A program made the translations under genes and the position numbers. A stretch of DNA of 64,000 bases, taken from assembly GCA_025055255.1 (NCBI GenBank), contig JANWYI010000015.1, positions 4,996-68,995 on the forward strand, given 5' to 3'. The stretch is from Anaerolineae bacterium (GTDB lineage Bacteria; Chloroflexota; Anaerolineae; Aggregatilineales; UBA2796). The notes below the pieces were generated by a model. The model was not told where the DNA came from. It did not search any database and was given only the letters and a program-made list of their open reading frames with translations. Below, in pieces: positions 1-64,000 of the stretch; the stretch's first letter is position 1; each line of letters starts with the position of its first letter.

Positions 1-62
1 ACCTCAACTGCTGCTAAAAGATCGGCATGGTTCGTGATACCGCAAATTTTCACAAGCGTCAT
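1..62 (-). CDS. trpF: Phosphoribosylanthranilate isomerase, N-terminal fragment (runs off the window)
   Basis: The reverse strand from an ATG at 62 reads MTLVKICGITNHADLLAAVE before the window edge. KICGIT followed by an Ala/Val/Glu-rich helix is the hallmark start of TrpF, the (beta/alpha)8 enzyme that isomerises N-(5'-phosphoribosyl)anthranilate in tryptophan synthesis. Only the first 20 codons are visible, so integrity and operon context cannot be judged. An AAAGG element lies about 9 nt before the ATG. The gene is divergent from the zinc-ribbon gene at 347. Confidence 0.85.
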   Translation of the reverse strand, partial: MTLVKICGITNHADLLAAVE

Positions 63-227
63 GGAATCTGCCTTTCACACAGACTGATTCTATATGTATG
101 GCGCTCAGATCGGCTAAAACCTACAAAATTAGGTCTTGACAAAAAAGAGATAGACTGTAGCACAGGCTATCCCTAACTGCGCATTTTCAAGTCAGGTATG
201 AAAATAAACTGCGTCACAGAACATCTG

Positions 228-256
228 TTAAAGAATTCGGAAATTTGTGTTATACT
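228..256 (+). promoter_or_regulatory. Putative extended -10 promoter for the zinc-ribbon gene
   Basis: TATACT at 251-256 is preceded by TGT, forming an extended -10 (TGnTATACT). A weak -35 (TTAAAG, 228-233) lies 17 bp upstream. A start site near 263 would give a leader of about 85 nt. The rest of 63-227 is AT-rich and holds no reading frame I can support; it includes a TTGACA at 136-141 without a good partner -10, and presumably the trpF promoter on the other strand. Confidence 0.5.
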
Positions 257-346
257 TGGGGTACTACGTAATAGACGGTCGTGCCTCCGATTTTTTTGAA
301 GGTCTTAAGCGCCATACAGAAGTGATCTTAGGAAAGGCAGCCGCTC

Positions 347-595
347 TTGACCAAACATGTCATTGCCACTTGCCCATCTTGCGGGCAGCAAGGACGTTTT
401 GTCTGGCTCGGCGAGCAGCGCGTGCCTGAGGCTGTAGCGTCCAGACTGGGCTTGCCAAGCGCGATAGGACTATGGAGTTGCCCACACTGTTCCACAACAG
501 TTAGCGAGAGCGCTCTGATCAAGGTAAACAATCAAGGCAAGGAGCTGCCGAACGAATCACTCAGTTTCAGCGAGAGTAGCCAATCAAGCTCTTAG
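347..595 (+). CDS. Small zinc-ribbon protein
   Basis: An 82-residue protein beginning at TTG 347, with a GGAAAG ribosome site 7-12 nt upstream. It has two CxxC pairs, CPSCG near residue 9 and CPHC near residue 45, spaced as in a single zinc ribbon. The tail is Ser/Glu-rich and probably disordered. The fold is therefore probably a structural zinc ribbon for nucleic acid or protein binding; no specific function can be assigned. Its stop overlaps the stop of the convergent hydrolase gene by 4 nt (TTAG shared). The start is chosen because no ATG precedes the first CxxC in this frame. Confidence 0.65.
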   Translation: MTKHVIATCPSCGQQGRFVWLGEQRVPEAVASRLGLPSAIGLWSCPHCSTTVSESALIKVNNQGKELPNESLSFSESSQSSS

Positions 596-1206
596 CGCAC
601 CTGTTGAGGGATGATCACCTGAGTTAGGTCACCAGCCCGCTGGGCAAATGCTTGTACTTCAAGGTAAGTGCTGCCATCGTGCGAGCTGCCCCAGTGGCTG
701 GGAATCACATAGCGCGGACGCAATAGGCGCACTGCCTCTAGCGCCGCGCTCAGCGTCATCGTATGATTGCCGCCGATAGGTAGAATCACGATATCTGGTC
801 GTAGCTTCGCCATCTCAGGGATGACGCCGCTATCGCCGACGTAGTACAAGTCGTAGCGCTCCACACTGATTATGAAGCCGAGATTCTCAAGAGGCTGCGG
901 ATGTGCAGCGTTGTATGCAGGCACAGTGCGGATCGAGGCGCGCCCGATGTTGAAAACTTGCCAAGGACGCGCGCAGACAGCGTCTTCAAAGTGTGCAGCA
1001 GCAGTGCGGCTTGCGATGATTTGGCTGCGCTCGCCGCAGACTTTGGCTACATCGGCTGGTGAGCAGTGATCGAAGTGATCGTGTGAGATCAGAATGACAT
1101 CGGCGACGTGATCAGGGCGCGTGATGCGCCATGGGTCAATGTAGATGATCGGATCGCCCATCAGACGAAAACTAGCGTAGCCGAGCCACTCGATTCGATC
1201 TAACAC
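592..1206 (-). CDS. Metallo-beta-lactamase fold hydrolase (UPF0173/Lactamase_B_3-like)
   Basis: A 204-residue protein starting at GTG 1206. The zinc motif HDHFDH lies near residues 42-47, a later GDS near residue 125 fits the third metal ligand region, and SHWG near the C-terminus supplies the last histidine. This arrangement matches the compact MBL hydrolases related to L-ascorbate-6-phosphate lactonase (UlaG) and UPF0173. The substrate is unknown. It is third in a minus-strand set after the LysM and DUF192 genes, 9 bp downstream of the latter, so co-transcription is likely. Confidence 0.8.
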   Translation of the reverse strand: MLDRIEWLGYASFRLMGDPIIYIDPWRITRPDHVADVILISHDHFDHCSPADVAKVCGERSQIIASRTAAAHFEDAVCARPWQVFNIGRASIRTVPAYNAAHPQPLENLGFIISVERYDLYYVGDSGVIPEMAKLRPDIVILPIGGNHTMTLSAALEAVRLLRPRYVIPSHWGSSHDGSTYLEVQAFAQRAGDLTQVIIPQQVR

Positions 1207-1215
1207 AGCATATAG

Positions 1216-1587
1216 CTATCTTTGTGCGCTGAGAACTAACTTCTCGCCAATCTGGACGCGCTCTAGCAAAGTAGGATGCGCTTCAATCACGTACTGAGCG
1301 GCGCGACGTGGCGCATAAGCGAGGCGCCACGGCTTGGCTAATGCTTTATCCACTACGCGCTGCTCAGCGTCGAGCCAAATCACTGCAATCGGAAACGCCA
1401 TGAACAGCATGTGAATGGTTGTCTCCAAGACGCTCTCGCGCTCGTAGACAAAGATCAGCCCGTCAGATTCAGGCAAGCTGCGACGGAACATCAAGCCGCG
1501 CAGCTTGCACCAAAAGCCGCTGCACCACTTAGCACGCGCTAGGATCACCTCATCTTTTTCGTTGCGCAAGGCGTAGAAGACGCTCAT
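1216..1587 (-). CDS. DUF192 family protein
   Basis: A 123-residue protein. The family pattern KLRGLMFR near residues 28-35, an IHMLFM segment, then PIAVIWLD and a C-terminal AQYVIE.HP stretch identify DUF192 (COG1430). The family is small, mostly beta, of unknown biochemical role, and often exported or near the envelope. No signal peptide is visible here. Its ATG overlaps the LysM gene stop by 4 nt (ATGA), which indicates translational coupling to an extracellular protein. Confidence 0.85.
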   Translation of the reverse strand: MSVFYALRNEKDEVILARAKWCSGFWCKLRGLMFRRSLPESDGLIFVYERESVLETTIHMLFMAFPIAVIWLDAEQRVVDKALAKPWRLAYAPRRAAQYVIEAHPTLLERVQIGEKLVLSAQR

Positions 1588-3068
1588 GGCAAGCGCAGCA
1601 CCTGACCTGCGAAGATGCGGTTCGGATTGGTAATCCCGTTCAGTGCCATCAAGACGTTTATCGTCGTGCCGTAGCGCAGCGAAATGCGGAATAGATTCTC
1701 GCCCGGTTGCACCACATGCGTCCGTGCGCCGATTGGCACATTCGGAATGATTGTCGGCGCGACTGTGCCGCCTGGCGGATTGTTGCCCGGTCCAGGCACA
1801 GCTAACACTTGACCAATTACTAAGGCATTCGGATTGACAATGCCGTTCAGCCGAATCAGAAATTGCACGGTCGTGTTGTAGCGGCGCGCAATTGCCTCAA
1901 GCGTATCGCCGCGCTGCATGATGTACGTGCCAATGCCGTTAACGGTCGGTCCGTTCAGGATCGCTACGTCCACAGGTGCAGTCGGCGTGCCAAAAAGCGG
2001 CGCCTGTGTTGGCGTAGGCTGCACAGCTGGCACAGGGATGACCAGACGCTGTCCGATGCGCAGAAAAGCATTAATATTCAAGTTGTTCAGCAGCACGATA
2101 GCGTCCACACGGCTGTTAAAGCGTGCAGCAATGCCGATCAGCGTGTCGCCTGCCACAACCGTGTAGTTGACTCTGCCCGGCAAGTTGCTGAGGATGTCTG
2201 AGGTCGGTGTTGGCACAAAGGGCGTATTCGTGACCAAAATGCCGCCGGGCGTGCTTGTGAACGGCAACGTGCGCTCAGGCGTCGGCGAAGCGATGAAGCC
2301 AATAGGCGTCGGCGTGGGCGTGGCTACCACAACGGTCGGGAGCACGCCTTCAGGCGTGGCAGTTGGCAAAATCGCCACAGGCGTTGAGGTCGGCAATGTG
2401 CCGCTAGTCACCACAAGCGAGGCGTCATCAATATAAACGTGGTTATGGCGCACAGGTTCAAGGGCAATAGCACGCACAAAGACCGTGACCGTGTTTGCAG
2501 CGGCTGTGGCGGTCACTGAGAGTTGACGGTATTCGTCATAGAAACGCTCAGGCGCTGACCAGACGATGTTCCGACTTGTGCCGTCAACGCCGCCTGTAGG
2601 ATCAATGCCGACTTGCAAGCTGATAGCCGCAGGCTCTAGGCTCTGATCAGGGTTATCGCGCGTGGTAGACCAGACGTTGAGGAAAGCGCTGAAGCGCAAT
2701 GGTGCACCAGTTGCCACGTTCACACGCTGATAAACGCCACCTGTGAACGTTGCGAAGAGCTCAAAGAACTCTTGAGCAGCGCTACCGCTACGAATACGCT
2801 TTGGATTGCTCGCGTTGCGATATTGTGGCGTGATATTCGCCCAAGTTGGGTCGCCTGCGCCGCGTGGCACATTCCAAGGCGTCCAGCTGGGCGCGACGCG
2901 CCGCGTGACATCGCCGTTGAACGGCTGATACTCGCCTTCAAAGCCGGGATTTTGCAGCAGGTTGCCCTGCGCCGCTGCGCGCTGATCCGCTGGCACGGCT
3001 GCGCTGAAAACGGCAAGCGCCAAGAGGATCACGACCAGTAGTTGTCTAAATAAGTGCCTGTGGTGCAA
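1584..3068 (-). CDS. Secreted protein with N-terminal jelly-roll-like domain and three LysM repeats
   Basis: A 494-residue protein from TTG 3068. Residues 1-35 form a signal peptide (hydrophobic LLVVILLALAVFSAAV, then an Ala-rich cleavage zone). Residues about 36-225, beginning NLLQNPGFEGEY, resemble a carbohydrate-binding beta-sandwich. A Pro/Thr linker (about 228-300) follows, then three LysM domains (YTVVAGDTLIGIAARF, YIMQRGDTLEAIARRY, HVVQPGENLFRISLRY), each ending in a GQxLxxP motif. LysM binds GlcNAc polymers such as peptidoglycan. It heads the LysM-DUF192-hydrolase set. A TAGACT at 3116-3121 could be its -10, without a clear -35. Confidence 0.88.
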   Translation of the reverse strand: MHHRHLFRQLLVVILLALAVFSAAVPADQRAAAQGNLLQNPGFEGEYQPFNGDVTRRVAPSWTPWNVPRGAGDPTWANITPQYRNASNPKRIRSGSAAQEFFELFATFTGGVYQRVNVATGAPLRFSAFLNVWSTTRDNPDQSLEPAAISLQVGIDPTGGVDGTSRNIVWSAPERFYDEYRQLSVTATAAANTVTVFVRAIALEPVRHNHVYIDDASLVVTSGTLPTSTPVAILPTATPEGVLPTVVVATPTPTPIGFIASPTPERTLPFTSTPGGILVTNTPFVPTPTSDILSNLPGRVNYTVVAGDTLIGIAARFNSRVDAIVLLNNLNINAFLRIGQRLVIPVPAVQPTPTQAPLFGTPTAPVDVAILNGPTVNGIGTYIMQRGDTLEAIARRYNTTVQFLIRLNGIVNPNALVIGQVLAVPGPGNNPPGGTVAPTIIPNVPIGARTHVVQPGENLFRISLRYGTTINVLMALNGITNPNRIFAGQVLRLP

Positions 3069-3174
3069 AGCAGCTCACCCTTTCCTACTGACCAAAAAGT
3101 CTCTTCCGCGCTTTTAGTCTAGCAGCTATCAGCAAATCAGGCGAGTTGAGTTCTGAGGCGCAGGCTGAGCGAAC

Positions 3175-3206
3175 AAAAAGCGCCTGCTCTCGACCAGAGC
3201 AGGCGC
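3175..3206 (-). terminator. Rho-independent terminator of the nuo operon
   Basis: A perfect 11-bp stem (GCGCCTGCTCT at 3180-3190 with AGAGCAGGCGC at 3196-3206) encloses a 5-nt loop. On the minus strand it is followed by TTTTT (3179-3175). It lies 9 bp beyond the nuoN stop. Confidence 0.9.
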
Positions 3207-3215
3207 CGCAGTGCG

Positions 3216-4742
3216 TTAGAAGAGCTGTCGTGCTGCGCTTGCTGCCCAGTCGAAGATTGGCGTGGCGAAGAATGTGCCGAGCAGGATCACGCCGAGCGTA
3301 GTCAAACCAAGTGCCCATGCCATTGGCTGACCGACTGGCACAGGCTGATCGTCTGCCTCGCTGCGGTCTACGAAGATGACTTTAATCACCACGAGATAGT
3401 AGTAGAGCGCGACCATTGAGTTGACAACGCCTGCAATTGCCAGCCAGACCAAGCCTGCGTCCACAGCGGCGCGGAACAGGAAGAATTTGCCGAAGAAGCC
3501 TGCTGCTGGCGGCACGCCTGCCAAGGAGAGCAGTGCGACCGTCATGACGAGCGCCAAGCCGAGATTGCGCCGTGCCAAGCCTGCCATATCTGAGATTTTC
3601 TCGCTCCCTCTTGCACTGGCGAACACGATCACCACGCCGAAGGCTGCTAGGTTAGTCAGAATGTACATCGCCATGTAGAACGTGACCGCTGCAATGCCCA
3701 AGCCCGGTGGGACGCCCGGCTGCGCCGCAATGGCTGCCACGCCGATCAGCGCATAGCCTGCCTGTGCAATCGAGGAGTACGCCAAAAAGCGCTTGATATT
3801 GCTCTGAACGAGCGCGAACAGGTTACCAACGGTCATGGTCACCACAGCAATCATAGCGACGCTCTGAACCCAAAAACGCGTTGGATCGTCGCCTTGAAAG
3901 ACCACAATCAAAAAGCGCGCGAACAGCGCGAAGCTAGCTGCTTTGCTCGCCACGCTGATGTAAGCGGTCACAGGCGTCGGCGCACCTTCGTAAACGTCAG
4001 GCGTCCAAAAGTGGAACGGCACAGCGCTGATCTTGAAACCAAAGCCGACCAAAATCATGACGAGCGCGATCAAGATCGGCACGAGCGTCTCAGGCGCAGG
4101 CGAGCCAGCTGAGAGCGCCGTCATGCGCTCGCCAATAGCATAGAAGTTTGTAGCGCCTGTGAAGCCGTAGAGCAGACTGAAGCCGTAGAGCATGATCGCC
4201 GATGTGAAGGCGCCGAACAGGAAGTACTTAATGCCTGCCTCAGCCGAGCGTGGACTCTTGACCAGAAAGCCTGAGAGGATGTACAGGCTGATTGAGAGCG
4301 TCTCAAGGGCGATGAACGCCATGATCAGGTCAGCTGAGCCTGCCATGAGGATGCCGCCGAGCGTCGCCACGACCAAGACGGCGTAGAACTCGCCCATGCG
4401 TCCGATCTGCGGCGCGTCTAGCGTGATCAGGCAGACAATGCCGCCAGCGAGCAGCGTGATGACCGTGAAAATCTGCGTCACGCCGTCAAAGCGGAACATA
4501 CCGCCTAAGACGAGTTGCTGGTTAGCTTGACTCGGCGGCGGCACAATCAGCGCAACGAGCGCAATACCGAACAGGCTTAGTCCAACGATTAAGCCAATTT
4601 GTCGGCGGCGACTGGCAGGGAAAAAAGCATCCATCAAGCCGCTCGCCACTGCCAGCACGGTCATCAGGAGCGCAGGCAGCGCCGCTAACAAGTTAGTGGT
4701 CGGATCGCTGTTGAGAACAATGCTTGTCGTCACAGTTTCCAT
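3216..4742 (-). CDS. nuoN: NADH-quinone oxidoreductase subunit N
   Basis: A 508-residue, about 14-helix antiporter-like subunit of the complex I membrane arm, which translocates protons. The Proton_antipo_M core is clear: ALETLSISLYILSGF (TM5 Glu), GFKISAVPFHFWTPDVYEG (TM7 Lys and the PFHFWTPDVYEGAP signature typical of NuoN) and FLAYSSIAQAGYALIG. It is the last gene of the operon, 3 bp after nuoM2 and just before a strong terminator. Confidence 0.96.
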   Translation of the reverse strand: METVTTSIVLNSDPTTNLLAALPALLMTVLAVASGLMDAFFPASRRRQIGLIVGLSLFGIALVALIVPPPSQANQQLVLGGMFRFDGVTQIFTVITLLAGGIVCLITLDAPQIGRMGEFYAVLVVATLGGILMAGSADLIMAFIALETLSISLYILSGFLVKSPRSAEAGIKYFLFGAFTSAIMLYGFSLLYGFTGATNFYAIGERMTALSAGSPAPETLVPILIALVMILVGFGFKISAVPFHFWTPDVYEGAPTPVTAYISVASKAASFALFARFLIVVFQGDDPTRFWVQSVAMIAVVTMTVGNLFALVQSNIKRFLAYSSIAQAGYALIGVAAIAAQPGVPPGLGIAAVTFYMAMYILTNLAAFGVVIVFASARGSEKISDMAGLARRNLGLALVMTVALLSLAGVPPAAGFFGKFFLFRAAVDAGLVWLAIAGVVNSMVALYYYLVVIKVIFVDRSEADDQPVPVGQPMAWALGLTTLGVILLGTFFATPIFDWAASAARQLF

Positions 4743-4745
4743 AGC

Positions 4746-6434
4746 TTATCTCCCTGCCAGCGCAGTCAGGATAGGCTGCATGCCGCCTTCGAGCATTCCT
4801 GTCATGAAGCGCGGGAAGACGCCCAGCAGGATCAGGAAGAAGACCAGTAGCGCCAATGCCGTCTTGTCAAGAATTGTCACGTCGCGCACCTCTGGGAAGC
4901 GCTGAGCGTTGAACTCGCCAAAGAAGACCAACTGAGTCACTTTGAGCACGTACCCTGCTGTCAGGATAATGCCCAAGACCGTGATCATCGCCAAGATCGG
5001 GAAGTAGTCGAAAGTTGGGAAGTAAGCGAGACGCAGCGGCGATGTCGCACCATCAGCGAAGACTGGTCCTGCCCAGAGACCTTGCATGATCGGGAACTCT
5101 GCCACAAAGCCGCTCAAGCCTGGCATTCCCATTGAGACCAAGCCGCCTATGATGAAGGCGAGCGCTACGAACGGCATCCGCTTGCCGAAGCCGCCTAGTG
5201 ACGGTATGTCGCGCGTGTGCGCTTGGTCATAGACCATACCGACGCACGAGAAGAACAGCGCCGTCATCACGCCGTGACTGAACATCTGTAGTCCGGCGCC
5301 GGTCAGACCTTGCACGCTCATTGTGCTGATGCCCATCATCACCAAGCCCATGTGGCTGACTGATGAAAAGCCGATCACGTATTTGAAGTCGCGCTGTCGG
5401 TAGGCGATGAAAGCGCCGTAGACCACGTTGATAGCTGTCAGCAAGATGATCCACGGCAAGTGGACTTTTGCACCTTCAGGCAAGAGCTGCACGCCGACTC
5501 GCAACGCCGCGTACGCGCCGAGTTTCATCAGCACGCCTGCATGGATCATTGAGACAGCCGTCGGCGCCGCTACGTGACCATCAGGTGACCAATTGTGGAA
5601 TGGAAAGACACCCGCCAACACGCCGAAGCCGAGAAAGATCAATGGGAACCACAGCTTAGCGACGCTGAGTCCGCCTGCAGGCGTGAGGTCGAACGGACCG
5701 ATTGCGCCTGTCAGCTGCCGCCAACGCGACGCCGCTTCAAAGTGATAGAAGTCAAAACTGTAGGCAGGCGCTTGAGGATTGTTCAACACTTCTCGCAGCC
5801 GCTCTAGGCGCTGAGCATTTTCGGCGAAGAACGAGCCTGCTGAGAAATACATCACAAGCAAGCCGACTAGTGCCACGAACGAGCCGACTAGGATGTAGAG
5901 TGTCAGCTTCATCGCGGCATATTCGCGCGTCGGCTTCCAGCCCCAGCCGGCAATCAAAAAGTACATCGGGAAAATGGCGAATTCGTACCAGAAGAATAGC
6001 AGGAACATGTCCAGTGAGACGAACACGCCATATACGCCTGCCACCAAGAGCAGGAAGAATGCCATGAATTCGCGCACGCGCTCTTCGATCTTCCACGAGA
6101 TCAGCACGCCTGTGAACGCCGCCAAGCCTGTCAGCAAGACCATCGGCGCTGTTGTGCCGTCTACGCCGACATGATAGTAAATGCCCAGTGCCGGCACCCA
6201 TGGCAGGTTGATCTCCTGCACGAAGTATGAGAGACCGCGCGCGCCGCGCTCAGCAGCGGCTGCAAGCGCTGCTGGTGTGCTCGCCTCGATGTAGACGAGG
6301 AAGGATAGCACTAGACAAACGCCTGTGGAAAAAGCAGCCAGCAGGCGCACCTCTGTTTTTTGTTCATCTTTGAGCGCCAGCAGCATGAAAAGCGCTGCTG
6401 CAATCGGGACGACGAGAACTGCTGTCAGTAACAT
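4746..6434 (-). CDS. nuoM: NADH-quinone oxidoreductase subunit M, second copy (M2), lacking the TM7 lysine
   Basis: A 562-residue membrane antiporter-like subunit, homologous to but clearly diverged from the 540-residue NuoM encoded just upstream. The TM5 glutamate (FFWYEFAIFPMYFL), TM8 lysine (AGVLMKLGAY) and TM12 glutamate (GFVAEFPIMQG) are present. Where NuoM normally has (I/V)K(V/M)P before FPFH or VPLH, this copy reads GVLAGVFPFHNW, so the TM7 lysine is replaced by Leu273. It also carries a hydrophilic insert of about 50 residues (near 185-235). Two nuoM genes in one operon match the published '2M' complex I arrangement. Confidence 0.93.
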   Translation of the reverse strand: MLLTAVLVVPIAAALFMLLALKDEQKTEVRLLAAFSTGVCLVLSFLVYIEASTPAALAAAAERGARGLSYFVQEINLPWVPALGIYYHVGVDGTTAPMVLLTGLAAFTGVLISWKIEERVREFMAFFLLLVAGVYGVFVSLDMFLLFFWYEFAIFPMYFLIAGWGWKPTREYAAMKLTLYILVGSFVALVGLLVMYFSAGSFFAENAQRLERLREVLNNPQAPAYSFDFYHFEAASRWRQLTGAIGPFDLTPAGGLSVAKLWFPLIFLGFGVLAGVFPFHNWSPDGHVAAPTAVSMIHAGVLMKLGAYAALRVGVQLLPEGAKVHLPWIILLTAINVVYGAFIAYRQRDFKYVIGFSSVSHMGLVMMGISTMSVQGLTGAGLQMFSHGVMTALFFSCVGMVYDQAHTRDIPSLGGFGKRMPFVALAFIIGGLVSMGMPGLSGFVAEFPIMQGLWAGPVFADGATSPLRLAYFPTFDYFPILAMITVLGIILTAGYVLKVTQLVFFGEFNAQRFPEVRDVTILDKTALALLVFFLILLGVFPRFMTGMLEGGMQPILTALAGR

Positions 6435-6450
6435 GCTTTCCCTACCTGAG

Positions 6451-8073
6451 TCAACTGCCTAGAAGCCGCGTCACGGTTTGGTTGATAATTTCGACGATCC
6501 AGTTCGGATACAAACCTGTGATCAGCATCAGCACGACTAGTGGCGAGAGCGCCACAACCTCGCGGAACTCAATCTCTAGAGCATGTCCGCGCCAATGCTC
6601 GTTAGTTGGACCGTACAGCACAGCGCGAATGCCTTTCAGGATGTAGGCGCCTGTTAGGAACAAGCCGATCATGGCGACGGCAACCCAGAATGGGAAAATC
6701 CACCAGCTGCCGGCAATGACCTGAAACTCGCTCACAAAGCCTGCCAAGCCCGGCAAGCCGAGGCTCGCCATGCTTGTGAAGATCAGCAAGCCGCCATAGA
6801 CTGGCGCTAAGGCATACAGACCGCCGAACTCGCGCAGATCGCGTGTATGCGCCTTGTGATACAGTGCGCCGACCAGCAAGAACATGCCCGCTGAGCTGAG
6901 TCCATGTGTGAACATTTGCAGAATTGCGCCGTTAGTCGCCATTGTGACCGAACGCTGCACAATCTCAGCGTTCTCAAACTGCGCACCTGTCAGTAGTCCG
7001 TTGTAGACCGCGCTGAAGGCTGCAATGCCCAGCACAACAAAGCCCATGTGGTTGACTGAGCTATAGGCGACCAAGCGTTTGAAGTCGTTCATGCCCCATG
7101 CAGCCAATGCGCCGAAGATGACGCCGCCAACGGCAAGCGCTGCGAGAAACGGCGCGAAGGCTTGCGCCTCAGCTGGAAACATTGGCACGACCAAGCGCAG
7201 GAAGCCATAAGCGCCAAGTTTGAGCAAAATGCCTGCCAGCAACATCGAGCCAGCTGTTGGCGCCTCAGTGTGCGCATCAGGCAGCCATGTGTGGAACGGA
7301 AAGATCGGCACTTTGATAGCGAAGGCAATGAAGAACGCGACGAAGATCAAGGCTTTGACCAAGCCGAGGTCAGCGCCAAACGGGAAGGTCAAGGGCTGAC
7401 CTTGTGCGTTTAAGCCGCGCGGGAAGGTCGCCAGCAGAGTTGGGATGTCCATTGTGCCTGCCATGATGCCGATCAGCTGGAGCGAGAGCAGCAAGCCGAG
7501 CGAGCCTGCCATAGTGTACAGGAAGAACTTGAAAGAGGCGTACTGCCGATCCTTGCCGCCCCAGTAATTGATCAAGAAATACATCGGCACCAAGCCGATT
7601 TCCCAGAAGATGAAGAAAATGATCAGGTCAAGCGCCACGAACAGCCCGATCACGCCCATCTCAAGGAACAGGAAGAGCGCCATGTGCTCATGGACGTGGT
7701 CGGTCACCTCAAAGCTGATCAGGATTGCCAGAGGCGTCAAAATTGCCGCTAACAGGATCAGCGACACGCTCAGTCCGTCCACGCCAACGTGCCACTTCGA
7801 GTTGAGCAGTGGGAAAAATTCTGCCACATGTTGGCAGACAAACGTGAACGGCGCGTTCGCAGCCGCAGTGCGCATCTCTTGCGGCACGTTGCCCTCTGGA
7901 CAAGTGCCGTTTGCATACGCTGCGAACAGCGCAATCGCCATGCCTAGCACAACGACGCTGAAGGCGAGTGCCACAAGCCGCGCCAAGTTCTTCTGGCTGC
8001 GCGGCAGCAGCATGACTACACCTGCGCCGATCATCGGCAAGAATGTGAGCAAGGTCAGAAAGTCTAGCGTCAT
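6451..8073 (-). CDS. nuoM: NADH-quinone oxidoreductase subunit M, first copy (M1)
   Basis: A 540-residue polytopic subunit. All expected proton-path residues are visible: TM5 Glu in FFIFWEIGLVPMYFL, TM7 Lys in AFAIKVPIFPFHTW, TM8 Lys in LAGILLKLGAYGFLR and TM12 Glu in GFVSEFQVIAG. WLPDAHTEAPTAGSM is the classical NuoM signature. It lies between nuoL (11 bp) and nuoM2 (16 bp). In complex I it sits between NuoL and NuoN; with a second M present, the order within the arm is uncertain. Confidence 0.95.
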   Translation of the reverse strand: MTLDFLTLLTFLPMIGAGVVMLLPRSQKNLARLVALAFSVVVLGMAIALFAAYANGTCPEGNVPQEMRTAAANAPFTFVCQHVAEFFPLLNSKWHVGVDGLSVSLILLAAILTPLAILISFEVTDHVHEHMALFLFLEMGVIGLFVALDLIIFFIFWEIGLVPMYFLINYWGGKDRQYASFKFFLYTMAGSLGLLLSLQLIGIMAGTMDIPTLLATFPRGLNAQGQPLTFPFGADLGLVKALIFVAFFIAFAIKVPIFPFHTWLPDAHTEAPTAGSMLLAGILLKLGAYGFLRLVVPMFPAEAQAFAPFLAALAVGGVIFGALAAWGMNDFKRLVAYSSVNHMGFVVLGIAAFSAVYNGLLTGAQFENAEIVQRSVTMATNGAILQMFTHGLSSAGMFLLVGALYHKAHTRDLREFGGLYALAPVYGGLLIFTSMASLGLPGLAGFVSEFQVIAGSWWIFPFWVAVAMIGLFLTGAYILKGIRAVLYGPTNEHWRGHALEIEFREVVALSPLVVLMLITGLYPNWIVEIINQTVTRLLGS

Positions 8074-8084
8074 TGGTTTCGCTC

Positions 8085-10541
8085 CTAGTCACCACTGCCA
8101 GTGGCTTGTGCGCCACCTGTGCTGAAGAATAGCACCAGTACAACAGCGACGCCGCCTTGCACAATCAACGCTGGCACCACCAGATTCGGCGCGACTGCCA
8201 ACACGATCAAGTTGGCGCCAACTATGAGCGCTGCAAGCAGCGTGAAGAGCAAGTATTGCTGCACGCGCCCCGTCTGAACAGGACGCAGGCTGCGCGCTGC
8301 GTCGCCAATTGCCTCTGGAATGCCGTCGCCGACGCCATCAATGACCACACGGTTGAATTCCTTGAACACATCGCCGATGTAGCCTGCAGCTGTGGCGATC
8401 AAGTGCAAGATTCCGTCAATAATCCCGCGATCTACCACGCGGCTGTAGCCTTCAGCGATGCGCTGCATCGGCTTGACGAAAGCGCGCTCGTAGAACTCGT
8501 CAATGTAGTACTTGTTGACCAGCACACGGTAAGCGTCCGCGCCGATCAGCCCTTCAACAGGATCGGGCTGTCCAAGCGCGTATGGACGCCGCGCGTATAG
8601 CACATAGCCTGCATACACGCCAAAGCCGAAGATCGCAAACGAGAGCAAGACGGGCAGGATGTTGAAGTCAGGCAGTGGCGGCGGCTCCAGCAGCGCATTT
8701 TTGATGTAGAGGATCAGCGGCTTCTCAACGCCAAAGCTCTTGAGCAACGGACCGATGATCGGGAAAGACGGATTGACACCGACAAAGCCTGCAAAAATGG
8801 CGAAGAACGCTAGTACGATCAACGGAATGGTCATTGTGGCGGAGTTAAATGCCTCATGGCGACCGTCGCCGCGCGCAGGATTGTAATGCTGCGCATTGCG
8901 CGCTGCTTCTGTGCGTGGCTCGCCGAAGAAGGTCAGCCAGATTTGGCGGAAGGTGTAGAGCGTCGTTAGCACAGCGGCAAGTGAGAGCAGCACTAGCACG
9001 AGCAAGCCAATTGGATTCTTGCCCATCAAGTGCCATGCCTCTAACAGGATTTCATCCTTTGACCAGAAGCCTGCTGTGATCAGCGGCGCGCCTGCCAACG
9101 CCAAGCCGCCAATGATGAACGTGACCGCTGTGACAGGCATGGTGCGGATCAAGCCGCCCATGTTGCGCATGTCCTGCGGATCGAACATCTCGCCATGTGC
9201 TTGACTATGCGTTTCATGACCGTGTTCAGCATGTGTCTCATGACCATGCTCAGTGTGCGCCTCGTGACTGTGTTTGGCGTGCGCAGCGTCATGACCGTGC
9301 GCCTCATGATGTCCGTGCGCCACATGGTGACCGTGCTCCATGCCGTGAATGACCGAGCCGCTGCCCAGAAACAAGAGCGCTTTGAAGAAAGCGTGTGTGA
9401 TCAAGTGGAAAAACGCAGGCGCGAATCCGCCAACGCCTAGCACGGCAACCATGAAGCCGAGCTGGCTGACCGTTGAATAGGCGAGGACTTTCTTAATGTC
9501 GTTCTGTGCTACGGCAATGCTGGCAGAGAAAATCGCTGTGAAGCCGCCAACAACTGCCATGAAGACCATCGGCGCGCTCAGCAGACCTTCCTCGATGTTG
9601 GCGCCTGCTGAAAGCACTGGGAACATGCGGATGATCAGGTACACGCCTGCTGAGACCATAGCTGCAGCATGGATCATCGCGCTGACAGGCGTCGGACCTT
9701 TCATTGCATCGGGCAGCCAGACGTGCAGCGGAAATTGCGCTGACTTGCCGACCGTGCCGATCACGATGCAAATGCCGATCAGTCCTGCCGCGCTCAAGCC
9801 GAGAAAGCCGCCGAGCGCTGGAGTCGTGGCAAGGCTCTGCAGCGTCGCCTCATTGAAGAAAATCTCGCGGAAGTTGAGCGTGCCAGTGGTTGCCCACAGG
9901 TAGGCAATGCCGATCAGCATGATTACGTCGGCAATGCGCGTGGTCATGAATGCCTTCATCGCCGCTTGATACGGCGCCACACGGTCAACCTCTTGCTCAG
10001 GCGAGCGGTCGTACCAGAAGCCGATCAGCAGATACGAACACAAGCCCATCACTTCCCAGCCGATGAAGAGCAACAGCAGGTTGTCGGCGACCACAAGCGT
10101 GAGCATGGCGCCGGCGAACAGGCTCAAGTAGGCGAAGAAGCGCGTATGACGCTCTGCATTCGCCATGTAGCCGAGCGTGTAGATGAAGATCATCATCATC
10201 ACAAGCGGCACCATGAACAGCATGACAGCTGTCAACGGATCAACGGCTACGCCAATGTTCAGCGCGCCGTTGCCTGTGCCATTGACCAGCCAGCCGTTGC
10301 TGCCCAGAATGTCGCTCAGGCTGCTGCCGAAAATGCCGCGCGAGTACTTACCCAAATCACTAATGGCGAAGGCGCGCAGCACAAGCGCGAAGCTGAGAAA
10401 CCACGTGATCGCCATTGCGCCGAGCGCAATAATCTGTGTTGCCACACGGCTGCGCCCTGCCAGCAGGATAATCACTGCAAAGGCGATGAATGGCGGCAGT
10501 GGAATCAGCCAAGGCAGAAAATTTGCGTTTAGCCAGTCCAT
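8085..10541 (-). CDS. nuoL: NADH-quinone oxidoreductase subunit L with extended lateral helix and His-rich insert
   Basis: At 818 residues it is long for NuoL (613 in E. coli). Core features: FIGWEVMGLCSYLLIGFW, GTVGKSAQFPLHVWLPDAM (TM7 Lys) and ITHAFFKALLFLGSGSVIH. Two additions stand out. Residues about 399-450 are a hydrophilic loop dense in His-Gly, His-Glu and His-Ala repeats. Near the C-terminus, the stretch from VDRG (Asp704) to QTGR (Gln756) is about 25 residues longer than usual and repeats an R-x-x-I-D-G motif at exactly 26 residues (Arg705 and Arg731). This stretch forms the horizontal helix that clamps the antiporter subunits, which fits an arm with an extra NuoM. Confidence 0.95.
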   Translation of the reverse strand: MDWLNANFLPWLIPLPPFIAFAVIILLAGRSRVATQIIALGAMAITWFLSFALVLRAFAISDLGKYSRGIFGSSLSDILGSNGWLVNGTGNGALNIGVAVDPLTAVMLFMVPLVMMMIFIYTLGYMANAERHTRFFAYLSLFAGAMLTLVVADNLLLLFIGWEVMGLCSYLLIGFWYDRSPEQEVDRVAPYQAAMKAFMTTRIADVIMLIGIAYLWATTGTLNFREIFFNEATLQSLATTPALGGFLGLSAAGLIGICIVIGTVGKSAQFPLHVWLPDAMKGPTPVSAMIHAAAMVSAGVYLIIRMFPVLSAGANIEEGLLSAPMVFMAVVGGFTAIFSASIAVAQNDIKKVLAYSTVSQLGFMVAVLGVGGFAPAFFHLITHAFFKALLFLGSGSVIHGMEHGHHVAHGHHEAHGHDAAHAKHSHEAHTEHGHETHAEHGHETHSQAHGEMFDPQDMRNMGGLIRTMPVTAVTFIIGGLALAGAPLITAGFWSKDEILLEAWHLMGKNPIGLLVLVLLSLAAVLTTLYTFRQIWLTFFGEPRTEAARNAQHYNPARGDGRHEAFNSATMTIPLIVLAFFAIFAGFVGVNPSFPIIGPLLKSFGVEKPLILYIKNALLEPPPLPDFNILPVLLSFAIFGFGVYAGYVLYARRPYALGQPDPVEGLIGADAYRVLVNKYYIDEFYERAFVKPMQRIAEGYSRVVDRGIIDGILHLIATAAGYIGDVFKEFNRVVIDGVGDGIPEAIGDAARSLRPVQTGRVQQYLLFTLLAALIVGANLIVLAVAPNLVVPALIVQGGVAVVLVLFFSTGGAQATGSGD

Positions 10542-10562
10542 AAGCCTATGAATCCTTAACGG

Positions 10563-10856
10563 TTAGCTCTGTGCCTTGAGTTCATAGATGTGACGCGCGA
10601 CGCCACTTGCAAGCAAGTGTTGCACCTTGCCGAGCTGCGCTTGGTAGAAGCCGTCGTGATCGCCTGCTGCAAGCGCCTCTTGGCTTTCCCAGACCGAGAT
10701 CACCATTGCCTGCTCAGCTGCCGCGTCCACTAGGAAGTATGTGCGCAGATGTCCTGAACGTGCGCGATTAGCAGGGATGATCGACTCGTTAAATAGCTTC
10801 ACCAGCTCATCGAGTGCACCGCGCTGATACTGAAAAGTTGAGACTCTTGCGAACAA
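10563..10856 (-). CDS. ABM-domain (antibiotic biosynthesis monooxygenase-like) protein inside the nuo operon
   Basis: A 97-residue single-domain protein: ARVSTFQYQRGALDELVKLF at the start, then GHLRTYFLVDAAAEQAMVISVWES and a C-terminal Val/Leu-rich strand. This is the dimeric alpha/beta barrel (ferredoxin-like) ABM fold, found in small monooxygenases, haem-degrading enzymes and stress proteins. It sits between nuoK (13 bp) and nuoL (21 bp) on the same strand, so it is almost certainly co-transcribed. No catalytic role can be read from the sequence. Confidence 0.75.
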   Translation of the reverse strand: MFARVSTFQYQRGALDELVKLFNESIIPANRARSGHLRTYFLVDAAAEQAMVISVWESQEALAAGDHDGFYQAQLGKVQHLLASGVARHIYELKAQS

Positions 10857-10869
10857 CTGATCACTCCTT

Positions 10870-11208
10870 CTAGTAGCGCAGCGTATCCACGTCTTCCGCG
10901 ATCACAGTACGACGGTTGCGGTAGACCGAAATGACTAATGCTAAGCCAACAGCGACTTCAGCTGCTGCCACTACGAAGACGAACGCCGCAAAGCTTTGTC
11001 CTGCCATGCCGACTTGTAGTCCTTCAGCGGTCGCAGCTGTGCCAGGCGTCAGGTAGCGCCAAAAGGCGACAAGGTTGATGTTCACGGCGTTCAACATCAG
11101 CTCAATGCCCATCAAAATGGCGACTGCGTTGCGGCGCGCTAGGACAGCGTACATGCCGATGCAGAAGAGCAGTGCGCCAACGATTAGAAAAGCGTTTAGC
11201 GGTAACAT
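10870..11208 (-). CDS. nuoK: NADH-quinone oxidoreductase subunit K
   Basis: A 112-residue, three-helix subunit equivalent to MrpC. Signature: GALLFCIGMYAVLARRNAV, then MGIELMLNAVNINLVAF carrying the membrane-buried glutamate, and FAAFVFVVAAAEVAVGLALV with the second conserved glutamate. The start at 11208 is preferred to 11238 because GAGGAAG lies 6 nt before it; this ATG follows the nuoJ stop by 10 bp. Confidence 0.95.
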   Translation of the reverse strand: MLPLNAFLIVGALLFCIGMYAVLARRNAVAILMGIELMLNAVNINLVAFWRYLTPGTAATAEGLQVGMAGQSFAAFVFVVAAAEVAVGLALVISVYRNRRTVIAEDVDTLRY

Positions 11209-11218
11209 TCCGTCTTCC

Positions 11219-11746
11219 TCACTCGTCTTCGCGCGCAATCACAATCGCGCCAACCATTGCAGCCTCTAGCAAAAGCGACGCGACAATGAACGGCACAACG
11301 TACTGGTTCACATCTACCAGCGCGATGCCTAGATCGCGGAGACTCTCGCCTGTGATCTGGCTGATCGGCTGGCTTGGCAGGAGCGGCGCGCTGCCAGTGC
11401 TTGCCAGCACCAAGCCCAACACAATCACGCCAAACGTGACAATCGCGCCGAGCAAGCCATATATCCATTGGCTATTCGGCGCCTCGCGCAAGCCCATCAG
11501 CCGCCGCGTGAGCATGATAGCGAAGATGATCAGCACTACAATCGCGCCGATATAGACCAAGACCTGCACAGCGGCAAGGAACGGCGCCGCCAACAACACA
11601 AAGAAACCTGCCACGCCGAACAGACTGATGATCAGCCATAACGCGCAGTGAAACAAGTTGCGACTTGTAGCCGTTCCAATGCCGCCGCCAATGATGAAGA
11701 CCGTGAACAAGCCAAATATGAACCACTGTCCGAACTCAGCTTCCAT
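11219..11746 (-). CDS. nuoJ: NADH-quinone oxidoreductase subunit J
   Basis: A 175-residue, five-helix membrane subunit next to NuoK and NuoH. HCALWLIISLFGVAGFFVLL and QVLVYIGAIVVLIIFAIMLT (the TM3 pi-bulge helix) are diagnostic. The C-terminus ends in a short charged segment (IAREDE). It is 31 bp after nuoH. Confidence 0.95.
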   Translation of the reverse strand: MEAEFGQWFIFGLFTVFIIGGGIGTATSRNLFHCALWLIISLFGVAGFFVLLAAPFLAAVQVLVYIGAIVVLIIFAIMLTRRLMGLREAPNSQWIYGLLGAIVTFGVIVLGLVLASTGSAPLLPSQPISQITGESLRDLGIALVDVNQYVVPFIVASLLLEAAMVGAIVIAREDE

Positions 11747-11777
11747 GAGTTTCTCCCGATGTCAGTTTTTACGCTGC

Positions 11778-13025
11778 TCAGTCCGATGCCATGGCTGCAG
11801 CGCGCACAGGTTGCACGGATCGCATGCCTAGTTTAGCGCGCTGTGCCTCGCCGTAGCGATGCAGCAACTGCGTCGCCACAATGAACATGATCACGTTCGC
11901 CACGAGTAGCACGACTGCGCGCGGCAACTCTGCGATGAAGCCTGCGCCGAAGATCGCGCCGATCAGACCTGCTAAGCCGCCCTGTGCCACAAGTGCCTCA
12001 GCTGCTGCGTAATCTGGCACGAACGGACGCGCCAAGAACATCACAACGAGCAAGTTGACGATGGAGAGTGGCACGAGGAACTTCCAGTTGAACGCCATCA
12101 TGTGATCAATGCGAATGCGCGGCAACGTGCTGCGCACCAACATCACCAAAGCGTAGACCGCTACAGACTTTGCCATGAGCATGAAGAAACCGAACAGCTC
12201 ATAGCCCGGCTCGCCTGCGCCCAAGCCGCGCCAGCCGCCCAAGAACAGTACAGCCGTCAAGATGCAGATGACGAAAGCGTGGATGAATTCCGCGGCGTAG
12301 AACATCGCAAACTTCATGCCAGAGTACTCAATGTTGAAACCGGCAATGATCTCCGACTCCGCCTCGATCAGGTCAAACGGCGAACGTCCGACTTCTGCCA
12401 GCTGCGAGATGAAGAAAATCAGCGCGCTGACTGGCACGACGAAAATGTAGGCGATGCTTTGCCCTTTGACAATGTCCTGCATGCTCATTGAGCCTGCCAG
12501 CATAACTGGCACTGCCAATGAGAGGATCATCGGCACCTCATAGCTGACTAACGCTGCAATGGCGCGGAAGGCGCCCAAGAGCGCGTACTTGTTATTGCTG
12601 CTCCAGCCTGCGAGCAAGATTGCGAGCGTCGCCAATGAGCCGACCGCTACAAAGTACAGCACGCCGACGTTCAAATCCGCGCCAATCCATGCATGGTTGA
12701 ACGGAATCACAGCGAAGATGGCGAGGATACCTGCCACTGCCAAGATCGGCGCAAAATTGTAGACGTGCTTGTCAGCGCCTACAGGCGTGATGTCTTCTTT
12801 GGTCAGCAACTTGCCTAGGTCAGCAAAGGTCTGGAACAAGCCGTACGGACCTGTCCGATTCGGACCGATACGATCCTGCACGCGCCCTGCAAATTTGCGC
12901 TCTAACCAGATCGAAAAGATGATCCAGACCAAGCCGAACGAAGAAAGCACAACTGCGCCAAGCGCTGAGGCAACGATCTGAGCGAGAGTAGCATTCCAGC
13001 CAGAGTTAATCAAGAATTCCGCCAT
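11778..13025 (-). CDS. nuoH: NADH-quinone oxidoreductase subunit H
   Basis: A 415-residue, eight-helix subunit that forms the quinone chamber together with NuoB and NuoD. ERKFAGRVQDRIGPNRTGPYG, the loop FADLGKLLTKEDITP, EVGRSPFDLIEAESEI and RIRIDHMMAFNWKFLVPL are all classical. The C-terminal 70 residues (from about 335) form an additional hydrophobic segment and a basic tail beyond the usual end. nuoH directly follows nuoA, with nuoB, C, D and I absent between them. Confidence 0.95.
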   Translation of the reverse strand: MAEFLINSGWNATLAQIVASALGAVVLSSFGLVWIIFSIWLERKFAGRVQDRIGPNRTGPYGLFQTFADLGKLLTKEDITPVGADKHVYNFAPILAVAGILAIFAVIPFNHAWIGADLNVGVLYFVAVGSLATLAILLAGWSSNNKYALLGAFRAIAALVSYEVPMILSLAVPVMLAGSMSMQDIVKGQSIAYIFVVPVSALIFFISQLAEVGRSPFDLIEAESEIIAGFNIEYSGMKFAMFYAAEFIHAFVICILTAVLFLGGWRGLGAGEPGYELFGFFMLMAKSVAVYALVMLVRSTLPRIRIDHMMAFNWKFLVPLSIVNLLVVMFLARPFVPDYAAAEALVAQGGLAGLIGAIFGAGFIAELPRAVVLLVANVIMFIVATQLLHRYGEAQRAKLGMRSVQPVRAAAMASD

Positions 13026-13038
13026 GGCTTGTCACCTC

Positions 13039-13398
13039 TCAGAGCCACTCTAGCGCACCTTTGCGCCATGCGTAGATCAGAGCAACGCCCAGAATACCTA
13101 CAAAGCCTGCCATTGCTACCAGTGCAAACAGACCAAGCTGATTGTAGGCAACTGCCCAAGGAAACAAGAAAAGCATTTCGATATCGAAGATCAGGAAGAC
13201 AAGCGCGTACAGGTAGTACTGCACCTTGAACTGCACCCAAGCATCGCCTACTGTCTCAATGCCGCACTCGTAGGCTTCCTGCTTCAGCCTGTTCGGACGC
13301 TTCGGATTCAGCAGCTGTGCCAAGAAAATTGGCACTGCAGGCAGAATCAGCGCTACGATGAAGAATATTCCGATGAACAACCACTCATTTGGCTGCAT
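13039..13398 (-). CDS. nuoA: NADH-quinone oxidoreductase subunit A
   Basis: A 119-residue, three-helix subunit. [20 protein letters not shown] matches the conserved loop E/D-C-G that covers the quinone site, and [18 protein letters not shown] is the second helix. AAGGAG lies 7 nt before the ATG. It is the first gene of the operon; upstream there is only a promoter and, further off, a terminator and a broken gene. Confidence 0.96.
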
Positions 13399-13496
13399 AA
13401 AGGACTCCTTGCTTAAGCACAGCGAACGCGCTCACAGGCGACCGTGTGCTTCCGCTTTACTTTCCCCACATTTCGTTCTTGTGACAAACTGCGCAT

Positions 13497-13525
13497 ATTG
13501 TAGCATCACTTGCCACGAATGCGAA
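13497..13525 (-). promoter_or_regulatory. Putative nuo operon promoter
   Basis: On the minus strand, TTCGCA (13525-13520) and TACAAT (13502-13497) are 17 bp apart, and the -10 is extended (TGC before TACAAT). Transcription would start near 13490, giving a leader of about 90 nt before nuoA. Apart from this and the terminator at 13652-13684, nothing else is seen in 13399-13785. Confidence 0.55.
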
Positions 13526-13651
13526 AAATTGGCACCCGTTTTTGAACGGCGCACCTAGAAGCGATCCACTAACGACTCAGAGGCGATCCAAGGTGAGGCG
13601 TTCCAGCACAGCGCAATTCGCTTTGCATTGTAGCACACTGGACATAGATTG

Positions 13652-13684
13652 AAAAATGGACGCTCGCGCAGCAACGCGAGCGTC
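13652..13684 (-). terminator. Rho-independent terminator downstream of the DUF427 remnant
   Basis: A perfect 10-bp stem (GACGCTCGCG 13659-13668 with CGCGAGCGTC 13675-13684) and a 6-nt loop. On the minus strand it is followed by a short T run (13656-13652). It lies about 100 bp past the pseudogene stop and separates it from the nuo promoter. Confidence 0.85.
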
Positions 13685-13785
13685 AGAGACAGTCAGACAC
13701 AGACTTTTGGGTCATTGACAGCGTGAAGGCGAGATTGAGACAGTTTTGCCGAAGTTTTAGATGCAGTGAGAGCGCCGCTCGCTTA

Positions 13786-14065
13786 TCAGGCTTGCACCTG
13801 TACACCGCGCCAAAAGGCGATGTAGCCTTTGATGTTCGCAGCAGCAGGCTTTGGATCAGGGTAGTACCATGCCGCATCAGGATTGGTCCTACCGTTCACT
13901 TCCAGCGTGTAGTAGCTTGCAACGCCTTTCCACGAGCAGACTATGTGTGTGCTGCTCTCGTACAGATATTCGCGCTTGACTGAGTCGAGCGGGAGGTAGT
14001 GGTTATCCTCTACTACGATTTTGATCGCTCTCGGCGATCACAGCGCCATTCTAAATTGCTCTCAT
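13786..14065 (-). pseudogene. DUF427 family protein, broken by a stop and a frameshift near the N-terminus
   Basis: From an ATG at 14065 the reverse strand reads MRAI, then TAG (14053-14051) where the family has Trp (MRAIWNG), then NGAVIAESD. One extra base near 14023 then shifts the frame to KIVVEDNHYLPLDSV, THIVCSWKGVASYYTLEV, NPDAAWYYPDPKPAAA and IKGYIAFWRGV, ending at TGA 13786. The body is a perfectly recognisable DUF427 domain of normal length. No in-frame ATG, GTG or TTG exists after the frameshift until far into the domain, so an N-terminally intact protein cannot be made. Two independent lesions point to real decay rather than a single sequencing error. Confidence 0.85.
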
Positions 14066-14193
14066 TGCGAGATTTCTACGGCGAGGCAAGGCACGGTACA
14101 CGGTGAACGTCAAGGTCAATCCGACGCCTTTTTTTTCGACATTTTTATAAGTATTTAATAAGTTTAGCATAAGCAGAAGTAGAAAAGTCATTT

Positions 14194-14199
14194 TATAAT
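14194..14199 (+). promoter_or_regulatory. Consensus -10 box for the small lipoprotein gene
   Basis: A perfect TATAAT lies 39 bp before the lipoprotein ATG at 14238, in an AT-rich tract (14130-14200) unlike the surroundings. No convincing -35 is seen. Confidence 0.5.
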
Positions 14200-14237
14200 G
14201 TTTCATGGTTCATACATCCAACAAGGGAGCTAGGCTA

Positions 14238-14639
14238 ATGAGAGCGATAGTTATTTTAGTGTTGGCGCTGAGCTTAGCGGCGTGTGGCGGCGGAGCAGGT
14301 GGCGGCATGAGCATGACCGATGCTGCCAAGCAATTCGTAGAAAGCACATTCAAGGGCGATAAGCAAGCGTGGTCTGCTGTTGCCTGCGAGGCGATCAAAG
14401 GACAGGCTGCCTCGCTCGATACCATACCGCGCCCTGAGGGCTTTAGTGTGGACTTCTCTGCGCTTAAATATGAGGTGAAAGAAGAGCGCGGCGATACAGG
14501 GAAGGTCGGTATTAGCGGCACGATCAAGATAAGCATATCTGGCATGTCGCAGGAGCAAAACATTCAAGACATAGGTCTGGGTGAGTTGCTGATGAAGCGC
14601 GAGGGCGGCAGCTGGAAAGCCTGCCCGGAGAAACTCTAA
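14238..14639 (+). CDS. Small lipoprotein, DUF4878-like
   Basis: A 133-residue lipoprotein: MRAIVILVLALSLAACGGG shows a lipobox (LAAC) with the lipidated Cys near residue 16 and a Gly-rich spacer. The mature part has an Asp-Ala-Ala-Lys-Gln-Phe start, as in small secreted proteins with an NTF2/cystatin-like fold, then alternating beta-rich segments (VGISGTIKISI). ATG 14238 is preferred because AAGGGAG lies about 9 nt upstream. The role is unknown. It is a single gene flanked by its own promoter and terminator. Confidence 0.75.
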   Translation: MRAIVILVLALSLAACGGGAGGGMSMTDAAKQFVESTFKGDKQAWSAVACEAIKGQAASLDTIPRPEGFSVDFSALKYEVKEERGDTGKVGISGTIKISISGMSQEQNIQDIGLGELLMKREGGSWKACPEKL

Positions 14640-14647
14640 GCTCGCAC

Positions 14648-14681
14648 AGCTGGCTCATCTAATTGGATGAGCCAGCTTTTT
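14648..14681 (+). terminator. Rho-independent terminator
   Basis: A perfect 12-bp stem (AGCTGGCTCATC 14648-14659 with GATGAGCCAGCT 14666-14677), a 6-nt loop, and five T residues at 14677-14681. It lies 8 bp after the lipoprotein stop. The hairpin may also slow minus-strand transcription leaving the rhodanese gene. Confidence 0.92.
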
Positions 14682-14683
14682 CA

Positions 14684-15004
14684 TCAATAGCGCGGCACAG
14701 TGCTATCCACCTCAACTGACCAGCGATGAATGCCGCCTGCCATGTTGTAGACGTTCGTGAAACCCTGCATGGTCAACCAGAGCGCCACTTGTGCGCTGCG
14801 TCCGCCGCTGTGACACATGATGACGACGTCGCCTTCGCGCGGAATGCGCTCTAGCGCGTCTGGAATGTCATTCATCGGAATGTGCAGCGCGCTCTCTAGA
14901 CGGCAAATCTGCAGTTCCCACGGCTCGCGCACGTCAATGATGGTCAGCGGCATGCCATCTTTCAGGCGCTGCTGGACTTGCTTCGGCGTGAGTTCTTTCA
15001 GCAT
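14684..15004 (-). CDS. Single-domain rhodanese (sulfurtransferase)
   Basis: A 106-residue rhodanese domain: TIIDVREPWELQI at the N-terminus, IPMNDIP, and the active-site loop CHSGGRS with catalytic Cys64, then GFTNVYNMAGGIHRW. Single-domain rhodaneses carry sulfane sulfur as a persulfide. ATG 15004 is preferred over 15028 because AAAGGGA lies 6 nt upstream. It is 24 bp after the P450 stop, at the end of the sugar-nucleotide/P450 operon. Confidence 0.9.
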   Translation of the reverse strand: MLKELTPKQVQQRLKDGMPLTIIDVREPWELQICRLESALHIPMNDIPDALERIPREGDVVIMCHSGGRSAQVALWLTMQGFTNVYNMAGGIHRWSVEVDSTVPRY

Positions 15005-15028
15005 AGTGTCCCTTTCAAACTCGGTCAT

Positions 15029-16333
15029 CTAACGACGTTTGACGCGCATGAAAACGCCCGGTCGCGGCTCCAGCGTGACCGCCATATGCATGTGTACGTC
15101 GCGCTTAAGCAGCGTGAACGTGAAACGCTGCGCAAGGCGTGCGAGGATCACCTTTGCCTCGACTTGTGCGAAGGCGGCGCCGATGCAATTGCGCGCGCCG
15201 CCGCCGAACGGCAAGAAGCTGTACGGCACGGGCTTTTTCAAGAAGCGGTCAGGATAGAACTCAGCGGGATTTTCCCAGTATTCCGCCATGCGATGCGTGA
15301 CGTAAATTGAGTAAGTGACGCGCTCACCTTTGCGGATCAGGTAGCCGTCATGCGTCAAGTCCTGTGCGGCAATACGCGAGCCGAGATGTGCTGGCGGATA
15401 CAGACGCAACGTCTCATCAATGAAGCGGTCAAGGTATTTCAGCTGTGCCAGCTGCTCCATTGTCGGCGGCGAATCGCCAAGCACGGCGTCCACTTCATCG
15501 CGGATGCGCGTTGCCGCCTCAGGATGCGCGCCGAGCAGGTACATCGCCCATGCCAGCAAGCCTGTGCTGGTGTCATGACCAGCGATGATCATGGTCAGCA
15601 TTTGGTCGCGCACCATGTCATCGTCCACACCTTCCGCGCTCACCAAAATGCCGAGCAAGTCCTTTGGTTGTGTGCCTGTTTGCGCTAAGTGCTGACGCCG
15701 CAGATGGATGACTTGATGCAAGTAGTCGTCAATGCGCCGCAGCGCGCGCCGATAGTTTGGACGCGGCACATCTGCCCAGAAAATCCAGATGCCGGGCGAA
15801 ATGTAGCGTAGCATGTGCAAAATTGCTGACCAATAGCGCTCAATATGCGGCATGAAGTCCACACTGAAGAGCGTTTCCATGACGATTAGCAGCGCGATCT
15901 TGCGCATTTCAGTCAGCATGTCATAGGTCTGCTCAGGTTGCCACTGCTCGGCGATGCGGTCTGTGGCGCGCCACATGGACTGGACGTAGCCGGTCAGTGC
16001 GTTGCGATGCAGAGCTGGATTCATCAGCCGACGCATCGAGTCGTGTACCTCGCCATCAGCGACCAGCAAGCCATCGCGCAGCAGCCGTGCAATTGGATCC
16101 TTCGGCGCTTTCCATAGAAATGACTCGCGTGCCTCGACTAGCAGCCAGCGCGCCCACTCAGCGCCTGCAGTCATGATCGGCTTGAAACTGGGCAGATTGG
16201 CTCGAAAAACTTTGCCCAACTCGCCGTGAAAAACTTCCAGCGCTGGCAACGGACTGCGCGTTTGTACAATTGTCCGCAAGGCTTTAAGTGCCAGTTTGCC
16301 GCTCGGCGTTGGAATCTTGGCGTAAGCACTCAT
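15029..16333 (-). CDS. Cytochrome P450
   Basis: A 434-residue soluble P450. The I-helix reads AGHDTSTGLLAWA, the K-helix ExxR is ETLRLYPPAH, a PERF-like segment is FYPDRFL, and the haem-thiolate loop is FGGGARNCIGAAFA with the axial Cys. AGHDTST and the Gly-rich haem loop resemble the CYP102/CYP110/CYP4-like group that oxidises fatty acyl or terpenoid chains; the substrate cannot be read here. ATG 16333 lies 4 bp after the nucleotidyltransferase stop; longer starts would overlap that gene. No ferredoxin or reductase gene is nearby. Confidence 0.92.
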   Translation of the reverse strand: MSAYAKIPTPSGKLALKALRTIVQTRSPLPALEVFHGELGKVFRANLPSFKPIMTAGAEWARWLLVEARESFLWKAPKDPIARLLRDGLLVADGEVHDSMRRLMNPALHRNALTGYVQSMWRATDRIAEQWQPEQTYDMLTEMRKIALLIVMETLFSVDFMPHIERYWSAILHMLRYISPGIWIFWADVPRPNYRRALRRIDDYLHQVIHLRRQHLAQTGTQPKDLLGILVSAEGVDDDMVRDQMLTMIIAGHDTSTGLLAWAMYLLGAHPEAATRIRDEVDAVLGDSPPTMEQLAQLKYLDRFIDETLRLYPPAHLGSRIAAQDLTHDGYLIRKGERVTYSIYVTHRMAEYWENPAEFYPDRFLKKPVPYSFLPFGGGARNCIGAAFAQVEAKVILARLAQRFTFTLLKRDVHMHMAVTLEPRPGVFMRVKRR

Positions 16334-16337
16334 TGTG

Positions 16338-17048
16338 CTATTCTTCATCAACCCATGTTGCGGCATCTTCATTTGCCTTATGATAATCCTCGAAGCGACC
16401 AATGTCCATCCAATACTCTTTGATTGGGTAGCTGCAGACGCGCATACCTGCGTCCATTGCCGCTTGGATCAGCTGTGTGGCGTCGTAGCGTCCGCTTTGT
16501 GGCATAAGCGCAAGTGCTTCAGGACTGATTGCGTAAATGCCGGCGTTGATATTCACGCTGAGCGTCGGCTTTTCGCGCAGCGCGACCACGACGTCCGACT
16601 CGCTCTCAACGACGCCGTACGGAATTGGCACGTCATACGTCTTGACGCCGACCGTGATTGCAGCGCGCTGTGCCACATGAAAGGCGTAAAAGGCGCGAAA
16701 GTCTAGCCGTGTGACCAAGTCGCCGTTCATCATCAAGAATGGCGCGTGCAGCTGACTGCGCAGCAAATTCAGCGCGCCAGCTGTGCCAAGCGGCTCGGAT
16801 TCGCGCACATAGTGCAGCCGAACGCCTAGATGTGCGCCGTCTTTGAAATACGTCTCGATCAGCTCTGCTTTGTAGCCAAGCGCAAGGTAGATTTCGTCTA
16901 TGGCATACTTGTGCAAGCGTGCCAAGAGCAGCTCAAGGATTGGACGTTCACCAATTGGAAACATTGGCTTGGGAATCACATAGCTCCACGGTCGTAGCCG
17001 CGTGCCAAGTCCGCCGCACATTAGGACTGCTTGCACTGAGCTGCTCAT
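16338..17048 (-). CDS. NDP-sugar nucleotidyltransferase (mannose-1-phosphate guanylyltransferase/RmlA-like)
   Basis: A 236-residue protein with the activation motif GGLGTRLRPWSYVIPKPMFP near residues 12-31, MNGDLV (metal-binding Asp) near residue 107 and a conserved VGVKTYDVPIPYGVV stretch. It would couple a sugar-1-phosphate to an NTP. The usual left-handed beta-helix C-terminal domain is absent, as in short RmlA/MurU-like forms. Its start overlaps the epimerase stop by 4 nt, so the two probably act in the same sugar-nucleotide pathway. Confidence 0.9.
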   Translation of the reverse strand: MSSSVQAVLMCGGLGTRLRPWSYVIPKPMFPIGERPILELLLARLHKYAIDEIYLALGYKAELIETYFKDGAHLGVRLHYVRESEPLGTAGALNLLRSQLHAPFLMMNGDLVTRLDFRAFYAFHVAQRAAITVGVKTYDVPIPYGVVESESDVVVALREKPTLSVNINAGIYAISPEALALMPQSGRYDATQLIQAAMDAGMRVCSYPIKEYWMDIGRFEDYHKANEDAATWVDEE

Positions 17049-18043
17049 ACTTGGTACTGATCAGGCTGGAAACGCTCTAGGTGCGCCTGAATCCAAGCGA
17101 TAGTTCGCGTTAAGCCGTCTTCCAGCGAGATTTCAGGCTGCCAATTTAAAACGTTGCGCGCTTGGCTGTTGTTGGACTGCAAGCGCAGCACTTCGCTTTT
17201 CTCTGGGCGCAGGCGTTCACTGGTGTTCGCTTGCACGGTTACAGGACGACCGATCAAGCTGATGATCATCTCGGCGATCTCGCCAATCGTGTGCGACTCG
17301 CCTGTGCCGAGGTTGAAAACCTGCCCGATTGCCGCCTCCGTTCCGAAAGCAGCGCGCATTAAGCCACGTGCCGTGTCAACCGCATGCGTATAGTCGCGGT
17401 AAGTGTGGATTGCGCCTAGTTGCACCACGTCGCGCGTCAGTGCCTGCGCGATGATCGTTGGAATCACGGCGCGCGCGCTTTGCCTTTCGCCGTAGGTGTT
17501 AAACGGACGCACGACAACAATTGGCGTGCCATAGGTGCGCTGAAAGCTCAGACTAATCGCCTCAGCGGCAATCTTGCTGGCTGCATACGGCGACTGCGCC
17601 TGTAGCGGGTGGCGCTCGTCAATCGGCACGTATTGCGCCGTGCCGTAGACCTCGCTCGTGCTGACGATCACGCCGCGCTGCGTGCCATGTTGACGCATGG
17701 CTTGTAGCACGTTCAGCGTGCCATTGATGTTTACAGCGAGCGTCTCTTCAGGATGCTGATAGGAATACGGAATCGAGATGATAGCGCCTAGGTGAAAAAT
17801 GACGGCACAGCCAGCAGCAGCCTTGCTGACAGCTTCAGCGTCGCGCAGGTCAGCAGAATACAGCTCGACATGATCGAGTACATCAGCAGGCAGGTCGGCA
17901 AGATTGCCGCGTTTGTCAGCCGCAGACGTATAGCGCGTCATAGCGCGCACAGCGTAACCAGCACGCACAAGTTGCTCGGTCAGATGACTGCCAATGAAGC
18001 CTGCAGCGCCTGTGACAAGGACTTTGGTGTTGAAAGTGTTCAT
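17045..18043 (-). CDS. NAD-dependent sugar-nucleotide epimerase/dehydratase
   Basis: A 332-residue extended short-chain dehydrogenase. TGAAGFIGSHL is the Rossmann NAD motif, STSEVYGTAQYVPIDE and YAASKIAAE (catalytic YxxxK) follow, then RPFNTYGERQS. The C-terminal half matches GDP-mannose 4,6-dehydratase and UDP-glucuronate decarboxylase-like enzymes, but the exact substrate is open. ATG 18043 is preferred because it sits just inside the Rossmann strand and 8 nt after a TACAAT box, which would make the mRNA leaderless. Confidence 0.9.
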   Translation of the reverse strand: MNTFNTKVLVTGAAGFIGSHLTEQLVRAGYAVRAMTRYTSAADKRGNLADLPADVLDHVELYSADLRDAEAVSKAAAGCAVIFHLGAIISIPYSYQHPEETLAVNINGTLNVLQAMRQHGTQRGVIVSTSEVYGTAQYVPIDERHPLQAQSPYAASKIAAEAISLSFQRTYGTPIVVVRPFNTYGERQSARAVIPTIIAQALTRDVVQLGAIHTYRDYTHAVDTARGLMRAAFGTEAAIGQVFNLGTGESHTIGEIAEMIISLIGRPVTVQANTSERLRPEKSEVLRLQSNNSQARNVLNWQPEISLEDGLTRTIAWIQAHLERFQPDQYQV

Positions 18044-18051
18044 GTCGGCAA

Positions 18052-18057
18052 ATTGTA
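18052..18057 (-). promoter_or_regulatory. Putative -10 box placing the epimerase start at the transcript 5' end
   Basis: TACAAT on the minus strand (18057-18052) is followed by 8 nt and then the ATG at 18043. There is no ribosome site between them. The -35 region is weak. Confidence 0.4.
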
Positions 18058-18099
18058 GCGCCATGTGCCAGAGCGTGCTAGGCACAGGCGCTCAAGTGC

Positions 18100-19155
18100 C
18101 TAGCCGATGATGTCTAGTGGGATGAAGTCGCTGCTCTGCAGCTGGATCACGCTGACACGCGCAGCGACGTCGCGCGCGAGACGGCGGAAAGCCTGTGCGG
18201 TCGCTGACTCAGGCGCGCCAATCACAATCGGACGCCCAAGATCGCCGCCTTTGCGCACTTCAGCGTCCAGCGGAATGCGCCCTAGGAACGGCACGTTGCG
18301 CTGTTGAGCGAGCTGTTCGCCGCCGCCTTCGCCGAAGAGATCGCCCGTCATGTTCTCCACGATACCAATGATCGGCACATTCAGCTGCTCAAACATACTG
18401 ATTGAGCGCAGCGCGTCGCCAACTGCCACTGGCTGCGGCTGTGAGACGATCACAGCGCCTGTCAATGGCACGGCTTGGGCAAGGCTCAGCGGCGCGTCAC
18501 CAGTGCCGGGCGGCAAGTCTACGATCATGTAGTCAATGTTGTTTCCCCAGTCCACGTCGTTAAAAAATTGGCGGATAGCGCTGTTGAGCATTGGTCCGCG
18601 CCAGACCATTGCCTTGTCAGGATCGATCAGGAAGCCCATGCTGATCGTTTTGACGCCAAAGACCTCGAACGGCACGATTTTGCCGTTCTGCACAAGCGGA
18701 CGCCCTGCGGTCAAGCCGAGCATGATTGGCACGTTCGGTGTCAAGATGTCAGCGTCCATCAAGCCGACGCGCGCGCCTTCCTTTGCTAGTGAAACGGCTA
18801 GGTTGACTGCAATTGTTGTCTTGCCAACGCCGCCTTTGCCGCTACCGACGGCGACCACGTTGCGAATCGGCATGCTGATGCGTCCGTGAACGCGCTTGTC
18901 AGATGGCACCTCAGCGTCCCACTTGACCTGAATGGCGCGGATGCCCTCTACTTTTAACACGGCTGCCTCAGCCGCTTTGTAGATTACGTCTTTCAGCGGA
19001 CAGGCAGGTGTGGTCAACATGATAGTGAAGTGTGCTACGCCATCTTCAATGCGCAGGTCGCGCACCATATTCAGTGTCACAATGTCTTTGTGTAGCTCAG
19101 GCTCAATCACGGTACTCAGCGCTCTCATTACAGCGCTGTGCAACTGTTGGCTCAT
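18100..19155 (-). CDS. mrp: Mrp/ApbC family Fe-S carrier P-loop ATPase
   Basis: A 351-residue protein with an N-terminal MIP18/DUF59 domain (residues 1-85, [16 protein letters not shown] and TTPACPLKD), then a ParA/NUBPL ATPase with the deviant Walker [18 protein letters not shown] near residues 106-122 and DLPPGTGD (Walker B region). Mrp proteins bind and transfer iron-sulfur clusters. The C-terminal CxxC of many Mrp proteins is absent (the tail reads [16 protein letters not shown]). AAGGAG lies 7 nt before the ATG, and a TATAAT at 19195-19190 is a plausible -10. Confidence 0.93.
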
Positions 19156-19189
19156 GGGAAGCTCCTTTTTAGAGATACCAATTGTAGAA

Positions 19190-19195
19190 ATTATA
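19190..19195 (-). promoter_or_regulatory. Putative mrp -10 box
   Basis: Consensus TATAAT on the minus strand, 34 bp before the mrp ATG and inside the 63-bp gap after atpC. No strong -35 is seen. Confidence 0.45.
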
Positions 19196-19218
19196 GCGCA
19201 AAGGGAACTTAAGCAGCA

Positions 19219-19740
19219 TTAATCCCTTTCGGCAAACAGCCTATCAGGCAGATCAGGCACAAAAGGCGGTTGAGGCGCAAAAGTAGCGATCTTAGGCAGT
19301 CTACCGTCTACTGGTGGCGGCGCTGTGTGAAGACGCGGCAATCCTAGCTGCCGAACGCGCCGTGCCAAGCGCTCGCGCAGCATGGCGCGCCGTAAGGCAT
19401 TGCGCGTCTCAGGCGAGGGCGCGCTCTGGAAATCGGCTTCAGCGGCAAGGCGCGCCAGATGGCAGGCTTCAAGGTCAAGGTCGTGGGCAAACTCAGCTGA
19501 GTCAGCGAGAAGTATGACCTGATCGCGGCAAATGTGGACAACGCCGCCGTAGACAGCAATGCTCTCTTCCGCCTCAGCCTTGCGCACGCGCAGCTCACCT
19601 ATGCCGATGAGCGCGATGAGCGCTGCGTGCCCAGTGAACACGCCAATTTGCCCTTGCACAGTCGGCACAAGGGCGCTCTCAGCAGCAGGTTCGTGGAAAA
19701 GATGGCGTTCAGGCGTGACTAGGTCGACTCGAATTGGCAT
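19219..19740 (-). CDS. atpC: F-type ATP synthase epsilon subunit, stand-alone, with C-terminal extension
   Basis: A 173-residue protein. The N-terminal beta-sandwich is typical (MPIRVDLVTPERHLFHEPA, GQIGVFTGHAALIALIGIGEL and AVYGGVVHICRDQVILLADSA). The two C-terminal helices run to about residue 135. Usual epsilon subunits end near residue 130-140; here a Pro-rich tail of about 38 residues follows (near 136-173). Epsilon couples and inhibits rotation of the F1 motor. No other atp gene is in the window, although atpC is normally next to atpD. Confidence 0.85.
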   Translation of the reverse strand: MPIRVDLVTPERHLFHEPAAESALVPTVQGQIGVFTGHAALIALIGIGELRVRKAEAEESIAVYGGVVHICRDQVILLADSAEFAHDLDLEACHLARLAAEADFQSAPSPETRNALRRAMLRERLARRVRQLGLPRLHTAPPPVDGRLPKIATFAPQPPFVPDLPDRLFAERD

Positions 19741-19780
19741 GATTAGCGGCTCTCATGCGCAGCGGTAGCCTGCCTCGCTG

Positions 19781-19809
19781 ATTGGATATCAAGTTGAGTG
19801 CTCTGTCAA
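19781..19809 (-). promoter_or_regulatory. Putative atpC promoter with an element shared with 36898-36926
   Basis: TTGACA (19809-19804) is 17 bp from TCCAAT (19786-19781) on the minus strand. The spacer end and -10 together read TTGATATCCAAT, nearly identical to ATGATATCCAAT at the plus-strand site near 36915, which has the same 17-bp spacing from TTGACA. Confidence 0.5.
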
Positions 19810-19952
19810 GCCAATCTTCAGACTGAGGATCTCTAGATGTACAGCGCTGCATGTGCAAGCAAGCGAGCTACAGGCGCAATGGCTCGAACAGCGTAGGCAA
19901 TTCGTGTCGTAATCGTAGTGGCGCATCAGCGCCCTGCTCATGCAAAGCGTGG

Positions 19953-19958
19953 TACAAT
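19953..19958 (+). promoter_or_regulatory. Putative extended -10 for the Pro/Thr-rich lipoprotein gene
   Basis: TACAAT preceded by TGG (extended -10), 49 bp before the ATG at 20007. No clear -35. The rest of 19810-19950 holds nothing else I can support. Confidence 0.45.
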
Positions 19959-20006
19959 CCGCTGCGCTTGACGATACCTCATCTTAGCGCTGAGCGGAGA
20001 CCTGTT

Positions 20007-20723
20007 ATGAAGAAAAACTATCCCAGCAGATTGCTGATCTTGACGCTTGTCTTGCTCACCCTTATCGGCTGCGGCTTGCCGCCAATGCAGCTGGTCGTGA
20101 TCATCTCGCCGACGCCCGATCCAAATACCATCATCATCACGGTCACGCCGCCGCTACCGATTGCTAATGTCACCGAAACACCAACACCTGTTCCAACGGA
20201 GCCGACAGCGGTCGCACAGCCAGTTGAGTCACCTCTGCCAAGCCTGACACCAACACTTAGTGCCTTTCCGACTGAGACTCGTGCGCAGCTGTTCATCGCG
20301 CAGCAAGACTTTCAGAATGGTTACATGTTCTGGATCAGCACGCGCCGAGTGATCTGGGTGCTGATCAATACGCCCGGCAATCCAAACACAGGTGAATGGC
20401 GCATCTACCCTGATACATTCGTAGACGGCGAGCCTGAGTTCGATCCTAACTTGATGCCGCCTAGCGAGAATCTGTTTCAGCCGCGTCGCGGCTTCGGCAA
20501 GCTATGGCGGACAACGCCCGGCTTACGTGAGGCGCTTGGCTGGGCAACCACGCCTGAGTTTGCCCTAAACACGCCCTACGTTTACCAGCCAGGCGGCTTC
20601 ATTGACGCGAATGGCAACTGGGTGCCCGGTCCAGGCAAACATTTTATCACCACGCTAGGACGCCAAACCTTCGCCTTAATTGAGAGCGCTGAAGGCTTCG
20701 GGCGCTGGGAACGCGTTGGCTAG
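20007..20723 (+). CDS. Lipoprotein with Pro/Thr linker
   Basis: A 238-residue lipoprotein. MKKNYPSRLLILTLVLLTL followed by IGCG gives a lipobox with lipidated Cys near residue 22. A low-complexity Pro/Thr/Val linker (about 30-95) leads to a C-terminal domain of about 140 residues (QLFIAQQDFQNGYMFWI, then RRVIWVL and a GRQTFALIE end) that recurs in Chloroflexi secreted proteins but has no function I can name. GGAGA lies 8 nt before the ATG. The stop overlaps the convergent lipoprotein gene by 4 nt (CTAG). Confidence 0.8.
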   Translation: MKKNYPSRLLILTLVLLTLIGCGLPPMQLVVIISPTPDPNTIIITVTPPLPIANVTETPTPVPTEPTAVAQPVESPLPSLTPTLSAFPTETRAQLFIAQQDFQNGYMFWISTRRVIWVLINTPGNPNTGEWRIYPDTFVDGEPEFDPNLMPPSENLFQPRRGFGKLWRTTPGLREALGWATTPEFALNTPYVYQPGGFIDANGNWVPGPGKHFITTLGRQTFALIESAEGFGRWERVG

Positions 20724-21901
20724 TTGGACGCTACAGCAGGCTGCGGACGTGGAAAGACAGCGTAGCGCAGTCCTGCTTTGCCTTGCGCACTCTGAACGAG
20801 CCATGCCAAGTGCAGCGCATTGTTTGCGCTGAGCGCTGCAGCCACATCGCTGCTCAATATCTCGTTCTCAGATGTTGCCGCCACTTGCTGTAGGCGGAAA
20901 ATGCCCTGCACAGCCAACGCACCAAAGACAATATGCTGCGCCTCTCGGCTGCCAACTAATGTCGGCGCTCCACTCAGGACGCCGTCAGCCAAAGGCAAGC
21001 TGACATGGCGCAGATTTGTTGGCAAAGCGCTCAGATTTAGCGAACGGCTGCGCAGCGGCGTGTTCAGCGGGAAAAAGAGTCCTTCTAAGCGCGCTGACTC
21101 GCTCTCGCGGCTGACGCTGACTACGTTCCACACAACGTAAACATGCTCGGCATCGGCAACAGCGCTGAACGATTCGAAGTATTCGCTATCAGCAAGGCGC
21201 AAGACGGCTAGCAGCGTTGGCGCAGGCAAGCGCGGCGCGCTTTGATCGAGCAAACCGAGATCAAAGCTCACATAGAGTAACTGCCACAGCTGACCATCGC
21301 TTGGTGCCAACCAGAGTAGATGTAGCTGGTTGCGCTGATCTAACGTCGCTGCAACTGTATGTGCTGACTCAGCTACGCGGAACTTTCCATAAGGTCGTCC
21401 AAGCCGATCTAGCTGCGCTACTGAGAGCGACTCGTCGCTGATGGTGAAAGCTAAAATGCCGCCTGAAGGTGTAGGCAAAGCTGTGTAGCGCTGTGCTGCG
21501 CCAATCTCGAACGGCGCGCGACGTAAAGTGCCGTCGGCTTCTACAGTGGCAACTTGTAAGCGCGGCACTGTGCCTGCTGAGCTCTCTAACCAGAGCAAGG
21601 CAAGACGGCGCTCTGCTAGTGGTAGTAAACGTAGCTGATTCGGCGCGCCGCTGATCGGAAAGCGCCACACTTGCGCCGTGCCGATTGGCTGCACATACAG
21701 ATCGGGCGCGCTTAGTCCACCTGACCAAGCAATCCATACGCCGTGCCGCACAGCCAGCAATCCTAGCGCACTTTGCGAGGTCACATCGTACTCAAAGCGC
21801 CGTATACCTATGTAACGATCAGTTGTTGTGCAGCTTGCCGAGAGGACGATCCACGACAAGACCAGAAAACAAGCAAAAGCTGTAAAAATGCCGTTGTTCA
21901 T
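20720..21901 (-). CDS. Lipoprotein, probable beta-propeller
   Basis: A 393-residue protein. The hydrophobic N-terminus (FTAFACFLVLSWIVLS) ends in SASC, a lipobox-like site with Cys near residue 24. The remainder consists of repeated beta-strand blocks with Trp motifs (VWIAWSGG, LALLWLESSA, LHLLWLAPSD, VYVVWNVV and LHLAWLVQS), each about 45-60 residues apart. This suggests a six- or seven-bladed propeller of the kind found in secreted BNR/sialidase-like repeats. No catalytic residues are evident; a binding role is inferred. Confidence 0.65.
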   Translation of the reverse strand: MNNGIFTAFACFLVLSWIVLSASCTTTDRYIGIRRFEYDVTSQSALGLLAVRHGVWIAWSGGLSAPDLYVQPIGTAQVWRFPISGAPNQLRLLPLAERRLALLWLESSAGTVPRLQVATVEADGTLRRAPFEIGAAQRYTALPTPSGGILAFTISDESLSVAQLDRLGRPYGKFRVAESAHTVAATLDQRNQLHLLWLAPSDGQLWQLLYVSFDLGLLDQSAPRLPAPTLLAVLRLADSEYFESFSAVADAEHVYVVWNVVSVSRESESARLEGLFFPLNTPLRSRSLNLSALPTNLRHVSLPLADGVLSGAPTLVGSREAQHIVFGALAVQGIFRLQQVAATSENEILSSDVAAALSANNALHLAWLVQSAQGKAGLRYAVFPRPQPAVASN

Positions 21902-21990
21902 TCGTTACTTTTGAGTATGATTATTGGCGTCATCAAGTGTGCCGCGCCGTGCATAGCAAATTCCTTGCTGTCTTCGAGAGACCGTCATCT

Positions 21991-22431
21991 ATGGCTGAAT
22001 TGTCCAATATAGCATCTGAACGTCGCACAATGCGCCTCAGCGAGAGTTCAGTGCCGTCACAAGCTGCTGTTCCGCCATTCCACACCAGTCGAGCTGGCTC
22101 AGGCTGGCAAGTAACCTTGCTCGTGCATGATGAACGCAGCGTGCCATTACAGTTAACTGTGAGTGAGCGCGCCATTCTTGGTCGTCCCGATGAGGTAGAC
22201 GGCTTCATGCCTGAAATTGACACGACGCCGTTTCATGGGCGCGACAAAGGTGTGTCGCGGCGGCACGCTGAATTTACGATTATAGATGAGCAGTTGCACG
22301 TACGCGATCTAGGCAGTACCAATGGCACGCGCCTGAATGGTCAGCTGCTGCAGCCGAATCGTTTCTATCGCGTGCGTGAAGGCGACTTGTTACAGTTCGG
22401 CAATTTGTACATGCTTGTCAAGCTGAGCTAG
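21991..22431 (+). CDS. FHA-domain protein
   Basis: A 146-residue protein. Residues about 1-45 are Ser-rich and likely disordered. The FHA fold follows: [12 protein letters not shown] (strand with the conserved GR), GVSRRHAEF (SRRH phosphothreonine-binding loop), [16 protein letters not shown] (STNG loop) and [12 protein letters not shown] domains read phosphothreonine marks left by Ser/Thr kinases, such as the one at 50272-53826. ATG 21991 is chosen, with GAGAG upstream. It overlaps the convergent mnmA by 14 bp. Confidence 0.88.
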
Positions 22432-23518
22432 GTTTCTCGATAATGCCGCCACCTAAGCAAACTTCACCTTGGTAAAAGACGGCGCCTTGACCAGGTGTGA
22501 TGTCACGCAGTGGCACAACGAAGTCCACTTGAGCGCGCTGATCAGGCAACGGCGTGATCACTGCAGGCACGGGCTGCGCCTTATAGCGAATTTTGACCTC
22601 AGCCTGAATGGGCGAGTCAGGCGGCACGCCGCTGATCCAGTTCACGCGCGCTGCTGTCAGCTGTGTTTTGCCTAGCTCATCTTTTGTGCCGACAATTAGC
22701 GCATTGTTTGCTGTGTCCAGCTCAATAACGTAAAGCGGCTCTGTGCTGGCAATGCCGAGCCCTTTGCGCTGACCAATGGTGTAGTTTGGCAAGCCCGTGT
22801 GCTTGCCCAAAACGCGACCGTCACGCGTCCTAATCTCGCCTTCGTGGCTGATCTGCACACCTAGCATCGTTGGACTGTGTTCGCGCAGAAAGCGGCGATA
22901 GTCGCCGTCGGCAAGGAAGCACAAATCCTGACTATCGCCTTTGGACGCCACGTCTAGACCTAGCTCAGCAGCGATTTGGCGTACGCGCGTCTTATGCAGC
23001 TCGCCGACTGGAAATAGCACTCGTGAGAGCTGCGCTTGACCGAGCACGCTCAGCACATAGCTCTGATCTTTGCTCTCATCCACGCCTTTGAGCAGCTGGA
23101 AAGTGCCGTCAGACACTTGGCGCACGCGCGCGTAGTGTCCAGTGGCAAGGTAGTCAGCATCAAGCGAGAGCGCATGGTTGAGCAGCCACTCGAAGCGGAT
23201 ATGCCGATTGCACTCTAGGCACGGATTCGGCGTTACGCCGCGCGCATACTGTTCGACAAAAAATTGTACAATCTGGCGCTTGAAGACAGCCTGCGTATCC
23301 AGCACGTAGAACGGAATGCCCAGCTTGCGCGCCACTCTGCCGGCATCGGTCATTTGGTCAGGCGTGCAGCAGCGATTGTAGCCGTGAGCGCCTTCGCCGT
23401 CTTCTGCCCACAGCCGCATCATGATCCCAATTACCTCGTAGCCCGCTTCCACCATCAGCGCTGCTGCCACTGAGCTGTCCACGCCGCCGCTCATGGCGAC
23501 CACCACGCGCTTTGTCAT
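22418..23518 (-). CDS. mnmA: tRNA-specific 2-thiouridylase
   Basis: A 366-residue MnmA, which thiolates U34 of Lys, Glu and Gln tRNAs. The PP-loop [10 protein letters not shown] lies near residues 10-19. [16 protein letters not shown] contains the catalytic Cys, and DSQDLCFL carries the second redox Cys. ATGHYAR and [10 protein letters not shown] are family markers. The length is normal. The ATG lies about 20 nt after an AT-rich segment with a TAAAAT -10-like box. Confidence 0.96.
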
Positions 23519-23629
23519 GCTCGCTTACGCGCTCCACTCAAGATTTTTTCTAAATTTTACCATAAAAATAACTGGATGTTTAGACTGACCCGAACTTAGC
23601 GCCGACGCAGTGCCAATCTCTGCGCTAAT

Positions 23630-23668
23630 AAAAACAGTGAGCGAATGATCGCTCAAGATCACTCGCTC
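23630..23668 (-). terminator. Terminator of the glycosidase operon
   Basis: On the minus strand a 12-bp stem (arms 23657-23668 and 23639-23650, one G-T pair) with a 6-nt loop is followed within 4 nt by TTTTT (23634-23630). It lies 28 bp past the GH1 gene stop. Nothing else is seen in 23519-23696 apart from the mnmA upstream region. Confidence 0.85.
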
Positions 23669-23696
23669 TGCTCTCTGCGAAAGAGTATATGCAGAG

Positions 23697-25046
23697 TCAA
23701 CCTACCGCACTATCTTGGATGACTTGCTTGAGGTAGAGCGCGCTGCGCTTCAGCGTCCGTTTTTGAGTGGTGAAGTCCACATGGACAATGCCGAAACGCT
23801 TAGTGTAGCCTTCTGCCCACTCAAAATTATCCAGCAGCGACCAGACGAAGTAGCCTTTGAGCGGTACGCCTTGCGCCAATGCCTCAGCAGCAGCGGCGAA
23901 GTGGCTCTGCAAGTAGGCAACGCGCTGCGGATCGTCCAACAAGTCGCCCTCAACATGCTCAGGCTCTGGGAAAGCCGCGCCATTCTCTGTGACGTAGATA
24001 GCAGGTGGAGCATATTCACGGTGGACGCGCAGCAGCAGGTCGCGCAGTCCTTGCGGATAGATTTCCCAGTTCATGTCGGTCACAGGCACGTTCTCAGGCA
24101 GGACAACCGTAAAGCCATGCGGACTGTTCGGGTCGTGGCGCACAATTTGGCGCGTATAGTAGTTGATACCGAGAAAATCGAGTGGCTGCGCAGCAAGGCG
24201 GACAGCCTCAGGGTCAATTCCTTCAAGTGTGCCGCGCTCACGCAACAGAGCGAGCAGGTCGGCGGGATACTGTCCCTTGAAGACTGGGTCGAGGAACCAA
24301 CGATTCTGGAAGCCGTCGGCAATTTGTGCCGCCTGTTGATCGCGCGGATCGTCTGTGAGTGGCTGCTCGACTGCCAAGTTCAAGGTGATGCCGAGCTGAG
24401 CTTGTGGCAACATCTCGCGCAGGACTTGAATGGCGCGTCCGTGCGCAAGGTGTGTATGGTGCGCAGCGCGGAAGGCAGCGCGCTCATCACGGATACCGGG
24501 CGCGTGAATGCCAAAATAGTAGCCCAGAAAGGCAGTACACCACGGCTCATTGAGCGTGATCCAGTGCTTGAGGCGGTCGCCGTAGTGCTTGGCAGCTAAC
24601 GCCGTATACTCAGCGAACCACTCAGGCATGTCGGCGCTTGTCCAGCCGCCACGATCTTCAAGGCGCTGCGGCAAGTCCCAGTGGTAGAGCGTGCCAAACG
24701 GCGTAATGCCTACCTCTAGCAGCTTATCAAGCAAGCGGTTATAGAAATCAATGCCTGCCTGATTGGGCGCGCCTGTGCCTTCAGGCAGCAGCCGCGGCCA
24801 TGAGATCGAGAATCGGTAGGCGCGCAGTCCAAGTTGCTGCATGAGTGCTACATCTTCAGCGTAGCGATGATAGTGATCGCAGGCGACGTCACCTGTGTGA
24901 CCGTGCTTCACTTTGCCGTCTGTGTGTGAGAAACGCGTCCAGATGCACTCACCACGCCCATCTTCTAGTGCTGCACCTTCGATTTGATAGCTGGCAGTGG
25001 CAGCGCCCCAGAGAAAGTCCGTTGGAAAGTTCATAGAATGTGTCAT
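23697..25046 (-). CDS. bglA: GH1 beta-glucosidase
   Basis: A 449-residue GH1 enzyme. FPTDFLWGAATASYQIEGA begins the barrel, TLNEPW carries the acid/base Glu (near residue 165) and YVTENGAAF carries the nucleophile Glu (near 353). WSLLDNFEWAEGY completes the aglycone side. No signal peptide is present, so it works in the cytoplasm on imported oligosaccharides. The true start may be the Met five codons in (25034), where AGGA is better spaced. Last gene of the sugar operon. Confidence 0.95.
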   Translation of the reverse strand: MTHSMNFPTDFLWGAATASYQIEGAALEDGRGECIWTRFSHTDGKVKHGHTGDVACDHYHRYAEDVALMQQLGLRAYRFSISWPRLLPEGTGAPNQAGIDFYNRLLDKLLEVGITPFGTLYHWDLPQRLEDRGGWTSADMPEWFAEYTALAAKHYGDRLKHWITLNEPWCTAFLGYYFGIHAPGIRDERAAFRAAHHTHLAHGRAIQVLREMLPQAQLGITLNLAVEQPLTDDPRDQQAAQIADGFQNRWFLDPVFKGQYPADLLALLRERGTLEGIDPEAVRLAAQPLDFLGINYYTRQIVRHDPNSPHGFTVVLPENVPVTDMNWEIYPQGLRDLLLRVHREYAPPAIYVTENGAAFPEPEHVEGDLLDDPQRVAYLQSHFAAAAEALAQGVPLKGYFVWSLLDNFEWAEGYTKRFGIVHVDFTTQKRTLKRSALYLKQVIQDSAVG

Positions 25047-25062
25047 CCTGTGTAAAATTCGG

Positions 25063-26340
25063 TCACTGACATTTAGCGTCCAGCACGTAGAGCGTGGCAG
25101 AGTAGCGCGGCACGACTAGGCGCGGCTCGTTCGTCTCTAACGTCACAGGCTCTGCCTTGTGCTGCTCATCAAGGCGCCATGCGCCCTTGATTGGACAGGC
25201 AGTCTTACCGTCCACTCTAAGTCTCACCTTGCGCTCTGTCTTGTATGGATTAACTACCATCAGTGTCAACTGACCTGCTTCATCGAGCGCAGCAGCTACG
25301 GTCAAGTGTCCATCGCCGCTTTGGGCGCGCAGCAAAGTTTTGCCAAAGCGCTTGTAGAGCGGGTAGACATAAAAAGTCGGATAGGCTCCGCGCGTGTTAA
25401 ACAGACCGTAATCGGGACCGTCACCGCCCGCTAAGATGAAGTAAGCCACGATGTCCACGCGATGATTAATCAGACGCGTCAGCACGTCTGCCCACCAGAT
25501 GGCGTGGAAAAACGAGTCGGGCGTTGCCTCACCACCAATTGTCCTCGTCCAGTGTGAGTTTACCTCCAAAATGCCGATTGGATAGTCTCGCCCTGTCACC
25601 TCGCGGATGACGCGGCGCAGATCGTTGATGAGATAGTCCCACTGTTTAGCAGTCTCGCGCAGCTGGCTGATGGTGGCGAGCGGCGCGTCGAGCGTGCGCG
25701 GCAACGGATAGCGATGGACTGAGACGATGTTCACTAAGTCAGCATTTTCGCGCAGGAAGGCGCGAATCCACCTGCGCAGCGGTGCATGATAGTCATCAGG
25801 GCTGACGGGATACTGACTGATGTCTGGTCCAACAAGGAGGATGTTTGGATCAACCGCGCGCATAGCAAGCGCGAAGGCACGCCACTGCTTGGCGAATTGC
25901 TCAGGCGAGTAGCTTTTGTATAGGTCAGGTTCGTTCCCGATGCTCCAGAAGCGCACGCCGTAGCCGCGCTCAACGTTGACGTGACGGACGAGCCTTGCAG
26001 CGCGCTCAGGCGTGCTGTTGAGAAAGCGTACGTGAATGAGCGGCTCGGCGTTCAGGCGGCGCGCGAGCTTGATGAACGGGTCAATGTGGTAAGGCTGTAA
26101 GTCGTTCTCGTCGCCCCAAGCGCCGCCCGGAAAGCGCAAGAGAGAGATACCGCTCTCTGCTGCTTGGTCCCAGAGACGCGCAGGCAATGCTGCCCATGGT
26201 CCGTAGTTTGCACCAAAGACGTATGGGCTGATCTTGCCGAGCGGCTCTGTCCTGATGCTGATAGTTGCTTCGTCGGCATAGCTGACGCCGAATGCCCACA
26301 AAGATGCTATTAAGCACAGCAACAGCAACCAACGACGCAT
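25063..26340 (-). CDS. Secreted clan GH-A glycoside hydrolase (GH39/GH51-like), paralogue A
   Basis: A 425-residue protein with a signal peptide (MRRWLLLLCLIASLWAFGVSYA). LLRFPGGAWGDENDLQ and FWSIGNEPDLYK (acid/base Glu after Asn, the clan GH-A NEP motif) are followed by GILEVNSHW, where Glu is the likely nucleophile. The C-terminal 90 residues form a beta-sandwich (LTLMVVNPYKTERKVRLRV) as in arabinofuranosidases and xylosidases. It sits 15 bp after its near-duplicate and feeds the same operon. The exact substrate is unknown; arabinose-, xylose- or mannan-type side chains are possible. Confidence 0.75.
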   Translation of the reverse strand: MRRWLLLLCLIASLWAFGVSYADEATISIRTEPLGKISPYVFGANYGPWAALPARLWDQAAESGISLLRFPGGAWGDENDLQPYHIDPFIKLARRLNAEPLIHVRFLNSTPERAARLVRHVNVERGYGVRFWSIGNEPDLYKSYSPEQFAKQWRAFALAMRAVDPNILLVGPDISQYPVSPDDYHAPLRRWIRAFLRENADLVNIVSVHRYPLPRTLDAPLATISQLRETAKQWDYLINDLRRVIREVTGRDYPIGILEVNSHWTRTIGGEATPDSFFHAIWWADVLTRLINHRVDIVAYFILAGGDGPDYGLFNTRGAYPTFYVYPLYKRFGKTLLRAQSGDGHLTVAAALDEAGQLTLMVVNPYKTERKVRLRVDGKTACPIKGAWRLDEQHKAEPVTLETNEPRLVVPRYSATLYVLDAKCQ

Positions 26341-26355
26341 GTTCCCTCGCCTTTT

Positions 26356-27639
26356 TTAGCGGCAACCTGTCTCCAGCAGGTACAGCGTGGCAGAGTAGGC
26401 AGGCAGAACCAGACGCGGCGCCTCTGTCTCCAGCTTCACAGGCTCTGCTTTGTGCTGAGCGTCAAGTCGCCATGCACCTTTGACAGAACAAGCAGCTTTG
26501 CCGTTCACTTCGACCTTTGCCGTTCGCTCTTCTTCAAACGGATTGACCACCATCACAGTCAGCTGACCTGACTCGTTGAGCGCAGCCGCCACGGTTAGCT
26601 TCGGATCGCTGCTCTGCGAAGGCAGTAAAGTCTTGCCGAAGCGCTTGTAGAGCGGATAGACATAGAATGTTGGACGTGCTTGGTAACGGTCGAACAGTCC
26701 GAAGTCTGTGCCGCCGTAGCTTGCCAGCATGAAGTACGCCACGATGTCCACACGATAGTTGATCAGGCGCGTTAGCACATCTGCCCACCAGATGGCGTGG
26801 AAGAACGAGTCTGGCGTCGCCTCGCCGCCTAACGTCTTGCTCCAGTGCGAGCTGACTTCGAGAATGCCGATTGGATAGTCACGCCCTGTTGCCTCTCGGA
26901 TGACCTTGCGCAGGTCATTGACGATGAAATCCCATTCTTTCGCTGTCTCACGCAGCTGCGCAATAGTGGTAGGTGGCGCGTTAAAGACGCGCGGCAACGG
27001 ATAGCGATGAATCGAGACGATGTTCACCAAGTCGCCGTTCTCTCGCATGAAAATGCGAATCCACTCGCGCAGCGGCGCGTGATAGTCAGTCGGACTCGGT
27101 GGATACTGGCTGATATCTGGACCGACAAGGATGATGTTCGGATCAACCTCGCGCATGGCGAGCGCGAAAGCGCGCCAATCTTTGGCGAATTGGCTAGCAG
27201 GATAATCCTTGTACAGATTTGGCTCGTTACCGATGCTCCAGAAGCGCACGCCGTATTTCTGCTCAACATTGACATAACGCACAGTCGCTGCGGCGCGCTC
27301 AGGCGTGCTGCCAGAGAGCCGAACGTGGATCAGTGGCTCAGCGTTCAGGCGGCGCGCAAACTTGATGAACGGGTCAATGTGATAGGACTGCAAGTCGTTT
27401 TGATCGCCCCAGGCGCCGCCCGGAAAGCGCAGGAAGGTAATGCCGCTCTCAGCGGCTTGATCCCACAAGCCTACAGGCAAGACTGCCCATGGTCCGTAGT
27501 TTGCGCCAAAGACGTATGGACTAATTTCGCCTAGCGGCTCTGTCTTAATGCTGATAGTCGCCTCAGTAGCATGGCTTATGCTGACTGTCCATGCAAGTGC
27601 TAGCAAGCAGATCAAAGATATCCAACGACGCATGCTCAT
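26356..27639 (-). CDS. Secreted clan GH-A glycoside hydrolase (GH39/GH51-like), paralogue B
   Basis: A 427-residue protein, colinear with the next gene (25063-26340) over its whole length and by eye roughly three quarters identical. It has its own signal peptide (ISLICLLALAWTVSISHA), the same FWSIGNEPNLYK acid/base motif, GILEVSSHW nucleophile region and C-terminal sandwich. The pair arose by tandem duplication. Differences cluster in loops such as GGTDFGLFDRYQARP versus GPDYGLFNTRGAYP, suggesting different specificities. Its ATG overlaps the permease stop by 4 nt. Confidence 0.75.
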   Translation of the reverse strand: MSMRRWISLICLLALAWTVSISHATEATISIKTEPLGEISPYVFGANYGPWAVLPVGLWDQAAESGITFLRFPGGAWGDQNDLQSYHIDPFIKFARRLNAEPLIHVRLSGSTPERAAATVRYVNVEQKYGVRFWSIGNEPNLYKDYPASQFAKDWRAFALAMREVDPNIILVGPDISQYPPSPTDYHAPLREWIRIFMRENGDLVNIVSIHRYPLPRVFNAPPTTIAQLRETAKEWDFIVNDLRKVIREATGRDYPIGILEVSSHWSKTLGGEATPDSFFHAIWWADVLTRLINYRVDIVAYFMLASYGGTDFGLFDRYQARPTFYVYPLYKRFGKTLLPSQSSDPKLTVAAALNESGQLTVMVVNPFEEERTAKVEVNGKAACSVKGAWRLDAQHKAEPVKLETEAPRLVLPAYSATLYLLETGCR

Positions 27640-28730
27640 TTCTCCACACCTGTGATGACAACGCCGCGCATGAAGAAGCGCTGTGCTAAGATGAATAGGA
27701 CGATTGGCAGTAACATTGCCATTAGCGAAGTCGCTTGCACCAGCTCTGGACGCGGTGCATAGCGGAAGTTAAACAGCTGCACGCCAACTGAGATCGGCTG
27801 CAGTTCAGGCTTGCCGAGCAAGTAGATCAGCGGACCGAAATAGTCGTTCCATGCCCAGACAAAGTGGAACAAGCCGACTGTGATGATCGCTGCCCATGAC
27901 TGCGGCACGATCACGTGAGTCAGAATACGGAACGGACCGGCGCCGTCAATCATAGCCGCTTCATCTAGCTCGCGTGGCAAGGTCATGAAGAATTGCCGCA
28001 ACAAGAAGACGTTGTAAGCATTAGCGAAGAAGTGTGGCACGATCAGCGGCAACCACGTGCCTGTCCAGCCAATGGATGAGAAGAAGGCATAGGTTGGGAT
28101 GAGCGTGACTTGACCAGGCAGGATAATTGTGCCGATCAGCACGATGAACAGCCAGTTTTTGCCTGGAATTGGGAAGCGCGCAAAGGCATAAGCGACTGAG
28201 ATTGACGAGAGCAGCGTGCCGATCATGCCGACAAAGGCAATGATGAACGTATTGCGGAAAAGCAGCGGGAAATCAATCATCTGCCATGCCTCTGGGAAAT
28301 TTTCCCAGCGCGCGTAGAACGCATAGGCAGGTTGCAGTGAACGCCAATTGCCTTGCCATGTGATTGGCTCAGCAGTTGGATTATTTGGGTCAATGAACAC
28401 GACGCTGGTGCGCCGTTTCTGGAGCGCTGCGAGCTGTCGCACTTCTCCGTCAATCGGCACGTTAAAGACTTCCAAGCGCTGTGTGCGCTGACCGTCGTTG
28501 TAATCGTAAAAGACTTGCTTCATTGGCAGAATCGGCGAGTCCGGTCCGCCTGCCAATGACTCTTGGTCGCGCAAAGCGACGACCATCATGTTGCCGAACG
28601 GTGCCAGAAAGATGAGCGCAGCCAGCGAGGTGAAGAGCGTTACAAGCGAGATCGCTGTGAACTTTCTGAGCTGCTTAACAAAGTGCGGCGAAAGAACGAC
28701 CGACGGTCGCGGATGTGAGATCGCAGCCAT
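27636..28730 (-). CDS. Sugar ABC transporter permease, MalG type
   Basis: A 364-residue inner-membrane permease. The EAA loop that contacts the ATPase is visible (LPRELDEAAMIDGAGPFRIL), followed by IVPQSWAAIITVGLFHFVWAWNDY. The region between TM1 and TM2 holds a hydrophilic external loop of over 100 residues (near 60-165), much longer than in E. coli MalG and typical of Chloroflexi and actinobacterial sugar permeases. It forms the transporter with the adjacent permease and binding protein; no ATP-binding subunit is in the cluster. Confidence 0.92.
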   Translation of the reverse strand: MAAISHPRPSVVLSPHFVKQLRKFTAISLVTLFTSLAALIFLAPFGNMMVVALRDQESLAGGPDSPILPMKQVFYDYNDGQRTQRLEVFNVPIDGEVRQLAALQKRRTSVVFIDPNNPTAEPITWQGNWRSLQPAYAFYARWENFPEAWQMIDFPLLFRNTFIIAFVGMIGTLLSSISVAYAFARFPIPGKNWLFIVLIGTIILPGQVTLIPTYAFFSSIGWTGTWLPLIVPHFFANAYNVFLLRQFFMTLPRELDEAAMIDGAGPFRILTHVIVPQSWAAIITVGLFHFVWAWNDYFGPLIYLLGKPELQPISVGVQLFNFRYAPRPELVQATSLMAMLLPIVLFILAQRFFMRGVVITGVEK

Positions 28731-28731
28731 G

Positions 28732-29694
28732 TTACTCGCCTCCCGCGTAATAGACCCAGCGCCGCGATGTAGCGAACAGGATGATGGTCAGGACGATGGC
28801 GATTATGAAGATGAACCACGCCATTGTAGCGCCGTAGCCCATGTCTTGGAACAGAAATGCCGTGCGATATAGGTGCATGTTGAAGAAATACGCGGCGCCG
28901 TTCGGATTGCCTGTGCCGCGTGTCAGCACGTAAGGCACTACGAAGTACTGCAGCAAGCCAATTACAGTCAGAATCAAGTTGTAGAAGATCACAGGCGAGA
29001 TCATCGGCAAGGTGATCTTGAAAAAGGCAGCTACGGCGCCAGCGCCGTCTACTTTAGCCGCATCGTAAAGCTCTTGAGGCACACCTTGCAGCGTTGCTAA
29101 TGTGATCAGCATCGCATTGCCCACGCCCCAGACGCCTATCAAGACCATAGCTGGACCAATCCAGAACTCGTGACCTAGCCAGTTTGGTGGCTCGGCAATG
29201 CCGATCAGGCGCAGCAAGCGATTGAGCCAGCCTGTCTGTCCATTCAGGAATGCCTGCCAGATGAAAATGCTTGAAATAGCCGGCACCATATACGGCAAAT
29301 AGAACAGCAGGCGGAAAAACGGCTTGCCAATTAAGTATTTTGAATTGAGGAGTGAGGCTAGCAAAACCGGCAAAGCAATCGCTATCGGTAGCGAGATAAG
29401 GGCAAAGCCGAAGGTCACGCGCAGCGCGTTGAGCGCTAGTGGATCGTTAAAAAGCTTTATCCAGTTATTCAGCCCAACAAAATTAATTTGGTCAGGGCGT
29501 GTCAGCGTGAAATCTGTGAAGCTGAAGATCAGCGAGGCGACAATCGGCACGAAAGTGAAGACGAAAAAGCCAATCAGCCAAGGCGAAAGGAAAAGCCAGC
29601 CCCAGAGCCTCTGCTGCGCGTAAATGCTCATCTGTCGGCGCGGGCGCAGTGTAGTTACCTGTTCGACGCGAAGTGGTGTCGGCACGCTTGTCAT
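28732..29694 (-). CDS. Sugar ABC transporter permease, MalF/UgpA type
   Basis: A 320-residue permease with six predicted helices. WGWLFLSPWLIGFFVFTFVP is the usual first helix and LYDAAKVDGAGAVAAFFKITLP is the EAA loop. ATG 29694 is chosen because AGGGGTG lies 7 nt upstream; an ATG at 29715 lacks a site. It lies one nucleotide before the second permease. Confidence 0.92.
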   Translation of the reverse strand: MTSVPTPLRVEQVTTLRPRRQMSIYAQQRLWGWLFLSPWLIGFFVFTFVPIVASLIFSFTDFTLTRPDQINFVGLNNWIKLFNDPLALNALRVTFGFALISLPIAIALPVLLASLLNSKYLIGKPFFRLLFYLPYMVPAISSIFIWQAFLNGQTGWLNRLLRLIGIAEPPNWLGHEFWIGPAMVLIGVWGVGNAMLITLATLQGVPQELYDAAKVDGAGAVAAFFKITLPMISPVIFYNLILTVIGLLQYFVVPYVLTRGTGNPNGAAYFFNMHLYRTAFLFQDMGYGATMAWFIFIIAIVLTIILFATSRRWVYYAGGE

Positions 29695-29731
29695 AAATAC
29701 ACCCCTGTTCATCACTCAAGTTGCGAGAAAC

Positions 29732-29761
29732 GAAGGCGGGTAGTAAGATTGACCCGCCTTC
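29732..29761 (-). promoter_or_regulatory. Intercistronic hairpin between binding protein and permease genes
   Basis: A perfect 10-bp stem (GAAGGCGGGT 29732-29741 with ACCCGCCTTC 29752-29761) and a 10-nt loop lie in the 125-bp gap after the binding-protein gene. There is no U-tract. Such hairpins after a binding-protein gene commonly stabilise its mRNA or attenuate read-through to the permeases; that role is inferred. Confidence 0.6.
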
Positions 29762-29819
29762 GGGCAGTGCCCCCTCGTCACGCGCCTACCAAGCTAGCAG
29801 ACGAGTGGGCATCTCTACT

Positions 29820-31190
29820 TTAACGGAGCGCCTCTGCAACAATCGCTTGCAAGTCGGCTTCCAGCTTGTTGATCTCTGCCTCTAAGTCCATTGTCTTGCC
29901 CGTGTCACCGTAGAGTTGGCTACGGAAATCGGCAAAGCGCTGGATGCCCTTTGAGAAGTTCGGGAAGAACGACTCATGGTGTGGCGAGGCTGCGTACGCC
30001 AGGCTGGCTGGCACGATGCTCCAGTTAGTAACTGATGGGAAAGCCTCTTGACGCAGCTTGGTCGCCGCCTCTTGCAAGTCAGGGCGTGCTGGGTAGCCGC
30101 CGTAGGTTAGGAGCAGCTCTGGTGCCGCCTCGCCCAACAAGTACATCAGCACCTTGAACGCCGCATCGGGATTCTTGCTAGCTTTGGTCAGGCGGAAAGT
30201 GTCGGCGTCGGTCGGCACATGATATTGACCCTTGTAGCTCGGTACGACCGCCAAATCCCAGTTGGATTTCAGATCGCCAATGCAGCAGGTGTACCACAGC
30301 GGCACGCGCGCCATAGCCACATTGCCAGAGGCAAAGGCACTCGGCTGGAGCAGCTCACTGCCTTCGTAGGTGGCGTTCGGGATGAAATGACGCTTCCACA
30401 AGCCGTCGTGCAGCCATCTGAACTTCTCACGCCAGTAGTCTGGGATTACTACCTTGCCCTGCTCAGGATCGTAGACAGGATGACCGCCAAAAGTGGTCAG
30501 CTCAGCGCGCATAAGCGCCCACTGATGGATGAAGCCGAACTGCCGAATTTGATTCGGGTCAAAGCCGGGATCATTTGGCGTCAAGCCATTAACGTCCACA
30601 GTCAGCTCAGTTGCAAGATCAGCCAGAGTATCCCAGTTCCACTCGCGCTCCTCGCCGTTCAAGACGTAGGGCTTGCCGAATTCGGCAGGTGGATAGGGCA
30701 GCTCTGCTTCATCGAACAGGTCTTTGTTGTAGAAGATCAGCGACGGGAAAACTGCGAACGGAATACCAACTAAGCCTTCTTCAGTCCGATACAGGTTGAC
30801 AAGACTCTCTGGGAACTGCTTCAGGTCATAGTTGTACTTCTCGACATACGGCGTCAAGTCAAGCCAAGCGTCAGCAAAGCTGTTCGCGCCGAGAAAGCCG
30901 ACTGGTCCGACAATGTCAGGCGCGTCGCCAGAGGCGATCAACGTGGCAAGAACGTCATAGGCTGTCTCAAAGCTGGCAGCAATGTTGATCTTGAGCTCAA
31001 TCTCATTCTGACTAGCGTTGAATTTCTCGACAACACGATTCTGTACCTCAATCTGAGCGGGCTGCGAGCCCGTGCCAATGCCGACGAACCACGTGACCAC
31101 TGTGCGGCTCTGTGCCTTCACGTTTGAGAGCGCCGGCACCAAGGCGATTGCCGCCACGAGGAAAAGAACCAACATCACTTTGCGAGACAT
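29820..31190 (-). CDS. Sugar ABC transporter substrate-binding protein
   Basis: A 456-residue family 1 binding protein. The signal peptide (MSRKVMLVLFLVAAIALVPALSNVKAQ) ends without a lipobox cysteine. DLTPYVEKYNYDLKQFP, GIPFAVFPSLIFYNKDLFDEAELPYPP and FASGNVAMARVPLWY follow the MalE/UgpB fold. The start at 31190 is set by a perfect TTAGGAGGT site 6 nt upstream; the longer frame would run into lacI. A secreted but non-lipidated binding protein would need another anchor in a single-membrane cell. Confidence 0.92.
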   Translation of the reverse strand: MSRKVMLVLFLVAAIALVPALSNVKAQSRTVVTWFVGIGTGSQPAQIEVQNRVVEKFNASQNEIELKINIAASFETAYDVLATLIASGDAPDIVGPVGFLGANSFADAWLDLTPYVEKYNYDLKQFPESLVNLYRTEEGLVGIPFAVFPSLIFYNKDLFDEAELPYPPAEFGKPYVLNGEEREWNWDTLADLATELTVDVNGLTPNDPGFDPNQIRQFGFIHQWALMRAELTTFGGHPVYDPEQGKVVIPDYWREKFRWLHDGLWKRHFIPNATYEGSELLQPSAFASGNVAMARVPLWYTCCIGDLKSNWDLAVVPSYKGQYHVPTDADTFRLTKASKNPDAAFKVLMYLLGEAAPELLLTYGGYPARPDLQEAATKLRQEAFPSVTNWSIVPASLAYAASPHHESFFPNFSKGIQRFADFRSQLYGDTGKTMDLEAEINKLEADLQAIVAEALR

Positions 31191-31270
31191 CGTAAACCTC
31201 CTAAGGAATTTGTTCGCTAGAAATGCCAAAAAACTACAAGCCTCAAAAGCTGACTGAACCGTTGTTGTTT

Positions 31271-32326
31271 CTATTGAGCGGACATCACCTCCCTTGAAGT
31301 AGTTGCTGTAGCGCCGCATGACCGCCTGATGACCAGCTCCGTTGGCAAAATAACATGCTGTGGCGCACTGACTCTGTGGTTGACTAGGTCAACCAACAGA
31401 CGCGCTGCTGCTTCGCCTTTGGCGCGGATTGGCTGCCGAACCGTTGTCAACGGCGGCGTCACTTGCGTTGCAACGTCCACGTCATCAAAACCCACGATGC
31501 TGAGGTCGTCTGGCACGCGCAGTCCTGCCTCTAAAACGGCTTGCAGTGCGCCTGCAGCTACCGTATCGCTAGCCGCAAAGAGAGCATCTGGCTTGTGTGG
31601 CAGGAGCCGCTGCATAGCATAATAGCCCGTTTCACGATTGAAGGTACTCTCAATGATTAGAGAGTCGTCTACAGGCAAGCCGGCAGCGCGCAAGGCATTT
31701 TTGTAGCCTGTCAAGCGGTCGTAAGCATCTGTGATGGTCATGTCGCCAGTGATGTGTGCGATGCGCCGTCTGCCAAGCCGAATCAGATGCTCAGTGGCGA
31801 TCTCAGCAGCGCGTACGTTATCCACGCTAACGTAGTTCGTGCTTTCTACGTCGGTAAATGGACGGTCAATCATCACGAAGGGTTGGCGCAGGCGACCGAG
31901 CTTAGCATAGAGCGGATGATCGCTCGGCAATGAGACAAAGATCAGCCCGTCGGTCAGATGCGGATTGGAGAGCTTACGCATGAGGTGCTGATCGTCTTGC
32001 GTTACCTCGCCAAGCCACATCAGCATGGCATAGTCCAGCTGACGGATAGCGTCATTCAAGCCTGCCAGAATCAGCGGATAGTAGTTGTTATCGCTGAGGA
32101 AGACATTCGATGATGTCGGAATGACGACGCCAAGAATGTCCGTGCGGCGCTTGACTAGAGCACGTGCGGCTGCATTCGGATGAAAGTTCTCTTGCTCGAT
32201 GATGGCAAGCACGCGCTGGCGCGTCTGCTCACTGACATTGGGCGAGTCGTTGATGACGCGCGAGACCGTCGAGCGTGAGACGCCTGCTTTGCGTGCAATG
32301 CTTTCTAAGTCCAACGATTCTTTCAT
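31271..32326 (-). CDS. LacI/GalR family transcriptional regulator
   Basis: A 351-residue repressor. The N-terminal helix-turn-helix reads LESIARKAGVSRSTVSRVIN with hinge helix HPNAAARALVKRRT, followed by a periplasmic-binding-protein-like effector domain (DILGVVIPTSS, GLIFVSLPSD, and DDLSIVGFDDVDVATQVTPPLTTVRQP). It presumably controls the downstream binding protein, permeases and glycosidases. Three palindromic operators lie immediately upstream, so autoregulation is likely. Confidence 0.95.
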   Translation of the reverse strand: MKESLDLESIARKAGVSRSTVSRVINDSPNVSEQTRQRVLAIIEQENFHPNAAARALVKRRTDILGVVIPTSSNVFLSDNNYYPLILAGLNDAIRQLDYAMLMWLGEVTQDDQHLMRKLSNPHLTDGLIFVSLPSDHPLYAKLGRLRQPFVMIDRPFTDVESTNYVSVDNVRAAEIATEHLIRLGRRRIAHITGDMTITDAYDRLTGYKNALRAAGLPVDDSLIIESTFNRETGYYAMQRLLPHKPDALFAASDTVAAGALQAVLEAGLRVPDDLSIVGFDDVDVATQVTPPLTTVRQPIRAKGEAAARLLVDLVNHRVSAPQHVILPTELVIRRSCGATATTSREVMSAQ

Positions 32327-32357
32327 CGTAAATCAGCCTAAAATGAACTTGTCTATT

Positions 32358-32371
32358 TGAGAGCGCTCTCA
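32358..32371. promoter_or_regulatory. LacI-family operator O1 (perfect palindrome)
   Basis: TGAGAGCGCTCTCA is a perfect 14-bp palindrome with the central CG of LacI/CcpA-type operators. It lies just downstream of a TATAGT -10 (32376-32371) on the minus strand, where bound repressor would block initiation. Confidence 0.8.
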
Positions 32372-32399
32372 CTATACCATTCTTTTGAGAGCGTTCCCA
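32371..32399 (-). promoter_or_regulatory. Proximal lacI-operon promoter with overlapping operator O2
   Basis: On the minus strand, TGGGAA (32399-32394) and TATAGT (32376-32371) are 17 bp apart. Operator O2, TGAGAGCGTTCCCA at 32386-32399, matches O1 at 12 of 14 positions and covers the -35. O1 and O2 centres are 28 bp apart. Confidence 0.65.
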
Positions 32400-32412
32400 G
32401 AGCCTTTACTAA

Positions 32413-32441
32413 AGTCTAGAGAACTCTGAGAACGCTGTCAA
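32413..32441 (-). promoter_or_regulatory. Distal lacI-operon promoter with overlapping operator O3
   Basis: On the minus strand a consensus TTGACA (32441-32436) lies 17 bp from TAGACT (32418-32413). Operator O3, TGAGAACGCTGTCA at 32427-32440, matches O1 at 12 of 14 positions and overlaps the -35 and spacer. This is the best core promoter seen in the region. Confidence 0.75.
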
Positions 32442-32453
32442 GCAAATCGGGAG

Positions 32454-32475
32454 AATGTGAAGAGAAATTCACATT
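32454..32475. repeat. Inverted repeat between beta-mannosidase and the lacI promoter
   Basis: AATGTGAA (32454-32461) and TTCACATT (32468-32475) form a perfect 8-bp inverted repeat with a 6-nt centre, 15 bp past the beta-mannosidase stop. No T-tract follows on either strand. It may be a weak terminator or another protein-binding site; TGTGA-type arms also occur in CRP-like sites. Confidence 0.4.
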
Positions 32476-32489
32476 TGTGCAAAGCTGGT

Positions 32490-34964
32490 TCAATGGATAG
32501 ACAAAGTGCCACCATACCAGCGGACCTGCCGCACGCCACCTATGCCTGCCACAAGGCAGACTGTCTGCGGATCGTCAGGTAGCACGTCTAACATGTTGTC
32601 GTCCCAGCGCCCTTCGGCATCTTCTGCCTCAAGCCAGACGCCGCGCACAGGGCGATCTGTGCTGACTTGATAGCGTCCATCGCCGAGCGCCAAAACTTTG
32701 ACTCGTGCCGCGCTGTAGTCAACGCTGCGCGGCGGCTCTGGAAAGCGCGCTGCACGCGCTATGAGCTGCTCGCCTTGCCACAGGCGCGCCGACCAAATGC
32801 ATGAACTGTCACTAGGAGACTCTTGATCGAGCAGTGCAACTGCCTGATTAGCACCGATCTGCACAGCGCGCCGCACCTGATGCAGCAAAGTGCCGTCTAG
32901 CGACCAACAGTCAAGCGTCAAGTCAGCCTCTATCGGCTCCAGACGCGCGTTGACTGCCCAGCAGGTCACTTTTTGCCCTTCTGACCGCAAAATGAGCATC
33001 AACGGCGCTAAAGCGCGCTTAGCACGGTAGTAAGCAGGCTTGGGACGTAGGAAATAGTCTACTAGTGACCAGCTGATCACAGGATAGCAGTCGTTCAGTT
33101 GCCAGACCAGGGCGCCGCCGATGTAGCGCCTGCTTTCGCCGCGCCAGCCGAGCCGAAAGCCTTCGAAGGCTGCGGCAACAGCTTCAGCTTGGACAAATTG
33201 AGTCAGGTAGATGTAGTCAGGTAGCGACTCGGCATGACCGACGTTGCGCTCAAGGTAGTGAGCCAAGCGCATTTGCCCTTGCCCTGCCTTGTTGTGATAG
33301 CTCAACACAGCGCTCTCAAGCGTCCGCTCTTCAGGCACCGTGAATGCCTCGATAGTCGGCAAGATTGGCAGTCCTTGCATCCCGAATTCACTGACAAAGC
33401 GTCCGCTGTAGTGCGGATAATCTTGGTAGTCTGCCATGTTGCCATGCCAGATTTCCCATGTGTGCCTATCGCCAATCGTCTGATCGAACACGCTCTTGCC
33501 GCCATATGGACTGCCTTGCCAGTAAGGGCGAGTCGGATCGAGCGCGGCGCATAACTGCGGCAATAGACGCTCATAAATTTCGCGGGCAGGGAAAGCGGTC
33601 TGTGTGAAGTCGCCGTTGAAGTCGGGATCGTAGAGACCGAACGACTCAGCGATCTGATAGTCCTCGTTATTGCCGCACCAAAGCACAATGCAGGCATAGT
33701 GCCGCAACCGCTTGAGCTGTGCCGTTGCCTCAGCGCGCACATTCTCCAGAAACTCTGGATGAGCAGGATACAAGCCGCAGGCGAACATGAAATCTTGCCA
33801 GACAAGCAAGCCTAGCTCGTCACACAGCTCGTAAAACGCCTCATCCTCATAGATTCCGCCGCCCCAGACGCGCAGCATCAGCATGTTTGCCTCAACTGCC
33901 AAGCGCAGCCACTCATGATAGCGTGTCACTGTTAAGCGCGGCGTGAAGCTATCAGCTGGAATCCAGTTGGCACCGCCACAGAAAATCGGCACGTTGTTGA
34001 CCTCAAAGTAGAACGACGTCCCGTCTTGGTCGGCAAGCTGCTCTTGGACAAGGCGCACACGCCGTATGCCCAAGCGCAAATCACGCCGATCTAGTGTTCC
34101 TGCTTCTCCAATCAGCTCTGCCACAACGTGGTAGCGCGCCTGCTGACCGTAACCGTGTGGATACCAAAGGCGTGGCTGCCTGAGCGCGAAAACATGCCGC
34201 GCTTGTGACTTATCAGGCGCAATTTGCACAGATTCGATCAGCATGCCCAGTGGATCGTAAAGTGCCAAGCGGACTGCCTCTGCCTCGCCTTCGATGTGGA
34301 CAGTCGCAGTTAGCTCAGCGTAGGTCAGATCATCACTCAGCGTTGGTTGAACGTACAGTTCAGCAAGGCGCGCTTCATAGATTTCCAGGTAGGCAGGTCG
34401 CCATATGCCTGCTGTGAGCAACGTCGGTCCCCAGTCCCAGCCGTAGTGATACTGCGCCTTGCGCACGTATACACGGCTTGGATCGCCATTCCACACGCTG
34501 CGAACGCCATACTGCGCCTCAAGCGCCTTGCCGCGCCGCAAGGCTGACTCAAACCGTATAACCACGCGATTCTCGCCTTCGCGCAAGTGCGTTTTGGCTG
34601 CTATGCGCTGCGGCACGAACATATTCTGGCTGCTCAGCACATGCGTGCCGTTCAGATAGACCTCAGCGAATGTGTCCAAGCCGTCAAAGCACAAGTCAAT
34701 GTGCGGCTGAGCCAGCTGCTCGGCGCTCAGTCTGAAAGTGCATTCGTAGAGCCAGCCGCTCTCGCCAATCCATTGCACAGCTTCTTCATTCAAGCTGAAG
34801 AAAGGATCAGGAATCTGTCCGTTGCGCAGCAAGTCGAGGTGCACGCAGCCGGGCAGCTGCGCAGGCAACCAGCCTTCGGCTGACTCAAGAGCGCTGTGTA
34901 ACTCAGTCTCAGGCGCGAGCGCTTTGAAACGCGCTTGGTCAATTAAAATGCGTTGTAATGGCAT
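32490..34964 (-). CDS. GH2 beta-mannosidase
   Basis: An 824-residue cytoplasmic GH2 enzyme. The N-terminal sugar-binding domain (LPGCVHLDLLRNGQIPDPF, typical of beta-mannosidases), immunoglobulin-like domain, and barrel with WIPADSFTPR and LRVWGGGIYEDEAFYELCDELG are present. LWCGNNEDYQ holds the acid/base Glu (near residue 434) and FVSEFGMQGLP holds the nucleophile Glu (near 531). It releases mannose from the non-reducing ends of manno-oligosaccharides. It lies 9 bp after pepF and before the lacI promoter region. Confidence 0.93.
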   Translation of the reverse strand: MPLQRILIDQARFKALAPETELHSALESAEGWLPAQLPGCVHLDLLRNGQIPDPFFSLNEEAVQWIGESGWLYECTFRLSAEQLAQPHIDLCFDGLDTFAEVYLNGTHVLSSQNMFVPQRIAAKTHLREGENRVVIRFESALRRGKALEAQYGVRSVWNGDPSRVYVRKAQYHYGWDWGPTLLTAGIWRPAYLEIYEARLAELYVQPTLSDDLTYAELTATVHIEGEAEAVRLALYDPLGMLIESVQIAPDKSQARHVFALRQPRLWYPHGYGQQARYHVVAELIGEAGTLDRRDLRLGIRRVRLVQEQLADQDGTSFYFEVNNVPIFCGGANWIPADSFTPRLTVTRYHEWLRLAVEANMLMLRVWGGGIYEDEAFYELCDELGLLVWQDFMFACGLYPAHPEFLENVRAEATAQLKRLRHYACIVLWCGNNEDYQIAESFGLYDPDFNGDFTQTAFPAREIYERLLPQLCAALDPTRPYWQGSPYGGKSVFDQTIGDRHTWEIWHGNMADYQDYPHYSGRFVSEFGMQGLPILPTIEAFTVPEERTLESAVLSYHNKAGQGQMRLAHYLERNVGHAESLPDYIYLTQFVQAEAVAAAFEGFRLGWRGESRRYIGGALVWQLNDCYPVISWSLVDYFLRPKPAYYRAKRALAPLMLILRSEGQKVTCWAVNARLEPIEADLTLDCWSLDGTLLHQVRRAVQIGANQAVALLDQESPSDSSCIWSARLWQGEQLIARAARFPEPPRSVDYSAARVKVLALGDGRYQVSTDRPVRGVWLEAEDAEGRWDDNMLDVLPDDPQTVCLVAGIGGVRQVRWYGGTLSIH

Positions 34965-34973
34965 GATTCATAC

Positions 34974-36755
34974 TCACGAGATTTGTACAACCAATGTTTC
35001 AAGGTCACTGACCATGTCATCAATGATCCGCAAGCCTTGTTGCCAAAAACTTGGATCGGTCAAGTCAACGCCTACTTTAGCAAGGATGCGCTCAGGCGAA
35101 TCCGAGCCGCCGCTCTCCAGCACCTCTAGGTAACGCGGCACGAAAGGTGCACCTTCCTGCTTATATTTGCTGAAAAGCGCCAAGACCAACAGCTCGCCGA
35201 AGGCGTAGGCGTAGACATAGCCCGGCACTCGTACAAAATGCGGTACGTAGCTCCACCAGATGCCGTAATCTTCGCGCAATGTCAAGCTCTCGCCGAACAT
35301 GGCGCGCTGAGTCTGCAGCCACAGCGCATTGAAGCGCTCGACTGAGAGTTCGCCTTCCTCGCGGCGCGCTGTATGAATGGCGTGTTCGAAACGGTTCATG
35401 CTGATCTGGCGGAAGACTGTGGCAAAGGTGTCTTCGATCTTGTTAGCGAGCATCGCTAAGCGTACAGCAGGGTCGCTCTCACGCACCATCAAGTCATTGA
35501 AAACCAACATCTCGCCGAAGACAGACGCCATCTCAGCTGTGGTCAGCGGCGTGTGCGCGCCAAAAACGCCGTGTGGACGTGAGAGATACTGATGGACGCC
35601 ATGACCAAGCTCATGAGCGAGTGTCATGACGTCGCGCACACTACCTGTGTAGTTGAGCAAGATGAATGGATGTGCGCTCGGTATGCTGGAATGTGCGAAG
35701 GCGCCACCGCTTTTATTCGGCATGACAGGCGCGTGAATCCAGCGCTTGTCGAAAAATTCGCGTGCAATGTCTGCCATGCGCGGCGAGAATGCGCTGAAAG
35801 CGTCCAGTACGATTTGACGCGCCGAGTCCCATGCATAGTATGACTCGGCGCTAGGCAACATAGCGTAGCGATCATAATCAAAGAGTTCGTCTAGACCGAG
35901 CAAGCGTCGCTTGATCTGGTAGTAGCGCTGCACGATGTCGTAGCGACTCGTCACAGCGTCCACGAGAGCTTGAACTGCCTCATCAGTCGTCTCGTTAGCA
36001 AGGTTACGCGCGCTGATCCACGTCGGGTACTTGCGCAGGCGATCTTCACTGGCTTTGTCCGCTAGGAGTGTGTTGAAAATGTAGCTGAGTGTGCGTAAAT
36101 GTGGACGCAAGCCTGCAGTAACTGAGTCAGCGGCGCGCTTGCGCACGTCGCGCTCAGGCGAGTAGAGTTGGCGCAAGACAACCGCTTGTGGCACTTGCTG
36201 ACCATCCCATTCATAGCGAATGCTGTTGACAGTCTCCTCGAAGAAGCGCGTCCAGGCTTGCCAACCGGTGACAGATTTCTCGTTTAGGATTCTTTCTTCA
36301 GGTTCGCTCAGCAGGTGCGGACGGTAGCGCAGCTGCTTGCGCAGATGATGACGGTATCGGTTAAGCGCAGGATCATCGCTAACCTTAGCACCTTCCTCGC
36401 TGACCTGTGTCCATTCCAGCATGAAGAAGAGCAGAGTCTGGTCGAGTTTTGAGTCTGCCTCGCGCACGCGCTGTAGCAATGCGCCGCGCTTCGGATCGGC
36501 TGTATCAGTTGTCCAGTGTAAGGTTACAAAAGAGCTGACTTTACCGATTGTCTCGTAGATTGCCTCTAATTCATGCAGCGCCTCAGCCAATTCTGAAGCG
36601 CTCAGACTCGTCACGCGCCCGCGATAGCGCTCGGCAAAGCGCTCAGCTTGTGCCTGTACTTCGATAAGATCGCGCTCTAAAGCAGGATCATCAGGACTGG
36701 CATAAAAGATGCTCAAGTCCCAGATCACGTTTTCAGCACCAGTTTGCTTGCTCAC
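34974..36755 (-). CDS. pepF: Oligoendopeptidase F (M3B)
   Basis: A 593-residue zinc peptidase of the M3 family. The motif LAHELGHGVHQYLS (HExxH) with a downstream Glu in TTAEMASVFGEM supplies the metal site. The length is usual for PepF. GTG 36755 is preferred over TTG 36797: GAGG lies 6 nt before the GTG, and the TTG overlaps the likely -10 box. It cleaves short oligopeptides in the cytoplasm. It may be co-transcribed with the beta-mannosidase gene. Confidence 0.93.
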   Translation of the reverse strand: MSKQTGAENVIWDLSIFYASPDDPALERDLIEVQAQAERFAERYRGRVTSLSASELAEALHELEAIYETIGKVSSFVTLHWTTDTADPKRGALLQRVREADSKLDQTLLFFMLEWTQVSEEGAKVSDDPALNRYRHHLRKQLRYRPHLLSEPEERILNEKSVTGWQAWTRFFEETVNSIRYEWDGQQVPQAVVLRQLYSPERDVRKRAADSVTAGLRPHLRTLSYIFNTLLADKASEDRLRKYPTWISARNLANETTDEAVQALVDAVTSRYDIVQRYYQIKRRLLGLDELFDYDRYAMLPSAESYYAWDSARQIVLDAFSAFSPRMADIAREFFDKRWIHAPVMPNKSGGAFAHSSIPSAHPFILLNYTGSVRDVMTLAHELGHGVHQYLSRPHGVFGAHTPLTTAEMASVFGEMLVFNDLMVRESDPAVRLAMLANKIEDTFATVFRQISMNRFEHAIHTARREEGELSVERFNALWLQTQRAMFGESLTLREDYGIWWSYVPHFVRVPGYVYAYAFGELLVLALFSKYKQEGAPFVPRYLEVLESGGSDSPERILAKVGVDLTDPSFWQQGLRIIDDMVSDLETLVVQIS

Positions 36756-36796
36756 TGAAAGCCTCAATCTTTCTGAATAGTCGTTTGATTGGCTCA

Positions 36797-36826
36797 AGTA
36801 TACGCCTTAACAGTTGAAGGTGTCTA
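36797..36826 (-). promoter_or_regulatory. Putative pepF promoter
   Basis: On the minus strand TAGACA (36826-36821) is 18 bp from TATACT (36802-36797). Transcription would begin near 36790, which excludes the upstream TTG as a start. Confidence 0.6.
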
Positions 36827-36897
36827 GACGCAGGCAGAATTGGGCAAGCGTGCTGCCATCTAGCTCGTCAAAATGTGATCAGCCGAGCATCACTGGC

Positions 36898-36926
36898 TTG
36901 ACAAGCCTCTCAATATGATATCCAAT
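36898..36926 (+). promoter_or_regulatory. Putative promoter with TTGACA and the shared TGATATCCAAT element
   Basis: TTGACA at 36898-36903 and TCCAAT at 36921-36926 are 17 bp apart. The spacer reads AGCCTCTCAATATGATA; the atpC site has GAGCACTCAACTTGATA at the same spacing. It lies 39 bp before the ATG at 36965. Confidence 0.5.
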
Positions 36927-36964
36927 GGTGAGCGCGTAGCGCAGACATCCTCAGGAGAGAGTCT

Positions 36965-37474
36965 ATGAGCAGCTCAGTACGCGGACCGCAGCAAGTAGAC
37001 GTGAACGTCGCCATTTTAACCGCTGCTTTCCAGATTCGCGGCAAAATGCCGACCTTCGGCACGTTCCTGACGTTCATCAACGATGACCAGAAGCCGACAC
37101 TCACAGTCACTAATGCTGTTGTGCTAGGTGTACATGCCAGCAATCCAGCTGCACAAATGGTGCAGCCAGAGATGATCGTTATGAAGCGCGCTATCCAGGT
37201 CTTGGCACTAGAGAGCGCGCCGCCTTCGGGAGTCGTGCTCTCGCCGCGTAGCGAGTCGCTCATGCTCTACACGGAGCAGTACGCCATTATGGGACGTTGG
37301 CATATGTCGCCAGATATGCGCGTCCAAGACTTTGTGGACGCCACGACTTCACAGTTCCTGCCTGTGAGCAACGCGCGCATTTACACGCTCTTTCAAGCGC
37401 GGCAGGGTATTATTCCTGCTACACAGCTTGCCTTTGTGCACCGCAGTGCCGTACAGAGCTATCACAAGGCTTGA
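36965..37474 (+). CDS. Uncharacterised protein
   Basis: A 169-residue soluble protein with a good ribosome site (AGGAGAG about 7 nt before ATG). No signal peptide or long hydrophobic segment. It has repeating hydrophobic strands (VNVAILTAAFQIRG, PTLTVTNAVVLGV, GVVLSPRSESLMLYTEQYAIMG and ARIYTLFQAR) that suggest an all-beta or alpha/beta fold with two similar halves. I do not recognise the family. It has its own promoter, shared in type with atpC, and faces the TPR and rsmG genes on the same strand. Confidence 0.75.
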   Translation: MSSSVRGPQQVDVNVAILTAAFQIRGKMPTFGTFLTFINDDQKPTLTVTNAVVLGVHASNPAAQMVQPEMIVMKRAIQVLALESAPPSGVVLSPRSESLMLYTEQYAIMGRWHMSPDMRVQDFVDATTSQFLPVSNARIYTLFQARQGIIPATQLAFVHRSAVQSYHKA

Positions 37475-37608
37475 GTGTGCCGCTTGGTCAACAGCGTAGA
37501 GGCGACACTTGTTAAATTTACTGAAAGTATTGTTCAAGGAGCGCTTGCAGGACAAGTTTTTTTCAGTCAAAATGAGTGTGCAAGTATGGATTAAAAACTG
37601 CGCAAGTT

Positions 37609-38919
37609 ATGCTTCGGAAAACGTCGCAACCGACGGATGATTACGGACGTGCAGAAGTCATGCTTGGGCGCGCCACAGCTGCCTACCGCGCTGCGCACTA
37701 CCTCGACGCTTTGACACACACACAAGAGGCGCTACAGCTGATTCGTCAAAATCTAGAGCGCGAGCCACGTTGGGCGCTGCTGCTTGACCAAGCGCACAAG
37801 CGCATTGTTGAATGCTATGATCGGCTCACAGACTTTGCTCAGATGCAGCAAGCGCTTGAGGCATGGGCGAGCGAGACGAAACGCCCTGAGGGAAAAGTAG
37901 AAAATTTGGCGCTCTGGGCGCGGATGTACTATCGGCGTGGCGAGTATGAGCAGGCATTTCGCACACTTGATGAAGCTACAAGCCTGACACAGAGTTGTGG
38001 CTATGCAGCAGGTCTGGCAACTGTGCTGCGCTTCCGCGCCGATGTGCTGTGGCTATCAGGCGAAGTTGAGCGCGCCATCTCAACGGCGCAGCAAGCCTTA
38101 GCGCTCTTCGAGCGTATTGACAATCCTGAAGGACGTGCGCGCACACTCAACACGCTTGGCATTGGCTACACTTATCTGGGCGACTACTATCAAGCAATCG
38201 TGCATTGGCTGCGCTCTATTCAGCTCTACGACGCTCTTGATGAGCGGCACGGCTTGAGCATCGTCTGCAGCAACATTGGCGAAGCCTATCAGCAGCTGTA
38301 CGCCATGCGTACAGCGCTTTTCTATCATCAACGCGCTCTTGACCTGCTGGAAGGCAAAGCAAATAGCGACATTCTGCGCAATCTAGGCGTAGATTTAGTC
38401 GCCACTGGTCGCGTTGAGGAAGGCTTGGCGCATCTTGAGCGCGCTGTGCAGATTGCCAGAAGCAATGGTGAAATGGATAACTTGCTGCAAGCGCTTGCCA
38501 GCCTTGCCGAAGCCTATTGGCAACTCGAAAACTACGAACGAGCTAAGCCCGTTGCCCTTGAGCTGCTCACCCTGGCGCGAGAGCGTCACGCTAGGCGCCA
38601 CTTGTTGCGCGCTGAGCTGGTGCTTGGCTACTGCGCGCTCGCGGCGAGCGACTACGCAAAGGCGCATGATTATTTCCATGAAGCCTTCGTTGAGTCACAG
38701 GCGACGTCGGATCGCGCGCTGATTTGGCGCGCACATGCTGCTCTGGCTGATGTCTTCAGCCACACACAGCCTGAGGCAGCTACCATGCACTACAGCATTG
38801 CTGCTGATATCCTTGAGCAGATCGCTAAGAGCATCGGCGATATGCAGCTGCGCGAGACTTTTTACAGCGCGCCGCTCGTCGCTAGAGTGTTAAAGGCGGC
38901 TGCGCAGCGTCACTTGTAA
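37609..38919 (+). CDS. TPR-repeat protein
   Basis: A 436-residue all-helical protein made of about ten tetratricopeptide repeats of 34-40 residues, such as ARTLNTLGIGYTYLGDYYQA, LSIVCSNIGEAYQQLYAMRT and LLQALASLAEAYWQLENYER. The pattern resembles the TPR arrays attached to MalT/LuxR-type regulators, but no DNA-binding or NTPase domain is present. ATG 37609 is preferred; GTG 37576 would add 11 residues. Neither has a strong ribosome site. rsmG starts 2 bp after its stop, so the two are coupled. Confidence 0.82.
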   Translation: MLRKTSQPTDDYGRAEVMLGRATAAYRAAHYLDALTHTQEALQLIRQNLEREPRWALLLDQAHKRIVECYDRLTDFAQMQQALEAWASETKRPEGKVENLALWARMYYRRGEYEQAFRTLDEATSLTQSCGYAAGLATVLRFRADVLWLSGEVERAISTAQQALALFERIDNPEGRARTLNTLGIGYTYLGDYYQAIVHWLRSIQLYDALDERHGLSIVCSNIGEAYQQLYAMRTALFYHQRALDLLEGKANSDILRNLGVDLVATGRVEEGLAHLERAVQIARSNGEMDNLLQALASLAEAYWQLENYERAKPVALELLTLARERHARRHLLRAELVLGYCALAASDYAKAHDYFHEAFVESQATSDRALIWRAHAALADVFSHTQPEAATMHYSIAADILEQIAKSIGDMQLRETFYSAPLVARVLKAAAQRHL

Positions 38920-38921
38920 CC

Positions 38922-39638
38922 ATGTCTGAGCGCTTAGCAGCGTATGCGCAGCAACTGTTCAACTTGACGCTTTCAGAGGCGCAACAGGCTCAGTTTGCGC
39001 GGTATGCGGCTGAGCTGGAGACTTGGAACAAGTCGCGCGCTAACTTGACCGCGATCACAGGCGCCGAGGCGATTGAAGTACGCCACTTTCTCGACTCGCT
39101 CTCACTTTTGAGCGCCCTAGACATTCCGCATGGCGCGCGCCTAGTTGACGTTGGCACAGGCGGCGGCTTTCCCGGCGTGCCGCTCAAAATTGTGCGCTCT
39201 GACCTGCGTCTAGCCTTGTTAGAGGCAACGGGCAAAAAGATCGCCTTTTTGCAGCATTTGGCGAACGTTCTGCAGCTCTCTGACATACAATTCTTGAACG
39301 CGCGTGCTGAAGAGGCAGGTCACATGCCTGAGCAGCGCGAAAGCTACGATGTTGTTGTGGCGCGCGCTGTGGCGCTGATGCCAATTTTGATGGAATACCT
39401 GCTGCCTTTGGCGCGCGTCGGCGGCGTGTGTGTAGCGATGAAAGGCGAGAGCGCCCAGCGCGAGACAAATGAGGCAGCTAATGCGCTGCGCATTCTCGGC
39501 GGCAAGGTTTCACGGATCGTGCCGATTCAGCTGCCCAAAGTCGCCGAGACGCACCATTTGGTCATCGTTGAGAAAGTTGCGCCGACGCCGCCTGCTTATC
39601 CGCGCAAGCCCGGCATACCTGCCAAAAAACCGCTCTAA
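38922..39638 (+). CDS. rsmG: 16S rRNA (guanine527-N7)-methyltransferase
   Basis: A 238-residue SAM-dependent enzyme. [30 protein letters not shown] (SAM loop) and [13 protein letters not shown] are diagnostic of RsmG/GidB. It ends with a Pro-rich tail ([18 protein letters not shown]), typical of this family. Its stop shares 4 nt (CTAA) with the convergent topoisomerase gene. It is not next to mnmG/gidA, its common neighbour. Confidence 0.95.
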
Positions 39639-42133
39639 GCTGTTGGCTCATTAGCGCCGTTTGAACCTTGTGACGGCAATGGCTCTGGACGCGGCACGAT
39701 TTGCGTAACAGCGCAGACCTTGTCGCCACGGCTCAAGCGGACGCCGACCAAGTCTCCGTTGAGGTCGCGCCTGCCGTGTGGTGCGTCGCGGAATTTGACC
39801 ACGCGGAAGCGCCCTTGCGCTGTCAGCACAATCACAAGGTCGTTCAAAGTGCCGATAGTTGCCGCAGCAACGCGGTCGCCCGGCCTGAGACGCATAGTCA
39901 GTGCGCCCGCGCCGCCGCGCCCTTGCACAGGATATTCTGCCATTGGTGAGCTTTTCGCAGTGCCGCTCTCGGTCACTGTCCAAAGCGCACCATCAGGACG
40001 TACAATCTGCGCGCTCACTACTCTATCGCTCTCACTCAGCCGAATGCCGCGCACGCCGCCTGCCGCTAAGCCTGTCGGACGCACCTCTGAGAGCCTGAAG
40101 CGAATGGCTTGCGCCTCAGCCGTGACCAAGACTGCCTCGTCCTCCTCGCGCGAAAAATGCGCTGCGATCAGCCGATCTTCGCCTAGGTTGATGATGGTGA
40201 CAGCGCGCGCCGAGAGCGCAGGCAGATCGGCAAGGCGCAGCCGCTTGACCGCGCCGCCTTCGGTCGCCAAGAACAGGTAGCTTTCCCTGTAGCTGGGTAA
40301 CAAGCTGAGCGCGCCGATCACCTGCCCGCTCTCGCGCAAGTCGCACATTGAGACAACGTCGCCGCCTTCGCTTGGCTCATCAGTCAGCGGCAAGGTCTGG
40401 ACAGGGACAGTTGCAGCGCGTCCGTCAGAAGTGAACAGGTACAGGATGTCAGCTGTGTTGCTACGCAGCAGGAAGCGCGGCGGATCCTGAGTCTGTGACG
40501 TGATCTTCGGCGGCGCGTCTTGATAGGTGCGGCTGATCTTGCCGCTGTGCGTCAAGGCGACCCAAGTGCTTTCAGAGTGCGCCAGCAGGTCTTCAGGACG
40601 CACGTCTGATGCAGTGCCGCTTAAGATCGTGGTTCGGCGCGGATCGGCGTAGCGCTTTTTAATGTCTAGCAGTTCCTCAGCAATTGCTTTGCGCATCAGC
40701 TTTGGATTCGCAAGGAGCTGCTCAAGGTGAGCGATCTGTGTCTGCTTTTCACGATACTCAGCCTGAATTTTCTCTTGCTCCAGTGCCGCGAGACGGCGCA
40801 ATTGCAAGTCCAAGATTGCGCTCGCCTGCACCTCTGAGAGCCCGAATTGGTACATCAGCGCGCCGCGTGCCTCGTCGCTGCTCTCACTCTCACGGATAAC
40901 GCTGATGACTCGATCCAGAAAACGCAAGGCGATCAGCAAGCCTTCGAGGACGTGCGCGCGTGCGCGTGCGTGCGCTAGGTCGTGCAGTGAGCGCCGACGC
41001 ACAACTTCTAGGCGATGGTCAAGGTAGACGCGCAGTACCTGCTTGAGCGTGAGCATGCGCGGCTCACCATCTACCAGTGCCAGCATGATCACGCCGAAAG
41101 TGCTCTGCAGCGGCGTGTGTTTGAACAGGTCTTTAAGGACATCAGCAGGATCGGCATTGCTCTTGCACTCGATTACGACGCGCAAGCCTTGCCGATCCGA
41201 CTCATCGCGCAAATCGCTGATGCCGTCAATTTTTCCGTCACGCACGAGGTCAGCGATGCGCTCTAGCAAGCTGTTCTTGTTGATCTGATATGGAATCTCA
41301 CTGACAACGATGCGCGTCTTGCCGCGCTCCAGACTTTCTATGTGGACTTTAGCGCGCACAGTCAGCTTGCCGCGTCCAGTGGCATAGGCTGCGACCAGCA
41401 TATCTTCGTACTCAGTGGCACTTTTGCCGTCGCCGCCGCGAAAGAGCAAGCCGCCTGTGGGAAAATCCGGACCTTTGATGAAGCGCAGCAGGTCATGGAC
41501 ATCTATCTCATCGAGACGTTCCCAGTTGCTGAGCATATAGACCAGTGCATCGCATACTTCGCCAAGGTTATGTGGCGGCACGTTCGTACTCATGCCGACG
41601 GCAATGCCGCTTGAGCCATTGACCAACAAATTAGGTATCGCAGCAGGCAAAACAGCTGGCTCTTTCAGTGAGCCGTCAAAGTTATCCACGAAGTCAACCG
41701 TGTCGCGCTCAATATCGGTCAATAGCTCCATGCCAATCGGCGTCAGGCGCGCCTCTGTGTAGCGCATGGCGGCAGGCGAGTCGCCGTCAATGCTGCCGAA
41801 ATTGCCTTGTCCATCTACCAGCTCGTAGCGCACAGAGAAATCTTGGGCAAGGCGCGCCATTGCCTCGTAGATGGCTTGGTCGCCGTGCGGATGAAACTTG
41901 CCCAGCACTTCGCCGACGATACGTGCGCTCTTCTTGTAGGGCGCCTCTGGACGTAAGCCCATGTCATGCATGACGTAGAGAATGCGCCGCTGAACAGGCT
42001 TCAAGCCGTCGCGCGCATCGGGCAAGGCGCGGGCGACGATCACGCTCATGGCGTAGTCGAGGTATGCCTCGCGCATTTGCTCATCAATGTTCACAGGTCT
42101 GATCGAGCCAATAGTTGGTGTCGTCACGGGCAT
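39635..42133 (-). CDS. gyrA: Type II topoisomerase subunit A (GyrA, or ParC)
   Basis: An 832-residue subunit. [36 protein letters not shown] and [10 protein letters not shown] (catalytic Tyr125) build the cleavage domain; the C-terminal third is a beta-pinwheel. The GyrA box, normally QRRGGRG, reads QGRGGAG, so the wrapping signature is degenerate and a ParC assignment is possible. At the quinolone pocket, the positions matching E. coli Ser83 and Asp87 are Gln86 and Glu90. ATG 42133 follows GAGAAAA; longer starts would fall in the promoter. Confidence 0.9.
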
Positions 42134-42199
42134 TTTTCTCGCATGCTTCTGATCCCAAACGGACTGAATGATAAGATAGCAGCGCTCTCTCTGCCAAAA

Positions 42200-42211
42200 G
42201 AACGTTTGTTC
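42200..42211. promoter_or_regulatory. LexA (Cheo-box-like) palindrome in the gyrA promoter
   Basis: On the minus strand GAACAAACGTTC fits the core of the Gram-positive LexA box (GAACRNRYGTTC), with flanking A and T instead of C and G. It starts 2-3 nt past the -10 and would overlap the transcription start. Confidence 0.5.
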
Positions 42212-42213
42212 TG

Positions 42214-42242
42214 AATATAGCACAGGTCAGTGTGCAGAGCAA
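42214..42242 (-). promoter_or_regulatory. Putative gyrA promoter
   Basis: TTGCTC (42242-42237) and TATATT (42219-42214) are 17 bp apart on the minus strand; the -10 is extended (TGC). The transcript leader would be about 75 nt. Confidence 0.55.
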
Positions 42243-42251
42243 GTGGCACTT

Positions 42252-43379
42252 TTAGGGCAGTTGTTCGTCAAGAGCGAGGTAAATGAGCTGCTCGGCGTAG
42301 GCGCAGTTGGCAGATGGTGTCATGTGAAAGTCGGTATCCGTGAACTGATCAGGCGGCACAGCGTCCCACAAGTCAAAGTAGCGCCAACCTTCGCGCTCAG
42401 CGACCTGCTGAAAGGCAACGCGGTAGCCATCATATGCCCAGCGTGGATAGTAAGTGTTATAGCGCAGTGGATGCGACTCGTTACGGTAGATCGGCTCATT
42501 GACCAAGACGGTTGGGACGCCCTGTGCAGCAGCAAGCTCAACGCCTGCCTTTAGCACGTCAAAATTCAGGTCTTCAGGCGCGATCTTGCCTGCCTCGCGC
42601 AGGCGCAGCACGTTGACCGAAAGCACGTTGTCGTCGGGCAGTAAATTGACAGGATGCGGCGCGACAAAGCGCGGCAAGACGTGATCAATGCGCGTGCTCG
42701 CCCATGCAGGCGCGTAGAGCTGGTGGCGTAGCCAATCAGCAATGTCACGACGCTGTCCAAAGAACGTGCGTTCCTGCCACGCGCGAGACGGCAACGGATA
42801 TTGGTCAAGTTTGAAGGCGTACTGCGCCTGCAGCGCTGAGACTTCCTCACGGTGTGCCAGAATCAGCGGAAAGTCGAGCTGATCAGACGGATAGAGCGAA
42901 GCAAGCGACGTTGACCAGATGATCAGGTCAGACTGATAGACTAGAGCACGGCGCAAAATCAAGAAATCCTTGATAACGGTCAACGTTGGATAGCCGAGGT
43001 TATAAGCGCGCACGCGACGTCCGTCTTCAGTGCGTAGCTCAAGCGCGTTGATACAAGCAGCCTGCGTCTGATCGGCGCGCAGCAGGTAGCCCCAGATCGC
43101 CGAGTCGCCCAGCATGACCACGCGGAACTCGTCCGCTGCTTTTGGACGCGCAATCGCATGTGACGCAAACAGCTGCTCAAGGCTGTTGACAGTCACGGCG
43201 TAAGACACTTCAGGGAACTCGGCAAATGGGAAGCGCTCGCGCGGCGGAAACAATACGCCGTAGACGCTCAGCCGATTGAGCCAGTCCAGCGGCTGTGCCG
43301 CGTACCAAAGGACGTTGAACAAGACAAACAGTGTTGCTGCCTTGACTAGGACGCGCCACAGCCGAACAGAGTCGCTCAT
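42252..43379 (-). CDS. SGNH-hydrolase-like protein paired with MBOAT acyltransferase
   Basis: A 375-residue protein with one N-terminal membrane anchor (LVKAATLFVLFNVLWYAAQPL). VVMLGDSAIWGYLL carries the block I Gly-Asp-Ser of SGNH esterases and acetyltransferases, and DTDFHMTPSANCAYA supplies the C-terminal Asp-x-x-His region (here DFH). The layout matches AlgJ/AlgX- or DltD-like partners that move acetyl groups onto exported polysaccharides. Its ATG overlaps the MBOAT stop by 4 nt, so the two genes form a unit. Confidence 0.8.
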   Translation of the reverse strand: MSDSVRLWRVLVKAATLFVLFNVLWYAAQPLDWLNRLSVYGVLFPPRERFPFAEFPEVSYAVTVNSLEQLFASHAIARPKAADEFRVVMLGDSAIWGYLLRADQTQAACINALELRTEDGRRVRAYNLGYPTLTVIKDFLILRRALVYQSDLIIWSTSLASLYPSDQLDFPLILAHREEVSALQAQYAFKLDQYPLPSRAWQERTFFGQRRDIADWLRHQLYAPAWASTRIDHVLPRFVAPHPVNLLPDDNVLSVNVLRLREAGKIAPEDLNFDVLKAGVELAAAQGVPTVLVNEPIYRNESHPLRYNTYYPRWAYDGYRVAFQQVAEREGWRYFDLWDAVPPDQFTDTDFHMTPSANCAYAEQLIYLALDEQLP

Positions 43380-44578
43380 CTGCCGATCAGACCTCCAAAC
43401 GCTTTGCCGATCAACTCAGGCTCTGGTAGAGCGAAGAAAATCCAGCCGAGCGCTACGTAGTGGAACGTCGCTAAGACGCTCAGGACGCTGATCAGACGCG
43501 CCAAGAGCGGACGCGCCTTCACGAAGGCGTCCCAACTGGCTGCACGCACTGACCATTGCCTGAACAGCCATAGACCGACGCCGTGCCAAATGCCCCACAG
43601 CACAAAGTTGAGCGTCGCACCGTGCCACAAGCCGATCAAGACCATTGTGCCGAGTTGTGCGGTCAAAACCACGCCCTCGCGCCATGCTTTGAGCGGCGTG
43701 CGCAACAGTTCGCGGCTGGCAGGGGTGAAAAAGTACAGGCGGAACCATGTTGAGAGCGTGATGTGCCAGCTGTTCCAAAATGCCTGCAAATTGCGCTTGA
43801 GGTACGGCGCTTCAAAGTTCTCAGGCAGTTTGATGCCTGCCCAGATGCCGATGCCAATGGCGATGTCAGTGTAACCACTGAAATCTAGGAACAGTCGAAA
43901 GGCGTAGGCGTAGAGCATCAGCCAGAACATCGCTGCACTGACGAGCGTGCCTGTCTGCGCGTCGTTGACCAGCTGTGGCGAGAGCGCCGCGAGCGCTAGT
44001 GAGTCGGCTAAGACGAACTTCTTGAACAAGCCGCGCATCAAGCGCAAGGCGCCGTGCTTGAAGCGCTCTGGAGCAAGCGGCACTTCAAGCGCCTGTGCAA
44101 ACTGCTCTACGCGCGCAATCGGACCTGCGGCGATAGCGGGGAAAAAGAGCGCATATAGCGCAAACTGCATCAGTGGCAGTTGTTTCAGTCTACCGCTGCG
44201 GAAGTCCAGCAGGACGTGCAACAGCCGAAAGGCGAGGTAAGAGAAGCCGATCCAAGCAAACGTTTGTCCGATGTTCAGCGCGTCGCCACTTGCCATTTGC
44301 AAAGCGGGTAACTTCAAAAGGGCAAAAATGCCGATGATGCAGAACATCGCCATCAGCGCCATGCGCCGACGCGCAGGCGTATCGCGCTGAGTCAGCCACC
44401 AGACACCAGCAGTCAACGCAACGGACGCTAATGGCAGCCAGAGCGTTGGCGAGACATCCCATTGCAGCAAAATTAGGAAGATGACGCTGGCAAACAAGAG
44501 CAGCGGCAAGCGTAGCGCGCTGAACAGAGGTATGAGCAGCGCACAGAGCGCCATGCCGCCGATCAGGATCAGTGTCAT
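43376..44578 (-). CDS. MBOAT family membrane O-acyltransferase
   Basis: A 400-residue, about 10-helix protein. FAWIGFSYLAFRLLHVLLDF, LDFSGYTDIAIGIGIWAGIKLPENFEAPY and FWNSWHITLSTWFRLY are the conserved MBOAT core, and GLWHGATLNFVLWGIWHGVGL carries the catalytic His. AlgI/DltB-type members transfer acyl groups across the membrane to a periplasmic or extracellular SGNH partner, here the next gene. The acceptor polymer is unknown. AAGGTC lies before the ATG. Confidence 0.92.
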   Translation of the reverse strand: MTLILIGGMALCALLIPLFSALRLPLLLFASVIFLILLQWDVSPTLWLPLASVALTAGVWWLTQRDTPARRRMALMAMFCIIGIFALLKLPALQMASGDALNIGQTFAWIGFSYLAFRLLHVLLDFRSGRLKQLPLMQFALYALFFPAIAAGPIARVEQFAQALEVPLAPERFKHGALRLMRGLFKKFVLADSLALAALSPQLVNDAQTGTLVSAAMFWLMLYAYAFRLFLDFSGYTDIAIGIGIWAGIKLPENFEAPYLKRNLQAFWNSWHITLSTWFRLYFFTPASRELLRTPLKAWREGVVLTAQLGTMVLIGLWHGATLNFVLWGIWHGVGLWLFRQWSVRAASWDAFVKARPLLARLISVLSVLATFHYVALGWIFFALPEPELIGKAFGGLIGR

Positions 44579-44660
44579 GCGTTAAAAAGACCTTGCCGCC
44601 ACTTGATTTTCACAGGATCGCGGCGCAACTTTGCCTGAAAGCGACCGCTTGAGAAGCAAC

Positions 44661-45128
44661 TCAGCCGTTTGAGTCAGCGCGTGCTTTAACAGAGCCGCTG
44701 CCGTGCCAGAAAAGCGCGTATTTCTCATCTAGCGCTGTGCCAAAGCCGAGCGCCTCGAAAAACTCAGGCGTTGAGGTCACTACCAGCACTTGGCGGATGT
44801 TGAGCGCTTCGGCTGTCTGTGTGGCGACCTTGACCAGTGCAGCGCCGTAACCTTTGCCGCGTGCCTTCTCAGAGACGACCAGCGAGCGCAGCTCGGCAAT
44901 CTTGCGGCTGTAAATTTCCAGACAGCACGTGCCGACTATCTCGTCACCCTCAACGGCGACCCACCACGTCGGCAACAGCTCACGGATTTCATCATCAGTG
45001 CGTGGCAAGAGTTTGTCGAGGTTAGCATTAATCAGGCGCTGAATGGCAGGGATGTCTTCCTCAGTAGCAAGACGTACCGCGTTCAGCGCAACTTGGTCTG
45101 TCTGTGAAGAATGTTGTACAGGTTGCAT
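44661..45128 (-). CDS. GNAT N-acetyltransferase (N-acetylglutamate synthase-like)
   Basis: A 155-residue GNAT. VRLATEEDIPAIQRLI begins the fold; IAELRSLVVSEKARGKGYGAALV is the acetyl-CoA loop (R-x-x-G-x-G/A) and VLVVTSTPEFFEALGF follows. The LLPRTDDEIRELLPTWWVA segment resembles the GNAT domain of ArgA-type N-acetylglutamate synthases, so a role in arginine synthesis is possible. The start ATG at 45128 overlaps the preceding stop as TAATG, a classical coupling signal. Confidence 0.82.
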   Translation of the reverse strand: MQPVQHSSQTDQVALNAVRLATEEDIPAIQRLINANLDKLLPRTDDEIRELLPTWWVAVEGDEIVGTCCLEIYSRKIAELRSLVVSEKARGKGYGAALVKVATQTAEALNIRQVLVVTSTPEFFEALGFGTALDEKYALFWHGSGSVKARADSNG

Positions 45129-46594
45129 TACCGCCAACTAGCTCTGTAAGTGCGCACGTCTGCCTTGCCGCCTTCAAGGTAGCGCCGAACTGACTCGGCA
45201 GTCGCTGTGGCGCGATAAAGGATGACATTCGCGTCTGCGCAATCTACCACAGTCAACTGGACTGCTTTGATCGGCTCGCCAGCAGCCACCACGTGATCGG
45301 CTACCAGCTCCATTGCCTCATAAACACGGCTTTGTAGCGCCCTGCCTGAGCTGCCACAAATGGTCAAACGGAAAGTATCGCCCTCGCGGCTGGTGGCAGG
45401 CTGTGCAAAGCCGCGCTGGGCAAGGCTTTGTTGTGCATTGCGCAGCGCTTGCGTCACAGGATCAGGCGCAAGGAGAGGTACGATCAGCGCCACGAGCGCT
45501 AGAATAGCTATCACAATCACTAACAAGCTGAGCAGCGCCCAGATAGGCGAACGTCGGTTAGCACGGCGCTCTGTGGCGAACGGATCATAGGCAGGCGCCT
45601 CAGCCACAAGGCGACCTGATTTGGGACGGCGCTCACGCTCGCGCTCAGGCACAGTTGGCTGAGTCGGCGCTGCAGGCTCAGGCTCGCCATATTCAAAGGT
45701 CGTTGGCTGTTGCTCTTTTTTGCGGCGTCCGCGTCTACCGCGTTGTTTCTCCTCTTGCTGAGCAATTTGACCGACAAAAGCAGGCTCGCTACTGAAAATT
45801 GCGTCAAGTTCTGCATCAAGCTCTGCCTCTGAGCGCGTTTGCTCAGCAGGCGCGCTTTGCGGCTCGGCTCTTGCCTCAAGGAGCGCCTCAAGTCCAGCCA
45901 CTGTCTCAGCATGGTCAGAGCGTGGCTCACTTGGCGCGCTTTGTGAGCGCTCACTAGGCAAATCAGGCGCGCCTTGGCGGCGTATCTGTTGTGCTTCAGC
46001 GGTCATGCCAAAAACGGTTCTCAGATCATCCTCTTCAGTAGGCGTACTCGGCACATCCACGCTGGCTTTGCCGCCGAAGAGCTCATCAAGGTCGAGGTTG
46101 CTCTGCGCAGCGCTAGTCTCAGGCATTGACCATGCCGTGACGCTGAAGTCGTCTGTGGCAGGCGTCCAAGTCACGCTTTGTGCCTCAGGAGCAGGCGACC
46201 GTGCCAGCAGGTCGTCAATGTTGAAATCGCCAACATCGAAAGCAGGCTCAGCAGGCGGCTTGGACGTGAACTCAGGATAGTCTGTGAAGCTGAAGGAGCT
46301 TGGATCAAAGGCAGGCGCAATTGGTTGGCTCGGCGCAAGATCAGGATATTCCGCGATAAGCTGCTGATAGGCTTCGCGCGCTTCGGCATGATCAGGGCGC
46401 AGGCGCAGCACATTTGTGAGTGCCTCAGCTGCTTCTGCTGGCTCACTGACAGCGTTTGCCATCAGCCACCATGCATCTGCGTTGTCAGGATCGTTGTTGA
46501 GGACGCGCCGCAAAATCGTGATTGCCTCATCAAGCCGTTCCTGCTGAATGTATGTGTATGCCTGCTTTAATTGATTGCGCGTTTCGTTTGCCAT
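45128..46594 (-). CDS. TPR/disordered/single-TM protein
   Basis: A 488-residue protein. Residues 1-80 hold about two TPRs (AYTYIQQERLDEAITILRR, ADAWWLMANAVSEPAEAAEA). Residues 90-355 are acidic, Pro/Ser/Glu-rich and probably disordered, with repeated hydrophobic patches. A membrane helix (PIWALLSLLVIVIAILALV) follows near 370-395, then an extracytoplasmic domain of about 90 residues (LTICGSSGRALQSRVYEAME, then VQLTVVDCAD). ATG 46594 is chosen, with GAAAGGG upstream; longer starts would enter the preceding gene. Last member of the clp-kinase cluster. Confidence 0.8.
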   Translation of the reverse strand: MANETRNQLKQAYTYIQQERLDEAITILRRVLNNDPDNADAWWLMANAVSEPAEAAEALTNVLRLRPDHAEAREAYQQLIAEYPDLAPSQPIAPAFDPSSFSFTDYPEFTSKPPAEPAFDVGDFNIDDLLARSPAPEAQSVTWTPATDDFSVTAWSMPETSAAQSNLDLDELFGGKASVDVPSTPTEEDDLRTVFGMTAEAQQIRRQGAPDLPSERSQSAPSEPRSDHAETVAGLEALLEARAEPQSAPAEQTRSEAELDAELDAIFSSEPAFVGQIAQQEEKQRGRRGRRKKEQQPTTFEYGEPEPAAPTQPTVPERERERRPKSGRLVAEAPAYDPFATERRANRRSPIWALLSLLVIVIAILALVALIVPLLAPDPVTQALRNAQQSLAQRGFAQPATSREGDTFRLTICGSSGRALQSRVYEAMELVADHVVAAGEPIKAVQLTVVDCADANVILYRATATAESVRRYLEGGKADVRTYRASWR

Positions 46595-46676
46595 GCGCCA
46601 CGCCCTTTCTCTGCATGCGCTTTTGAGCGCCACACTTGGCGTCATTATAGTGAAGCAAGGCGCTTTGTGCAAACGC

Positions 46677-48122
46677 TCAATCCTGCAGGGCGCGCTGTGC
46701 TGCGCTCGCCAAAAGCCGACCGCCAATGCGCGCTGCTATGTGCACATCCTCAACAGACTCGACCACTGTAGCAAGTGCCAGAGCGCGTCCGTCGGGGAGC
46801 GCTACAAAGCCGATGAGCCAGCCGTGCTGAGTGTTGCCTGAGAAAGCGAGGCTGGCATGTGCGTAGAGCGTCGCCTCAGGCGGCAAGTCAGATGTTAGAG
46901 CGGCTTGAGCGCTGCCGCTCAAGACAGATTCGCGTAGCGCAGCGCGCATGCGCTCAGCTGCTTCACGAGTCATCGCTGCACGCTCTATCGAAAGGCGCGA
47001 CACTGGTTGCCACGTCTCAGAGTCAGGTGCGCGCAGTGCGTCTGCGATGTACGGCGTCACTAGGTTGCCGTAGTTGGCGATTCCGCTCGCTACAAGCGCC
47101 ATTTGCAACGGCGTAACAGTCAAGTCACCTTGTCCGACGCCTGCGCGCAGACGATCTGTTGGTGCGGTCAACTCGTTAAGTGGCGTAACGCGCCGCTCAG
47201 CAGCGACTGGATAGCCGTCCAAAGGCGAGACGCTCAGCAGTCCGAAGGCGGCGATTTTCTCCTGCACCTGAGCAGGGTATTCAAGGGCAAACTCAGCGAA
47301 AAGGCGCGGACAGCCGTACGCAAGCGCGTCTTCTAAGCCTTTGATTGGCGCAGATGGCTCAACAGCGCAGCGTACGGTCAGCGCGTCGAGGCTAAGAGGC
47401 AAGGCAGCCGACGCGAATGTGTGTGGTTGCCCAGCAGGATTGGCTAACATCGCCGCGTAAATGATGAGTTGTAGTGCACCGCCTAACTGGTAAGTGCCTT
47501 GCAGAGCGCGATTGAGCAGCGGCGCGCTCGGATCGTTGCGCAGCCGTTCCCAATCCGCATCAAGGGTATTCGGATCGTAGATCGGCGTGCTGTAGAGCAG
47601 CCGCACAGCGCCGCTCGGCACCTCCAGCAACACAGCGGCGCCGCGGTGCTCACCAAAGGCTTGTGCCGCAACGACTTGCAGCTGTACGTCTACTGTCAGG
47701 CGCAAATCGTCACCACGTAGTGGACGATTGAGCAACTCATCGAGCGCAGCCGACCAAGCATCCGAACGCGCCGTGCCACGCAAAGCGTCCTCAAAGGCGA
47801 ACTCTGCGCCGCTGCTCCCATAAACCAGACTGTAATAACCTGTGACGCTGAAAGCAGACTCATGCGGATAGACACGGCGCTGCGCAACTGCGCCAGAGAG
47901 CATGCGTCCGCTCGGCTCAGAGCGTGCCAAAACGACGCTATTGCGGTCAAGAATGCGTCCGCGCACAGTAGCGCGCTCAGCTTCTATGCGGCGCGGATTA
48001 TCGGCGCGTGTGCGCAGCCTATCGCGTTCAATCACGCTCCAGTAGGTCAAATTTAGCGCGACAATCAAAAAGGCTATCAGACTGCCAATCGCAACATTTT
48101 GCAGGCGCCTGCCCACAGACAC
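46677..48122 (-). CDS. Degenerate PbpA/FtsI-type penicillin-binding protein (probable pseudoenzyme)
   Basis: About 481 residues with one N-terminal membrane anchor. NPRRIEAERATVRGRILDRN is the class B PBP start and YDPNTLDADWERLRNDPSAP leads to LLNRALQGTYQLGGALQ. In active enzymes that last motif is PPGSTFK, so the catalytic SxxK is replaced by GALQ. The SxN motif (SCN) reads YGCP, and KTG is replaced by SGN (AFSGNTQHGWLIGF). VGQGDLTVTPLQMALVASGIAN, however, is well preserved. Fold kept, catalysis lost: a structural or sensory role is inferred. The start is uncertain (GTG 48122, GTG 48116 or TTG 48146). Confidence 0.85.
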   Translation of the reverse strand: MSVGRRLQNVAIGSLIAFLIVALNLTYWSVIERDRLRTRADNPRRIEAERATVRGRILDRNSVVLARSEPSGRMLSGAVAQRRVYPHESAFSVTGYYSLVYGSSGAEFAFEDALRGTARSDAWSAALDELLNRPLRGDDLRLTVDVQLQVVAAQAFGEHRGAAVLLEVPSGAVRLLYSTPIYDPNTLDADWERLRNDPSAPLLNRALQGTYQLGGALQLIIYAAMLANPAGQPHTFASAALPLSLDALTVRCAVEPSAPIKGLEDALAYGCPRLFAEFALEYPAQVQEKIAAFGLLSVSPLDGYPVAAERRVTPLNELTAPTDRLRAGVGQGDLTVTPLQMALVASGIANYGNLVTPYIADALRAPDSETWQPVSRLSIERAAMTREAAERMRAALRESVLSGSAQAALTSDLPPEATLYAHASLAFSGNTQHGWLIGFVALPDGRALALATVVESVEDVHIAARIGGRLLASAAQRALQD

Positions 48123-48123
48123 C

Positions 48124-49032
48124 TCAACCGCACTTGACAGCTTCAATCAGCGACAGGCTGCCATTTTCTGTCAAAAGCACTATGTAACCTGCCTCAACGT
48201 GCCAGATCAGTGCCTCTGCTGGCACAGTGAGCTTGAGCTCACTGTGCGGCATGGTCTCTGAAAAACACAGCAAGCGATTGCCGAGCAATACAAGGGCACG
48301 CGCCGCGTCAGGACTCCACGTCACTTGGTGGACAAACTCACCTTCGCCTAGCGGCAAATAGAGCGGTCTGTAGTGGCGCGAAGTTACTTGCCAGATGAAG
48401 ACATCAAACAGCGTGCCGACTCCGAGCAGATCGTCGCCCAGACTTTGTAGGCTGAGCGGCGGACGTAGCTCAGCTGTGTAGCGATCTTGTAAATTGCCGA
48501 TGCTGTCATAGCGCACTAGGAAACCTTGCTCGTACGTGCCGCGCAAGGCGCCGCCAACGGCTAGCCTATCGCCTTGCCATGCCAGAGCTGTCACAATACC
48601 TTCGGCTGACCATTCAGCTATGAGCGCAAGCGGTCTAGTTTGCCATATCTGCACACGATCACTACCTGCAGCGGCAAGCCGTGCGCCATTAGCTTGCCAT
48701 GCAAGAGCGCGAATGTCAGAAGACTCTGCTGTGCTGCATTCCTGTCTAAAATCTGGCACAGACCACAAACATAGGCGTCCGTTGGCGTCGCCTGTGGCAA
48801 GCAGGACGCCTTCAGGTTGCCATGCCAGAGCTGTCAGCGCTGCACCTCTGCCACCTAGCACTGCCAGAAGCTGTTGAGTGTGTGCATCGTACAGACGCAC
48901 TTGATCCTCAACGCCAAGCGCGATCATGTTATTTGTCGCGCTCCACGTCATCAGCAAGCGACCTTTGGCGTGGCTGGTCATGCTGCTGCTCAACAAGATA
49001 CTGAGCAGAATCAGCGCGCTAATCCATCTCAT
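48124..49032 (-). CDS. Secreted WD40-type beta-propeller
   Basis: A 302-residue protein with a signal peptide (MRWISALILLSILLSSSMTSHA). Repeats of about 42 residues with terminal Trp dipeptides follow: LTALAWQPEGVLLATGDANG then LCLWS, IRALAWQANGARLAAAGS then VQIWQ, VTALAWQGDRLAVGGAL, and VHQVTWSPDAARALVLLG. This gives about six to seven blades. No enzyme motif; a protein- or ligand-binding role outside the membrane is inferred. ATG 49032 overlaps the SDR gene by 14 nt, and its stop nearly touches the PBP start. Confidence 0.82.
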   Translation of the reverse strand: MRWISALILLSILLSSSMTSHAKGRLLMTWSATNNMIALGVEDQVRLYDAHTQQLLAVLGGRGAALTALAWQPEGVLLATGDANGRLCLWSVPDFRQECSTAESSDIRALAWQANGARLAAAGSDRVQIWQTRPLALIAEWSAEGIVTALAWQGDRLAVGGALRGTYEQGFLVRYDSIGNLQDRYTAELRPPLSLQSLGDDLLGVGTLFDVFIWQVTSRHYRPLYLPLGEGEFVHQVTWSPDAARALVLLGNRLLCFSETMPHSELKLTVPAEALIWHVEAGYIVLLTENGSLSLIEAVKCG

Positions 49033-49846
49033 AGCCGCCGTCAATGTTCAAGGCTTGCCCTGTGATGTAATCTGACTCAGGGGCGCACAAAAAGGCGACC
49101 ACCTGTGCCACATCTTGGCAGGTCGCTGGACGGCGCAATGGTACTTTCTCATCAACGCGCTGCTGTAGCCAAGCGCCTTTAGGCAGACCACGCCGCTGTT
49201 GCCCCTCGACCAGGTCTATGTAATCCCACATTGGTGTCTGCACTAGACCAGGGCATACTGCATTGACGTTAATGTTATAAGGCGCGAGGCGCAAAGCGGC
49301 GCTCTGTGTAATGCTGATAACCGCTGCTTTTGAGGCGGCGTATTGCGGCGCATTGGCTCTGCCACGCCTGCCCGTCACTGAGGACAGATTGACGATCTTG
49401 CCAAAGCTGCGCGGCGCGCGTCCTGCCGCCTTGATTGCCTCTGGCACTTGAGCGATCATTTGCCGCGCCACGCTCTGCAAGGTGAAAAACAGACCTTCCA
49501 CATTGGTGTGCATCAGCCAACGCCATTGCTCAGGCGTGATTTCCATCAAATCCACGCGCTCGTTGACGCCTGCATTGTTGATCAAAATGTCAATGCGCCC
49601 GAAATGCTCAGCTACCGCAGCAACCATGCTGCGCACTGCTGCATGATCGCCAACATCTAGCACATGTACCTGTGCCTGCACTCCGAGAGCGCGCACTTTC
49701 TCGCCTGTGCGATGCGCCGTCTCAGGATTGATCTCAGCGATCACGATGTGCGCGCCTTGCTCAGCGAAATGCAGCGCTATTGCCTCGCCAATGCCCTGTC
49801 CTGCACCTGTGACTATTGCAACCTTGTCCTGAAAGCGTTTGTCCAT
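49019..49846 (-). CDS. Short-chain dehydrogenase/reductase
   Basis: A 275-residue classical SDR. VTGAGQGIGEAIA binds the cofactor, NNAGVNERVDLME follows, Ser in VNLSSVTGRRG and YAASKAAV form the catalytic Ser-Tyr-Lys set, and the C-terminus has NIDGGYEMD. An acidic end to strand 2 (IVIAEINPE) predicts NAD(H) rather than NADP(H). The substrate is unknown. Its place between FHA and propeller genes in an otherwise signalling-type cluster is unexpected. Confidence 0.93.
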   Translation of the reverse strand: MDKRFQDKVAIVTGAGQGIGEAIALHFAEQGAHIVIAEINPETAHRTGEKVRALGVQAQVHVLDVGDHAAVRSMVAAVAEHFGRIDILINNAGVNERVDLMEITPEQWRWLMHTNVEGLFFTLQSVARQMIAQVPEAIKAAGRAPRSFGKIVNLSSVTGRRGRANAPQYAASKAAVISITQSAALRLAPYNINVNAVCPGLVQTPMWDYIDLVEGQQRRGLPKGAWLQQRVDEKVPLRRPATCQDVAQVVAFLCAPESDYITGQALNIDGGYEMD

Positions 49847-49879
49847 TGATAGCCTGATTGTGCGCTGTGCTGGAGATTC

Positions 49880-50260
49880 TCATGCGCCGTCTTCGTCCAG
49901 TGCCTCAAGGTTTGAACCACTCTGAATACCATCAAAGCGTAGCCATGTGCGCCCAACGCGAAAGAGCGTGTTCGGCGCGATCTCATGAGGCTGCTCAGCA
50001 GCGACTTTGTCGTTGCGAAAGCCGATGAAAGTGCCATTGCGGCTGTTCTTGTCAACAAGAACACAGCGCCCTGAGCTCAGCTCACAGATTAAGTGCGCAT
50101 GCGTGCGCGAGACTTGCTGGTCATACTCAATGTTGATGTGCGCGCCTTGACTGCGCCCGATCACGATAGTCATCGCCTTGCTGTCACTCGGCACTTCCCA
50201 TGAGAGCGTCTTGCCGTCGAGCGGACCGCTCATGTACGTGATTGAGACTGTTTGACGCAT
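49880..50260 (-). CDS. FHA-domain protein
   Basis: A 126-residue single FHA domain. TIVIGRSQGAHINIEYDQQVSRTHAHL (GR and SRxH phosphopeptide-binding loops) and LVDKNSRNGTFIGF (S-x-N-G loop) are intact; the end reads APNTLFRVGRTWLRF. It lies 11 bp after the kinase/TPR gene, which makes it a likely reader of that kinase's phosphothreonines. Confidence 0.9.
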   Translation of the reverse strand: MRQTVSITYMSGPLDGKTLSWEVPSDSKAMTIVIGRSQGAHINIEYDQQVSRTHAHLICELSSGRCVLVDKNSRNGTFIGFRNDKVAAEQPHEIAPNTLFRVGRTWLRFDGIQSGSNLEALDEDGA

Positions 50261-50271
50261 AGTTCGATTGA

Positions 50272-53200
50272 CTACTGTTGCCTATTTTTGAGTTTCTGGC
50301 GTGCTTCACGACGCTTCAACTCGGCTCTGGAGTAGTCAGGCTTCAAGGCGAGCGCTTGATTGAGCGCCCTGATTGCTTCAGGATAGTTGCCGTCTTCAAT
50401 CAGCACCTCGCCGAGATTGTACCAGAACCGTGCATTTCGGCTGTGTAGCTCGGTAGCGCGCTTGAGCGACTGCAAGGCTTCAGCGCGCCTGCCGAGCGCC
50501 GCATATGCCAAGCCTTCACCTTCCCAAGCCAGTGGCAATTGCGGCGCTAACTCGCGCGCTTTGGCATACGAGTCTAGCGCTTCCGCGTGGCGATGCAAGC
50601 GGCGCAGGCTCTCGCCATGCTGTGTCCAGAGCTGTGCAGCACGTTGTGAGTTGGCAGGCAAGGCGGCTAAGCTTTCAACACATACCCGCAGTGCTTCTTC
50701 ATGTTTGCCTAGCCGATGCAAAAGGTTCAGCACATTCAGGCGATACCGCGTGACATGCGGCGCATAGTGTAGCGCTTGTTCAAAGGCTTCAAGCGCTTGA
50801 GAGGCCTGTCCCAAGCGCTCCAAGAGAATGCCACGCTCATTATGCGCTTTTGCGTATTCAGGCGCTAAACTAAGAGCGCGATCACAGGCTTCAAGTGCCT
50901 CAGGGTAACGCTTGAGGCGGCGCAAGACGGTAGCGCGCAGCGCGTGCGCCTCAGCCGTGTTGACAGGCTCTAAAAGCGAGAGCGCTTCAGCCAGCTGACC
51001 GCGTCGTGCCTGTAGTGCCGCCAGCTGGACTTGATACCAAGTCTGCGCAGGTTTCAAGGTCAGGGCGCGTTGCCACGCCGAGACAGCCTCATCATAGCGC
51101 GTGAGGCGCTCTAGCGCAAAGGCGCGTCTTGTCCACAGCCACGCTTGGTCGCTGCGCTGCTGTAGAGCGCGGTCAAAGGCGTCAAGCGCGTTTGCCGCCT
51201 CACCATTTCGCAAGTAAGCAGTGCCTAGACGCACTAGCGTTATGAAATCGTCAGGGCGCTGTTTTAGTACAGCTTGCAGAGCATCAACGGCTTCGTTGTA
51301 TTGCCTCAAAGCGAGCAAAGCTAGGCTTTTGCCTGTCAGTGCTGTTATGTGCTGCGCATGACGCTGCAAAACCTGTTCGTAGGCGTTCAATGCCTCAGCT
51401 GGACGGTTGTGATGCAGATGAATGCGTCCAAGCCTCAGCCAGACGCTCGCGCTTTCAGGGTGCAGACGTTTGGCTTGCTCCAGCGCTGTGAGCGCCTGAG
51501 GCAGGTTGCCGCTGATCAGGTAGATATCGGCAAGGCTCAACCACACAGAGAAGTCCTTTGGCAACAGGCGCGAAGCCTTCAAAAAGGTGCTGATTGCCTC
51601 AGAGTGCCGTCTGAGCGCCTTGAGTGCCTTGCCACGCCCGACAAATGCCTCGCCTAGCTCGCGGTCGAGCTGCAGAGCGCGCTCAAAAGCCGCCAGTGCC
51701 TCGTGAACTTGCGCCAAGCGCATGAGAATGTGTCCACGCAGGACATGGCTCAAAGCATGTTCAGGATCAATGGCTAGGGCAGACTGAATCTGCTCAAGGG
51801 CTGCCTCAGGCTGACCGAGCTGCAGCAGCAAGCGCGCATGATTGTAAGTCGCCCAGATATCACGCGGATTGAGCGCTGCTGCACGTTTGTAAGCGGCTTG
51901 AGCTTGGTCATATTGCTTCAGCCGCTCATAGACAATGCCTTTGTTGTACCATGCCCAAGCAAAGTCAGGCCTCAATGCTAGCGCACGCTCAAAAGTTGCC
52001 AGCGCCTCGTCATAGCGTTTGACTTGGCGCAACACACGCCCTTTGCGCGCCCATATCCAAGCCGAGTTAGGATCGAGCGCCAAGGCTTGGTCATAAACGC
52101 TCAAAGCCTCTTGATGGCGCTTGAGTTCGCTCAGGCTGTAGGCTTTGTCCATCAGCTCGTCACGCTCAAGGGCGACTGGGCTATCTTCTAGAGGCGGCGG
52201 ATTACCAGTGAGCGCTTGGTAGCACTGCGCTAACTCTGTCCGCAGCTCTAGCCAAGTCTGTGGACGTGCCTCACGGCGCGGTTTCAGGCAGCGTAGTATG
52301 AGATCGCATAAATCAGCGGGCAACTGCTCGGCAAGCTCAGGCGGAAAGCGCACAGGACGGCTGTGAAGCTCTCGCAGAGCCTGTATACTTCTTGCGCCGC
52401 TAAACGGCTGAATGCCTGTCAGCATCTCATAAAGGATGATACCAAAGGCAAAAATGTCGGCGCGCGCGTCGAGCGGCTGCAAGCTCGGCGTGTACTGCTC
52501 AGGCGCCATGTATGCAAGCGTACCAGCGACTTTGCCCGGCTGCGTGAAGCGTCTGTCATCCAATCGCTGAGACTCAGTCGAGAGAGACGGCACACCTTGC
52601 ACCTCTGTGAAGCTATCTCGTGCGCGTCCGAGTCCGAAGTCAGTCACTTTAGCGACGCCGTCATGGCGCACGAGGATGTTGCCGGGCTTCAAATCTCGGT
52701 GGACAAAACCTTCCTTTTTGGTGACAGCGTGTAACATGCCGTTGCAGACGCCTAGCGCAATTTCAAGGCTCAGTTGTGGCGTCAGGCGCTTGTGTTTGAT
52801 CCAGCCGCGCAGATCACTACCTAAATCTGCGGCGCCGCGCACATACTCAAGGATAATGTGTGGACGTTCGCTCGCATGGCTCTTGCCGAATGAGGCAACT
52901 TTGTAGGCACGCACAATGTTAGGATGCTTGTCCATCTCAACCCAGAGCCATGCCTCGTGCTCAAAGCGCTGCTTACTTGTTTCATCGTTCAGAAAGCGCG
53001 CCTGAAAAGTCTTGAGCGCTACAAATGTATCAGAGTGCTCATCAAGGCAAATATAAACGATACCCATGCCGCCTTCGAGGATATCCCGAACGCGGTAGCG
53101 CTCGCCGATCAAATCGCCGCGCTGAAAATCGCTGCTCGCCAAGTCGAACTCAGAGACTAGCTCGCTCCTAGTTATTTCTGGAGCACCTGTTCGACCTAGC

Positions 53201-53826
53201 TGCCATGCAGTGTTTAACTCTATCTTCGTCTCTGTTGTCTCATCGTCTTCTAGCAGTTCCTCGTCTCTCTCTAGCCAGTCAGACGGCACTGTTTCTGCAT
53301 ACGCTGTTTGAGGTGGCGCCACGGCGCGCAACGCTGCTGCATACCATTGCGCCAATTCCAGCGCAGCAGCGCGCGACTCAGCGTCTAAGCGTTCTAGAGA
53401 GACTTCAGCTACTGCCCAGAGTGCCACGCCGATGTTATTGGGACTTGGCGTGCTGTGCGCCACATTCACAATCCAAGCAGCTAAATTTGCCTGTGCTACG
53501 CCTGCTAACGCCTGATCAGTAGGCTGTGAGGCAAGCCGACCAGCACGCTTATAGGCTTGCAGTGCTTTTGCCACGTAGAGAATGTTGAGCCGTTCGCCTT
53601 CATAGGCGCGTTGAGCGCACAGGTCGCCCAGAGCGAAGTAGTCAGCAGCTTGTGATGGCACACGCCGCAGCGCGAGCCGCCCTAGACGCCGAATGTCAGG
53701 ATCAGGATCAGCAGCGAAGAGATCAACATCATCCTCGAGATGCGGCGCAGCCAGCAGCAGTTGTTCGTCACCCGCCGAGAGAAGCGCAGGTTGTAGTCCG
53801 ACTTGTGGCGCGCGCCAAAGGCTCAT
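50272..53826 (-). CDS. Ser/Thr protein kinase with C-terminal array of about 18 TPRs
   Basis: An 1184-residue protein. Residues 1-235 are a helical N-terminal region with an acidic stretch. The Hanks kinase domain spans about 243-530: YRVRDILEGGMGIVYICLD (Gly loop), VALKTF (Lys), HRDLKPGNILV (catalytic loop), VTDFGLGRA (DFG) and GTLAYMAPEQY. From about 560 to the end, continuous 34-residue TPRs (e.g. AWAWYNKGIVYERLKQYDQA) form a long superhelix. No membrane helix is evident, unlike PknB, so it is probably cytoplasmic. It sits between the Clp ATPase (10 bp) and FHA genes. Confidence 0.93.
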   Translation of the reverse strand: MSLWRAPQVGLQPALLSAGDEQLLLAAPHLEDDVDLFAADPDPDIRRLGRLALRRVPSQAADYFALGDLCAQRAYEGERLNILYVAKALQAYKRAGRLASQPTDQALAGVAQANLAAWIVNVAHSTPSPNNIGVALWAVAEVSLERLDAESRAAALELAQWYAAALRAVAPPQTAYAETVPSDWLERDEELLEDDETTETKIELNTAWQLGRTGAPEITRSELVSEFDLASSDFQRGDLIGERYRVRDILEGGMGIVYICLDEHSDTFVALKTFQARFLNDETSKQRFEHEAWLWVEMDKHPNIVRAYKVASFGKSHASERPHIILEYVRGAADLGSDLRGWIKHKRLTPQLSLEIALGVCNGMLHAVTKKEGFVHRDLKPGNILVRHDGVAKVTDFGLGRARDSFTEVQGVPSLSTESQRLDDRRFTQPGKVAGTLAYMAPEQYTPSLQPLDARADIFAFGIILYEMLTGIQPFSGARSIQALRELHSRPVRFPPELAEQLPADLCDLILRCLKPRREARPQTWLELRTELAQCYQALTGNPPPLEDSPVALERDELMDKAYSLSELKRHQEALSVYDQALALDPNSAWIWARKGRVLRQVKRYDEALATFERALALRPDFAWAWYNKGIVYERLKQYDQAQAAYKRAAALNPRDIWATYNHARLLLQLGQPEAALEQIQSALAIDPEHALSHVLRGHILMRLAQVHEALAAFERALQLDRELGEAFVGRGKALKALRRHSEAISTFLKASRLLPKDFSVWLSLADIYLISGNLPQALTALEQAKRLHPESASVWLRLGRIHLHHNRPAEALNAYEQVLQRHAQHITALTGKSLALLALRQYNEAVDALQAVLKQRPDDFITLVRLGTAYLRNGEAANALDAFDRALQQRSDQAWLWTRRAFALERLTRYDEAVSAWQRALTLKPAQTWYQVQLAALQARRGQLAEALSLLEPVNTAEAHALRATVLRRLKRYPEALEACDRALSLAPEYAKAHNERGILLERLGQASQALEAFEQALHYAPHVTRYRLNVLNLLHRLGKHEEALRVCVESLAALPANSQRAAQLWTQHGESLRRLHRHAEALDSYAKARELAPQLPLAWEGEGLAYAALGRRAEALQSLKRATELHSRNARFWYNLGEVLIEDGNYPEAIRALNQALALKPDYSRAELKRREARQKLKNRQQ

Positions 53827-53836
53827 AACTCAGTCA

Positions 53837-56182
53837 CTATGCCTCATGGCTGGCTAAGTGCGACTGTAAGGTAAAGGTCAAGCGCGTTTGATCGGCTGAG
53901 ACACTGACGTAGACTGTACCATCTTGCCAGTCTGGCTGCTCAAGGAGTTGTGCGCTCAACGGTCGTGTGAGCAGACGCTCAATAGCTTGCCGCAACGGAC
54001 GCGCGCCTTTGGCAGGACTATAACCGCGCTGCAGTAGGAAAGCGCGTGCCTCAGGCGTCAAGTGCAGCTGTAAATGCTGGTCAAGCAGCCGCGTGCGCAG
54101 GTCACTCAGCTGCAGATCGAGAATGCGGGACAGCGTCTCTTCATCGAGCGGATTGAAAATGATGATTTCGTCGAGGCGGTTGAGGAACTCCGCGCGGAAG
54201 AAACGTTGCAAGGCTGCTTGGTAATCTGCTGAGACAGCTGCTGTGCCTGTGAAGCCCATACTGCCGCGCTGTAGTTCCGCTGTGCCGATGTTGCTGGTCA
54301 TGATCCAGACAGCATGGCGCGCATCTACTGTACCGCCGCGCGCATCGGTCAGCCGTCCTTCATCAAAAACTTGTAGGAATAGGTCAAAGACTTGTGGCGC
54401 AGCCTTTTCTACTTCATCCAGCAAGACAACGCAGTAGGGACGGCGGCGCAGCGCCTCGGTCAGCTGACCGCCGCGCTGTGAGTCGCGGTAGCCGGGCGGC
54501 GCGCCAATCAGCCGCGCTACAGTGTGCTCGTCATGAAATTCAGACATATCAAAGCGCAAGAGCGCGTTCTCGTTACCGAATAGGAATGCAGCTAATGCCT
54601 TCGCCAGCTCAGTTTTGCCTACGCCGCTCGGACCCAGAAAGAGAAAAGCGCCGATAGGACGATTCGGATTGGATAAGCCTGCACGGCTGGCACGAACTGC
54701 GCCTGCCACAGCGCTCACAGCGTGATCTTGCCCGATCACGCGCGCACGCAGCACTTCTTCCATGCGTGCATACTTACGCCGATCATCAGCAGTGAGCTGT
54801 GCGACTGGAATGCCTGTCCATTCGGAAAGCACTTCGGCAACTGCCTCTGCCGTGACAATGCGCGGCACGTCGGCGATCAATCCTGTCTGCGTCACGACGC
54901 GCGCGCAGGCTTCATCAAGTAGGTCAAGTGCCTTATCAGGCTGACGGCGGTTGTGTAGATATTTGGTTGAGAGCGTCACAGCTGCTTGCAATGCGTCGCT
55001 CTGAATTTGCACGCCATGATGCTTAGCGTAGCGATCTTGCACATGTGTCAAGATCAGCAAGGTGTCAGCAGGCGAAGGCTCGCCAATTTCAATGGTGCGG
55101 AAACGTCGCTCTAGAGCGGGGTCTTGAGCAATGGCAGTGCGGTACTCCTCATGAGTAGTGGCACCAATACAGGTCACCTCGCCGCGCGAGAGCGCAGGCT
55201 TGAGGATGTTAGCAGCGTCAAGATTGCTATCTACAGTGTCGCCTGCGCCGACAATCGTGTGAATCTCGTCAATGAAGAGGATGATCTCAGGATTCTGGCG
55301 CACCTCGCCTAGAATGCTGACCAAGCGCTCTTCAAACTCGCCGCGTAGACTAGTGCCTGCCAAAAGCGTCCCAATTTCAATTTGCACAATGCGCCGATTG
55401 CGCAGTGGCTGAGGGACGCTACCTTGCACAATGTTATAGGCGAGTCCTTCAACCACAGCTGTTTTGCCAACGCCTGCGTCGCCAATAAGGAGCGGATTGT
55501 TCTTTTTGGTGCGCATGAGCGTGCGCGCAACCATGCGGATTTCGCGCTCACGTCCGATCACTGGACTGAGCTTGCCTTGGCGGGCCAGCTGAGTAAGGTC
55601 GCGTCCATACTTATCGAGCATTGGCGTCGCGCTTTCAGTGTCGCTGCTGAGGTATTCAACCTCTGCTTCACAGACTGGGACATCGTAATCATGGCTGAGT
55701 GAGTCTTCAGCAATAACATGCGTCGGCTTTGCCAGCTCTTCCTCTACAAGGCTGAGCCAAACTGACAAATCTACGCCAAGCACTGATAGGCGGCGCATGG
55801 GAACGCCTTGTCCTTCACGAAGCAAGGCACACAGGACGTGACGTTCATCAATTAGTTCGTGCTGATGTCTTTCGGCAACTTGAATTGCCTCGCTCAGGAC
55901 TCGATAAGCACGCGGTGTAAGCGGTAACTTGGTTGGCATGTCTTGTTCAGCCTCATACATACCTGCATCACGCCGAATGTCGTTGCGGACACTGCGTGGA
56001 TCAAGTCCTGCTGTCAGGAGCAGGCGCTGCGAAAGGCTACCTTCCACTTGGGTAAGCGCAATGTATAGGTGCTCCGTGCCGATGAAGGTATGGTGTAGCC
56101 GTGTTGCCTCATCGCTGGCAGCTTGCAGCAACTGACTGCATCGTTCTCTGATCTCTTGCTCACTAATTTCCGCAGAAGACAC
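53837..56182 (-). CDS. clpC: ClpA/ClpC-type AAA+ unfoldase lacking the middle domain
   Basis: A 781-residue Hsp100 protein. Two Clp_N repeats (about 8-150) precede D1 ([27 protein letters not shown]) and D2 ([34 protein letters not shown]). Between [11 protein letters not shown] and [16 protein letters not shown] only about 20 residues are found, so the coiled-coil M-domain of true ClpC is missing, as in ClpA. A ClpP-docking tripeptide (MGF in RGSMGFTGT) is present. GTG 56182 is preceded by GAGGTG. Confidence 0.92.
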
Positions 56183-56309
56183 GCCTGCACCTCACTACGG
56201 ATCGTTACGTTTTCAAGCATCGGACAAAGCAGGTACTATGAACCAGCTCACGACTTGCATCAGCACTTTACAGCGCGTGATAGTCAACTCAAAGAGCCTT
56301 CAGAAGGCG

Positions 56310-56318
56310 ATTATAGCA
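56310..56318 (-). promoter_or_regulatory. Extended -10 promoter of the clp-kinase cluster
   Basis: TGC-TATAAT on the minus strand (56318-56310). Transcription would start near 56302, leaving a leader of about 120 nt, whose first part can fold a short GCCTTC/GAAGGC hairpin. No CIRCE heat-shock element is seen, and the -35 is weak. Confidence 0.6.
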
Positions 56319-56351
56319 TAGGCTCAGTAGATTTGAGTTTTTTCAAGGTTT

Positions 56352-56389
56352 GCCGCGCAATTGACCACCTGAAGCGTCCATTGCGCGGC
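56352..56389 (-). terminator. Possible terminator hairpin after pruA
   Basis: GCCGCGCAAT (56352-56361) and ATTGCGCGGC (56380-56389) form a perfect 10-bp stem around an 18-nt loop, 12 bp past the pruA stop. The minus-strand side has no T-tract, so factor-independent termination is doubtful. Confidence 0.45.
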
Positions 56390-56401
56390 GTGTAAGTGCT
56401 G

Positions 56402-57967
56402 CTAGAGCTTTTCGCTGATGGATTTTGCTTGTGTGAAGAGCAATAGATAGTCCGGTCCGCCTGCTTTGCTGTCAGTGCCAGACATATTGAAGCCGCCGAA
56501 CGGATGTACGCCAACCAGTGCGCCTGTGCATTTGCGGTTGAAGTACAGGTTGCCAACATGGAAGACTCGCCGCGCCAGCTCAAGGCGCTCGCGGCTCTGG
56601 CTGTAGACAGAGCCTGTCAAGCCATATTCAGTGCCATTGGCAATCTCAAGCGCATGCGTAAAGTCACGCGCACGGATCAACGCTAGGACTGGACCGAAAA
56701 TCTCTTCCTGAGCAATGCGCGCAGTTGGCGATACGTCGCCAAAGATAGTTGGCTCGATAAAGTAGCCACCTTCAGGTGTCACTTTTGCCTTGCCACCACA
56801 CAGCAACTTGCCTTCCTGCGTGCCAATCTCAATGTACTCAAGGATTTTCTGCATCGCCTTAGCGTCTGAGACAGGACCTTGGTCAATTTCTGGACCGAGA
56901 TCAGGTGCACCAATGGTCAGTTGGCGCGTTTTTTCTACGACGCGCGTTGCCACTTGCTCATAGACCGAATCGACAATGATCGCACGCGAACCTGCTGAGC
57001 ATTTCTGTCCCTGAAAGCCAAATGCGCTGACTACGATGCCGTTTGCAGCTGCTTCAAGGTCGGCTGTTTCATCCACCACGACCGCGTCTTTGCCGCCCAT
57101 TTCAAGGATAGTGCGTTTGAGCCAAATTTGACCTGGATGGACTTTTGCAGCGCGCTCAAAGATGCGCATGCCGACTTCCTTGCTGCCTGTGAAAGCGATG
57201 AACCGAGTTTTCGGATGGTCCACTAGCGTATCGCCGATAGCGCCGCCTGGACCGGGTAGATAGTTCAACACTCCACTTGGCAAGCCTAGATTCCACAAAA
57301 TCTCGCAGAATTTATAGGCAATTACAGGTGTAATACTGGCAGGTTTCAGCACGACCGTATTGCCTGCCACAATTGCTGCACTGGTCATACCGACCATGAT
57401 CGCAGCGGGAAAGTTCCAAGGCGGAATTACAGCGCCGACGCCAAGTGGAATGTACTGTAGCTCAGATTGTTCGCCTGGGATAGTGTAGAGCTGTTCGCTG
57501 GCATGCTTGAGCCGAATCGCTTGCCGCGCATAATACTCCAAAAAGTCTATTGCCTCAGCAGTGTCAGCATCCGCTTCTGCCCAGTTCTTGCCGATCTCAA
57601 AGACCATCCAAGCGCTGAATTCATGCTTACGGCGGCGCATTTCAGCAGCAGCGCGCAGCAAGTAGCGTGCGCGCTCTTCCAAGTCCACATATTGCCAGTG
57701 CTTGAATGCCTCAGCAGCGACTTCAATGGCGCGCTCAGCGTCTTCTCTACGCCCGGCAGAAACCGTGCCGACAATCTCAGCGGGACGCGCAGGATTGATA
57801 GACTGGATGGTCTCAGGTGTGTTCAGCGTGTTCGCGCCAATGCGCAGCGGATAGTGCTTGCCAAGCTGGCTGCGCACATACTCCAATGCCTGTTGGAAAG
57901 CGGCGCGATTGCTGGGCTGGCTAAAGTCAGTCAGCGGCTCATTTTTGAAATCTGGCAGCTTTGCCAT
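56402..57967 (-). CDS. pruA: L-glutamate gamma-semialdehyde (1-pyrroline-5-carboxylate) dehydrogenase
   Basis: A 521-residue aldehyde dehydrogenase of the P5CDH (RocA/PruA) group, which oxidises glutamate semialdehyde to glutamate in proline and arginine breakdown. VIPPWNFPAAIMVGM, FTGSKEVGMRI (NAD-binding), LEMGGKDAVVV (general base Glu), GFQGQKCSAGSRAI (catalytic Cys) and EEIFGPVLALI are present. Length and C-terminal FGGFNMSGTDSKAGGPDYL match the family. AAAGG lies 8 nt before the ATG. No proline dehydrogenase gene is nearby. Confidence 0.94.
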   Translation of the reverse strand: MAKLPDFKNEPLTDFSQPSNRAAFQQALEYVRSQLGKHYPLRIGANTLNTPETIQSINPARPAEIVGTVSAGRREDAERAIEVAAEAFKHWQYVDLEERARYLLRAAAEMRRRKHEFSAWMVFEIGKNWAEADADTAEAIDFLEYYARQAIRLKHASEQLYTIPGEQSELQYIPLGVGAVIPPWNFPAAIMVGMTSAAIVAGNTVVLKPASITPVIAYKFCEILWNLGLPSGVLNYLPGPGGAIGDTLVDHPKTRFIAFTGSKEVGMRIFERAAKVHPGQIWLKRTILEMGGKDAVVVDETADLEAAANGIVVSAFGFQGQKCSAGSRAIIVDSVYEQVATRVVEKTRQLTIGAPDLGPEIDQGPVSDAKAMQKILEYIEIGTQEGKLLCGGKAKVTPEGGYFIEPTIFGDVSPTARIAQEEIFGPVLALIRARDFTHALEIANGTEYGLTGSVYSQSRERLELARRVFHVGNLYFNRKCTGALVGVHPFGGFNMSGTDSKAGGPDYLLLFTQAKSISEKL

Positions 57968-58009
57968 GATTAAAACCTTTCTTAGCTTTGAACGGCTCTT
58001 ATGTGACCA

Positions 58010-58023
58010 GATTATATATAATC
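58010..58023. promoter_or_regulatory. Palindromic box with a TATAAT on each strand upstream of pruA
   Basis: GATTATATATAATC is a perfect 14-bp palindrome carrying TATAAT on both strands, 43 bp before the pruA ATG. It can serve as the pruA -10 on the minus strand and possibly as a divergent promoter on the plus strand. Confidence 0.5.
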
Positions 58024-58070
58024 ATTGCTTAGAGGGAAAGGCACAGCACACTGCCACTGACTGCTTTTTT

Positions 58071-58089
58071 TAGCACGTGGTGCTATACT
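58071..58089 (+). promoter_or_regulatory. Extended -10 of the MBL gene overlapped by an inverted repeat
   Basis: TGC-TATACT (58081-58089) is an extended -10 box 33 bp before the ATG at 58123. The inverted repeat TAGCAC-GTG-GTGCTA (58071-58085) covers its upstream half. Near-direct repeats CACTGACTGCT (58055-58065) and CAGTGACTGCT (58090-58100) flank it. Confidence 0.5.
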
Positions 58090-58122
58090 CAGTGACTGCT
58101 CAGTCAGTTGGACACACGGCTC

Positions 58123-58824
58123 ATGCACAAAATTCTAGACGGCATATACACAATTCAAGGGCTGCGCGTCGGTCGCGTGTATGTGATCCAAAGCACAGAT
58201 GGCTTGACACTGATTGACACGAGCGTCGAAGGCGCTGAACATGGCATTGCCCGCGACCTTGCTCACAAAGGCTACACTTTGAAAGATATCCGCCGCATTC
58301 TCATCACGCATGCACATCCTGATCACGTCGGCGCGTTAGCCGCGCTCGTGCGAGCAAGCAGTGCGCAAGTCTATGCACATGCTCTTGAGACGCCTATCAT
58401 TCGCGGCGAAAAGTCGGTAACTTATGCGCCCAACTACAGGGACACAGCTTTTACTCGTCTTTTCTCCGCCTTGCTTGGCATTCGCGGTATGCCTTCGGCT
58501 CAGGTTGACCGTATCATCGCCGAAGGCGATAGCTTGCCTGAAGTCTTGCCCGATTTGCAAGTGATCGAGGTGCCTGGTCACACCTACGGACAAGTAGCCT
58601 TCTATTCACCTGCGCGTAAACTGCTCTTCTGCGGCGATGCTGTAGTACGCTTTGGCGGTCGGCTTAGCTTGCCGCTAGCGGCATTCACGTCTGACATGGC
58701 ACAAGCAAAGCGCAGCATCAAGAAATTAGCGGCGCTTGACGTTGAGACACTGTGCTTCGGTCATGGCGCGCCGATTACGCATGGTGCGAGCGCGCCTCTA
58801 CGAGCCTTTGCCAACGATCTCTAG
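58123..58824 (+). CDS. Metallo-beta-lactamase fold hydrolase
   Basis: A 233-residue MBL protein. TDGLTLIDTSVEG, ILITHAHPDHVGAL (HxHxDH zinc motif), VIEVPGHTYGQVAFYSP (third His), LLFCGDAVVR (bridging Asp) and CFGHGAPITHG (last His) are all intact, giving a full two-metal site. The closest general type is the glyoxalase II/YcbL-like group. ATG 58123 is preferred, since TTG 58108 would leave almost no leader. mazG follows 25 bp later on the same strand. Confidence 0.88.
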   Translation: MHKILDGIYTIQGLRVGRVYVIQSTDGLTLIDTSVEGAEHGIARDLAHKGYTLKDIRRILITHAHPDHVGALAALVRASSAQVYAHALETPIIRGEKSVTYAPNYRDTAFTRLFSALLGIRGMPSAQVDRIIAEGDSLPEVLPDLQVIEVPGHTYGQVAFYSPARKLLFCGDAVVRFGGRLSLPLAAFTSDMAQAKRSIKKLAALDVETLCFGHGAPITHGASAPLRAFANDL

Positions 58825-58849
58825 CGGATACACAAGGTGACGAGGAAGT

Positions 58850-60301
58850 ATGGGCATCATAATTCTCGGACTCGGTCCAGGCGACCCTGAGCTGCTAACA
58901 CGGCGCGCCTGGCGCATCCTGAGCGAAGCTGAGGAAGTCTACTTGCGCACGGCACGCCATCCAAACGTGGCAGAGCTACCTATTCGGACGCTGCACAGTT
59001 TCGACGCTTGGTACGACGCTGCTGAGGATTTTGACACGCTCTATCAGCGCATTGCTGAGAAAATCTTGCAGCTCGGAGAGCGTCCGCAAGGTGTGGTGTA
59101 TGCAGTGCCGGGACATCCGCTAGTTGGTGAGCAAACTGTGACGCTGATCATGCAACTCGCGCGCGCGCGTAACGTGCCTGTTGAGGTCGTAGACGGTTTG
59201 AGCTTCATCGAGCCGCTGCTCAGCGCACTCAGTGTGGATGCGCTAGATGGCATTCAAATCCATGATGCAGAAAACATCGCGCACATGCATCATCCGCCGC
59301 TCAATCCTGATGTACCAGCCCTCCTCGCGCAACTCTACAGCAGCGCTATTGCCAGTGATGTAAAGTTGACGCTCGCCAATCAGTATCCTGAGACGCATGA
59401 AGTGATCTTAGTGCATAGCGCAGGCACAGCATCGCAGCGTCTTGAGCGCGTGCCGCTCTATGCGTTAGATCGGCAAGCTGTGGATCATCTGACGTCACTG
59501 TTCGTGCCACCGATTCAGCCGAAGGGCAGCTTTGAATACTTTCAAGAAATTATGGCACACTTGCGCTCGCCCGAAGGTTGCCCTTGGGATCGCAAGCAGA
59601 CGCATGAGTCGCTGCGTCCATACTTGCTTGAAGAGACTTACGAAGTGCTAGAGGCACTTGATAGCGGCGATCTTGAGCTGCTCAAGCGCGAGTTAGGCGA
59701 CTTGCTGCTACAAATCGTCTTCCATGCCCAAATCGCTGTTGAGAGCGGCGAGTTCAGCATGGCAGACGTGATCGCGCACGTCTGCCAGAAGCTGATCAGG
59801 CGGCATCCGCACGTCTGGGGCAACGTCAAAGCAGATGACCCAGAGCAAGTTCATGCCAACTGGGATCAAATCAAGCGCCAAGAGCGTGCCGCCGAAGGTC
59901 GAGCAGAGAGTCCGCCTTCAGCGCTAGACGGCGTGCCGAAGGCACTGCCTGCTCTGGCTGCTGCAGCTGCGATCCACGCGCGTGCAGCGCGCGTCGGCTT
60001 TGAGTGGGAACGCCTTGAGGATGTGATCGCCAAAGTGCGCGAAGAGCTTGACGAGTTGTTAGAAGCTACAGAGGCTGACAGTCGCCGTGAGGAGTTTGGC
60101 GATTTGCTGAGCAGCTTGGTCAACTTGGCGCGCTGGTATGAGGTCGATCCTGAGGCTGCACTGCGCGAGAACACGCTCAAGTTTGTACGCCGCTTTCAGT
60201 ACATTGAGCAGCAAGCCGCTCAGCAAGGCAAAGCTCTCCAGAGCATGACGCTTGCTGAGATGGACGCGCTCTGGAACGCTGCTAAGGCTGCAGGCTTGTA
60301 G
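58850..60301 (+). CDS. mazG: Tetrapyrrole-methylase-domain/MazG nucleotide pyrophosphohydrolase fusion
   Basis: A 483-residue fusion like Bacillus YabN. Residues 1-215 are a tetrapyrrole (corrin/porphyrin) methylase-type domain (IIILGLGPGDPELLTRRAW, GVVYAVPGHPLVGEQTV). Residues 230-483 are MazG: MAHLRSPEGCPWDRKQTHES, LEETYEVLEALDSGD and ELGDLLLQIVFHAQIA carry the EExxE and ExxD metal motifs, repeated in the second half (EELDELLEA, EEFGDLLSSLVNL). MazG hydrolyses NTPs, clearing aberrant nucleotides. GAGGAAGT lies just before the ATG. Confidence 0.94.
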   Translation: MGIIILGLGPGDPELLTRRAWRILSEAEEVYLRTARHPNVAELPIRTLHSFDAWYDAAEDFDTLYQRIAEKILQLGERPQGVVYAVPGHPLVGEQTVTLIMQLARARNVPVEVVDGLSFIEPLLSALSVDALDGIQIHDAENIAHMHHPPLNPDVPALLAQLYSSAIASDVKLTLANQYPETHEVILVHSAGTASQRLERVPLYALDRQAVDHLTSLFVPPIQPKGSFEYFQEIMAHLRSPEGCPWDRKQTHESLRPYLLEETYEVLEALDSGDLELLKRELGDLLLQIVFHAQIAVESGEFSMADVIAHVCQKLIRRHPHVWGNVKADDPEQVHANWDQIKRQERAAEGRAESPPSALDGVPKALPALAAAAAIHARAARVGFEWERLEDVIAKVREELDELLEATEADSRREEFGDLLSSLVNLARWYEVDPEAALRENTLKFVRRFQYIEQQAAQQGKALQSMTLAEMDALWNAAKAAGL

Positions 60302-60334
60302 CTTAGAACGCCAAGGTGCTAAAGCCAACTCGGC

Positions 60335-60760
60335 TTAGCGCCGACCCGGCGTCTCAATTGAGCCAAACCAGCCCATTTCTGTTACGCCGCGCAACAGTAC
60401 GTAGACCATGCCGATGCCGACTGCCAAAATGCCCCAAATGCGCGATTTCTCAGTCTTGGTGATTGCTACGGCGAGTAGTGGCAACGAAAAGACGCCTACA
60501 CGCAAGAAAAGTGTGATCAGCTCGTTGTTGCGGAAGAGTGCGCCTGGTACATTGCCTGTCGCTACTTTGTCAATCACTGCCAGCATCATAGCGCCCACCA
60601 AGAAAAATTGCACAGGCAGCTGCGGACGGCGCTGTCTGAAGAGCATGATCAGACACAGGAAGAAGACTGAGTACAGCGAAATACCCCAGAGCAAGGTAAA
60701 AGGATCGTTCGAAATTGGATTCAGGTTCTGCAAAAAGCGCTCAAGCGTCAGGTTACCCAT
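60335..60760 (-). CDS. Integral membrane protein of unknown function
   Basis: A 141-residue protein with about four hydrophobic helices (FTLLWGISLYSVFFLCLIMLF, QFFLVGAMMLAVI, FLRVGVFSLPLLAVAI and IWGILAVGIGMVYVLL). ATG 60760 follows AAGGAG by about 12 nt. There are no recognisable motifs. It converges on mazG 33 bp away. Confidence 0.7.
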   Translation of the reverse strand: MGNLTLERFLQNLNPISNDPFTLLWGISLYSVFFLCLIMLFRQRRPQLPVQFFLVGAMMLAVIDKVATGNVPGALFRNNELITLFLRVGVFSLPLLAVAITKTEKSRIWGILAVGIGMVYVLLRGVTEMGWFGSIETPGRR

Positions 60761-60878
60761 GATGAATAAGGACTCCTTGCTGAAATGATGACAGTGTCTT
60801 CCCAATTGTACCACAATGATGAATCGCTAGGCACCACTGCGTTGATCTGGGACGCTACAGCGTGAGCATCGCGGAGCT

Positions 60879-60911
60879 AAAAGGCGCGGTCGCTCAGCAG
60901 CTGACCGCGCC
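60879..60911 (-). terminator. Rho-independent terminator after the DUF2892 gene
   Basis: A perfect 9-bp GC-rich stem (GGCGCGGTC 60883-60891 with GACCGCGCC 60903-60911), 11-nt loop, and TTTT on the minus strand (60882-60879), 20 bp past the gene stop. Confidence 0.82.
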
Positions 60912-60931
60912 ACACACCGAATGGCGAAAAG

Positions 60932-61144
60932 CTAGGCTTGGCTGCGCTCCTTAGCGCTGCAAGTGTTGATGCCGAACGGCACATATGCCATGCAACGCCC
61001 TGTCAATGCTGTGCCGATCAGCATGGCGCCGACGATGCCGCCAATGATCGGACCTGAGCCACCTGCAGCAACGCCCACGGCAATTGCCGCAATGCCTAGC
61101 ACTAGACGAATGACGCGATCCACATTTCCAACGTTGCGCTTCAT
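60932..61144 (-). CDS. DUF2892 family small membrane protein
   Basis: A 70-residue protein. MKRNVGNVDRVIRLVLGIAAI is the typical DUF2892 beginning, followed by a second glycine-rich membrane helix (GPIIGGIVGAMLIGTALTG) and a short tail with CMAYVPFGINTC. The family also forms the membrane part of YgaP-like rhodaneses. ATG 61144 is chosen for its GAGGGAG site; 61168 lacks one. Confidence 0.88.
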   Translation of the reverse strand: MKRNVGNVDRVIRLVLGIAAIAVGVAAGGSGPIIGGIVGAMLIGTALTGRCMAYVPFGINTCSAKERSQA

Positions 61145-61222
61145 AGCAGACACTCCCTCAGTCTTCAAGTCTTAACTTTCAATTGTAAGCAGAACGCTTG
61201 AGTGCGCCAAATCTTACAGCGC

Positions 61223-61921
61223 TCACGTATGCAAATGGCGCACAAAGTTGGCAGTGATGACCTGTGGGCGCGTGATAGCAGAGCCGACCACAACTGCCAA
61301 TGCGCCGCACTCTAGTGCGTAGCGCGCCTGTTGTGGCGTGTTGATGTGACCCTCTGCAATCACTGGCACGTATAGTTGCGTTGCCATTGCACGAATCAGC
61401 TCAAAATTGGGCGTGGCGCTATCAGCCGTCTCTTCTGTGTAGCCGTTCAACGTCGGCGCGACAAAATCGGCGCCGTCGGCTTGTGCCGCAAGCGCCTCAT
61501 CAAGCGTTGCAACGTCTGCTAGAGCAAGCCTACCTTGAGCATGAATTGCAGCGATCAAGTCTGCCACACGCTCACTGTTCGGGCGCGGACGGCGTGTAGC
61601 GTCAAAAGCGACCACTTGCGCGCCTGCTGAGATCACGGCTTGCGCATGCCGCACAGTCGGCGTGATGTAGACACCTTGTGTGCCGTCTTTGTACAGACCG
61701 ATGACTGGCAAGTTGACAGCGCGCCGAATAGCGCGAATATCCTCGACGCCGTTGGCGCGAATGCCTCTGGCGCCGCCCATTTGTGCCGCAATTGCCATGC
61801 GCGCCATGATCTCTGCGCCGTGCAGCGGCTCATTAGGCAAGGCTTGGCAAGAGACGATCAGCTGACCGCGCACTTGTGCAATGAAGGCTTCTTTGTCCAT
61901 AACCTCAGGGAATTGGCTCAT
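61223..61921 (-). CDS. nanE: N-acetylmannosamine-6-phosphate 2-epimerase
   Basis: A 232-residue NanE of the (beta/alpha)8 type: GQLIVSCQALPNEPLHG, MARMAIAAQMGGARGIRANG, VNLPVIGLYK, VAFDATRRPRP and a C-terminal PVIAEGHINTPQQA and GALAVVVGSAITRP phosphate site. It interconverts ManNAc-6-P and GlcNAc-6-P in sialic acid and amino-sugar use. ATG 61921 is preferred because AGGAAG lies 5 nt upstream; the longer frame overlaps the flavoprotein gene. No nanA or nanK gene is in view. Confidence 0.92.
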   Translation of the reverse strand: MSQFPEVMDKEAFIAQVRGQLIVSCQALPNEPLHGAEIMARMAIAAQMGGARGIRANGVEDIRAIRRAVNLPVIGLYKDGTQGVYITPTVRHAQAVISAGAQVVAFDATRRPRPNSERVADLIAAIHAQGRLALADVATLDEALAAQADGADFVAPTLNGYTEETADSATPNFELIRAMATQLYVPVIAEGHINTPQQARYALECGALAVVVGSAITRPQVITANFVRHLHT

Positions 61922-61932
61922 AAAACTTCCTG

Positions 61933-63732
61933 TCAAGCCAGAACGTGCCACGCCGAGTCGAACAGGTTGCACAGCGCTGACCACGTCAAATTAGCTTTCA
62001 GAGCGCTTATATCTAGCGCTGCACCATGCGCGTTTAACTGCTCTGCTAAGGCGCACACATGCGGTAGAGAAATGCTCTCGCCAAGCGGCATATCAGGCGC
62101 AATGTGCAGTGAGTGCCAACGCAGGCTGTCAGGCGCGATCACGTCGTTCACAAGAAGCAATTGCGTGCTATGGAAGTGCGGATGCTCAAGCGGCACGTCA
62201 ACTGCCCAAGCAACTGGCACGCCGTAGCGCACCAGTTGATGTTGCAGCCGCAATACTTGCCACGAGTCGGCGTAAAGCATGTGTGGTGTCAGATGATTGC
62301 GAAGGCAGAAAGCAGCTGTGTGCAGCGCCGCCTCGCCGATTGCCCATTCAGTCGGATGCGTGCGATAGGCGCCGTTGGTCAGGTGCGTTGTGCCAATATT
62401 CTTGCAAGCAGCGAGTAGGTTAGTCGGCTGTTGTGGGATGAGCGCGCCGAGCGGCACTTGGAACGGTCGAGTAGGTGCATAAAGCGACGCCTTCGGATTG
62501 CCGACACATGGATGCAAGTCCATTGCATACCAGCCAATGCCGACGCTATCCCAAAAGTGCCGCGCGCGCGCGCCCTTGTTCGCCTCAGCTGCGATATCTT
62601 GTGCCAAGACGCGCCTCAGCGGCAGGATGCGCCGTGCCTCGCGCAGGTAAGGCAGTTCACTTAAGCCGTCAACTGTGCCCATCACGTCTGGACGCAATTT
62701 CAGTTCGGGGTAGCCTTTGCCGCCATCATCGCGCGGACATTCAGTCTGCAGCCAGTATAGGAAACCGAGCGAGAGCCGTTTTGCCTCATCAAGGTAGCAT
62801 CGGCGCGCCGCTGCATCTGCGTTGAGGATGTCGCCGCTATGATAGTCGTTGCTGACCCAGTTGATCAGCGCCAGGTCGTTGCCGCCAAGTAGTGCGCCGT
62901 CATGAATGCGCCGATACGTCCAGAATGGCAAGTTGTCGCCATTTGACGTGAACATACAGTAAACTGTGGGCTTACCGTCACGACCGAGCGGCGCAAGCGT
63001 ATATGGCTGATGGTCGCGGAAGTATTCGTAGCCTTCGGGCTTAGGAATGGTGTGATCTTCGCCTGCGCAAAACTCAACAACGAACGAATAGGTGAAGCCT
63101 TGAACTTCGTGTGGCTTTGCAACTTCAGGCGCGCCTGATTCGCTCGTCTCAGCACGCGACTCGGCGCCTGTGACGTGCGGCAACTCTGCCAGAGCAATCA
63201 GGTCGCCTGCATCGGTCGCGTCCAGATAGTAGCGCGCCTGAATGGTGCGCTGTTCGCCGTGCCCATTTTCCACGAGTACGCCTTGAATATGTCCGTTGCT
63301 GCGCTGTACACTCACGGGTCGCCAGCAGCGCATGACAGGCAGTGTGTACGGCGTCTCAGCGATCAGCTGGTCGAGCGCCATCACGCCGACCTCAGGCAAA
63401 AAGCACAGCCGACTCACCCAGCCGTTGCCCGGATTGAGCGGTACATCCTCGCCCAGCACGCTGTGCCGCATGAGAGCAGGCGCGCCGTACTCGCGCTGAT
63501 AGATGGCGCGGATGATCTGGCGCAGACGCCGATAGTTAGCTGTGCCGCCGAATGTCTCAATGTACTCATGCTCATCAAAGGCTGAGACGCCTTGCACTGT
63601 GAACTGACCGCCTAGTCGCTCCGTCTCGCTGACTAGGATAGCATCTACGCCAAGCGCGCATGCCGCTAGGTACGCTGCTGTGCCGCCTGTGCTGCCGCCA
63701 ATGATCGCCACATCATACGCACGCTCACTCAT
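61933..63732 (-). CDS. FAD-dependent oxidoreductase (FAD_oxidored family)
   Basis: A 599-residue flavoprotein. VAIIGGSTGGTAAYLAACALG binds the ADP part of FAD, with GGSTGG in place of GxGxxG; SETERLGGQFTVQGVSAFDEHEY follows. YYLDATDAGDLIALAE and a C-terminal CKNIGTTHLTNGAYRTHPTEWAIGEAA motif match the FAD_oxidored (PF12831-type) group, common near carbohydrate and amino-sugar genes. There is no signal peptide. It lies directly before nanE (11 bp), suggesting a joint role in sugar metabolism; the substrate is unknown. Its ATG overlaps the preceding gene by 4 nt. Confidence 0.88.
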   Translation of the reverse strand: MSERAYDVAIIGGSTGGTAAYLAACALGVDAILVSETERLGGQFTVQGVSAFDEHEYIETFGGTANYRRLRQIIRAIYQREYGAPALMRHSVLGEDVPLNPGNGWVSRLCFLPEVGVMALDQLIAETPYTLPVMRCWRPVSVQRSNGHIQGVLVENGHGEQRTIQARYYLDATDAGDLIALAELPHVTGAESRAETSESGAPEVAKPHEVQGFTYSFVVEFCAGEDHTIPKPEGYEYFRDHQPYTLAPLGRDGKPTVYCMFTSNGDNLPFWTYRRIHDGALLGGNDLALINWVSNDYHSGDILNADAAARRCYLDEAKRLSLGFLYWLQTECPRDDGGKGYPELKLRPDVMGTVDGLSELPYLREARRILPLRRVLAQDIAAEANKGARARHFWDSVGIGWYAMDLHPCVGNPKASLYAPTRPFQVPLGALIPQQPTNLLAACKNIGTTHLTNGAYRTHPTEWAIGEAALHTAAFCLRNHLTPHMLYADSWQVLRLQHQLVRYGVPVAWAVDVPLEHPHFHSTQLLLVNDVIAPDSLRWHSLHIAPDMPLGESISLPHVCALAEQLNAHGAALDISALKANLTWSALCNLFDSAWHVLA

Positions 63733-64000
63733 AGCGCCTCCAGATCGAAATCCACCTCAAAAGTGCGTTGCCAAGGCAGGCGGACGCTGCCCTTCGCCAC
63801 GCGCCACTGTGCGCCAAGCCATGGCAAGGCGGCAAGGCGCCGATTGAGCGCCCACTCAATGTAGGCGCATGTCTCTGCCTCAACTTGTGGCGTTGCCTCA
63901 GGCACACCAGTATACGTCTCAAGCCATGCGCGCACCTCAGCACGCACGCCTTGTTGATACAGGTAGTCTTCCACAAAACGATGGGCGAGGAAGTACTGCT
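63729..64000 (-). CDS. C-terminal fragment of an unidentified protein (enters from the right edge)
   Basis: The frame stays open from the window edge (..QYFLAHRFVEDYLYQQG) to its stop at 63729, about 90 codons. The visible end is alpha-helical, then Trp/Arg-rich (WRVAKGSVRLPWQRTFEVDF). I do not recognise the family. The 4-nt overlap with the flavoprotein ATG shows the two are translated together, so this gene begins the flavoprotein-nanE operon or is an internal part of it. Confidence 0.7.
   Translation of the reverse strand, partial: QYFLAHRFVEDYLYQQGVRAEVRAWLETYTGVPEATPQVEAETCAYIEWALNRRLAALPWLGAQWRVAKGSVRLPWQRTFEVDFDLEAL

Follow-up and report, generated by a model that had tools for sequence, protein, structure and literature searches.

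We found that the lateral helix of the complex I subunit NuoL carries between one and five copies of a 26-residue unit in an Anaerolineae bacterium and its relatives, and that its length, as a rule, does not report the number of NuoM genes. The nuoL gene under study lies in the window, i.e., the whole 64,000-nucleotide stretch of an Anaerolineae contig that was analyzed, and belongs to a complex I operon with two nuoM genes (2M). A lengthened NuoL helix together with a second NuoM had previously been taken as support for a five-proton complex I. Variation of the helix in 26-residue steps without a second NuoM bears on the energy yields assumed for these bacteria, as does the occurrence, across a whole Anaerolineae clade, of a second NuoM without a lysine thought to be essential for pumping.

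The window operon and the lateral helix of its NuoL

The operon of the window runs in the order nuoA-H-J-K, a gene for an ABM-domain protein (PF03992, 97 aa, 10563-10856, same strand, located between nuoK and nuoL) and nuoL-Ma-Mb-N. Its features are as follows.

13039..13398, minus strand: nuoA
11778..13025, minus strand: nuoH
11219..11746, minus strand: nuoJ
10870..11238, minus strand: nuoK
8085..10541, minus strand: nuoL, 818 aa (NCBIfam PRK06590.1, 563.6 bits, above cut-off; also TIGR01974)
6451..8073, minus strand: nuoM copy a (NuoM-a), 540 aa (TIGR01972, 493 bits)
4746..6434, minus strand: nuoM copy b (NuoM-b), 562 aa (TIGR01972, 413 bits)
3216..4742, minus strand: nuoN, 508 aa (TIGR01770, 401 bits)

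The genes for L, M, M, and N are contiguous, and both NuoMs, encoded between nuoL and nuoN, score above the TIGR01972 cut-off, in line with the 2M assignment made in an earlier note on this DNA. No peripheral-arm genes were noticed beside nuoA in the window. NuoD matches were found on contigs C174 and C155 of the same genome; on the latter, two of them share a 620-aa frame, which would fit the reported fused nuoCD. The genome additionally encodes a second complex I on contig C226, where a NuoL tail is followed by one nuoM (1M type) and then nuoN, and an Mrp-like MrpA/MrpD pair.

The same note had described NuoL as lengthened and as carrying a recurring motif, and both observations hold. Asp704 and Gln756 are 52 residues apart, compared to 26 in canonical Chloroflexota NuoLs, and R-x-[VI]-I-D-G returns at an offset of +26. 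Because the 1M NuoL of C226 has 26 residues at this place (VDRGAIDQG...RTVQTG), the excess in the window NuoL amounts to exactly 26 residues.

8358..8435, minus strand: lateral-helix unit 1, residues 703-728, VDRGIIDGILHLIATAAGYIGDVFKE (unit profile 13.6 bits; 16-residue motif profile 22.8 bits)
8280..8357, minus strand: lateral-helix unit 2, residues 729-754, FNRVVIDGVGDGIPEAIGDAARSLRP (unit profile 16.7 bits; 16-residue motif profile 12.4 bits)
8412..8429, minus strand: first R-x-[VI]-I-D-G motif, RGIIDG, residues 705-710 (from sequence)
8334..8351, minus strand: second R-x-[VI]-I-D-G motif, RVVIDG, residues 731-736 (from sequence)

The coordinates 8302-8440 given earlier located the repeat but covered residues 701-747 only and missed the end of unit 2; the pair extends over about 8280-8435. 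The unit profile is position-specific and was built, to avoid circularity, from the 27 residues before QTG in 21 non-redundant single-unit Chloroflexota helices. Along all 818 residues it peaks at positions 729 (16.7 bits) and 703 (13.6 bits), with a next best score of -4.9, while the maxima of 5000 shuffled NuoL tails averaged -13.3 bits and none of them reached the score of either unit. Both halves of the window helix thus match the single canonical unit. The two units are identical at 7 of 26 positions (shuffle p 0.0003). An offset of +30, which was best in a raw self-comparison, was discarded as unit size, since the canonical profile sets the copies 26 apart.

Total length proved unsuitable as a 2M test. 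The region from Y.DE.Y to QTG comprises 78 residues in the window NuoL and 81 in the 1M NuoL of C226, which owes this length to a different, non-repeat insert further upstream (DWxFWHDFVHD); most 1M NuoLs of Anaerolineae and Ardenticatenia reach 81 in this way. Apart from the helix, the window NuoL contains a His-rich loop at about residues 401-455, between GSVIHG and QDM, with 19 His in 55 residues, most of it modeled with low confidence by AlphaFold2. The median number of His in this loop was 17 in seven 2M NuoLs, 5-7 in other long-helix NuoLs, and 0 in six single-unit NuoLs.

Unit number and nuoM number in relatives

Relatives were obtained from one genome-collection scan of Chloroflexota kin (80 named loci) and from searches of the phylum and class of the window; the searches also covered the phylum to which a locus named Armatimonadetes belongs, and operons were fetched. 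In Anaerolineae and in the latter phylum, NuoL lateral regions contain 1, 2, 3, 4 or 5 units. The distance from Y.DE.Y to QTG rises from 51-53 residues with one unit to 77-79 with two, 103-105 with three, 129-132 with four or an irregular arrangement, and 155 with five, and almost all lengths fall on the first four of these steps. Neighboring units are 26 residues apart in 80 of 91 intervals and 27 apart in the other 11. The five-unit NuoL, which has the longest helix seen, is encoded with one nuoM (L132:2784-5129, identical to L070). In a separate class of NuoL, with a region of 81-82 residues, a single unit is accompanied by an insert of 30 residues that is unrelated. Two loci of one family (L065 and L204) have a 129-residue lateral region in which three regular units are followed by the Pro/Gly-rich GQLGPWATGSVEPEVPDAPVGP before QTG.

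For the comparison with nuoM, we counted only operons with an uninterrupted series of L, one or two M, and N (a few loci occur twice under two identifiers). Operons with a single nuoM have one unit in 19 cases, two in 29, three in 11, and four or an irregular number in 4. Two units together with two nuoM genes occur in nine counted operons, in the window, and in two operons read by eye (L053 and L129); a one-unit helix was not found among the 2M operons, all of which have two units. The lengthening had been proposed to mark an arm with two NuoM subunits, a specificity that the insert does not have: the length of the window helix recurs in the 29 two-unit operons with one nuoM, and 15 more such operons carry three or more units. 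Equal length in 1M relatives was what the note itself had named as counter-evidence. A tandem arrangement was seen at L200:3560-10814, where a three-unit nuoL and a nuoM precede another nuoL, which has a non-repeat tail and is followed by a nuoM of its own, at which point the contig ends.

Whole genomes were searched for further nuoM genes. The L, M, and N of a single complex were the only matches in G207, G208, G209, G211, G212, G213, and G215, whose NuoLs have two to five units, and likewise genome-wide in G432, G233, G243, and G437, which are 92-93% complete and have three or more units; many genomes are incomplete MAGs, so that gaps are a caveat for any single genome, less so for all eleven. 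The sampled NuoLs of the Armatimonadetes-locus phylum have two units as a rule. Across 12 of its genomes, every operon with a long helix contains a single nuoM, and further strong NuoM matches are located at separate loci. Since relatives combine one to five units with one ordinary nuoM, a longer helix alone is no proof of an extra pump.

Origin of the units and order of events

The proposed origin of the lengthening by duplication of the helix is supported by the profile matches in the window NuoL and by the three-unit helix of L195, in which two adjacent 78-nt copies, spaced by 78, are 87% identical. Such copies, which argue that tandem duplication of units is real, are what would be expected after a recent duplication of precisely one unit.

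In a tree of the NuoL core, calculated without the tail, the 2M rows fall within a clade of 44 rows (support 98), whose other rows are long-helix NuoLs with a nuoM count of one or unknown. Just outside this clade are rows from the Armatimonadetes-locus phylum that have two units and a single nuoM. On the tree, nuoM count requires two changes and unit number thirteen. A firm nesting of the 2M NuoLs among single-nuoM long-helix NuoLs had to be softened, because a tree with the long-helix NuoLs of single-nuoM Anaerolineae as a clade of their own, separate from 2M, was not rejected by an AU test (p 0.40). A common ancestor with a long helix would fit the nested and the un-nested tree alike, and the tree suggests that the helix was lengthened before the second NuoM appeared. 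Grouped with the 2M rows is an odd 1M row (L084:5890-8238), which combines a core of this kind with a non-repeat 1M-type tail in an operon with one nuoM; it is possibly a chimera or a case in which the second NuoM was lost.

In the NuoM tree, NuoM-a and NuoM-b each form a clade on a long stem, separate from the other, and every 2M member is represented in both. The pair therefore appears old and shared, and a recent origin of NuoM-b by copying of NuoM-a finds no support in these stems.

The TM7 lysine of the second NuoM

In E. coli NuoM, E144, K234, and K265 have been termed essential (PMC5061711), and E144 and K234 form an ion pair (PMC9271201). NuoM-a of the window keeps all key pumping residues, including the TM7 lysine K254. 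NuoM-b has a leucine at the K234 site.

5616..5618, minus strand: codon for L273 in NuoM-b, the position equivalent to K234 of E. coli NuoM (pairwise alignment with 3rko_M)

This leucine is present in 12/12 second NuoMs, compared to a lysine in 79/79 other NuoMs (12/12 NuoM-a and 67/67 single NuoMs). Equivalents of E144, K265, H348, and E407 are retained in the NuoM-b of the window (E151, K304, H387, and E446), and NuoM-b gains a conserved His298 in TM8. The absence of the TM7 lysine from all twelve second NuoMs makes the suggested gain of more protons per electron pair doubtful. Going by these residues, a fifth proton moved through NuoM-b by the ordinary route is unlikely; with the other key sites kept and His298 gained, NuoM-b may still pump, possibly by a changed route.

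Structure prediction and competing explanations

According to Foldseek, the window NuoL has the same fold as canonical complex I NuoL (6hum, 8qby, 8e9g); a solved 2M or multi-unit complex was not found among the NuoL structure matches. The AlphaFold2 monomer model (52 sequences) predicts a mainly helical extension, with a short break.

8340..8504, minus strand: helix predicted for residues 680-734, followed by a break at 735-739 and a helix at 740-751 (AlphaFold2 monomer)

The pLDDT falls from about 75 to about 43 along the helix and is 57 and lower past about residue 700. The break coincides with the second IDGVG, where confidence is below 50, which we attribute to the absence of partner subunits from the model. 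For the four-unit NuoL of L201, helices were predicted at 589-618, 620-668, and 674-721, i.e., about 130 nearly unbroken helical residues. At this confidence, the models tentatively argue against an added TM helix; they do not give the place of the helix on the arm.

Overall, we consider it reasonably probable that the lateral helix is modular, that two units preceded the second nuoM, that unit 2 lies over the extra NuoM, and that NuoM-b is not a plain pump. The middle of the helix would consist of a 26-residue unit (about 39 Å of helix), present once in canonical NuoL and twice in the window NuoL. Extra units would originate from in-frame duplications of 78 bases and be held at exactly 26-27 residues, presumably because each must span one further antiporter-sized step. 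A two-unit helix probably came first in the clade, with a single nuoM gene, and the second nuoM later. In the L-M-M-N arm of the window, unit 2 would most likely lie over the extra NuoM and hold the longer arm together, and NuoM-b, in which the Glu-Lys ion pair is missing its TM7 lysine, would less likely act as a plain fifth pump for protons than as a structural subunit, a relay, or a pump whose chemistry is altered.

The standard 2M model takes the helix as lengthened to clamp the extra NuoM, its length as equivalent to NuoM number, and the yield as one more proton per turnover. It accounts for the two units in every 2M operon found and for like-sized inserts in the Nitrospira 2M complex and a five-antiporter Manganitrophaceae complex (PMC9040806). 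As a rule it is contradicted by dozens of single-nuoM operons of equal or greater length in two phyla, and given the apparent age of the helix and the missing lysine of NuoM-b we hold it to be quite unlikely. If units track antiporters, single-nuoM complexes with several units call for an additional assumption. The extra units may serve some other purpose, or several NuoM copies may come from one gene. In the latter case, unit number would set the NuoM protomers of the arm, with identical copies in L-M-M-N or L-M-M-M-N arms and a dedicated second gene added later in the 2M clade. The strict 26-27 spacing, the single nuoM genome-wide in multi-unit genomes, the long helix modeled for L201, and a reach of up to five units (155 residues, about 230 Å if helical, more than the normal L-to-N span) speak for it. 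However, the duplication mechanism can also give an exact unit size, and the 2M NuoMs form their two long-stem clades rather than nesting among NuoMs of single-nuoM multi-unit operons. We regard this explanation as equally improbable, and its full form, a molecular ruler whose one to five units fix the NuoM copies from one gene and hence a variable arm length and proton yield, as slightly less probable still. Several NuoM copies from one gene would be a real surprise if true.

A tandem-duplicated helix might instead be merely tolerated: it could fold back, or continue beyond NuoN alongside K, J, A, and H, in which case the complex would gain no antiporter and the added helix would do little. 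Recent unit copies exist, another 1M class bears a quite different 30-residue insert, and the E. coli helix tolerates insertions of six to seven residues at several positions (PMC3274701), although an insertion at P552 cuts pumping to about a quarter (PMC3274701). The prevalence of two units among the sampled NuoLs of the Armatimonadetes-locus phylum and the retention of the FDxx[VI][VI]DG motif and its spacing in old, diverged copies suggest selection on the units, and we judge mere tolerance unlikely. The series of one to five units represents a natural experiment on the role of the lateral helix.

Comparison with known systems

A 2M complex I was reportedly described for Anaerolineae and other Chloroflexi by Chadwick et al. 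in 2018. The window shares with the Chloroflexi complexes the nuoL-M-M-N order, the long amphipathic helix, and probably the location of nuoBCDI away from the operon. Separate nuoBCDI and a fused nuoCD are typical of them, e.g., in Anaerolinea thermophila, so that the 2M operon of the window is itself already known (PMC7117926). The two-unit structure of the helix, its occurrence with a single nuoM, and the TM7 Lys to Leu exchange in NuoM-b are unmentioned in the 2M literature as far as surveyed.

By published description, the window NuoL also resembles the Nitrospira 2M NuoL, with a similar 26-residue insert in the lateral helix, and Complex_I_3 of Manganitrophaceae, which has five antiporters and an insert of similar length; inserts were noted in two complexes of canonical gene content, too (PMC9040806). 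These systems belong to another phylum than the window, and Complex_I_3 uses MrpD2 instead of NuoL. Canonical NuoL (6hum, 8qby, 8e9g) has one unit, homologous to both units of the window NuoL, in a lateral region of about 51-53 residues. The exchange in NuoM-b has a counterpart in HycC of the E. coli formate hydrogenlyase, where L208 takes the place of K234 (PMC5061711); HycC, however, is a hydrogenase subunit, whereas NuoM-b, with the same leucine, is encoded in an operon for respiratory complex I.
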